NCBI RefSeq assembly: GCF_002078875.1
Contig: NC_034424.1
Span: forward strand, 5,441,566 to 5,505,565
Origin: Numida meleagris
Lineage: Eukaryota > Chordata > Aves > Galliformes > Numididae
Direction of reading: 5' to 3'
DNA: 64,000 nucleotides
The stretch's first letter is position 1, and each line of letters opens with the position of its first letter. The translations under genes were made by a program, and so were the position numbers. The notes under the pieces were generated by a model. The model was not told the DNA's origin, did not search any database, and was given only the letters and a program-made list of their open reading frames with translations. Positions 1 to 64,000 of this stretch are shown one piece after another.

Positions 1-799
1 CTCCCAGGGAGCGGGGCTGTCACCCCCTTTCCCAGCGCCGCTTTCCTCCGGCATTGGGCAATTTCCACCCCCCCCTGCACTGGGGCTGGGAAGTGATGGA
101 GCCGAAGGGATGGGGCTGGGGGCAGGATGGAGCCGGGCGTTTTGCTGCGGTGAAGTCCCCTGGTTGGCGCTGCATCCCCAACTGCAGCTGGAAGGGTTTA
201 TCCTGTGGTGGGGTGAGGGGGGTGCGGGGCTGGGATAGCATCACTGTGCCGTGGGGAAGCCCGGAGCATCCTTTAAAATGAGACAGGAGGGGTCAGGGAA
301 CGGGGATGGGGATGGATGTGGGTTTGACATGGATCTGTTTGATACAGGGCACTGGTGGGCAGGGGTCCCCTGCATGGGGTCTGGGGAGAATGGGAATGGG
401 AAACCCCATAGGAAAGGACCGAGTGGGGCTTTCAAGGCAATTTCCAGTGCCCACAGAAGAGGGACACCCCCAAATTTTGGAGATATTTTTGTAGAGCCCC
501 CACTCTTGATGCATTCCCATCATTACCCCATGCAGAAACCTTCCCTTCTCAGCACCCCTCACTGGCCCAAGGGACCACCCAGTGTAAAGGCTGCTGGGGA
601 GCAGGGGGGGAACCTTGGGGGGTTGGGGTCAAACCCTCCTGAGCAGTGCAGGGGAAAAGGGGATGATGGGTATAGGAAGTGTGGGGGGGTTGGGGGTAAA
701 GGGGACACTTTAGAGGGGACATTGCCCCATCCCAGGCTGGGGACACCCCTTGGGGACACGAGGATGATGGAGAACAGCCCCCACCCTGCAGCCCTTCCC

Positions 800-1060
800 T
801 GTGCGACACATGGCACCGGGCGGGCGCTAATTAAGCCAGAGGCCTAACGAGGTGCCCCCCGTGCCGCGGGGCGAAGCCGCAGAGCTCCGCAGCCTTCAGA
901 GAGTGGCAGCGGCAGCCGCCGGCCCCCTCCCCTTCCCTCCTCTTCCCCCTTTGGAGCGGGTATAATAAAGCAGCTTTTCAGCTGCGGCTGCAGTGATAGA
1001 TCAGGAAGAATTGTATGAGTCTATTAAAGTCTGTGCGTCTCCGAATGGAGACTGCGGCTA
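800..1060 (+). promoter_or_regulatory. Candidate TATA-containing CpG-rich promoter or enhancer in PRRX2 intron 1
   Basis: A CpG-rich patch (about 830-960) contains a homeodomain-type site, CTAATTAAG, near 829. It is followed by a TATA-like TATAATAAAG at 961-970 and a CAGCTG E-box near 980. The sequence then turns AT-rich until about 1030. This could be an alternative internal promoter of PRRX2, the start of a non-coding transcript, or an enhancer. No downstream coding exon was identified, so the call rests on motifs only. Confidence 0.25.
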
Positions 1061-1319
1061 AGCCAGGCGCCAGGCGCTCGCATTGAACCAGATGTGCTCA
1101 GGCGCCGTCCTTTCCAGCCACTGCAGCTGAGAGGCTGCCGCCTTCACACGCGAGGAAACTGGCTTGCACATGGCAGGGGAGCGGGGGAGCACATGGCAGG
1201 AGGGGTGCGGGGGGGGCACGGCCCTCCTGGCACAGCTGCGGCGTTGGGGGGGGGGGATGCACAAAGGTGGAGAGAGGGCTTTGCTGCGGGGGCTGTACCT
1301 CCCCGGGGCATGGCGGTGT

Positions 1320-1770
1320 CTGGGGGGGGGGTTGAATTGCACCCGAAAATATTGAGCGTTGATGGTGGAGGGAGGGCTGCATTGCATACAAGCTGTGCAA
1401 GTTATGGCTGGGGGGGGGGTTGTATTGGGCTCGGAGCTGTACGGGACACTGCAGTGTTCAGGGGGTGTTGCATTGTACCTGGAGATGCACAAAGCGTTGA
1501 TGGGGGGGTTGCATTGCACACAAGCTATGCAGGGCATTGCATTATTAAGCTGTGGGGGGAAGCTGTACTGCACCTTGAGCTGTGCAGAGCGTTGCTGGGG
1601 GTGTTGCATTGCACCCTGTGCCATAGAGGGGGGCTGTGTTGCACCCCAAGGGATGCAGGCCATTGCAGGGCTGAGCTGGCACCCTGAGCAGCACAGGGCA
1701 CTGTGACAGGGACAGCGATATGGCTGTGCAGGGAACGAATGGGGGGGTCCTGCTGCACCCCAGTGCACAC
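1320..1770. repeat. Degenerate minisatellite, period about 42 bp
   Basis: The core TTGCATTGCAC and close variants recur near 1334, 1376, 1425, 1468, 1509, 1567, 1604 and 1638, mostly 34-58 bp apart with a mode near 42. Runs of G and the word AGCTGTGCA separate the copies. The copies have diverged, so this is an old array. Both strands are open here only because of the repeat; I do not read the open frames as genes. Confidence 0.55.
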
Positions 1771-2117
1771 GGATCGATGTGGCTGCGTGGCCGTGGCCGT
1801 GGGACACTCGTTCCCCACCATTTTCAGATTGGCAGCCCTGGTCGTTGTGTGTCTGTGATTTGGGGGTTGTGAAGATCTCGGGGGAAATTTTAAATTAAAA
1901 AAAAAAAAACCTCCCCCCTCAAAAAAAAAAGAAACAACCCCACCCTGTTCTTGTTTAAATTGAAAGAGACTGAAGTGTTCCTATGAGTATTAGAGTTTTA
2001 TAAAACCTGAAACAAATGTCAAAACGGAACCACCAGGCACCATCCCCTCCGTGCTCCAGCCCCAGCAGGGTGCCCAGCAGGTTGTGTGTCACAGCTTTCC
2101 GTGGCTATTCCCTATCA

Positions 2118-2184
2118 TGACATCATGCAGTCAGATCCATATCGTGACATCATGCGGTCAGATCCATATCGTGACATCATGCAG
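2118..2184. repeat. 27-bp tandem repeat carrying TGACATCA motifs
   Basis: Two complete units (2118-2144 and 2145-2171) differ at one position, and a third partial unit runs 2172-2184. Each unit begins with TGACATCATG, a CRE/ATF-like octamer with one mismatch to TGACGTCA. The near identity suggests recent duplication. Three evenly spaced bZIP-type sites could act as an enhancer module, but that is inference. Confidence 0.7.
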
Positions 2185-3317
2185 ACCTGTCAGAGCTGAG
2201 GGAGTGGGGACACATTGTGTTTTATGGGATTTGTGAGTGAGCACCCAGAGGTCTCTCAGCTGTGCCCAGTACCAATGCCAGTGTGACCCCACTGGGGGCT
2301 GGGTTTTGGGGTTCTGAGTGTGGCAAGAAGGAGCCAGAGGGGATGGCACTGGTGTGATGAATAGAGGGGTCTCAGCTCTGCGGTGCCAGGCAAGAGCGGG
2401 ACCCCAGTGCAGCCCCTGCCCCCCCAGCATCATCTCACCTGCATCCAACCCACAAACAGTTAAATGGGTTTGGTCTGGGGGAAAGAAAGAAAAAAAAAAA
2501 AGAGAGAGAGAAAAGATACGAGCCACTTATTAAAATGAATGTTTTACAATAAATTTGGCGAGGGGCCACCGACCTCAAATGAAAACCAGACCGAAGGACG
2601 GCAACGCTGCTCGTTGGAAAGGGTTTGTGGGATGAGTGCGTGCCCATGGGGCACTCCTCAGAGTGGGGTGTGGGGATGGGGGCTCACAGCCGCCAACACA
2701 CCCCAAAGATTTGGTGACCCCATCCTGGGATGCCCCAGCAGTGGCCATGGGCTGCAGGGTGGGTTTGGGGCAGGTGCTTGGTGTTGGAATGGGGCTTGGT
2801 GGCATCTCCGCCTGGAAAATGCCTGTTTGGCCACAAAAAGGAAAAGATGGGGGGAGTGGGTGCCAGGGGTTGGTCCTGGTGCCCTCAGCTGCCCGAGGGG
2901 GTCCTGTGGGGCTGACAGCCATCCCCTGGTTCCCATATGGTCTCTTCCCTCGTCTTGGCAATGACCCTGATGCAATTAGGGCTGTGCGCTAACCTGGAGG
3001 GCTGGTGTTGGGTTTCAGTGCCAGATGCCATCGGGGCGGCCTCGCTATGGGCTTTTGCTTATTAAATTTCAAGAAATCACCTTTTTTTTTAATTTTAGTT
3101 TTTTTGCCGGGGGGGGAGGAAGGCTGGGATTGCCATGCCAGGAGTCCCTGGCCGGGAGCCAGCTGTTCCTGCTATGCAGCCCTGCCTGATTAGTTGTACG
3201 TCCTAAACGCCATGCCGCTCTCCCTGTACTTGGATGGGCACCCCTGGGGAAATGCACTTTGCAGGCAGAGCTGAGCTTTCAGCAGAGCTTTGCAATTGCG
3301 GGATGCTGGGGTCTGTC

Positions 3318-3400
3318 CCAGCATCACCCAGCCTAGCATCATCCATCCCAGCATCACCCATCCCAGCACCATCCATCCCAGCACCATCCATCCCCAAATC
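3318..3400. repeat. Short minisatellite (CATCCATCCCAGCAC type)
   Basis: About five imperfect copies of a 15-20 bp unit built on CAGCATCACCCATCC / CAGCACCATCCATCC run head to tail. It opens repetitive reading frames on both strands that have no coding signature. Confidence 0.6.
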
Positions 3401-5219
3401 CCATCCCGCTGCAGCTCCAGCACTGTCCCAGCCCTCTCCATTCCTGCTGCCCCATATCCTCCATCCACGGGGCCTGAGCAGAACGTTTCCTCGCGCACTG
3501 CTCACTCATCTGTTAGCTATCACGGCGCTGCCAGGCTCCGTGCTCAGCTATTTCAATGCACGGCACCAATGGTGCTGGGAAGCAGTGAAGCTGCAGCTTG
3601 GGTGGGTGCCTCTGTGCGCTCACAGTGCTCTTGTTGCCCCCCCCTCCTCCCCCCCAAAGCCTCATGTGATGCTGTAACCGATGGCTCCGGGAAGAGACAT
3701 GGCACACACAGCACTGAGCCCAGGGGATGCACAATGTGGGTGCCCTGGGTCAGTGCCACCCTGCAGGCCTGCAGCCACATGGGCTGGGGTTTTCTCCCCG
3801 TCATGGGCTTGTTCTGGTGAAGAGAAAGGCAGGATCAGGCCCTTAGCCCTGGGGAGACCCAACGAGCTCCATTCTGGTCCCCAAACCCTGGTGACCCGCA
3901 TGGTCCCACCACACGTCCTGCACTAAAGATGGGCTGTGCCAAAAAACAGCTTGGTGACACACAGCAGCCAGCAGAGCGCTCCAAGCACAGCCCTGTGGCG
4001 ATGTAGAGTGATACCCAGAACACTCCCAATTCATTTGGGCAGTTGGGCCACAATGGGGGCCCAATGCCCACACCACCCCCAGCTCCGGGGGGTGCACACG
4101 GAGCACCCCTGTGCACGATACTGCCTAAACCCATCCATCTGCAATGCTGGGTGGTTTCTGGCTGGTGCAGCAGCAGCCCCATGGCCATAAAGCAGCCAGC
4201 TGCTGCCTGTCAGTGAGCGGAGCTAAGACCCTCCCGGGACGGCCTTGGCCTCTTTTTTGGTACGGGCTTTTTGCTGCTCCTTTATAACAGAGACACTTTT
4301 CCCCCAGCAAAACTGGCAGCCTGTAAAAACGTGTCAGCGTTTCAGTTTTTTCACAATTAATGAGGTGAAACATCCTCGGAAACATTTCGCTGTAATGTTT
4401 CTCCGGTAGCTGAGATTTACCCCTCTCTTAAATTTTTAACGTCCGCCACTTGATCCGAGAAAGTTTCCTTCGGACTCAGCACATTTGGACCCCCCCCAGT
4501 CTCTCCTGCTCCCATTGAGCCTCCGGATTTCTGGGATATAGGGGGCTGAGGCTGGGCTGGAGGGGCAGGGAGCGGCCATGGGATGGGATGGGGCAGCAGG
4601 AGAGCCCCGAGGAGAGTGGCAGCCCTGGACCCCTGTCCCCGTGCCCTTGGGGTGGTCCTGAGTTGGGTTTCGATGATGTAGCATCGTCCCGAGCAAAGGA
4701 TGCTTCTTGCCTTCCTTGGGCTTTTGGAGGTGATTTGGGGATATCAGCACCTGCAGTAGAGTGGGCAGTTCCTGTTGTTGCTCCTGTGGTCATCCCTCTG
4801 CCCCGTTTTGGGGCACAGACCCCATCCCCGCTATGTCCCCATCCTTTGCTCATGGCCAAGTGGGAAACCAGCGCAATGTGCCCACACCTTCAGGATGTGA
4901 GCTGTGGGAAAAAGGGATCTGGAGCACGGGGAACCCCTGGGGGGTGGAAATTCCCAGGGCAGAGAGCTCTGCTCAACCCCATCACGACCCCAAGGGCAGC
5001 GCTTCCTTCTGATGGACGCAAGGAACCGGTTAATGGAGCTCGTGGAGCTCACTGGACGTCATCGCTGGAGCACGCCTTGCTTCCCTGGAGTATATAAAGG
5101 GATGAAGGGAGTCCACATGTTTACCGAGACAGACCATGGGAGAAACGAAAGACATTGTTTTTCCAAAGGATTTCTTGGCTGTAAAAGGCCTCCACCACCC
5201 TGCGGCTTCCCTGATGAAG

Positions 5220-5480
5220 GCCCAGCGTTAATTTGTTAAATCCACATCAAGTGCCCGGAGAACCAGTTGTTTATTTTTGCTAATTCAGCCGGCCGAGATC
5301 AAATTGGGGTTTTATTTGTTAAGGATAAACCTTAATTAATAAAAGCTATTTATTTGGTTAGAGCCGGCTGCAGCCTGAGGGTCAGATATGCCATGATCAT
5401 TATTTCAAGTAAAACAAACCCAAAACGTCTCTCAACAGTTTGAAAAATGTAGAAACTTAGAGAGCTGAATTTATTTGTCT
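5220..5480. promoter_or_regulatory. AT-rich island, candidate conserved PRRX2 enhancer
   Basis: In an otherwise GC-rich intron this island is AT-rich and holds clustered homeodomain-type motifs (GTTAATTTG, CTTAATTAATAAAAG, GATCATTATTTC). The flanks show no repeat signature. Such islands inside the introns of developmental homeobox genes are often conserved enhancers. Conservation cannot be assessed from one sequence. Confidence 0.3.
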
Positions 5481-6229
5481 TAGGAAGAATTTACAGCTAA
5501 TTCCCTCCAGGCTATTTCAACCCTTAAATTATACCCGAGAAGAAGAAAGACGGAAGAAAAAAAAAAAGCCAACACAAAAATGCCATTCCAGGAGGAGCAG
5601 GAAAGTAAATGGTACAGCAGATTGGATCTTCTGGATGGGGGGGGTTGGAATTTCAGGCTTAGAGACCTTTGGCAAATGAATGGAACGTGCAAAATAATGT
5701 AACGGGAGAAAGCTGCGGCCAGTGCGGGGCTCTCGGGGTCAGCGATGGGAAATGGAAGATGTGAGCATCCCAACGAGGTGGGGACAGCACGGTGTCACTG
5801 GGTGCTTGCTGGTGGAGGCTGGAAGTCAAAGCAGAGCCGGGGTGGAAATCCAGTGCGAGTCACGGCTCTGCAGTGCACATCACCAGATTGCAGCCCTCGC
5901 TGGCGGCCGGTTTGAGGCTCCCGGTGCCCAACACATTGTTCCTCTGGAACATGCAGGGAAAAAGGGCCAGAACTGGAAAAGTGAGCTTGCTCCGCGCTCT
6001 GCTAAATCAACACACCCTGACCCAGCCGCGCTGGGGCCATTGGTTTTGCAAATGGTGCATGACCACGCGCTCCCCGCTCCCCTCCGCGCGGCCGTTCTCC
6101 GTGGTCCTGGTGTGAGCGTGGCAGGGCTGCTGCCCTGGGGAAACCATGGGACACGTCCCACCATGAGCCACGGGGCTGCTGAGCCCCCCTCGCCCTCCCG
6201 ATGTCGTCCTTCATTATTCAGTAACGTTA

Positions 6230-6540
6230 TCCCTCTGTTTTCCCCCTTCCCCTGCATTTTTTTTCCCCTTCGGCGGAAATTGTAATCAGTGGAAAGTAAA
6301 TACACCGACGGAAAAGCAGGAGTTGCTTAGACATCCCCTCTGACCTCCGCCTGGACAATCAAGCCAATGCCTCCACCACGCTGCCAACAAACCCCCCAAA
6401 TTATAGCTGACAAATGCAGGGATTTGGCTTTTGCCAAAATCTCCCCCCAGCCGCCCCAAGTAATGCTTAGGGGGCAAAAGCAACACGGCGTTGAGCCATT
6501 ATTGACTTTGGGCAATTACGACTCTTAATTCATGGAAACC
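6230..6540. promoter_or_regulatory. AT-rich island, candidate conserved non-coding element
   Basis: A block with low repeat content contains TGTAATCAG, AAATTATAGC, GTAATGCTTAG, CAATTACGAC and CTTAATTCATGG, several resembling homeodomain or POU sites. It sits 2 kb upstream of the PRRX2 homeobox exon. It has no coding signature. Confidence 0.25.
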
Positions 6541-6894
6541 CACCAGGGTGCAGAAATGTTTTCTGATTCCCCCATGAAGGTTATGGTGAATCTGGCTGCA
6601 GTGAATCTCACTCCCCTGGCAAGGACTGCAGGGCGGTTTGTGATGCTCATCTTTGTGAAGCCGCCCTGGTTTATGAAGGCATCCTTTACAGAAGCAATGG
6701 CTGCCACCAGGGAGGGCAGCATTTATCTGGTCCTGCGGTCCTGTGGCTGGGAAGGGCTCCATGGTGGGGACAAGATGCATGTTCATCACTGAGCACAGCA
6801 GAGGACATGGGCATTTAAGGAGAGGGGATTTAAGAAACCCTAGTTTCTTTTGGCCAATTTAGGGTGAGCAAGAGAAGCCATCACTTACGGAAAA

Positions 6895-7115
6895 GTCATA
6901 AAATCACAGAATCATTCAGATTGGAAAAGACCTCTCAGATCCCCAAGCCCAACCCCAGCCCACCCCACCGTGCCCACTGACACGTCCCTCAGTGCCACAT
7001 CCCCACAGGTCTGGAACTCCTCCAGGATGGTGACCCCACCACTCCCTGGGCAGCTGTGCCAGTGCATCACCGCTCTTTCTGGACATCATTTTTTCCCCTA
7101 TCCAATCTGAGCTTC
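6895..7115 (-). mobile_element. CR1 LINE 3' fragment, reverse orientation
   Basis: The block opens with TCATAAAATCACAGAATCAT, the reverse complement of the CR1 terminal octamer repeats. It continues through the familiar reverse-oriented CR1 text (TTGGAAAAGACCTCTCAGAT, then a 'CTGGGCAGCTGTGCCAGTGC' segment). The right end fades near 7115. It is truncated with no ORF remaining. Confidence 0.8.
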
Positions 7116-7779
7116 AGATCCAACAGCCAGAATTTATACTGGGATGAAAATCAAACAGGGTTAATACATTTTGTTTATCCATTTCATTGGATTCTGTTGA
7201 GGGTCGTTGGCTTTTGACCCCAGGTTTCTGCCCAAGCCCTGGTCCCTCACACCGCTCTGTCCCGCAGCTCCTGCCCAGCGCTGCCAGCTCAGCCCCAGCC
7301 CTCGGAAAGATCTGGGTCGACCACAGCCGGACTTCATGTATTTTAATCCAGCGGCTCGTTAGCTCGCTGAGGAAAAACAGGACCAAAAAAGGAGTTTAAC
7401 TAAAAGGGGCAACTGGAAAGCGGAGACTGGCAGAACGTTTGGAGCGGCAGAAATGAGGGCTGGAGGGAATCTGGGGAATTTTATTTGCGAGCCTTTATGC
7501 GAACTGTGGCAAAGAGCAGCCTGCATTCTCCAGGCTGGGAAAGAGGCCCCGAACCCACGAGTATCTCAGGCACCAGCCTTGGTGCCCTCACCCTACCAAG
7601 AAGACCGTGTCCCATCTACGGCCACATGGGCTGTTCCCGGCATACAGAGACTGGAAGGTCTCTTGGGATCCCGTTGGCAGAGGTTTCGTGGTTATTCAGA
7701 ATTATAGGCCAAGACGATCTTGAAATTTCTACTTTCTTCCTGCTTGGTAGTGCCTTGAAGCAGGAGAGTTAATATCTCC

Positions 7780-8110
7780 CCCAGCAGATTTTGTTCCTTG
7801 CTCGAGACTCATCCCCAAATGCTGCACATCTATTTAATAAGTTCCAAGATAGTTTATTAGCAAGTATTTATTTCTTCAGCACACTCAGGGAGCAGTAATT
7901 CTTGCCATTGTGGCCTCTGCATTGATACAGAACAGAAAACCCCAATATAACCCCGCTATGAATCAGAGCGATGCCATAAAACTATTAACATCTCAAATAA
8001 TTCCAAAATACTTTCCCACCAGTAGGTACAGATTGGATCCAGATGCTTTATTAATGGAAAAAATAATTACCCAGTACCTCCATGAGGAATACCAACAGCA
8101 AGATGTCTTT
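7780..8110. promoter_or_regulatory. AT-rich island upstream of the homeobox exon, candidate CNE
   Basis: An AT-rich, non-repetitive block 400-700 bp upstream of the PRRX2 homeobox exon contains TTTAATAAG, TTTATTAGC, TTTATTAATGG and ATAATTACCC. One short open frame spans part of it (7910-8197) but lacks splice sites and family similarity. Enhancer function is inferred from composition and position only. Confidence 0.25.
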
Positions 8111-8496
8111 CCCATGAAGGCAGGGATTGGGCATCAATTTTCTTTTTTTTTCCCCATAAATTTGGCTAAACTTGATGATCTTAGCGACAAAAATTAGATG
8201 GGCAAAAAGCCCAAGATCGATATGGTGAAACCAAGTTGTGCCCTCCACTTGGAGCTGCCATGAGCAAACATAGGCAGAAATAAGCATGGAGGAAGCTGAG
8301 CTCCGAGGGCTGTGGATGTGTTTGTTCCTGGGGCGTGGATGAGGTTTGGTGGTACCATGTGGATGTGCTGGAGCTCTGCAAGTTGGTGGGGATGGGAGAC
8401 CTCTGAGGTGTTTTAGGGCTGGATTTATTGCTGTCCATGAAGACTGAAGCTTTAGGGAGGTGGGTTCTGCAGAATCTCATGGGGCTTTTGCTGTGA

Positions 8497-9575
<1,079 letters not shown>

Positions 9576-11545
9576 CCGGGGATAATCCCCATGGCCTCAT
9601 CCAGGACGCGGTGTGGGGATCCTGTACTGATCGGCACCAACCCGCCGCCCGCCCCACGCACTGCTCGTCCGACGTCCCAGCACCTCTCCTCTCCTCTTCC
9701 CTCTTGAAGGTAGAGTCAAGTCCCAGTCCGAAGTGGCACATCGCTATAGCCACATATGGAGCAAACTTGGTTAGAAACTTGCTTTTCTGCACACCCTTAT
9801 AATAAAGGCTATATATACACACACATACCCCCCACGCGCTCTTCGAGGACAAACAGACTTACCAAGCGAACAAGAATTTGCTTCCAAACATGGAAGGATC
9901 TTGGACTTTTGGATTTGACCAATTTGGGTATCTTGCCTGGAGAGCCAAAGAGTTATTGGGTCTTCTCCTCCCACAGGGACGGCACGCAGCACTGGGACGA
10001 TTGCGATGCTGCAAGATGCCAATTTTTTGAGCCCCCCCTTTATGCTGGGCCTTCACCTCCTCGTGCACTGCCAGCCATGGGGCTCAGTGGGACCACTGCA
10101 AGCCAACAGCTGCATTTCAGTGCCCGTAAACTGGGGGGGAACACATCGCCGTGCCCCATCCAGGCACCACCGCCCCACATCAGCGGGTTTGCCAGGAGTT
10201 CTGCAGAGCCCCAGGTCATTGAACCATCCCAGGGAAAGAGAAAATTGGAAAAAGCTGTTGGTTTCAGCTGAGTAGGCGGCTCCCGGTGCTCCGTGCCAAC
10301 GGCAAAGCAGGCTTCGTCTTCCGGAGGCACAGCATCCCCAGCGGCCGCTCTGCAGATGGGCTGCAGAGTGCGGGGCTGGAGGCTCCATGGGGTGTTTTCT
10401 GTGTTTCTGAATAAAGGAAACTGTATTCCCCACCACACCACACAGCCCAGTGAGGGGGCTCTTGGTTGCAAGGTGGGCACAAGACCTCCAGCGGCAGCAC
10501 TGCAGCAGTGTGGGATGAGCTGGCGCTGGGGCAAGAGGGAACTGACTCCATGGACAAACCCAATGGAGCACCCTTCCCTCACCCACTGCAAGGAGCAGCA
10601 GCCAAGCAGCCAGCCAGCCCTGCTCTTCTCGGAGGGCCTTGTCCAACCAGCACGGTGGGGCTGATAACAAGTGAATGTAGCAGTGGACCCAAGGATGGCC
10701 ACAGCAGCCACCGAGATCAGCACCCATCAGCATGCAATACCAAGGCCAAAAGTGCCCAAATCTCTTTGTACACCCACCCAAGAGCCCCCACCTCCTGCCC
10801 CCGGGAGCTTCCTCTCCCTTTCCCACCAGGGAAAGCCACACCTGGTCCTTGGTGGCCATGGTCACCCCCTGCGTGTGCCAGGTGGGGAGAGCAGAGCTCC
10901 CCAGAGTGCCACAGGGAGAATTCATGGGGATCCCACCACGCTGAGCGCTGCCATGCGGGCAGAGGAGCCCCCTGCAGAGCAAACCCCCACCCCAAGGAAC
11001 GGCGCTGGGGCGGGGGGCTCCCATTCCCATGGAAATCACAGGGCTCTTTTTTTTTTCGGTTATACAAGACAAAACCACAGGGATATAAATGTCGCTGCCT
11101 CTTTGAGAGCATTAATGAAAATAAACCCATTTAATAGTTTGCAGATGCCGTTTCTGTAAACCTAAAAAAAGCAGGGAATAAATATTTCTTCACTAAATAT
11201 CTATATGTATATATATATTGGAAAACATTCGTTCCTAATCTTAGGGCCCCTCCCTCGCCACGCTCTTGGCAGCTTTATCACGGAGCGTCACTCAGCGTTG
11301 CAGCCTCACCGAGAGGGAGATCAGGACGGAGGGATTATGGCCATGACATCCGAGCTCTCTCCCTTTTCTATTTGTACATTGCAATGGCTTGTAACGAGAT
11401 CCACAGTGGATTTTTTAATTTTTTTTTTTTTTTGCATGTCTGTGTTTTTGGAAAATTTTGTAAGGTTTTTTTTTTGTTTTTTTTTTTTTGTAAAAACAAC
11501 TCTTGTGAAATAATGGAGGAATAAATATTTTACTGAGTAGAGATG
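9576..11545 (+). other. PRRX2: PRRX2 3'UTR (probable) with several poly(A) signals
   Basis: No gene lies here. AATAAA hexamers occur at 9801, 10410, 11177 and 11520. The last two are in an AU-rich block (about 11040-11530) with TTTGTACATTGC and long T tracts, typical of a distal 3'UTR end. A short form ending after 9806 and a long form ending near 11.54 kb are both possible. Confidence 0.5.
11520..11525 (+). terminator. PRRX2: Distal PRRX2 polyadenylation signal AATAAA
   Basis: AATAAATATTTT in an AU-rich context closes the block that looks like 3'UTR. Sequence becomes GC-rich about 20 bp downstream. Nearer alternatives exist at 9801 and 11177. Confidence 0.45.
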
Positions 11546-13061
11546 CGTCCGCGCACGCAGAGCAGTGCTCACACCCTGGGGGCTGGGGGTAACATTGGGG
11601 TCCCACGGGGGCAGGGTTCCACATCCCAGTCCTACAGCTGGGGCTGTGGGCAGAGGGGCTGGAATTGCTGAGGCGCAGGCAGGAGATCCCCCCCAAGCAG
11701 CAGTGGGCACCCACGCTGTCAGAGCAACATCTCCCCCAGCAGCACGGCAACGGGCTGAGGAGGGACGGGGCCATGAGCAGAGCTCCTCACTGCTAAGCTG
11801 GAAGGTCCCATCCCGCAGCGCAGATGGGGGTGGAAGCCTTCGAGCACTCATTAGTGCTCCACAGACATCATGGGGAGGCATAAGCTGCAGAAGTCCTGCT
11901 GGGATGCGCGTTCAGCTGCGGTCATAGCAGAGAGCAGCACGTGGCACAGCCTTGAGAACCAGACAAGAAATGTAGAAAGGAGATCTGGACCTGCTTGGAG
12001 AAGCTGGGACGTAAGGAGGTGGCCTCTCGTGCTGCCACTGGAGCTGCACGCTGCTCTCAGTGCATGGACTCTGTGAGGGCTGAGCATCACCAGCACCCGG
12101 AGCCCACACCAGCACCAAGTGCAGCTCTTCCAGGCTCTGTCCCATGCACTGAGGTGGGCAGCACCCAGGTGAGTCAGGTTCTGCAGCCTGCTAGCTAGCA
12201 TGGACCAGAAGGGCAGGAACATAGGAACGAGCCCCTGGCCTGTGGAGTGCTGCAGGACCTGAGCTACAAAGTGGCAGGAAAAATGCAAGAGGTGTGCAGA
12301 GAAACTGCCTGATGCACCTGGCTGCTATTGCATCTGGCCCGCAGAGATCAAAATGAGCAAACGAGTGCTAGGAGTTCCCAGGAAAGGGCTGGAAAACAAG
12401 GCAGAAAGCACCCTCACAGCTGTCATAGAGCAGCATTAGCCCAAAATCCATCACCCCAAGATGCTGCAGAGATCAAAGGTACGAAATGGATTCGGAGAGG
12501 GTCAAGAAGTTAATGGTGGGTGGGTCTGTGGCAGAGAAACATGGCCCAGATTCAACTGCATGTGCAGAAAATCGCTGCCCTGCTGATTTCCAGAGGCAGG
12601 AGGGGCTCAGTGTGAAGGCTCAGCTTGTGTTTCTGGTACCTGCCTCGCTGGCAATCTCTGTTGTCTGTGGCCCCCCACACAGCAGCTCAGCCATCCCCAT
12701 GGCCATTGTGCTGTTTGCTGCTGCTTCACGATGGCCTCTGATCTCCACAGCCACTTGTCCAACCCCTGCCTAGTCCCACCCAGGCAGCATCATTGTGTCC
12801 TCACGTAGCCAGCACAGTGTCCCTTTGGAGGCCATCTGGCCCTGAGTCAGGAGACCCTTCAAGGCAAAGACCTTGCAGCTCCTGGGGCAGATTACTCCAG
12901 TGACTCGCGACTATTTGCTGCAGGAAATATGTCATTTATTTCTTGCCTGTGCCATCCCAGCTTCACTTCAGCCCCTGTTAGAGCAGGAGGTCCCAACCCG
13001 TGCTCTGAGGGCTCCTGGGAGACAGGAGCAGGGAGAGCAGCAGCCCACATGGCTGCAAGAG

Positions 13062-13240
13062 GAATTGTTTGAGCTGGAGGGAACCCTCAAAGGTCATCTA
13101 TTGCAACTCCCTGCAGTGAGACATCTGAGGTCAGAGGTGGACAGGGCTCTGAGCACCTGGTGTAGCTGTGGGTGTCCCCGTTCATTGCAGGGAGTTGGAC
13201 CAGACAGCCTTCAAGTGTCCCTTCCGACTCAAATGATCAC
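13062..13240. mobile_element. Two CR1 LINE tails in opposite orientation (inverted repeat)
   Basis: The left part (13062-about 13132) reads as reverse-oriented CR1 (GAGCTGGAGGGAACCCTCAA ... TTGCAACTCCCTGCAG). The right part (about 13138-13240) reads as forward CR1 (GGGCTCTGAGCACCTGGT ... GGGAGTTGGACCAGACAGCC). The outer arms of about 57 bp are imperfectly complementary around a loop of about 60 bp, so a transcript could fold into a hairpin. Confidence 0.7.
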
Positions 13241-13648
13241 AGCGATGGATTTGCTTCCTCTCCACCATCCAGCACAGAGGGACTATTCCTCCTCCGTCTG
13301 CTTTCTGGTCCCTGTCCACACACCATTGCTTTGGTTGGAAGGCTGCAAGAACGCTGGTTGCAGATTGCACCTCCTCCCCTGCAGCAGCTGCTTTGCAGCC
13401 AGCTGACTCCCAGCTGAGCTCCCAGCTGACGGAAGGACCTCTCCCTCTGTCCCTGACCCCGCAGCCCGGCATCTGCCTGCGGTTTCCCTACTGACAAAAA
13501 AGCCGGCCTGGTTACTCACAGCTTCTTTCCAAACCCCCAAAAGAAGCCACCTAAGGGGGTCCCCGTCCCCAGGTCGGGGCCACCCAGACCCCGAACAAAC
13601 CCCCGCTGTCACCCCGGCACAGCGCCGTACCCCTGCAGTGCGTCCCGA

Positions 13649-13668
13649 GGCCACAAGGGGGCGCTGCG
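13649..13668 (+). promoter_or_regulatory. CTCF-like binding motif
   Basis: GGCCACAAGGGGGCGCTGCG differs at one core position from the CTCF consensus (CCASYAGRKGGCRS). It lies in a small CpG-rich patch between the developmental gene PRRX2 and PTGES, where an insulator would be plausible. The call is from motif match alone. Confidence 0.5.
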
Positions 13669-15877
13669 GCTCCGCGATGCGCCGCGCCGTCCCCACGCGG
13701 GACACGGGGGTGGGGACGCGGGCGGTGCCGGCGGCATGGCTGCACCCACGGGACGGCCTGCTCTCCCTCTCCCTGCAAGACGCAGGAATAGCATTTCCTC
13801 AAGGGGATTTGCATGGCAAAACCCCGCCGTGAGGGGTGCAAAAGCTCCACGCTTGCGGGAGAGAATGGGATTTTTGGAGGGCTGCGTGATGAGCGCGCCG
13901 TGGGTGGGATGTCTGAGGGTGCTCTTGTGCCAGCCCCCAGGGAACGGCTGCGTGGGCAGGACGGAGCCGGGAGCGTGGTATAGGGAGGGATAAGCCCAGA
14001 GCCTGAGGGTGGGGGAGACCCTGGGCTGAGGTGTCTGGAAGGTGCAGGAGGGGAAGGGATGTGTCACTGGATTCCCACTTGCTTCCCCCCCCTCTCCTCC
14101 GCCTCCAGACTCCTCGGGCTTGGCGACGCTGGAGAGGAAGACACACGCTGACGGAGTGAATCATACCCAAATCTTACAGCACCAAACTCGGCAGATGTGC
14201 GGTCCCAGGTGGGTTTTGCGGCACTGCACACCTCAAGCACCGGTGGGCACGGTCACCGTCCCCTCCCTCCGAGAGCTGCAGGGGACACTGGGGACACCGT
14301 CCTGCTTCGGGGGACAGCAGCGTGACAAACCCTTGGGAATAATCCTCGTCCCCCCCCGCATGCCGCTGATGCGCTGCCAGCGATGCAGCCTCGGCCCCGG
14401 TTCTGGCCACGCAGGGACGAGTCGGGCTCCATCCGCTCTCCCAGCAGCTCCCAGCATTTCAAAACAAGCGCAGTGGCTGTGCCTCTTTGAAATTTGCCTC
14501 GTGGGCCTTTTCTGTTTGTTTTTTTGGAGGCAGGAGAGTTCACATTCCCAAGGTTTTCCCCCCGCAGCCAGTACAGCGGGGTTTATTTTTTTTTAATAAA
14601 GAAAGAAGCAAGCAGAGCTCTGCGCGTAACCTCAGCTTCCCTGAGCAGGGCATCACCCCCAGGCGCTGGGCAGGGGTTAGAGGGGGCTCGTAGAGCTTCC
14701 TTCCCACCCCAAAGCCCCAATCCTGGCAACGTCCCTACACACAGCAGCAAGTACTGGATGGAGTCCATCTTATAAAGCCACCGCCTTTCTTGTGTGAGAA
14801 CAAGAAGTACGGAGGGAAAGCAAAATCTGTCACGTGGGACCATTTCATCCATCTCAGCCATTAACACGGATGCAAACACAGAAGGGCAGCACGTCCCAAA
14901 CACCAACGGCTGGAGGAAACAGGAGGAAACCAGGGAAGCGAGGTGTTGGCTTCCTAGCCAAGGAAGGGGCTGCTGAGCACGGAAAACACAGGCAGCTCCT
15001 TTGGAAGTTGTAAGCACAGAAAGGAGAGCATCCACATCTTAGCTGAACACCTCCAGCCTTCCAGGATTTAAGCACCTCCACTGGGAAGAAATGCAGGCAG
15101 GGCACGGAGAGAGCTTGCTTGGAAAAAGCACCTTGTAGCAAAAGTCTGCGTGAAGGAGAGCTGGGCGCACACCAAACTTTGGGCTGCTCAGGGCAGGAGA
15201 ACCGAGTGTGGCTGCACTACAGAGCCCAGCTCCTCTGAACTGAAAAGACTGGCCCTGAGAATGCCCAGAGCTGCAGGCAGATGGGCTGGGGGAAGGGTGC
15301 TCGGCTCTCCAGGAACCCCAGGATGCTCCTGGCCCCGTGGGGCTCAGTGCTCCCTGCAGCTGGACCCGGCCCCAGCTGCTGCCCAGCTGCATCGGCAGCT
15401 CTCGAAGGAAGGATGTAGCACAGCACAATGATTTGTTTTTATTGGGAATATTTGCTTCCTGCCATCAGGATGAGTACGCAGCAGCAGAGAAACGTGCAGG
15501 GGTTTGGAGACCTTGTGCACCATGTGAGGCAGCACGGGCTCATTGAAAGGGATATTATGCAGACATCTGCTGAGCTGGGGCTGTGTGAGCGAGAGGTGGC
15601 CAAGAGCAAACTGCAGGACCCGCAGCCCTGCTGACCTCCTGCACCCAGGAGAGCAGAGTGCTGTGCTCCAAACCTCCCATAGCGCTCAGCCCAAGGCCAC
15701 GGCCGCTGCCCTGGGAGCTGCTGGGCTGGGAGCTGCTCCCTGAGCCAGGTGAGGATCCGAGCATCCACCTGAGCTGCCCTTCTTCCCATTGATACTCAGT
15801 GGGGTCTTGGTGAGAGGATCCCAGAGGAGAGCGCACAAAGGGAAGAGCTTTAGTGCTTAGGACAGGTGGAAAGGGAG

Positions 15878-15883
15878 TTTATT
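15878..15883 (-). terminator. PTGES: PTGES polyadenylation signal AATAAA (minus strand)
   Basis: The plus strand reads TTTATT here. On the minus strand AGAAAATAAACTCCC is followed by TCCACCTGTCC, a reasonable downstream element. Confidence 0.5.
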
Positions 15884-16599
15884 TTCTGCACATTCTGCTT
15901 TCTCACCGCAATCTTAGCAAAGTTTTGCATTGTCCTCAGAGCCCTCCTCCTGCCCTGTCCTCTGTGGGCCTGCCCCAGTGCCAGCCCTACGGGCAGCTGT
16001 GCAGGACAGGAGGGCTGGCCATCCTCATGCAGCACAGTGGAACAGCGGAACCCTCCTCCCAGGGCACAGCTTGCGGCACACTCTGAACACAGCTCTCTCA
16101 GAGCATTTCCAGGCAGCAACAGCACGTGGCTGCAGGCATGCAGCTCTCTGCAGGGCAGTGATTTCTGCAGGCTGCTCTGGGCAGTCCCTGCTGCGTCCTG
16201 TTGTGAGGCTGGGACCAGACTGAAAGCTTTTCTCCCTCTCTGCCAGCACCCACATCTGCCAACCAAGAGTTCTCGCAGAGCCATGGGACCGTGCTGGCTT
16301 CTCCCTCCTGATTCAGTGCTGCTGACCAAGGGCACACCCTCCCCATCCCACGCTGGGTCACTGATGCAGAAAACCTCTTCTCCTCCGGTGACACCCCTTC
16401 GTCAAGGACAGGAGCGAGGGAAGGCTGCTCAGCATCCCCTACCAGCTCCCCCTGCCCCAGTTTCAACAGCAGACCCAGGGACCTCACCACGGCCATCCCA
16501 CACATCCCCCCAGCACCCACCCATACCCCCACCAGGAACATTCCAGTGCTGGCACAGAGGGCAGGACGGGGTAGGTTGGGTGCCTTGCTCGGTTGGGTG
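15878..16599 (-). other. PTGES: PTGES 3'UTR (probable)
   Basis: This follows the PTGES stop codon on the minus strand. It ends at an AATAAA read on the minus strand at 15883-15878, giving a 3'UTR of about 0.72-0.75 kb. Another reverse-strand AATAAA occurs near 15440, so a longer form is possible. Confidence 0.5.
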
Positions 16600-19075
16600 C
16601 TACCAATATGGGGCAGCCACCAGGAGGATCTGCAGGGCCATGGAGAAGCAGGGCAGCTGTGCCACGCCGTACGCCACGGAGCGCGTGGGAGCCCTCAGGC
16701 GCAGCAGGTAGGCCACAGTGTGCACGATGCGTCCCACGCAGAAGATGAAGAAATGGACCCTGGCCACTGCGGGACTGGGCTCCAGCAGTGAGTACACAGC
16801 TCCGAGGAAGAGGAAGGGGAAGATGTTCTCCATGTCGTTGCGGTGCGCCCTGCGAAGGGAAACGGATTGCTCCTTCCCACCTGGCTCCCAGCCTGCCGAT
16901 GGGGTGGGTGCAGCCCCCGGAGGGCTCAGAGCCCCCTGCATGCAAGTGGGGCCAGACTTGGAAAATGGAAGAGGAGCTGTGCTTTGAGACGCCTCTCCTC
17001 CCTCTGTGCACGGCTCCACACAGCCCCCACGGCCCCCAGCCCCCTGCTACCCTCCCATTCAGGCACAAATGTCGAGGGTAATGTCTCTTCCTCAGGGCTG
17101 CAAACACGTCAGCAAGGTCCGACCTGGCATGTGCTCACTGCAAAAGTCAAACCCCAGACTTCCACACATCGCCGCCGCTGCAGCTCCGGTTATTTATTTT
17201 TATGGAAGCTTGTCCTTTCTGACTAATTGAAAGAGGATGATCATTATTATCACTGCTATTATTTTCTTTTTCTTAGCAAAGGAACAGCTCATCTAACTCC
17301 TCCTCCTCCCCGCCCCCCAGCAGCCTGGGGCTGGGTGCTAGGGGATGTTTGGTGGAGCAGAGCTGGCAGCAGGGCTGGGCATGGCTCCAGCCTCCCTTCC
17401 TGCACAGAGCCAGCCCACGTAGCACCTGGGCCAGTGCCAGGCCACCTCCTCCAGGGAACTAAAGGCAAACACAGGGCTGGGTCACCTCGAATTCACCACT
17501 GAGGACTGAGTCTCATTGTGCACACTGACCCCCCAAACCCCGATCCTACCACACATGCCGCTCTCCCATTAATGATTGAGCTTCCCTGGTTCACTGAGTC
17601 CTGCCTGGGACCTCGGGGCATTCCACCCAGCTAGGCAATTAGTTAATTAGTGAGCCTTCCAGCTTCCTGCTGCACTGTTGGGGCAGGACGCTGGCTCCAT
17701 ACTCGCCTGCGGCAGCGCTCCACGTCGGGGTCCTCACGGTAGTACTGCAGCCCCCCATTGCGCAGCGCATCCTCTGGGTTGGCGAACGCCTGCAAGAGAG
17801 TGTCCCCACGCAGAACTGTCAGGGGACGCGGCTCCTGACGTCTTTGGGTGGGCTTTGAGGGTCATTTTCAAAAGGGGAGGTTAAAAAAGTGGTGAACGGA
17901 GCAGAAAAATTGATGAATGGAGCAGAAAAAAGTGATGAATGGAGCAGTTCCCAGTACACCATGTATCCCCCGGGTGCCTTCGGCACGGGCGTTTCTCTCC
18001 ATGAAATCCAGTGGGAGACTTTGCCAACCTCCTGCACAGAGCTTGCAGACACCGAGGGCAGCAGCCAAAAGATAACAGCGAATGACAGATGGCTTTGCCC
18101 TACTGTGGCAGAAAATCCCCTGGCTGGCTCTTTGGCCCTGCTGCTTTCCCTGGGGGAATGGGATCCGCCGTCAATAATGTCCTGAAGGAAAAGGATGGAC
18201 GCTCACACGCTGCTCTGCGAGGACCTGCTTCCAGGTGACAGCTTCACCTTGCAGCTGTGTTACAACACAGGGCCGTGGCATCACTCAGAAACACAAAGGA
18301 AAAGCCACAGCCCCAGCCCCAGCTCCAGCCACGCCATGACACAGGAGCACCCGCTTCTGCCTTTGGCCCAGGAGCAGAACCATCTCCCCCCCACTCCTCT
18401 GGTGCAGTCGGAAACGCCTCGGATTCTTTCAGTTTGTTTGCAGAGCTGAGCTGTGCCTCAATCCCTGCTGCTGTCCCCGTGTCCAAGAGCCATTTCCTGC
18501 AGCTATTGTTTCTGTTCCCCATGACTTCGTTCTCCTGCAGCAGTGCTACAGCTCGGAAGCTTGCTGCCACATTGCAAGAATTTTTCTGGCATTTTAACTA
18601 TTTGTCCTTAAACTTTTTTTCTCTCTTTTCTCCCAGACACGGCAAATTAATGTAAACAGAGCAGCAGCTCACCTGCGTGGTATTTTACATCTGAAATTAC
18701 TATTTAGATTAGGATTCAGAAATGATAAACACCACGCTGCAGATGGTGGAAGCCAGCAAAAAGAGCCAAAGAGAAGCGAGATAGCTATCTGCCACAGCTA
18801 GAAAACCTGTTTTGCTTTCAGCTGAAGTCAAAGAAAACTCAGCTTGCTTCTGCAGATCTCGGTTGGCTTTTGGAGGATGAAAAGAAGAAAGGGTTTGTAG
18901 TAAATCCAAACAGAAACCCCAGCAAAAGGCAGGAGGGGTGAGGGAGGGCAAGGAAACTGGGATGTACCTTCTTCCTGAGCCTCACTTGTCCTGTGATGAT
19001 GGCAACAACGTACATCTTTAGGATCAGGATGGTACTGTAGAAGGCAAATGACAGGAACACAGTGTTCTCCATCAT
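16600..19075 (-). CDS. PTGES: PTGES, microsomal prostaglandin E synthase 1 (three exons)
   Basis: PTGES is a membrane MAPEG-family enzyme that converts PGH2 to PGE2 using glutathione. Minus-strand coding exons are 19075-18968, 17789-17707 and 16849-16600, giving 146 residues (human 152). Two adjacent ATGs (MMEN) open the frame. TM1 holds the conserved KMYVVAIITGQVRLRKK. The glutathione motif AHRNDME is at about 65-71 and RAPTRSVAY places the catalytic Arg at about 120, with Ser121 and Tyr124; human Asp49 corresponds to Asp43. Four membrane helices are expected. Intron 1 is ordinary GT-AG. Intron 2 must begin GCGAGT, because only that donor joins R-R-A-H-R in frame, so it is a GC-AG intron. 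PTGES is tail to tail with PRRX2, as in mammals. Confidence 0.95.
17891..17948. repeat. Short tandem repeat in PTGES intron 1
   Basis: Three consecutive copies of a unit of about 20-22 bp, GATGAATGGAGCAGAAAAA, with few differences. It has no coding content. Confidence 0.65.
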
Positions 19076-22000
19076 TCTGGGGGGTGCGGAGCTCCTGCCT
19101 TGGCCCTGCAGAGGCGGACAGGAAGGCAGCGCTTCAGCTCTCAGCCCCCAGCCCCAGTGCCCCCATGGGGTCAACCATGAGCAAAACAGTGCAGCTGAAC
19201 TGCCCCCAAATGGCACCCAGATCCCGCCATGCGTTTCTGCTCCTTGGATGCTCCGAGCTGGGATCCACCTCCCTTAATATAGCACCAGCCTGCCCTACAA
19301 CACCCCCCAGACCGCCCCTCCTGCTCATGCCCGGAGCTGCGCAGAGCATCCCTTGCTCATCAGCAGCCCTGGGGAGGAGGAGACAGGAGAAAGAAGGTAC
19401 GTGCCTCTGCTGCACCCAGCCCTGCTCCGTCCTGATCCCACAGCCCTGCGTGGCAGCATCCCAGTGCTCCCAGTCCCGCCCCACAAGGACTGAGCGCTTT
19501 GCACAGGCAGCCAGCCCTACCCTTGGCACCACCTGCCAAGGGCCAAGGGGACAGGGACAGAGGACAGGGACAGAGCTGGCCCTCGTTCCTGCTGCACACA
19601 TTGCCCACCAGACCGGATTGCCCCTTGGGGGGTCCCAAAGCCACAAAGGATCCCAAAACCCAACAGGAGAACCCCAAAGCCCCCAGCCTGCAAAGGGAAA
19701 TACAGACCAACCCGTCCCTGGGGTAGCTCCGCTTGCTTTTCTTCCAGAAGGTGAATCAGGGGAGCCTGGTGCAGGCAGATCCTCGCCTGGAAAGAGGCAT
19801 CTGAACTTGGAGCCAGCTTTCCCCAGCCATCAGGAGGGAAGAGCGAGAGGATCTAAGCCTGCACGGAGGGTCGGGACTTGGCTGCTCCTGCACTGCAAAC
19901 CTTTAACTCCTCCTTCCCTAGCGTGGCCACAGTGCTGGCAGAGAGCTCTCTGAGCTTACGAGGGCTGGACTGGGGAGTCGGTTCCTTTACGCACACAAAA
20001 AGGTCTGTTTCAGGCAAACAACAAAAATTGTTGCCAGCCACAAAATAAGTCCATGAGCAGAGTCGGATGGTTTGCTCCTTGCTACTCGTAGGACTGACTT
20101 TGTTCTGCATTGCTTTTTAGCTGCTAATGAGCACACTTTGCTCCAAGAGGAACCAGAGCCACGAGCAGGAATGCCACAGCCCAGGAGCAGGCTCAGGTCC
20201 CGCCGCACGAGGACAGCTGTCCCAGCAATGGGACAGTGGTGGCAGCCCCCTGGAGCAGAACAGGCACCAGCAGCCTTCTCTCTGTGTCCGCCTCTGCATC
20301 TCCCTGGGGATCAGCACACCTTGCTGAGCAGCAGGAATACACATGAGCTCGGTACCACCTGCCGACAAGCCAGGACTCCTCCTGCCACCCAGAGACAGAC
20401 GGACACACTTTCTCCGCAGCGCTATTCAGACGCTGGCAGGGAGCCTTGGCCACTTTGCTCCAGCAGTGAACGGGGAGATTGAGAACTATGGGTTGCCCAG
20501 ATGGGAGCCCAGGAGCAGCCCCAGACCGACGTGCACTGGATGCGCCGGGTGTACGGCCCTGCAGAGCGGGGGGGAGGGCACAGAACTCACATGGATGGGG
20601 CCGAGGGGCAGAACGGCTCGGAGGGCAGACGTGGTGCTGCTGGGGTGCCTCACGTTGAGGGGCCTCGTGCTGTAGGGCACAGCCATGGCAGGGCGGCACC
20701 TTCCTGGCCCGTGGCAGTGCAGCTGCCCCATTAATTCGGGCGGAAGGCGGCTGCTGATCCTCCTACACGGAGCACATCCTGCTAGGACGGAGCCATCATT
20801 TAGACAAGAGCAGGTCCTGAAGGCAACGCAACACAGCTGTGCCACAGAGCCTTGAGCATATGAGGTCACAGCCCAAGGATCTGCCCAGTGCCAACGCTGC
20901 TGGTGAAAAGCACGGCATCCAGTGGGTAAAGGGTTAACAGGAGTCAGGGTCGGGCTCTGAAAGGGCTGAAGATGCGCTCATCAGGTTAGAATGACCCCAG
21001 GAGCTGTGGAAAGAGGGTGGAGGGTTTTGCTGGAGGAAGAACAAGGAGCAGGAAGAAGGAAAGAAGTATTCATGGGAAGTGCTTGGGAGAAGTGCTTAAA
21101 AATAAAAGCCTCTAACAACTATCCTTCTTCAGAAGGAATAAAGGCCGCTCTCTTTTCCTGGACAGGGAACTGTTTATTTGAGCAGCTGAGTTGTACCACA
21201 GCATTAGAACTGTGTTTTTCCAGCGCTGCTGTGCTGGGTCATTTCCTGGTGACACCTAAGTGAGAGGGCTACCTGTGTCAAAAATCCTTCCCACTGGGGG
21301 ACGGCTGCATCAGGGCAGCGTGGCCAGGGCTGCAGAGGGCATTTCCCATTGCCCAGATGGGCAATTCCCCCTTTTGCTGCATGGTAGAGGAGGATTTTGT
21401 TTTCCTTCAGGCTGCAGCTCAGCCCAGGGCTGCAGGAGGTCCCCAGTCATGCTCCCAGCCCATCCAGTGCCCTCCTTCCCCACCGCCTCCTGCACCTCCC
21501 AGCACGCAGCCCGCAGGCGTGTCCTGCCCCAGCCATCACTCGCCCTTCGCTGTGCCCAGCCCTGGGAAATCCGGCGGCCCATGGGAGATTGCTCCTGCTC
21601 CAATGCAACCGCAGATTCAAGTAGAGGCATGAGTTGGCTTAGATATTCCTTTAATAAAGAGAAAGGTGCTCCACCTGCCTTTCTCCCTCAGCCTGCATGA
21701 AAGATCATGTCAGGAAGGGGGGGGGGTTAGCCCTGCTCATGATGCACCCTGTACCCCACATGAAGATGAAATCCCCTTGCTTCACATGCAGCTCCCTGTT
21801 CCCCAGCTCCTGGGGTCTTCACTGAGCATGAAGCACAGGAGAAGACACGGCAAAGCATCTCAAAGCCTAAAACAAACAGGCAAGCTCCAAACTCCACAAA
21901 CACCAGGAGATTTCGTCTGTGTTGCACTGCAAAGCATCTTCCCTGCAGCTGTACTGGCAGGAGCTACGCACATTCCTCGCGTCTGAGGCCTCTCAGCGGG

Positions 22001-24329
22001 ACTCTCCCGAAGACCAGATGCTGGCAGCAGCAGAGAGGCCTGGGGAAGGGGTGCAGCATCTCCTGGTCTGGGAGACAGCAAGAGCAGAGGATGCTGCTGT
22101 TCCTTGGACAGCCCCAGCTCCATCCCTCAGCCCTTGCCAGGCTGCTGCCCTGCTCCCAGCCACCCCCACTGCGGGGCTGTCACCGTCCCCCGCTGGTGGA
22201 ACAGCAAGGAGGTGCTGCTGGAAAAGCGGCCATCAGGCTGCGAGCACGTGGGAGGCAGATCAGATTTTCTTGTTCTGAGCCTCATGTGGATTCACGCCTG
22301 AGCTGTCTCTTAGAGGGAAGAATTCCTTGGCCAGGCTGCAGGGATGCAGCCCAGCTGGGAGGGATGCTCTCCTCCTCTCCTCTCCATTCCACCCAGCGGT
22401 CCAAACATGGGCTTCAGGCAGACCTGCACCTGCAGCTGCCACGGGGCCGTGGTGGGAGCTGGGGACAGGGCTGGGTGCGTGGGAAGCCAGCGTCTCTCAC
22501 TTCATCCCACTGGAGCAACTTGCATTGTGTTTCTCTTCCCCTGAATCAGATGCCGATAAACAACATGCAAACACCACTTATGTCACTGGCCAAAAAGAGG
22601 GGCTTTCCCAACCGGGCCAGGAGGGAAGAGAAATAAGTCCTGCTGCCAAACATTCCAGAATCAGGAAGCATTTCCTAGGCTTGAAGAAAGCATTTGCAAA
22701 CATACGAAGTAACTACAGATGCCCTGGTGGGATCCTCTCGAGCAAGAGCAAAGGCAAAGGGTTCTGCACAGTCCTGCCTCCACATGCTGCGTTGCGGAGG
22801 AAGGGAAATTAGGCACAATTCACCCTCCCACAAAGCTCTCCAAAATGCAGATCTCATTTTCAAAGCCCCGAGTTCTTTGCCCCCTCCATCACTCCTAGAC
22901 TAAACAGCATGAATCCCTCCCACCTCTCCCCACAGGTCATGTTTTCTGCATCTCTTTATCACCAGTGCTGATCTCACTTCTCAGAGGAAGGCGCTGGGCA
23001 GCAGGGCTGCCCTTTTGCAGCAACCCTGAGCAAAGCACGCGACATTTGAACTCCCAGCTCCTCAACTTTTACCTCCATCAGTCTTTCCAAGCTTTCTTGC
23101 TAAGAACTGAGGGTGCCTGACTCAGACCAGCAAGAGTTTCTTGGTGGTTTGAGGTTTTTTCCACAGTTTGGATGAAATCAGCCTGTGAGCAATGTTCCCG
23201 ATACATTTTGAAACTTTCCCTTTCTCTTCCTGTGCTGGTGGCACAATGTGTCATTCAGTCTCATGTTGGCAGCATTGTTTGTGTCTCAGCAGCCAGGAGA
23301 AATGAGGTCCAGGTCCCAAATGCTGACGTTTATTAACAAACACCTCCCACATGTAACACAAAAACATCCTCCCCGCAACCAGCCTGGAAAGCAGGGAGTC
23401 CTTTAGCTGTATTGTTTACAGCCCTCGCTGCCTGGGAGCTCTTGTGCACTCGCAGTGCACAACCCAGGCTGAAGTCACATCCTAAGTGCTGGAGCTGGAG
23501 GTAAGGAGAAAGGAATGCAGCTCGCAGGCCCCTTTCTGGGCATTGCAGAGAGGATCGCATGCCCTGTACAGAGCAGCACGTGGGATTTACGAAGCAATCA
23601 AAAGCCACAGTGAGGAAAGAGAAAGGGACGTAGGACCACACAAGAGCCCAGACCGACATTCCATCTTTACCAAGAGCAGAACGATGCAATGAAGCAGAGA
23701 AACCCCTGCAAGCAACTCCTTGAGCATGGAGTCCAGCACTTAGATGTACTGTCCTAGCATTCCCTCTCCATGTGAACCCCTAGCAGCACCAGCAACCTGC
23801 CCAGGTCCTGCTCTTTGACAGCTCTCCTGACCTGCAAGCTCTGCCTCCGTGTCCATGACGTGCGCTCAGAGATGTGCTCCATGCTGTGTTTATGGAACCA
23901 TGACTGCTTTACGCAGCCCTCCATGAGGAGGTATGCTCTCCATACAAATATTTACAAAGCAGCAGAAGGCATCTGTCTAGCACAGCACATTTCTCCTGAC
24001 GGTGCCATCAAGATGGCTAAAACTGAACGAGAAGTGCTCACCCATTAGATGGGAACCGGTCAGGAAGAAGTCATGGGGAGGGAGCAGAGATGGGAGCTGC
24101 AGGATGGGGGCCAGAGCTGTCCCATGAGGAGAGTAAGGCAACGAAAGGGACAGGAGCTGTGCTGGTTTGTGCTGGACAGGGACTGCTGCTCTCCAACAAG
24201 AGCATGGAGGTGCCCAGCCACACCAGCCCTGGTGTCCATCACCATTCCCAGGACCTACAGCCCCTACCAGTGGTAGGGAGCAGCAGGCTGGCCCCACGCA
24301 CACCGTGGTTCATTGATCTTTCAGAACCT

Positions 24330-24520
24330 GAGGATTAATTTAAGCTCTGAATCACCAGGTTTAATTCTCTTTCCCAAGTTGTTGTCATAGATGACGGTAG
24401 CGCTCAATAATTATATGCGTCAATACACTTTCTGAACTGTTGAAATTAAATTACTTCCTGGGACAATGAGTTCCATAATAAAACACAGTTTAAATTAAGA
24501 TGATGACGATAATCTTTTAT
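24330..24520. promoter_or_regulatory. AT-rich candidate conserved element between PTGES and the torsins
   Basis: A 190-bp AT-rich, non-repetitive block contains TTAATTTAAG, CAATAATTATATGCG and GAAATTAAATTAC, unlike its flanks. The local composition resembles conserved vertebrate enhancers. There is no ORF, no repeat signature and no poly(A) context. Confidence 0.25.
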
Positions 24521-25589
24521 AGGATCTGCCTCCCCTCTTGTTCGTCTCATGGGGAGACACGCTGGGGGTTAGGAAGAACAGCGATTATTGCTCAGCTTTG
24601 TCTAGCATACTCCTCCTTTGATACATGTCTGCAAAATTACCTCTTACTCAGCTTTATCACACCCCATTCACTTTCATCTCTCTTCAAAGGAGATTCCTCC
24701 ATGCTTCTCATTATCCCAACCATACTTCTTATTTCCCTCCAACGCTGAGGCAAGCAGATGACCAGCACATGACTCCCAGCTCACTGCACTCCCACACTCC
24801 AGCAGTCCTTTGGCTCCTTCTTTTAAATGCCACAGCTCCTCTCTTTGGGGTCTAAGATGACTCCGCACCAAGCTGGTCAGTGCTCTGGAGGGGCTACTCC
24901 TAAAATGAAGGAATTCCAACTATGTTCTTGCAGAAGACAGGCCTGGGACACCACCCCACAGCCATCTGGCAGCAGATTTGCTTCGCTCATCCCTGTTCCT
25001 TTGGGTCTTTCTGCACCCCAGCGCGGTCTCCCTCTCGCCATGCTGTTAGCACAGACCAAGCCCCGTTCTTTGTGGAGCACATCTGTCCTCCTGCCCTCGA
25101 TTTGCTCCCGCTCCATGTTAGCCACGGGGTTCCCAGCTCTCAAATACATTTTAACAATAGCTGGAAACCAAAGCCCTGCATGTAATCTTCTACTCACAGA
25201 ACTCCGTTTTCCTCCCCCTCTTAGATAACATATCTCCTGGAAAGAGAACAGAAACTTTTCAGACTCTCTATTATAGTCAACATCGATAAATGTCTCCATG
25301 TCTGACATATGGGAGTGACTCGTCCCCGGTGGTTCAGCACTGGACATGAGGCACAACCCAACAGGTTCTCACTGAGCACCTCAGCTGGACCCTGCCGGAG
25401 CAGAGGGGTTAGCATGATGCAGATGGCCCTGCTCAAACAGAGGGAACCATCCAGGGGACCGAGTGACAGCTTGTCACTGGTTTGGGGCCGGTTCAGCCCA
25501 GTTCCATGACTAATGGGGCAGAGGGACCCATGGACACATGCCCTGGGAGACAGGGAGGGGAAAAAAGGGGAAAAAGCAGGGAGGTGGGC

Positions 25590-25900
25590 CTGCAAACAAA
25601 ACAGTGGCAATGAGCTCAGGGAGATAGTTTACTCAATATGACAGTGGAATGCGAGATAACACAATGTAATACCATCTAATTGGAATTGAAGCTAATAAAT
25701 CAAATAAATGAGGGAGAGACTGTCCAAAACCAAAAGCGAGACAGCAAGGGAGCACAGAGCGCAGTGAGGGGCAGTAACAGAAGGGAACGTCTCATGACTT
25801 GCGAGCAGTTTTATCTTTCCCTCTGAACAGAAAATGGAAACAGAACAGTGAAGTCTTCTGGGATTTGTAGTTCTTCTCTTCTGAGAACCAGCTACCTGGA
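25590..25900. repeat. Probable unclassified dispersed repeat (copy A)
   Basis: The 18-bp string CAATGAGCTCAGGGAGAT at 25608-25625 recurs exactly at 37609-37626, followed in both places by a similar GTTACT(C/A)AAT segment. Here it leads into GAGATAACACAATG and a purine-rich stretch, which feels like an interspersed avian repeat. Family and borders are uncertain. Confidence 0.3.
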
Positions 25901-28900
25901 AATATCGACAGTCCATGGAACAGGAGCACTAACTCTTTAACTCCCAGCGCACTACGTGATGTTATGATGCGGAATACTGATAAGAAAAATCATAAAACCA
26001 CGACACAGCTGCTCAGGGCTCTGCTTGCAGACGCTCCAGCTCATGCTCCTGGACAAGACTTTTTCCTATCAGCAGAAGGGAGAGCAGCGGAGAGCAGCTG
26101 AGTGAGATTGCTTTGCACAAGGTTTGCATGGAATAGCATTTGCACACGCACGCAGCAGCGCCCAGAACAGCAGGCTGCAGGGACACAGCCATCCCGGAGC
26201 TCCCGAAGGCCACACCAATGGGATGACCTCAGGCCCTACAAATCAGTTTTCTCCAGCTGGCTGCTGCTGTCCTGTTGCATAGCTAGAGCAGCCACACAAT
26301 AGCTTGTCACCTCAGGAATTCGCTCTTGTTGGAGCCCTTGTTTGCAATAGCTGCTTTGCAGGACTTATTTTAGTGAGCTGTATTTAAGGTTCTTCCATAG
26401 GAGATGGGTGGAAGAGCAGGGTGTTTTGTTTTGTGAGCCGCAAGCCAAGCACAGCCTCTGATTCTAGTCCAACCCCAGACCTCCTGAGTGCTTTTAAACC
26501 TTCTTTCACCTAAAGGTCCCGAAGCGTTGGATGAGGATGTCTGGCTAATAACCCCACCAGTGTATGCACGTTGGATGAGATACAAGCCACTGGCCACATC
26601 AGAGGGCTCATGGCTGGGGAACAGAGTGTCTCATGGCCTGTAATCCTATTCCTGTAGCAACCCTCCCTGGAACAGAGTGTTTTTGTCCCTTTCACACAGC
26701 CTTTGTCTTTAAGTTATTATTATCTGCAATAGAAATCAAGTTTTAAGAGAGAAGTAAACATGAGGGTAGAGTTTCCCTGTTATTTCTTGCTCTGTACAGC
26801 CACACGGGCTGGCTCACACGAGAGCTGCTTCGCTTCAGCTGCTTCCAAGCCAGAATAGCAAGCAAAACCAGAGAGCAGATCCCAGCCCCAGACTGGAACC
26901 CAGTGAAAGCCAAACAGATTCTGGTTTAAATTAGAAACATAATGATTTTTAAAAAGGGGGGAAAAAACCCAACAAACCTAAGGTGGGTGAAATCCATGTC
27001 TCATGGCATCCCCATCCCAGAGAGGAGGAGGCTGCAGCACAGCTAACGTCACCCACCCCGTGCTGCTCCGTGCAGGGTGACACCACCACGCTTGGACCCT
27101 TGCAGTCCCAGCACAGTCCCCAGATCTAATCAGCAAACCGCAGATGTCTGCACGAGCAGTGTTTAGTTTACAAGCCAAAACAGAGTCTCAACTGCAAGTG
27201 CAACCCGATAGCCATCCGCTGGCGCTATCGCTCCCAATTCATCCATTATTCATCACGATCTTGCACAACACTGGCCCTGAAACCAGAGCCCAGAGGCAAT
27301 TAGGGGGGAGCAGAGCCAGCTCCAGGCAGCTGTATCTCAACCTCTTCATTCCTGGCACCAAAACTAGAAGAGCTTGGAGTGTGCCTCAGTTTCCCCAAAG
27401 CCAACGAGCCGGTTCCCCCCTCCCTGCCCCCTTCTCCCTCTTGAGCACATTATGATCTGAGAAGGAACAGAGCCACTGTAGTTGCAGGCACTTAAGCACT
27501 TCCCTGTGTTTGTTCTGAGAGAGCCGCTCTCCATCCATCTCCTTTGTTAGTGCTGGTTGGATGGAGCTTATACCGCTGAAAGATCAAACGCCAGCAGCGG
27601 CTCTTGCCCTATAAAGGGCAGGAGGTGCCCTGCCAGCTTGCCACCTTGCACTTATCTACACAGTGTTACCTTTCAAGGAAGTGCCCACAGGAAAGGAGAA
27701 GGACGAGACAGCAACTTTGCTCACCCACTCCAGTGCTGCAGACCAAGCATGGCGTTAAGCACCACCCCTCCCACTCCTTTCACTCCCATCCCTACCAGCT
27801 AACACCACCTGGCTGGCCCCACCTGCTGAAAACCACCTAGTTCAGCTTAAAAACCCCATTTGTCTCCCTCTGCCCAGCACAGTGAGACTCTTTCCTGAGC
27901 CTGTGCTGCAGTCAGGGCAGAAGGCTTTGAGGCATCCAGATGGGAAATGCTGCTCTCCTGTAGGGCCGAACTCGGCTGCGTTTCCTAGAGGGAGCATTCA
28001 GAACAAAAGCTCTGTGAGTCCATCGGAATTTCACAGGGACTCAGCCGTGATCAAAGGAGCTATTTCACATGGACAGATGTGCTGGGCCACGTGCACCACG
28101 TTTCCCTCCACCCTTACCCCACGCCTATCCCTACCTTTCCCTGTCAGACTGTACCTCCTCACACAGCACAGACGCACTCATCAGCACCAGGAACTCTGGG
28201 CTGTTGTATCCCAGACAAGGATTTTTAAATCAGCTCAAGACTCTTCAGCAGAGATTCCAAAGAGAGAGCAGAGCTGCCAATCCCTTTGCCATAAAATGTC
28301 ACATTAAGTGCTTTCATCATCTGTAAGGCTCATTTTCCCTCGCTGCAAGAGGAGGATGACGGTCTCTTGACTCCTTGGGTGTTGCCGGGATTAGACAGTG
28401 TTTGCTCAACATTAACATAGATTTTGGTGTTTGGTGTTATTGCTACCATCACATTATAGAAAGGTCAATGAAATGACCATGTTCTGTGAGTCAGAGCCTT
28501 CCCACAGCGCTAGTGCTGTCCTCGGAGCTCAGCCAGGCTCTGAACAGATCCCAAAGTACGTCAGAGTGACAGCCTTTTCCCTGTTGCTGCCTCGTCTGGG
28601 TGTTTAGGATGAGGATGATTTGGAATGTGATGCTGGAATTGAAGCAGGGAAAGAAAACAAACCCAAACCACACAAACAGGAGGGGAAATTATAAAAACAC
28701 TCCCACTGGAAATACTCTGAGCACTGAGAGAGTCCAGTCAGGGTTGGAAGGCAGCGAGACAAGCAGCCTGGTAGGAGATATGTTTGGGTAAAAATAAAAC
28801 TGGGCACTGAGAGAGTCTTCCACTTCTCCGTCGAGAAACCTTCACGAGATCCTCTTTCCAGTCCAGCACCTTGTGACAATGGGCAGTCATGCCCCAAACC

Positions 28901-30925
28901 TGTTTGCAGAAGTACTTGGAAATGTAGAGAAACTCATACATCATCCAGAAAAAGCCACAGGCTTTTTTCTGGGAAGAGTGTTGCTTCATTGACCCCTAAA
29001 ACTCTTACCTGGAAATCTGTTGCACTCCGTGAAGACAAGTCAGGGCTGCAGCTCCCATTCCCAGCATGCTGCTGGAGCCATGCATCATCCCTTGGCTCTC
29101 CAGCTCCCAGCCAGGCGTGCTGACCAGCGCTCCCCCAGTCCTCCAGGCTCTGTGCCATACAGCCGCAAGCTCTAAGTGCCGGGAGTGCTGACTTTAAACC
29201 AGCAACGCACAAATCAGACCCTGGGTGGGTGACAGAAAATTTCAACATAGGGACTGCAGAGAAAGGGCAGGGAGAGCTCTCAGCTGGGACTCTCTTCTCT
29301 TCTCACCCTTTGCCTTTAGCAGCCCATCTCTGCGCCCTTTATTTCCCCTTTGCAGCAACCACCCTATGTGCACCAGTCTCTGTGCTGATGGGGACCAATG
29401 CCAACATGTGATGGAGAGCAGCGCTGTGCTGGGGCTCTGCAGGGAGGTGGGAAGGGCAGAGCACCATGCTCAGGCTCTGCAGCAGGCTGCACGTTGCAGG
29501 GTCTGTGCTCCACTTGGAGCTCCTAGACAGCTGTTCAAGGAAATTGCCATCAGTGTCAGCCTCACCACTGCTATTAGACAACTCAGCCATGTCCAGGCCC
29601 AGCTTGAACCTATTTAACTTGTAAGGGATAATGAGATAACAGCATGACATGTTGCAGCTGAAGGTTATTTAAACACCCATCTGGTACCTGTTAGGCAGAA
29701 TACATCCTATTGTTGTATAGGAAATATATGCCACCTCCCTCCCATATGGGAAGAAAAAGATCTATAGATGTGTCCCGTGCTGCTCCTTCTTTACGCACAC
29801 ATGAGGTCATTCTCGTCCTCCTCTCTGCTGTTTCTGGCACATTACTTTGCATCTCACACCTTTGGGGAGACGTGCAGGTTGGTGGGACCTTGTGAAAGGA
29901 CACAAAATCACAGCGAAGAATTTACTATAGACACCTCATTGTCCCCATAGTCAGCACGCTGCCAGATATGAGGAGGAAGAGCAGACTGTACGTAAGGTCT
30001 GAAGCCACTTATCCTTCCCAAGACGCAACTTGCCACTACACTTTATCCCGGAGAGATCCAGAGCTGCTATTCCATTTCAGGAATCTCCCGACCACGTCGT
30101 GTTCCTACATCTGCTGGGATCCGCAGGGTGAGCGACCATCGGCCTCATTTCTTTATTTAAACTCTCCCTTGGTGAGATCACGTCGTTCTTGGTCTGAAAT
30201 GACCCGTGAGGCTCTCGCCCTCCGTGGAGCCAGAGCCGTGAGCGCTGCGCTGTTTGCTGTCCCGAGAAACCACATTTCATAACACGAGCTCTGCGCGAGC
30301 AGATGCGTGCTCCCCTCCTGTTTTTCTCAGGCATCACTCCCAACTTCTGCTGAAGTTCCAGCCGGTAAATCCTGGACGAAACCCTGTGTCTGAACCCCAC
30401 CTAGCGTCCGCCGCAGACCGATGCCGAGGACTGCGAGTCAAGGGAACACGGGCTGGAAAACTCCCATCGCTTCAGCAGCGTGCTAGGGGCTCTGCGGGTT
30501 CCCTCTGCAGGCGATCCATCTGCACCAGCACCCCAGAACAAGGAGCCCGGAGCAGAAGCTGGCAGGACAACATACCTGGTCTGAGAACCTGGTCTGAAAA
30601 GGTGCCCGTGAGCTGCAGAGCTGCAGCCACTGCCGCAGAAACCTCCGGGTGATGCGGTGCAGCTCAGCCCAAAGCAAGCCCCGCTGTGCTCCTGCCGAAT
30701 CGAGCAGCAGCTCCAGGTGCCATGAGGCTCCGTGCCCTCAGAGCTGGGATTGTTCTGCCCGGATTCTCCCTCTCCCCCTGTAATATCCCTCATCCCTGAG
30801 CTGTGCCCCGCCCTCACGCTTTCATTTCTTAAGGAGCAGCTTGATAACCGGACACATCCACCACGCGGAAAACGTGGTTTCTATTTGCGCAAACAGCTTC
30901 GTGATGCAGGAAGCTTTTTTTTCCT

Positions 30926-30960
30926 GCAGTTTCAGTTTTGCTTTCCTTTCTTTTCACTTC
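30926..30960 (-). promoter_or_regulatory. ISRE/IRF-like element upstream of the third torsin
   Basis: The plus strand reads AGTTTCAGTTTTGC at 30929-30942, one mismatch from the ISRE (AGTTTCNNTTTCNC). Further TTTC half-sites follow at once in CTTTCCTTTCTTTTCACTTC. Read on the minus strand this is a row of GAAA repeats. It ends 6 bp before the ATG at 30966, so it lies in the proximal promoter or the 5'UTR. No equivalent was seen upstream of TOR1B or TOR1A. Interferon responsiveness is inferred. Confidence 0.5.
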
Positions 30961-30965
30961 TCGCC

Positions 30966-33399
30966 ATGAAGCTTCTCCACGCTGGTGTGCTCTCCATCCT
31001 TGCACCCACACTGACGCTCGCCATGGACCCGCTCAGCGCTTACCTCATTGTGGGGGGTGCTGCCATCGGCTGGCAGCTCTTCTCCCCGCACTCCTGGCTC
31101 AGGTGCAGTCTCCTGGAGTGCTGCAACGCAAAGGACATGCTGAACGTCTCGGGTAAGGCAGTGGGAAGGTCATGCTGAGCCGAGCTGACAGGGGTGGTCC
31201 TTCCCAGGGTGGGGAGGGATTCCCAGTGCATCCTTTGGGTGTTTGTGGTAAGAGGAGCTCCGGAAGGCAAAGGCTTCTAACACAAAGGCTTATCCCACCC
31301 CCCAGCCATTCACTGCCTATAACCTGTGATGAACGAGCAGTGATTAGTGCTAGCTCGAAGGTTCAAAACGCTGTTTCATTTCCCCCAGACAAGCAGGCCA
31401 GCAGTTATTTCACTCTGAAACTGCAGGGATGAAAAAACCTTGAGCTGCTTTCTAACCATACATTCCAGTGCTTGCCACTTGGAAATCCCCCACCCTTTTG
31501 TCATAAGACCGCAAATATTTCTTCATTTCAGAGCTGGGATGCAAATTTCAGAGGAAATTCTCAAGTGCTGGAGGCCCCTTTGCCTCCAGATTCTTCAATA
31601 CATCGCTTCATATCAGCTCTGCATTTGGCTGGTGACAAACAGGCTGTTTTCTGACACTTCAGCCATTGAAACTCTGGTTGGGATTCTTTTTTATAAGAAC
31701 ATTATATAGCAACAGAAGCATGGGTTTCTATAAAAACAAAGTGTGCTAGAGGACACAAAAACAGTTAATGAGAATTGAGCACATGCAGAGTATGTCTGCA
31801 GATACATTAGACTCCATCCCAGGGCTTTACAGGAGGCAGTGGTACACTGCCAAGCAAACTCATGGCAAACTCTCCTGCAGACAGCTTGGTACCCATAAAT
31901 GCCACTGAGATCTGTTTCACGAGTCCACCCCTGAGTTTGGCTCTCTGTTGATTCACGATCTCAACACAGAGTGAGGGCAGTGTATGTTTTCTCCTTCTGA
32001 TGGCCATTCAGCTGTAGCCAGAGAAAAGGGAGGAACGAATGGCACCCTCTGACTCTACCTTCAATCTTCCAGTTGTGAAGATGGATTTGGAGCAAAAAGT
32101 CTTTGGCCAGCATCTGGCTGTCCAAACAGTTCTGAGAGCTCTGAGTACGAACCTTCGCTCCAAACGGCCCAAGAAGCCCCTGGTGATGTCCTTCCACGGC
32201 TGGACTGGCACAGGCAAATCGTTTGTCAGCAGTATCATCGCAGAGAACCTCTACCGGCTCAGTGCATGGAGAAGGAGGTTTGTGCACCACTTCAGCACGG
32301 TGCTGCATTTCTCACACAGTTCGCACGTCCATCTGTACAAGGTACTTACAGCTTTAGCTCGTTTTCTCCAATTTATCTGCAGTTGTGCGTGCAAACACCA
32401 GATCGTTTTGTTTCTTCTCCCAGGAGCAGCTGCAGAATTGGATTCGGGGCAATGTCAGCGCCTGCCCAAGGTCCCTTTTTATCTTCTCTGAGATGGATCA
32501 AATGCCGCATGGCCTGATAGACTCTATCCTGCCATTCCTCGGCTACCGTGATGAGATTGATGGAGTTTATTATGGCAAGGCAATCTTCATCTTCCTGAAG
32601 TAAGGGAAGTCAAGGGCCAAAAGGGAGTTACAGCCCCGCAGACACAGCGGGGACAGAGGGAGTGACATTTGCTGACAGGTCTGTGGCTGAATCAGTGCAG
32701 CTGAGCAGCTCAGGGACCCTCCCTTGCTGTGGTCCTTGTCACTTCCCACCTCTGGGCAGCCCCCACACACAGGAACATCACTTCCACTCCAGTGCAGAAT
32801 CACACAGTCACTCAAATCACTGCCAGGATCAGAGCACTAGAGATGGCAAAGATACACCTCTAATGAGCCCGTGAATCTCCTTCCTAACAGCAATGCAGGT
32901 GGAGATAAGATAACGGAGATTGCTCTTGATTACTGGAGAAGGCTGAAGAGGAGAGAAGATATTCCTGCAGAGGAGCTCCAAGATCTGCTATCAGAAGACA
33001 TTTTCAGGAATCCAAACAGTGAGTACAGCACCTCTGGGCTCCCGCGGCTGCTGATGTATATGGGTCAGTTTTCTACAGACCGCTCTGCAAAGCATGCAGC
33101 AGCGCTGCCTCCTGAGCACTCCAATGGCACAGCTCTCCATGCTCTCTCTTCCAGGTGGTTTCTTTCAAAGCCAACTGATCCAGAAGAACCTGATCGACTA
33201 TTTCGTCCCCTTCCTCCCTCTTGAATACAAACACGTGAAGCAGTGTGTCCAGGAGGAGCTGCGTGCTCAAGGGCATCCTGAGGAGGAAGACCTCATCATG
33301 GAGATTGCCTCAGCAATGGCGGACTACCCCAGAGAGGAAAGGCTCTACTCCAGCAAAGGCTGCAAGACTGTGGCCTCCAGAGTGGCTCTGAGCACGTAG
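30966..33399 (+). CDS. Third torsin-1-type AAA+ ATPase paralog, unnamed (five exons, 334 aa)
   Basis: Torsins are ER-lumen/nuclear-envelope AAA+ proteins activated by LAP1 and LULL1. Exons are 30966-31152, 32073-32341, 32424-32599, 32891-33018 and 33155-33399. All borders are GT-AG and phases match TOR1A/TOR1B; exons 3 and 4 are 176 and 128 nt, as in both neighbours. A signal peptide (residues 1 to about 19), a hydrophobic segment (about 26-39) and CSLLECC precede the ATPase domain. Walker A at 105-112 is GWTGTGKS, where torsins have Asn at the end. Walker B is LFIFSEM, with Ser174 replacing Asp and Glu175 retained. Sensor-1 Asn (about 212), the RGNVS glycosylation site and the GCK motif (322-324) are kept. 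The DYT1 glutamate pair is Ser306-Ala307. The gene is intact, without frameshift or internal stop, and divergent from both neighbours. A lineage-specific duplicate is likely; its age is unknown. Confidence 0.88.
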
Positions 33400-33540
33400 A
33401 CACCGCCCGGCCGTAATCGTGTTCCTGTTGCAAGATCCAGCCTTGTGGAAGAGTCCACATCGATACCCATCTGTCTACACCTCCTTCCTCGATGGGACTG
33501 AGGATTTTCAGTTCCAGAGGGGCCTTTTGTGAGGCCCTTT

Positions 33541-33546
33541 AATAAA
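33541..33546 (+). terminator. Polyadenylation signal of the third torsin, at a CR1 boundary
   Basis: AATAAA 142 bp after the stop codon is immediately followed by TCACAGAAT, the end of a reverse-oriented CR1 copy. A second AATAAA lies at 33624 inside or just beyond the CR1 fragment. Confidence 0.6.
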
Positions 33547-33635
33547 TCACAGAATATGCCACGTTGGAAAGGACCCATAAGGATCGCTAAGTCCAACTCC
33601 TGGCTCCACACAGGACCACCCAATAAAGCAGAGCA
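33547..33635 (-). mobile_element. CR1 LINE 3' fragment, reverse orientation
   Basis: TCACAGAATATGCC followed by GTTGGAAAGGACCC and TAAGTCCAACTCCTGG is the reverse-oriented CR1 3' end. It is truncated, about 90 bp, with an uncertain right border. Confidence 0.75.
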
Positions 33636-33869
33636 CGTAGCTGAGAGAACACATGAGGTGCTGGCTGCGGGGCCGGCTTCCCACAGGCTCCTTTGGAGCA
33701 GTGCTTCTGTGCCTCGTGCCATCACCTGCCATGTCCCCATCACCTGCCACATCCCCAGGCCTGATGCGCTGCCCTGTCCCTTGGGATCTAGTGAAGGAGG
33801 GAGAGGAGGCTGAAGGCAGTGGCGTGGGGTGGGGAATGGCATTTAGGTGACTGTGGGAGAACGTGGTGG

Positions 33870-34055
33870 GACAGAGTAGGGGACAGGCACTGGGAGCCAG
33901 ATGTGGCACTGAGGGGACAGACGCTGTGTACCAGGGGTGGTGCTGAGGGGACAAACACCGCGGTACAGAGGTGGCGCTGAGGGGACACTGGGTATCAGGA
34001 GTGGCACTGAGAACACGCTGCGTCCCAGCGGTGGCACTGAGGGGACACACAACGA
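33870..34055. repeat. Minisatellite, 30-34 bp period, next to the TOR1B promoter
   Basis: The core GTGGCACTGAGGGGACA (or a variant) starts at 33903, 33937, 33971, 34001 and 34031, with a decayed copy near 33872. Spacing is 34, 34, 30 and 30 bp. The array ends about 130 bp before the TOR1B YY1-like site. It is open on both strands because of the repeat. Confidence 0.8.
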
Positions 34056-34084
34056 CACTGCTAGCGCTCACTCCCAGCTCGCCC

Positions 34085-34273
34085 CGAGGCAGCCAGGACA
34101 CACGATCCGCCCTCCCCGCCCCGCCCAACCTCCTTTAACGCTCCGCCTCCCGGCTTTCCGAAGGGCAGCACCGCCCCTCGCCCTTCACAAAGATGGCGGC
34201 GGCGGTTACCCGGGGGGCGCGGCGCTTCCCGCGCATCGCCGGCGGGCCGGAAGCGGGGCCGTGCGGAGGCGCC
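34085..34273 (+). promoter_or_regulatory. TOR1B: TOR1B CpG-rich promoter/5'UTR with YY1-like and ETS-like motifs
   Basis: A GC-rich, TATA-less segment directly upstream of the signal-peptide ATG contains AAGATGGCGGC at 34190, a good match to the YY1 motif that usually lies just downstream of a start site. GCCGGAAG near 34245 is ETS-like. The ATG inside the YY1 motif (34193) is in frame with TOR1B and would add 27 residues before the signal peptide. Confidence 0.55.
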
Positions 34274-36998
34274 ATGCCGCGGGCGGCCGTGCTGCTGTGG
34301 CTGCTGCTGCCGGGGCTGGCGGCGCTGGAGCCGCTCAGCGTGGGGCTGGCCATCGGCGTGGCCTCGGCGCTCACCGGTTACCTGTCCCACCCCAGCTTCT
34401 ACTGCAGCTACGTGGAGTGCTGCCCCAGCGCCGGGCACCGCCTCAACGCCACCGGTACCGGGAACGAGGGACGGGGTTCGGGGTCTCGGGGCGCGGAGGG
34501 GTCGGTGCTGACGGTGTGTCCCCGCAGCGCTGCGGGAGCAGCTGGACAGCAAGCTGTTCGGGCAGCACCTGGCCAAGGAGGTGGTGCTGCGGGCGGTGAC
34601 GGGCTTCAGCAACAACCCCAGCCCCAAGAAGCCGCTGACGCTGTCTCTGCACGGCTGGGCCGGCACCGGGAAGAACTTCTTGAGCCAGCTGCTGGCGCGG
34701 CACGTGCACCCCGCCGGGCTGCGCAGCAAGTTCGTGCACCTCTTCCTGGCCACGCTGCATTTCCCGCACCCGCAGCGCGTGCCCCTGTACCAGGTGAGCG
34801 CGGGGCGCCGGGCGGGGATAGCGCGGTTGTTGAAGGCCTCGAGGCTTCTGGGAACCAACCCCTGCATGGCGGTCCCTTGGTTTGCCCCGCTCTCCGTCTC
34901 CAGCCGCGCTGCCTTTATCCTGACCCTATTCTCGCTCCTTTGTGGCACTAGGGAACGTAGTCGGCGGGGATGGGTTGGGGTTGGGCTTGGAGAGGTCGTT
35001 CCCAGCCTCGCTGGTTCAGTGGCTCCCCTTACTGTCTGTGTGTCCTTTGGGAGCAGGTGGCCGTGGGGTGCTGGCTGCTGCTCAGCCCCACTGCGCCGTG
35101 CCATGAGAGCGTAGATAGGAGAGTCCCCGTGGGACTTCATTCCTCCAGCCTGGGGATTTCCTACTTTCACATTCCAGTGTTTGAATGGATGCCCTCGTAG
35201 GGGTGGTTTCTGTATGAAAGAGGAAACATTGCCTGTTAAAGCAAACAGATGGGCCCTCATAGCCAGATGTCACCGTCCCCTCCTTACACCGAGGAGAAAG
35301 AACGAGGAAGTTTGATTTGTGAGCGGGGAAAGAATCCACCTTTAAATGCAGCGTCACGTCCAAGGGATCCACCGCAGTGTTTGTGGCCCTCTCTGTGGGG
35401 GAATAAGGCCCAACCAATGGGGAGGGGTGGGGGCAGCTGGGAGGGTGTCTCTGGGGTCCCTACAGCCGCCTTGCAATCCGCCCTCAGCTTTCAGCGTTTC
35501 TCAACTTGTTCCAGGAGCAATTGCAGAGCTGGATTCGGGGCAACGTCAGCGCCTGCGCCCACTCGGTCTTCATTTTCGATGAGATGGACAAAATGCACCA
35601 GGGCCTCATCGACGCCATCAAGCCCTTCTTGGACTACTACGAGCAGGTTGACGGGGTGTCCTACAGGAAAGCCATCTTCATCTTCCTCAGGTCGGCAGCA
35701 CCTCGTGGGAAATCAATCTGTATTTATGATGCTAATGGTGTTTGCGTGGGGCTGCATTCAGAGTACAGCAGGAGAGCTGTATGAGAGCTCACGAGAACAG
35801 CACAGAGCACAGTTTGCGTGAGAGCTGAGATTCTGGGGAAGTTCTCTGGGATAGAGGCGTTGTGCACCGGGTATGGCTGGGATGGAGTTAAAATTCTCCA
35901 GAGCAGCCTGTTTGGTGCCTGTGTTTTGCATTTGTGGCTAAAACAGCACCGATAACGCCCCGGTGTTTGGCTGTTGCTTGCACAGCCTCAAGGATTCTTT
36001 TTATTTTCCTGGCTGGGGAGTGAGCAAGAGGCAAGAGTGGGAGGGAGCACAGCCAGGAGAGCTGAACTGGACTGACATGGGGAACATGCCACACTCCACA
36101 GCGACATGCTCAGCAATAAAAACTGGGGTAGAGAAAGAAGTGGGGGTAGCAGCCTCCAAGGTGAGGTCAGTGAGAGGCTGCCTGGGAGGGCAGTAATTTT
36201 GACTTAAAGGTTTCTGTGTTGATAACTTGTTTGATTTCAGATTAAGTTGGTGTGACCAGCTGAAAAGAAATTCTGGCTTAATTGTGTCAGCTCACTGCTG
36301 TAAATTTTTCTTTTATCAATAGCAATGCTGGTGGTGACTTAATTAATAAGGCAGCGCTTGACTTCTGGACAAATGGAAAGCGCAGGGAAGATATTCAGCT
36401 GAAAGACCTGGAGCCCATGCTGTCTGTAGGAGTCTTCAATAACAAGAACAGTAAGTCACTTTCCCTTAGAAAATGGGAAATTGCTTTACTTCAAACTGCA
36501 GGGTTAATCTCAGCAATCTGTACCTCACTACCTTGACTCTGCACCGCTTTTCTTGACCCCCACCTTTCCCCAGTGCCCCCTCACAGGCCCCTCCCAGGGA
36601 AGTTTTCATTACAGAAGTTGCTCATGGGTAGATAAACCTCATTGTGAATTGAGTCTGTACCCGAGTTGAGTCTGTTGCCCAAGTTTGGAGAACATCCTTC
36701 CTATATCTCTTTCCTTCCCTCAACTCCTGCAGGTGGACTGTGGCACAGCAGCCTCATCGACAGGAACCTCATTGACTACTTTGTTCCCTTGCTGCCCCTG
36801 GAGCACAAGCACGTGAAGATGTGTGTCCGGGCTGAGATGATGGCCCGTGGCCATGAAGTCGATGAGGAGGTTGTTCAGGCAGTGGCTGATGAAATGACAT
36901 ACTTCCCAAAAGAAGCGAAAATCTACTCTGATAAAGGCTGCAAGACTGTACAGGCCAAGCTGGATATCCATGAAGACATTGCAAAAGCCATGGACTGA
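34274..36998 (+). CDS. TOR1B: TOR1B, torsin-1B AAA+ ATPase (five exons, 338 aa)
   Basis: An ER-lumen and nuclear-envelope AAA+ ATPase closely related to TOR1A. Exons are 34274-34454, 34528-34793, 35515-35690, 36323-36450 and 36733-36998, all GT-AG, giving 338 residues (human TOR1B 336). A signal peptide ([18 protein letters not shown] region) and hydrophobic ER segment are followed by VECC. Walker A GWAGTGKN is at 103-110 and Walker B FIFDEM has Asp171/Glu172. Family-specific features shared with mammalian TOR1B include [38 protein letters not shown] and CKTVQAKLD. The C-terminus (HEDIAKAMD) extends past the human end. Start 34274 is preferred because it places the signal peptide at the N-terminus. 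Intron 3 holds an LTR fragment. Confidence 0.95.
35862..36165 (+). mobile_element. Solo LTR fragment, avian ERV-L-like, in TOR1B intron 3
   Basis: The stretch GGGTATGGCTGGGATGGAGT, later GCTGTTGCTTGCACAG, and a CATGCTCAGCAATAAAAACTG near the right end match the layout of a common avian LTR as I remember it. No retroviral coding sequence is present, so it is a diverged solo LTR in sense orientation to TOR1B. Borders are approximate. Confidence 0.55.
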
Positions 36999-37599
36999 TT
37001 ACCTTCACCTCTCCAAAGCACTTTCAGTGCTTTTGGAAACTTGTCTATTTGCACTTAAGCTCTTTTTTTATACTATTGCAGGGAATGCAGTGGAAATCCT
37101 AGAGTGAGTGGTGTGGGCTTTTAAGCTTTTTTTAACATAAAATCCCACTGTTCATCTCTAAACTGGCTGGTACCCAAATATTGCCCCCATTTTTTAGCCT
37201 ATTAGAAGAGTTATGAGGGTGATGCCTACAGTACTGGATACAGCTCTCCTGGTTTACCCCTTTTAGCGCTAGGATTGTTAAATCTTTCATTCCCCTTTCC
37301 ACAGACCGACAGCAGAGGAACTCTTGCAGGCAGTCGTACAGAGAGGCTCAAGCTTATGAGACAGTGAAATGAAGGGATTTATAGTGTGATCAAGCCTAGG
37401 GTAGTGTCAGCAAGGGCACAAACCTCGATGCGTTGCAGTAAGAAGGGGGCAGCTGGGAGGCTCGCATCTTCACAGCACGCTGCTGCTGCTGTGGCTTCTA
37501 CACACGAGATTCAGCTATGTAGGGACTGAAGGGCAGCGTTATAGTTCATGTCTGACTTGCATCATATCATGTCTACCATGTCTCCCACTCTAGCAATAT

Positions 37600-37660
37600 G
37601 GAATGTCACAATGAGCTCAGGGAGATCTGTTACTAAATGGTGGAGAAAAGGGAGAACGTA
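37600..37660. repeat. Probable dispersed repeat (copy B)
   Basis: The 18-bp string CAATGAGCTCAGGGAGAT at 37609-37626 is identical to 25608-25625, with related sequence just after it. The family is not recognised. Confidence 0.3.
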
Positions 37661-38683
37661 ATTACTTGTTGCTCCGCTTCTTTGGGCGGAAAAGAAATCG
37701 TGATTTTTTTTTTTTTCTTCTCGTATTTTTCTAAGGGGGCAAGGTGAATTTGCACGGTGACTCCAGGGTGCCTGCCTTACTAAGCACAGGGACACAGGGG
37801 AAGGGTCTGACTTACAGCACAGCCTCGTAGGAGGCAGGATGTGACAGTCACAGCTTGTCAGGTCGGTCTGCTTGGGGGCTCCTGGGCCTGAAGGCTGTGC
37901 TGTCTTCAGCGGTCCCCACTCCTCCTCTGGCCCTGCTTAGAAGACGCTTTCCTGGCTGATGTTATTTTTAATAGCATATTTTTTTATACTGAACGTTAAG
38001 CAACCAAAATGCAATGCTGGAGAACCACAGAGTAGGGAGGGTGGGAAAGGGCTTCAGCCACCGCTAAGCCCGTACTTCACTGGGCGATGAGTATGGTTTT
38101 TTTTATAGTAGCTTTTACCACTGAATGATGTCTGAGGAAGGTGGGAGAGGCTGACTGAGCCTTCCCCCATGAGGTCAGGCTGGGGTCTGGAAGGGGGTTA
38201 TAGCTTTAACTCTTCCATCATCCATCCGGCACTGGTGGATCCGATGCAGCAGTGCAAGACAGAAGTGCCTAAAATTTCATTGATTGGTTTTCTTGAACTG
38301 TTCTGAGGGCATGAACCACAGCATCTCCTCCATCACAGAGGTGATGCCAAACCTACAGGTCTCACTGTTACTACGTTAATGGAAATGACAGCAGACAGCT
38401 TAGCATTAATGTTCAGCTCTCATTGAGAAGTGGCAATTGCCTTTTACAGCTCCACGTGGAGTTTGTCAAATGTTGGCAAACTGGTGGTACTGATGCAATC
38501 TCCGGAGCCAAATGCTAGCTAGCCATTAACCTTGGGACATTGGACTGCAGCTTTCCATATGCAATGTTTTGCTTATTAACCGACTTATTTCTAAGTGTAA
38601 ATGTTGTCACCAGTTTGTTCCTTTGAGTGCAAACTACTTGCACAGCTTCACAACACTAACTGTTCCCACAGTACTGCAGCTGG

Positions 38684-38689
38684 AATAAA
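38684..38689 (+). terminator. TOR1B: TOR1B polyadenylation signal AATAAA
   Basis: GGAATAAACC is followed within 20 bp by a T-rich downstream element. A further AATAAA at about 39610 could serve a longer transcript. Confidence 0.45.
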
Positions 38690-38705
38690 CCTTCAGTCGT
38701 TTCTC

Positions 38706-40153
38706 TCTCTTGCCTGAATCATTCTGAGCTATAGGAAAGTCTTACTTCATGCAGCTTTCAACCAGCTACCCTGCAGAGCTTCCTGCTGTGCTTCCTTTAT
38801 TCTTAAACATCTAATTGTAAGAACATGAGGTAAGCCTACTAAATAGCTTGTTGATATTAAAGCAGGTTGAGCTGTCCCAGAACATAAGAAATTCAGTACT
38901 ACAGCTCATTAGACATGGATCTAAGAAAGAACCAGCTCCAGGAAAGCCTTGGAGGCTTGGCTCTGCAGTTAGGAACATCTCTCCGCCTGTCTGTGTGGCC
39001 CAGGGTCAGGCAGATGCAGCCCTAGGGCCAGGCTGCCTCCTAGCAAGGGAGAAAGATAATCTAAGAAAGAAAGATAGTAAGAGAAAGATCTTAAGAAAGC
39101 ACTTAATAGCTCACTGCATTTTAACCATAAATTCTCGCTTTACAAGCACAGCATGAGAGCTGGGAACTTTCCCTGTAGAAGGTTTAACTGAAGTAGCAGC
39201 TGCTTGTGCTGGACTTTGGTAAGAGCAAACAGAATTCTGTCTTGGGGACAGCTCAGCTGCTTGCATCGGGTCAAGGCACCGTTGCTGTCAGGCTCAGACC
39301 TTTCCCCCAGTTCGACATTTCTCCTGCTGCTGTCAGCTCCAGTTTCAGGTGGCACATGAATAAAGAACAGCCCAAAGTACCCGCTCACAGCAAGACAGGG
39401 GCAGGAGATCTGTTTGAAACTACGCACTCGAAGGGGGAGGAATACCTGCAGGATCAGAAGGATCAGACCTGGCAGTGGGTTCTGCTCCCGCACAGCTCTG
39501 TGGTTTTGAGAAGAGATTGGTCAGGGAGCAGTCTCCCTGCTCTGACCATCACTCCTGCATCCTCTGGAGGAAGCTCCCACCCACCCTAAGCCACCCAGAG
39601 TTATGATACAATAAACTACTGCTCCAGTGTCTGTCAAATGCTCCCACTGATGCTGCAGTAGCACAAGAAGCAGAACTATGAGCATGTTTCAGGCTGGAAG
39701 AGCCCCAGTGCTGCTTGGCTGAGCTGCTTCTGGTGCTGAGCAGGTACCAGACAGTAGTAAAAGTTTATCGTTTCCATGTCTGCTTTTTTCCATTAACTCG
39801 TCATTTTCTGTGATCGTAAAGCCAAGGAAAGATAAGTACCTGAGTTCAGAGCATGTGTTTGCTGACCAATTCTAGGACTGATAAGCTAATTGGCATATTA
39901 CACAACTTCAGAGCAGAACTGCTCTGTTGAAATCTTAAAAAAAAAAAAAAACACACCTATTAATTTCTTAATTTCTTCATAGGGAAAACTTCATGATGCT
40001 GCTTCTGAAAACATGGGTGCTCCACGCACCTGGCTTCAGCCAGACACACTGCATATTCTTTCCCCATAAGGGGTCAGGGTAAGAAATTAACATCAGAACA
40101 CAATGCAAAGAACAGCAGAAGGCAGCTAAGAAACACATTTCTGATGGGAAGAA
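38706..40153. other. Region between convergent TOR1B and TOR1A
   Basis: No gene was found in this 1.4 kb between the 3' ends of TOR1B (+) and TOR1A (-). The sequence is unique-looking with a short poly(A) run near 39937. The open frames at 38.85-39.6 kb have no recognisable domains. Confidence 0.55.
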
Positions 40154-40159
40154 TTTATT
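40154..40159 (-). terminator. TOR1A: TOR1A polyadenylation signal AATAAA (minus strand)
   Basis: The plus strand reads GAATTTATTGTG. On the minus strand AATAAATTC is followed by TTCCCATCAGAAATGTGTTTC, including a GU-rich element. It gives a TOR1A 3'UTR of about 1.03 kb (40154-41189), which contains no other gene. Confidence 0.45.
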
Positions 40160-41189
40160 GTGAATAGAAACTGGAATGCAAAAGGCTCTGCAGTGCTCAC
40201 ACTCAGAAAGAAGCCTGACACGCTGTAGTAACTTCACAGCTTATTCAAATGCATTTGGATCCGTCTTCATCCCAACCTCAAAGGCATACAGCATGGTGAG
40301 AACAGGAAAAAGGGAGAACCCTGCAAGCTGCCTTCTGAATTCTCTACGCAGAGGAGGAGAAACTTCTTTTCCAGTTCCTGGATGTAACATTCAACCCGTA
40401 CTCATTTCCCATTAAGTCACACCCCTTCCCTGGCACAAAGCACACTTCTCTCCTTCTAGGAAGATCACTCCTAGGAGAGCACATGGCAGGTAACTGTAAT
40501 GACAGTGATGAGACAGACAGGGATTTTTAACTCATTTCCTCTCTGTACTAAATATTAAGTCCTCCCATTGAACACTATTCACACCAAAGAGTTTCATATC
40601 CTTAACTTTGACTCAAAGAAACCTAATTTATGCTGCTATTTTGAGAAAAACATTCTTTCCAATGCTGTGCAATACCTATACATATATATATAAATTACAG
40701 AATCTGCCCTTCTCTTTACTGGAGCCAAACTGGTGGGAGATGTGTATTTTCTCAACTTGTAACGCCATTAGAGGAATGTTCCCACACGAGCCCAGTGCAG
40801 GCTTTCACAAACAGGGACCTCGATCATGATTCTCAGTATTGCAGAGAGACCATCCACAGGAAACAGGGAAACAACACAAATTTGGTCATGCCCTTCTCCC
40901 ACCATCTGTGCCAAGAGCCTGCAGATCCACAGTGTGGAGAGAAGTCTTCAGCACCATCACAGCCCTCACATTCACAATGCAGCTCTTCCTTACCTTGGTG
41001 GCACGATGCCGATGGACCTGGGAGCCATGATTAGCACAGAATAAAAATGGAGAGGCACTGCTGCTTCTTTACATACCAGTTAAAACAATGTTCCTTCCTT
41101 TAAAAAGTGCTTAAAAATGAAATGTCTCAGGTTCTCCACTTCGTGATTAAGTTAAATTCGCTTCTTTGCGAGGTTGCAGCAATAAAGCC

Positions 41190-43756
41190 TTAAAAGTCAT
41201 AGTAGTAATCCAGCTTTGCATCCACAGTTTTGCATCCTTTATCTGAATAAATCCTCTCCTCTCGGGGGAAGTAGGTCATCTCGTCCGCTACTCTGGTTAA
41301 AATGTCTTCATCCACAGCGTAGCCACGGGATTCGATCTCAACCCTGACACACATTTTCACATGTTTGTATTCCAGAGGCAGGAAGGGAACAAAATAGTCA
41401 ATGAGATTTCTATCAATCAAAGTGCTGTGCCAAAATCCACCTACAAAGGGAAAGAGAAGGGCTTTGTTACTGCTCCTCCAGTTAAACATCGCCGTGGGGT
41501 GAATATCACAGCCCCTGCTACAAACCAGGAAGAATCCATTTGTGTTTTTAGGGCCCTACAAAGCACAGCTCAGTCTAAAATTCAGCCTATTCTCATGGTG
41601 CTTTCTGCATCGTCTCAGCCACACAAACACAGTCTGCTGGATCTCTTCTGAATGAATGCATTTAAGCCCTGCTCCCCAGCTGCTAGTCTCACAGCCTCAC
41701 CTCTTTCACCTAGAGATCAGATTTTTTTCCTGTGTTACCAGCTCTCACAGGCCAGCTTGTCTCCTTGTATTTCTTCTCTTTACTTTCTCTTCAGCACATT
41801 AGTACATCAGTAAACGCACAGCACAGAATTCACAGAATCACGGAATTGTAGGGGTTGGAAGGGACCTCTAGAGATCATCGAGTCTAACTAACCTCCCTGC
41901 AAATTCCTCTAACAAACGTAACCCACAGACATCAAAGGGGCGCACACAGGTCTCCTAAGCTCTGTAATTCATCACAAGAGCTGTCCCTTTGGCCTCAAAT
42001 CTGCAGTATGGCTCCTGAGGCCAAAAACTGGAGGCCACATAAAGCAGAAACTACTTCTGTGAACTACAGCTCGTGCACTGACCACTGCCTGACATTTTTA
42101 TGGGACTCTGACTGCCTCAAAAGCAATCACAGCTTTACTCACTATTTCTGTTATTGAAGACAGACACAGACAGAGCGTTTTGCATATCCGTGAGCCGTAT
42201 ATCTTCCCTTGCCTTCCCATTTCTCCAGAAATCGAGTGCCACCTCTGTTATCTTTTCAGCTCCCGCATTGCTACAAAAAGAAAAAAAAAAAAGATTGTAA
42301 TTGAAGGTAGTTTTAAAAGGCACTGGGTGCACAGGACAACAAACCCGAGGAGTCGCTCCTTGCCTGAGGAATATGAAGATGGCCTGTCGGTACGACACTC
42401 CATCCAGAAGCTCATAGTAGTCCAGAAATGGCTTGATGGCATCAATGAGTCCTGCATGCATTTTATCCATTTCATCAAATATGAAGATTGATCTGGGACA
42501 GATGCTCACGTTTCCCCGAATCCATGACTGCAATTGGTCCTGAGCGGCATAAAAACAGGAGCAGCTGAAAGAGTTTGCGTTGAAAAGACAGAAAATAGGA
42601 ATTCTGCTTCCTGAGTTTTGTACTCCTTTCAACTGTATGATTTTGATAGCTTGCCTTCTTGACTGAAACATGGATAAATGCCGTAAATAAAACAAAACAT
42701 CATGCTGGTTCTGAAAAATGAGAACACCCAGAGACAGGATGAGACACGCAAGAAATCTCAAGAGAAATATATTCCTGAAAACACATCAGGAAGGAAAAGC
42801 TGCACATCAGGACAAAGGACAAGTACCAGGAGGAACAGCAGCACAGAGCAGAGCCTTGTCAAGCAAGCCGAGCGCTTCTGGCAGCGCTTCAGTCTGAGCA
42901 TCCCTCGGCATCAAAACTACACGGCCAGATTCATGATGTGAACTTCCACCTGCGGTCACTGGCACAGGCAGAAGCAGAATTCAGTCCTCAGCCCTTAGTT
43001 TGACTCACTCGGAAGTTAAATGAAAACAGTGATGAGTCCTTAAAACACAGCACACGAACTAAAGCTCTGCTGTATTAGGAGATCCTCTCACTTATGCTCT
43101 TAGAGGTTTCCAACCCTGGGGATCCCGTGGCAGCCCACCCCAGCGGCACTGCCGTCCTCCTGCCACTTTACCTTGTAGAGATTGATGCTATGAGCGTGAG
43201 GGAAATGCAGCGTAGCCACAAACTGATGGACGTAGTTACTCTTCAGCCCCTTCTTATAGATGCTCTCGGCGATGATCTTGCTGACGAAATTCTTGCCGGT
43301 GCCCGTCCAGCCGTGCAGGGACAGCGCCAGCGGCTTCTTGGCCTGGGCGTTGCTGAGGAAGCCCCGCACGGCCCTGACCACCACCTTGCTGACCAGGTGC
43401 TGCCCGAACAGCCGCCTGTCCAGGCTCTCCTGCAGCGCTGCGAAGCACACGGAGCCTTTAGCGGCGGGCAGAACCCCCAGCCCCATCCCAGCCCCGGGAC
43501 CCGGGACCCAGGCCCTCCCCGCGCCCCCAGCCCGGCCCGTACCGGCGGCGACGCGCTGCTCGTGCCGCTGGAGGCAGCACTCCCTGAAGTAGCAGTAGAG
43601 CCGCGGGTACGAGATGATGCCGGTGAGGGCCGAGGCGGCGGCCCCGGCGATCGCCAGCCCCAGGCTGATGGGCTCCACGGCCCGCGCGGGGGGCGCGAGG
43701 AGCAGCAGCAGCGCCAGGCCCAGAGCCGCCCGCAGCGCGCCCCGCCGCAGCTTCAT
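41190..43756 (-). CDS. TOR1A: TOR1A, torsin-1A AAA+ ATPase (five exons, 344 aa)
   Basis: The dystonia-associated ER/nuclear-envelope AAA+ ATPase, activated by LAP1/LULL1. Minus-strand exons are 43756-43543, 43437-43172, 42539-42364, 42270-42143 and 41440-41190, giving 344 residues (human 332). A basic N-terminus and a Leu-rich signal peptide end near [10 protein letters not shown], followed by the hydrophobic segment and RECC. Walker A GWTGTGKN is at 114-121; Walker B FIFDEM has Asp182/Glu183. The site of the human Glu302/303 pair reads Asp-Glu here (VADEMTYF). SDKGCKT and the C-terminus KLDYYYDF match TOR1A. Intron 3 must start GCAAGG to keep R/S-N-A-G in frame, making it a GC-AG intron. Intron 1 is only 105 bp. 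An in-frame upstream ATG at 43819 would add 21 residues. Confidence 0.95.
41822..41910 (-). mobile_element. CR1 LINE 3' end, reverse orientation, in TOR1A intron 4
   Basis: CACAGAATTCACAGAATCAC shows two CR1 terminal octamer repeats, then GGGGTTGGAAGGGACCTC and AGATCATCGAGTCTAACT. It is a truncated copy; the right border may extend toward 41950. Confidence 0.85.
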
Positions 43757-43960
43757 GGCCGGGCCGGCCGCTTCCGGTCCGCCGCTTCCGGCCTGCAGCG
43801 CCGCTTCCGCCGCCGCCATCTTGAGCCCGGGCAGAGGCGGGGCTGGGGGCGGCCATATTGGGCGGGGCGGTGGTTGAGTGACAGACGTCAGCCCGTGCCC
43901 ATAACGCAGTACGAAACGTCGCGCATTCAGTCCGAAAAGGGGAGAAAAAGGGATCAAACG
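43757..43960 (-). promoter_or_regulatory. TOR1A: TOR1A promoter/5'UTR with ETS-like repeats and a YY1-like motif
   Basis: The plus strand carries CGCTTCCGGTCCGCCGCTTC and a further GCTTCCG, that is several ETS-like CGGAAG sites on the gene's strand. CCGCCATCTTG near 43814-43824 is a YY1 site (CAAGATGGCGG on the gene strand), and an ACGTCA CRE-like half-site lies near 43885. The region is CpG-rich with no TATA. Confidence 0.55.
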
Positions 43961-44791
43961 AGCGCTGCGGGGCTGCCCCGCAGCGTGTGCTGCTGTGCCT
44001 GCAGGGCCCCGTGGAACAGGCTCTCCACAATTCCAGAAAGAATAATGCCTCTGTTACAATGCCTTAAAAACACCTTCATTGTTTTTAAGTCCCACCTCTT
44101 GCCTTCAGGCTCCCTCACATCATCCCCCCTGGCCTGCAGGGCCTGAGAGAGCTGCAGGTGAAACCTTCCTCCAGTGCACAGTCACGGCCTCATTCCCATT
44201 TCTGTTTGCAGCCGCAATAAAACGCAATGAACTGCTCTAGCAACAAGACTGAAAGGAAACAACCTGCATAACAACACTGCACAGGGGACAAAAATCCATG
44301 AACCAGCTGTCACTCCTTGTGCTGGACATGACCCAGCACCGAGCTCTGCCCAGCGAAGGCCTTGGGAACAAAGCAGCTCCTCACAAAGCTGCATTCCAAC
44401 CAGCTGGCTTTCAACTTCCCCTTCCTACTCACGAGGCACTGCTGCTTTTGAAGGATCTATTATTTTCTTTTTCTCCACACTTTTTAAGAAGGTGAGAGAA
44501 TCTGTAACAGCAAGTTTGTCTTCCCACTAAAAACATGCTAGCCACAAAAACTGATGTTATCATAAAATAAGCTTTATAATGGAAAATAAGTTATATACAA
44601 GATTTCACCAACCAGAGTTCACAATCACCTGCAAACAGACTGACTACAAGATCACAAGGAAAGCTCCGTAGATGACACCAACACGTGGAGGCAGTGACGC
44701 TCCCCTCCTCGATTCCAGGTCGCTGACACAAAATCCTCTATTGGAGAGAGAGGAGAGCAAGCACCTCTGCAGAGGCCTCAGTCTGCATCCA
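43961..44791. other. Between TOR1A promoter and C9orf78 stop; includes C9orf78 3'UTR
   Basis: No coding exon was found. The right part is presumably the C9orf78 3'UTR (minus strand). A variant signal, TATAAA on the minus strand near 44575, is the best poly(A) candidate I see, but no perfect minus-strand AATAAA is close by. The left part is unremarkable unique sequence. Confidence 0.4.
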
Positions 44792-47700
44792 TCAGTATCG
44801 CCGATTCATCTTCTTGAACTTCTCGTAGTGATAATCGTCAGTTGCTTTTTCATTGGGTGGACGTTTGCGATTTGGAGGAGAACCTTTACGAGAATGAGAG
44901 GGTAATCACATTTCTTGTCCTTTCACAGATGCCATAGAAAGGAGAAGACGTTTCCTTAACTCTAGCCTTATGATCTCCTGTAATGCCCCACAACTGCAGT
45001 CCCTTGCTATGTGGAAGGTTGTTCCTTCAGCAGTCAGGGCTTCTTAACCAAGCTTCCCTTGCCATCCCAGCTTTCAGCAAACCCCTGTCAGTCAGCTTGG
45101 TTAATGCATTTCAGTTGTGACCTTTGCTGCTCCACCTAGAGGTATCCCTAAAACGTCCTGCACCCAGCTGGCTTCCTGTGTGACCTCGTACAGGTACATG
45201 GAGAGCTACATCTCTGTACGAGACCCTAACACATTCCACTACCTTCCCTTAAGACATTCCAGATTAGGAACTTACGCTCAGGTTCTGGCCTCTCTGTATC
45301 CCCCACTCTCAGCGGACGGGGCTTTGGCTCTTCTTTGTTCCTTCTCACTGGTGCATTTAGCTCCTCATGATAAACTGAAAGAAGGAAAACATCAGATAAA
45401 GAGTATTTCAGAGTTGCCTAATTCATATGGACGTATTTCTATGGCACTTATTACGACTGATCTAAAGATCAGAGAAACAACAGAACCTCACGATGAGTGT
45501 TTTGTAATTGGTTTCTATGGATAATCAATTTAAGCAAGGTGGGATACACCAAGTTTCAGAGGCACTATTTCATCAGAAGTCATCCAAAAATTCTTAATTT
45601 CCTTCAGAACACACAAACCTGACACCAAATCACCCCTGTAGGTGTGGTCAGACACAGCAGAAGGCTGCCTTTCCTCCAGATGGCTCTGGTATGAGAGGCT
45701 CTCCCGGAAATTAATTCCTGTCTAGTAAGATCTATGTATGCTTGACCACTTGTCTGCTTTGGCAGCCTGCAGAATGGATTCTCTCAATTATAACCCATCA
45801 TTTATAACCACAGACGAGGCAGACACTTCCAGCACACGTTCAAGACATAACTTAAAGAAAAAAAAAATCTTGAAATTTATGAGCAACTGTCAAGTGAGAG
45901 TTCAAGAGCAGAAAGTTCGGTCATAAGTAATAAGTCCCTCTCTTTGCTGATGGATTAGAAAAAAAAATAAAAAACAGGCAAACCAGATGGGGCCTAAAGA
46001 AGCATCCCAGAGAAAGAAACCAGACGGCTGCTTGTGTTGATACATGGACTAATTTCTCCTGCACAGACTCCATCTCAACTGACTGCTTTTCGTTAGCAGA
46101 GGGGCAGGTCATACTTGGGTCAAGACAGCCACGTGAGACTTACATCTGTTGTGCTGGACATAGTTAACAGCCATGTTTGTGGGAACAAAGGAAGTTTCGC
46201 TGTCTTTCTTTTTGTTCTGCTGCTCTGCCAGCAGCTTTGCCTTGGCCTCTTCAGTTGAGATGATGTTTTTTATTTTTGCACTAGAAGAAAAACGAAAAAA
46301 AACCCTCATTCATATTTAAGAAGAGTAACAGGCATAGAAGTTGTTCTAAGCAGATGGATTTGCATGTAGTAATAGCAATAGTATTGTATTTGATATAATT
46401 TTTTGAGAGAGGTTGCAGTGCTATAGAAACTCTGATGCTTAGATGCTTTGTTTAAAAGGTAAAAAGGAAGCTAGCATCTTTCACACACCCTTTTTCAGTT
46501 TGCGACATGAACTGATGAATTCCAGAAAGCCGCTGACTGCAGTAACAAAAATTTAAGTGCCTCTTCCCAGAGGTCGTACTACCACGCTGCACTGGAGTCC
46601 TATCACTGTGTTTAATTTAACATGCAGTGCTAAACATCTCACTAATCTAGACCAAGGCTGAATCCCATCACAGAGCAAAATGGGGGCTGTATAATCCAGC
46701 CACACCAGTGCTCTGCCCATCAGCAGCTTCCAGTCGCAGTGCTCATCCCCGTAATTCAAGCCATAACTAACAGACTTGTGAGCAACATACTCAATTCCCA
46801 GGTCCACTTCAGGAATGCCACTCAGCATCTGGTTGGACAGCATCTCTTCAGTCTTCTTAGCAGAGGAGACACGGATGTTCTCTGGCAGCTCATACAGAGA
46901 GTCCTCAGCATTCTTCAGCTTCACCTTCTGTTCTTCATTCTCCACAATTCCTTTTCTCTTCTTCAGCTCCGTCTCAATGTACTTCATCCTAAAGAACAGT
47001 ACAGCAGGGATATGTGGCATTTAGTTCTGTTTTCCATACTCGGTCCCAATTGCTGAGCACAGCTGCATCACTCTCCCCATAGCTAAGAGGGAGAAATGAA
47101 TAATTTCATTTTCATTTCAATTTTCTCCAAAAGCACTCAGCTAACATCAAGAACACGAAACAAGACATTTACACCTCTGATCAAGACACAATCAGGTCTT
47201 CCAAGCTCTTTCATAACCATCACGGAATGCTTCTGCTGGTATTTAATGCTACCCCACTGTGTGGCCGATTGGCACCTCCCAGCTTTGTTCATGAAACTGC
47301 CTTCTCAAGTCTGGCAGCCAGAAGGTGAAAAAGCAGGTGAGAATCGGGAAGGTGTTCTATGACATTCAGTATCCAAGATTAAATAAATAAACAAACAAAC
47401 AGTGAGGGGACACCCAACCCAGAATTCAACCTCACAGACACTGTGCAGCTCAACTTACATGTCAGCATCCTCATCCCTCCTGTTGGTTTCAGCTGAGAAG
47501 GAAGTTCCTAAGTTGAGATCTTCTTCTTCATTAATCCTAAATGAAAACCACACTGTTACAGTTGTTTTTTGTTTAACTAATTTGACAAGTTAGGGTAGTA
47601 GCAGCTAGTCAAACTGCATTATATAAAATTCTTCAAAGCAGTACAGTTTTTGGTTAATTTATTGCTACCTGTGACTTACTTCTAGTTCAGGGAAAGATCT

Positions 47701-49194
47701 TCAGAGCTCGCATGCACCCACCTGTCCTTGCCTCGTTCTTTCAGTTTCTTCATGTCCACCATCCCCCCAGATTTTATCTTAAATGGGTCATCCTGTAATA
47801 TAAGATAAAATAGACAACCCTGAAGCTCCCCTTTAGTTTGATGCTAGTCTTCAAAATCTGGATTAAAAAATGGAGAAAAAGCATTAGGCTGTGAGAAGCA
47901 GACTCCCACAGTGATCAACCGGAGCACATCAAAATTTCCGCATCGTTACATCTTAGCAATGAAGTGATGCAAATATCTAGCACTTACCACAAGAGTTGCT
48001 TCTTCTTGCAACTTCTCCCCCACAAGCAGAGCTGCAGCACTAGTTAGCCAGATAAAGAAAGAAACAAAATTCAGTGCAAGGAAACATTTTACCAACAGAG
48101 CTGTCTTTCTTTACCCTTTAGATAAAGCAGAAGGTCTCAAACGCTTGTATTAATACTACATTGCCAATCTTTCTAATCCCTCCATGTGGATAGAGGGGGT
48201 ATTACAGTTTTGGGAAGATGAGAAGTTAAGGCAGAGAGATTTCAGTGCCTTACAGTGAGTCACCAAAGAAAGAAACACAGCTGGCTGCTGGTACATGTTT
48301 CAACTAATGCATCAGCTGATCAGTGATGCTATATAAGACAGAAGGAAATTAGGGTGAAGACATGAAAGGGCCCAAAGTAAACCTACCGTTCTGTTATGTG
48401 TACAGTACAGAAGCAATGTGATTAAATACATTTCATAATAAATTCCAATCTTAATCTTTTTTTCACAGTTAGGATATAGCACAGATTTGCAGGCTGACAC
48501 CGTGTGCCTGCACCTGACTTCCCATCTCCTCCATCCTCAGGCTTTGACATATAAACTGCCCTGCCACAAACATACCTGTGGCACTATGGGACATCGAGCT
48601 ACTTCCACATAAAGCAGGCAGATGCCAACAGAGGAATTTGCTGTTGCATGACACTGCCAGACAGAACACACCTTCACATCCCTTACCTCACTCCATTGGG
48701 CCGCTTCCTGAGGCTCTGCACTTCTTTGGCTTCCTCGAGTTTTAACCTGAAGAAAAAAAACCAAACCACTGGCCTTAGTACTCGGTGCCTTGGTTTTCTT
48801 TAATTAGCTTTGTTTGATTTTCTGCAGCTAACACCAAATCTTCTACGCCGGCTTTGCCCTACATTTCTGCGTGTCAACGCCTACTTTTCTGGTGGGAGAG
48901 CAGGTAAATATTTCCTCTTTTGCTTTGCTTAAGTAATCCGCCTATTAAAGAAAGCAGAAGAAGTACACACGGCACCTGCTGGGCTGTGTCGCTCCCGCAC
49001 AGCTTCCTTCCCTCAGCTGAGGAACGAAAGCCAGGCGCAGGGCCGGGCAGCCCCAGGCCTACTGGCCTCCCAGGTCCCGCCCTGCGGGATCCCGCCGCCC
49101 CCCGTTCTCACCTGACCTCCTCGGCCAGCTGCTCATCCTCCTCATCCTCCTCGGGCTCCTCCCTGCGCCGCCGGAAAACCCTGGACGCCGCCAT
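44792..49194 (-). CDS. C9orf78: C9orf78 homolog (TLS1/CSU2-family nuclear protein), nine exons, 289 aa
   Basis: A nuclear, spliceosome-associated protein of the Tls1 family. Minus-strand coding exons are 49194-49112, 48746-48687, 48039-47988, 47792-47722, 47536-47459, 46988-46791, 46280-46144, 45374-45276 and 44883-44792. All are GT-AG and sum to 289 residues, the same length I recall for human. The N-terminus has an Arg cluster (FRRRREE) followed by an acidic stretch. Conserved blocks include RKRPNGV, GGMVDMKKLKERGKD, MMKYIETELKKRKGI, LYELPENIRV, MLSGIPEVDLGID, AKIKNIISTEEAKAKL, FVPTNMAVNYVQHNR and the C-terminal YEKFKKMNRRY. Sequence is charged and low in hydrophobics, as expected for a largely disordered scaffold. 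It is divergent with USP20 from a shared CpG-rich promoter. Confidence 0.95.
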
Positions 49195-49445
49195 CGCTCG
49201 CAGCCCGCTCCTCACACTCGCGTCGCGAGCTGATGACGTCGATACTTCGCGCCGACGCCGTTCCCGCGGCCTGGCACGCGGCACTTCCGGCGGCCCCGCC
49301 AGGAGCCGAGGGCCGCCCCGCCCCGCCCTGCCCGCCCCACCCCCCGCCTGCCCGGCGCCTGCGGCTCCGCTCGGCCCCACCGCGTCCCGCAGCGCCGGGC
49401 TCGGCCTCCCCAACGCCCTGCCCGCGGCGGGCTCGGGCCCCGCAG
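49195..49445. promoter_or_regulatory. Bidirectional CpG-island promoter of C9orf78 (-) and USP20 (+)
   Basis: Only about 250 bp separate the C9orf78 ATG from the end of the probable first non-coding exon of USP20. The stretch is very CpG-rich and TATA-less. It contains ATGACGTCGAT near 49232 (CRE-like) and CACTTCCGGCGG near 49280 (ETS-like). The C9orf78 ATG lies in GCGATGGCGGC, YY1-like on the minus strand. Confidence 0.65.
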
Positions 49446-51728
49446 GTGAGAGGGGCGGCGAGGGGCGGCCCGGCCCGTGGCGGCCTTCGCGCCTCGGAGC
49501 GGGGCCGGGGCGCGCTCGGGAAAAAAAACGCGTGTCACGGCGCGTCCCAGCACCGCTGCTCGGCCTCGGGCTCCGTCCCGCCCTGCTGCGCTCTGCGGCC
49601 TTCCACGTAGCGGCAGCGGCCGCCGCGGTTGTGCGGAGCGAAGAAGCGAGCAGCGTGGCACGGCGGTGGGAGCGGGCTGCGGGGCTGCGGGGCTGTGACG
49701 CGGCGGGTGCTCGGGTGCTGCTGTCCCGCGGGGCTCCTCGGGAGGGCTGGCGGACGGCGCTGCGGGAGCTGCGGGAGCTGCTTTCCCATCGCACGCCGTG
49801 GGTTTTGACAGCGAAGCTCGGCGCTCCGGCACCGATTTGTTGTTTTTAATTCCCAGTTTCCTGAGCGGCGGGCAGGCAGCGGTGAGGCCTCCGCCGAACG
49901 GTTGTGATGCTGCTCAGTCACGGCCGGGAGGCGAATGTGACGTTTGGCATTTTATTTAGAAAAGGAAACTGTGGGTGAGACGATCAGCATCCCAGCGCTG
50001 AGGGTCGGTCTCGGGTCGAGGGCTGTTCCCGTGGAGCGGGGCTCTAAAAGCAGCCCCCGCTCGGCTCGGGTTGGGGGAAGCGAAAGCGATCCGGAGTTCG
50101 TTTTAAAACAAGATTCCATTCATTCGATGTTCTGGGAAAAAGGGCAAGGAAATCAGGGAAGCTGGAAGAGCAAAAATGGCACTGATGGGTTTGGTTTTTT
50201 TTAGAGTCGGATCAGCTGATGTGCTTGGGAAAAGGAGTCCGTTCTGATGAAGGAACTCAGAGCCTGAGAGCGTCCCAGTTTTGTGCGTCAGTCACACGCG
50301 CTGTGCTCTTGTCACTCGTCTTCTAAACCAACGTGTGTTACGTGATCACGTTGTGCTTCTCTGTGAAGCTCACGAGCTTTCTCAGTCGTTTGTTCACCAG
50401 CTCCTCCCAGGCCCCCAGGATCCTGCCTGCAGTCACTGCTGTGTTTGTAGCACGGAAATACGATTCCTTCTTCCAGTTCTGCTTCGCTCCTTCAGTTCAA
50501 GAGTGCTGCAAAAATGCTGTTACAAAAGTATCCGTGGGGCTTGCCTTGTGCTAGGCAAGCTTTTCAGCTGCCAGGATAGGTGTTGCTGCAACGGCTTAAT
50601 TAATGGCGTTTATTCCCTTTTTTTATTATTATTATTATTCTGCTGTCAGTGATTCAGACCAGCTAACACTGGAACGTCATTCTAATGTCCCTGAAATGGG
50701 AAAGCAGCAGGGAGCAGAGGCCGTGCTCTTGGAGTTAATAACTTCATGACTTCATCTGAATTTTGGGTTTACTTTTTGTAATGATGCAGGCTTTTCACAT
50801 CTGCTTCCCTCCCAGCCAATAGCAACAGTTTGGATCCCAGTCTGTGCTGCTAAGATCGCTTCTCCTTTTTTTCCCCTTTTCATTTGAACAGCCGCAAGTG
50901 AGATTGCTTGAGCTACTCTTGAGAGCAGGCTTCTTTCATCTTCTTTTTATATCTGTACATTACTGAGGCATGTCTGAAGCCTTTACCATACCCCTGGACC
51001 ACCACGAAGGTGTTTATTGTGCTCATAAGCATGCGGCTGTGAAATCCCCTGCACGTGCAGTGCTTGGGTGTGCGAGCTGGGTGGGACGGCGTGTTACGTT
51101 CCATGCAGTCTGTGAGAGTTATGTGACTCGTTGTTAACAATCCATCTATGAAATGATGAATTCCTCAGAGTCGGAAGACAGGTTATCGGTTAGAGATCTT
51201 CTAAGTCTAAATTCTTTCTTGTGCAGCTTCATTTAAACGGCATTGAAACAAATGCCAGGTACTTGTCCTGGGCTGCAGTGCCCTTTGGCTTTTAATCTAA
51301 GTTTCATGCAGATGAGTTAATTCGATTTCTGTCTCTTCGTGCTCTGTGTTTATGTTTGGCAAGAGGAATGAAGTTCAGATCCCCACATTTGTCTCCCCAC
51401 CCTAGGTGCTGAGCTGGGACGTACAGCCCATTTCCTAGGGGGTCAGGTGTGGTTTGTGGGTCTGGTTGAGCGTTGTCCTGCTCGCTTTGCTGTGGCACTG
51501 TCACACCGCTGCTCACCAATGGGCAGGATCTGTGCGAGCTGAGATCACTGCGTCAGATTTAGATTTAATTTGATCTCTTTGAACCTTACGTATGAATATC
51601 TTGATTTCTGATTTGCTAATATAAAAACGAAGCTAATTGATCTTCTTGCTGTCTGTGAGAGCAATTCTGACCGTAACTGAATGGAACTGCCCTTTCTGGT
51701 CCTAGGAGAACACCTTCCTGCAGTGAGA
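49290..51728 (+). other. USP20: USP20 5' non-coding exon, intron 1 and start-exon leader
   Basis: A probable non-coding first exon ends at 49445 (CCCCGCAG before GTGAGAGG) inside the CpG island; its start is uncertain. Intron 1 (49446-51705) shows no coding exon, only a short ATT-repeat tract near 50627. Exon 2 begins at 51706 after CCTAG and has a 23-bp leader before the ATG. The long open frame over the CpG island is compositional. Confidence 0.5.
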
Positions 51729-63963
<12,235 letters not shown>

Positions 63964-64000
63964 TGAATACGGCCATTTCATTCTCTGTCCCATTTTGTTT

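Follow-up and report, generated by a model that had tools for sequence, protein, structure and literature searches.

We identified an intact third torsin gene, hereafter X, in the 64,000-nucleotide stretch of Numida meleagris DNA analysed here (the window), where it occupies 2.4 kb between PTGES and TOR1B (positions 30966-33399, forward strand). Our best reading is that X encodes a torsin of the endoplasmic reticulum (ER) and nuclear envelope with a changed nucleotide cycle and a changed cofactor dependence, perhaps a regulatory subunit. The explanation of X as a whole towards which we lean, by a small degree, is that it would be a working third torsin of the PTGES-TOR1B-TOR1A cluster, which probably predates the lungfish-tetrapod split and subsequently disappeared from mammals and from several other lineages. 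Its product would still bind nucleotide, would have a rewired Mg2+ site with slow or absent hydrolysis, would do without LAP1/LULL1 of the TorsinA kind and, as a non-cycling partner, might tune TorsinA/TorsinB assemblies.

The splice-checked gene model of X consists of five exons, followed by a probable polyadenylation signal:

30966..31152, forward strand: X exon 1, 187 nt, ending in phase 1
32073..32341, forward strand: X exon 2, 269 nt, with Walker A (HGWTGTGKS)
32424..32599, forward strand: X exon 3, 176 nt, with the glycosylation sequon NVS and Walker B (FSEMDQ)
32891..33018, forward strand: X exon 4, 128 nt, with sensor 1 Asn 212
33155..33399, forward strand: X exon 5, 245 nt, with the C-terminal small domain, sensor 2 GCK and the stop TAG
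33541..33546, forward strand: AATAAA, probable polyadenylation signal, 142 nt 3' of the X stop

All four introns (920, 82, 291 and 136 nt) are of the GT-AG type, and the coding sequence of 1005 nt yields 334 amino acids before the TAG; the codon of Asn 211, which precedes sensor 1 Asn 212, is split across the exon 3/4 junction. Exon 1 presumably codes for a signal peptide-like start and a hydrophobic N-terminus, as judged by eye. The signal peptide-like start, the hydrophobic stretch and the NVS sequon, which is conserved, would place the product in the lumen of the ER and nuclear envelope, as an AAA+ protein. X matches the Pfam families Torsin (PF06309; E 1.7e-43, 148 bits) and TOR1A_C (E 1.9e-19, 70 bits), in both cases above the curated cut-off of 27 bits set for PF06309 and PF21376, and has the torsin AAA+ fold. 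With stop triplets at 3.4% in the X introns, an open frame of 334 codons has a chance probability of p ~8e-6. The observed/expected CpG ratio at the start of the gene is 0.48 for X, against 0.76 for TOR1B and 0.80 for TOR1A, and this less CpG-rich start hints at a restricted expression. Downstream of X lie a further AATAAA at 33622 and what we take by eye to be a CR1-like fragment (about 33550-33625), while imperfect GAGGGGACA-type repeats, also judged by eye, occupy positions 33860-34060 between X and TOR1B.

The gene order of the window is presumably a PRRX2-like homeobox exon, PTGES-like frames, X, TOR1B, TOR1A, and C9orf78- and USP20-like frames; the non-torsin names derive from translations. 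Six torsin loci are present in the genome (1.04 Gb), namely X, TOR1B, TOR1A and three others that we take, from likeness, to be TOR2A, TOR3A and TOR4A. Those to which X is compared below are:

34274..36998, forward strand: TOR1B, five exons of 181/266/176/128/266 nt, 338 aa
41190..43756, reverse strand: TOR1A, five exons of 214/266/176/128/251 nt, 344 aa
L007 5120-7886, about 4767100 on G000:C21: TOR2A of the genome, on the same contig as X and about 0.7 Mb off

The three gene models of the window have the intron phases 1,0,2,1 in common. X is about 50% identical to either neighbour, and the two neighbours share 65% identity. The sequence-only reading had described five exons with canonical splice sites, phases and 176- and 128-nt exons as in the neighbours, and an intact torsin of 334 residues, and the gene models bear out each of these points. 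Intron 3 of TOR1A has a GC donor (CAG/GCAAGG; window 42358-42363, reverse strand), where X and TOR1B have GT, and in-frame upstream ATGs (MAAA...) precede the chosen starts of TOR1B (about 34190-34273, forward strand) and TOR1A (about 43757-43830, reverse strand).

X is widely retained. Out of 5.8 billion proteins searched, with 3012 candidates scored, 1056 matched, and among the best 120 of these we count at least 44 X orthologues, assigned by identity and motif and 65-94% identical. Their hosts are Galliformes, which hold the closest relatives of the window's X, Anseriformes, many other birds, emu, tinamous, six turtles (one known from a 257-aa piece) and Alligator, and the proteins are mostly full length. 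Six of the 44 were omitted for length or quality from the alignment of 39 rows, the window's X included, in which X measures exactly 334 aa in 26 rows and 329-335 aa in 32, and conservation reaches 90% or more at 188 of 331 sites. One record, P0007, holds the whole 334-aa frame on a contig of 1525 nt and is 99.4% identical to Anser. Being shorter than the 2.4-kb gene with its four introns, this contig should, from its length alone, come from spliced RNA, which points to a spliced X transcript in a goose-like bird. Between the window species and Anser, X is 83% identical and TOR1B 94%, that is, X shows about 2.7 times the changes of TOR1B; protein conservation indicates that X is evolving faster than TOR1B yet under constraint.

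Such rapid change, together with the absence of a CpG-rich start like those of TOR1A and TOR1B, a low-quality Chlamydotis record and partial penguin records, might be expected if X were a copy in decay, or an artefact of annotation that yields no protein. Nonetheless, the full-length frames in turtles, Alligator and birds, the conserved sites and the goose-like transcript contig make this extremely improbable, and on these grounds a pseudogene was ruled out. The proposal that the gene is expressed rather than decaying is thus supported, expression being very likely, and a look for orthologues beyond this species was answered by protein search in birds, six turtles and Alligator.

No additional X was recognised by motif among the best 120 of 1310 matches to a profile of 13 X-type proteins, nor among the best 120 of 1093 matches to a lungfish query. 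Squamates, mammals, amphibians and passerines contributed no X to the best 120 of 1056, 1310 and 1093 matches in these protein listings. Clusters headed by passerine TOR1A (259 members) and TOR1B (223), with the records P0079 and P0107, were listed with passerine X absent from the listing, so that a loss in songbirds is likely.

Database names for X vary between torsin-1A-like, TOR1A and TOR1B, with the chicken protein XP_025011838.1 called 'torsin family 1, member B-like'; these names are wrong or vague. We found no description of X in the torsin literature, as judged by titles and the starts of abstracts, and the terms torsin-1A-like, torsin-1B-like, TOR1A-like and TOR1B-like were not found in the papers searched. 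Among the papers listed for torsin with turtle, lungfish or gene loss, none had torsin or TOR1A in its title or the start of its abstract, and the literature on TOR1C consisted of one zebrafish paper. The caveat that a gene of this kind may already be named in databases therefore applies in part: automatic names exist, but they are inconsistent and no description was found to go with them. PMC3460957, the only paper our searches turned up that deals with torsin-1 genes vertebrate-wide, gives tetrapods a dual TOR1A/TOR1B set and includes chicken torsins in its tree. As far as our searches go, what is new is the combination in X of a Walker B Ser, a Walker A Ser/Thr and the loss of most of the residues that grip LULL1, the family itself being known.

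The active site is where X departs most visibly from its neighbours. Torsins have an atypical Walker A, GXXXXGKN, according to an excerpt of PMC7175109, and the canonical Walker B is given as hhhhDE in part of PMC4358337. In X the usual torsin Asn after the Walker A Lys is absent, with Ser/Thr in 37 of the 39 rows and Leu in two (Aramus, P0011; Chionis, P0015), and the Walker B Asp is replaced (SE in 38 rows, AE in one), so that the sequence departs from the hhhhDE form. Judging from their motifs, the two GKL proteins would have neither of the usual Mg2+ ligands left. Relative to TOR1A and TOR1B, Lys 178 is changed to Gln. The Walker A Lys and both redox cysteines are kept in X, as are the catalytic Glu (39/39), the sensor 1 Asn (37/39), GCK (38/38 rows with letters) and Cys280 (39/39). 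X should bind nucleotide, having kept the Lys of Walker A, the catalytic Glu and the sensor residues Asn (sensor 1) and Lys (sensor 2); with the Mg2+ site rewired by the changes from Walker B Asp to Ser and from Walker A Asn to Ser/Thr, it probably hydrolyses slowly or not at all. The genome's TOR2A has GKT, a Walker B of FEEMD and SS before xGCK. Its Walker A Thr led us to drop Ser/Thr as a hallmark of X, and means that GKN is not decisive for membership of the torsin family.

X might instead be a conventional ATPase, in which the Walker A Ser/Thr offsets the lost Walker B Asp and which cycles with LAP1/LULL1 or another activator. The conserved catalytic Glu, Walker A Lys, sensors 1 and 2 and redox cysteines would all suit such an enzyme, and TOR2A, with its own pairing of GKT and FEEMD, offers a precedent that also counts against our preferred explanation. 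However, two of the 39 X proteins have lost both usual Mg2+ ligands, and several LULL1 contacts are lost together, including by a change from Phe/Tyr to Asp; we regard a conventional cycle as unlikely.

The contacts of TorsinA to LULL1 named in PMC4999309 are K113, R288, E302, E303, F306, R312, D316, K317 and D327, and the same paper reports that loss of the E303 salt bridge alone left LULL1 binding. Of these nine residues X broadly keeps only K317 (37/39) and R312 (34/39), and with most of the contacts gone it probably does not use LAP1/LULL1 in the manner of TorsinA. The tolerance of TorsinA to losing that one salt bridge favours a conventional enzyme and tells against the preferred explanation. 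A further point against the latter is the low confidence of the structure model at the altered contact loop (mean pLDDT 54 over residues 311-320). On the back face, through which torsins contact one another, X keeps Gly 251, to which we presumptively assign a role there, and mostly keeps Asp 194. These residues make a partner subunit the likeliest role, and X is a candidate non-cycling subunit that would join and tune TorsinA/TorsinB assemblies; we advance this tentatively, our doubts slightly outweighing our confidence.

How old is X? We consider it secure that the gene was already present in the last ancestor shared by turtles, crocodilians and birds. An origin before the lungfish-tetrapod split seems fairly probable from the sequence comparisons, with most of the weight on a few signature sites. 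Two lungfish-type proteins, P0073 of Protopterus and P0103 (on a 1351-nt contig, 87% identical to P0073), both carry FSEMD and GKT. In trees whose rows were chosen by hand among the proteins collected, they form a clade with X with support of 99/99 (62 rows), of 95/92 when three motifs were masked and four long rows left out (58 rows; one Walker B escaped the mask), and of 100/98 both with 68 rows and with 69 rows that included TOR2A and TOR3A of this genome. Four sites (S174, P180, D310 and S320) are common to X and both lungfish-type proteins and occur in at most 3% of 104 other torsin-1-type proteins, in a table of 145 rows drawn from 158 proteins and the three window proteins, 16 having been removed because of their length or quality. 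When other long groups were paired as controls, they shared 1, 0, 1 and 1 such sites. Since Ser is also found at position 320 in the genome's TOR2A and Pro at 180 in the bivalve protein P0122, the strictly shared sites are S174 and D310, which are found in none of the 104 others. The Walker B Ser and the interface Asp being shared only with the two lungfish-type proteins, X may predate tetrapods.

If X were younger, it would have arisen in the stem lineage of turtles, crocodilians and birds by tandem duplication of TOR1B or TOR1A and have evolved fast, and its likeness to lungfish proteins would be convergence in the active site. X does adjoin TOR1B in the same orientation and with identical phases, and in trees without X the lungfish-type proteins relocate to frog TOR1A-like proteins (96/88), a move that also weakens the preferred explanation. 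On full columns, however, duplication from TOR1B (p 0.00125) and from TOR1A (p 0.0062) is rejected, as is a placement of the lungfish proteins outside the tetrapod clade (p 0.0012), and without lungfish X lies outside all tetrapod TOR1A/TOR1B, beside shark and sturgeon proteins, weakly (85/81). The signature shared at Ser 174 and Asp 310, when no control pairing had more than one such site, argues in the same direction. We judge such a duplication rather unlikely. A recent duplicate of the adjacent TOR1B, tried as a separate candidate, fits worse by 345.8 log units.

The exclusion of X from the amniote TOR1A/TOR1B clade on full columns is secure only with the signature columns included. When Walker A/B, the region of residue 310 and GCK were masked and TOR2A/TOR3A added, X with lungfish was absent from the free tree, at a constrained cost of 0.8 log units (p 0.49), and neither a TOR1B duplicate (p 0.12), a TOR1A duplicate (p 0.18) nor lungfish outside (p 0.14) was rejected. 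Within X, Alligator groups with turtles (97/91, 99/91), which also speaks against the preferred explanation; in the species tree Alligator stands with birds, not turtles. On full columns, a tree with vertebrate torsins thus sets X apart from both TOR1A and TOR1B, and between the two origins first suggested, a sauropsid or avian gene or an ancestral torsin lost in mammals, the signature shared with lungfish-type proteins favours the latter, while the masked tree with TOR2A/TOR3A leaves the two undecided.

X could also belong to a sister class of TOR2A that lies in, or moved to, the TOR1 cluster. The two have local motifs in common (PLVMSFHG, GK(S/T)FVSS, SSxGCKTVASR and HVKQC), and a tree uniting X with TOR2A is as good as the free tree (p 0.56; X with TOR3A, p 0.49), its fit equal to that of X beside TOR1, with one TOR2A row on a long branch. 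But X matches TOR2A at 46% identity, no better than TOR1A and TOR1B do (48%), and its identity to each torsin-1 neighbour is 49-50%, which renders this relationship quite improbable. The boldest form of the preferred explanation is that X is the survivor of an ancient vertebrate torsin class that predates the lungfish-tetrapod split, has its own Mg-nucleotide chemistry, is free of LAP1/LULL1, and was lost independently in mammals, squamates, amphibians and songbirds; it may be entertained as speculation that we would sooner doubt than adopt. Among the other torsins collected, those of sharks include a second torsin-1-like clade, well apart from the first (P0144, P0135, P0149, P0156), with Heptranchias having both, and predicted multi-unit (tandem) torsin proteins occur in one skate and in frogs (P0032, P0039, P0121, P0123), which may be fused models of tandem copies.

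Should X prove real and old, databases would be wrong about the number, naming and orthology of torsins in birds and reptiles, and if the ancient-class reading were true, torsin biology would have been described solely from animals without X. Torsins are the proteins behind an inherited dystonia. X is changed at the sites of the dystonia variants delta-E303 and R288Q and was nevertheless retained for some 250 million years, which makes it a natural experiment. Its comparison with TorsinA could show how a torsin functions without LAP1/LULL1, its usual activators, and without the standard Mg2+ site.

Compared to known systems, X is closest in architecture to TOR1A and TOR1B, with which it shares the locus, five exons and their phases, Torsin/TOR1A_C domains, AAA+ fold, catalytic Glu, sensors, GCK, NVS and signal peptide-like start; at about 50% identity, they differ in retaining Walker A Asn, Walker B Asp, Lys 178 and the LULL1-contact residues. 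TOR2A resembles X in its Walker A Ser/Thr, non-Asp Walker B and SSxGCKTVASR C-terminus, but has Glu rather than Ser in Walker B, lies at a separate locus and is overall no closer to X than TOR1A is. The lungfish torsin-1A-like proteins (P0073, P0103) share GKT, FSEMD, Asp at 310 and Ser at 320, whereas they keep Arg 288 and Glu/Gln 303, a point against the preferred explanation, and are 51% identical to X. LAP1 spans the membrane. LAP1 and LULL1, degenerate AAA+ proteins that activate torsins, parallel the role proposed for X in that they give the torsin system an AAA+ partner that does not hydrolyse; however, PMC4358337 describes LAP1 as having no Walker A and hhhhHR in place of Walker B, whereas X, by sequence a torsin, retains most of the residues that bind nucleotide. 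The torsin-like cluster on zebrafish chromosome 23 likewise extends the torsins beyond the human set, but by the description in part of PMC3460957, rather than by sequence, it is absent from other teleosts and has another exon structure. Finally, globin E, an unrelated protein, is patchily spread over birds, turtles, coelacanth and lungfish (PMC6343008, in part), and it is in this pattern alone that it resembles X.
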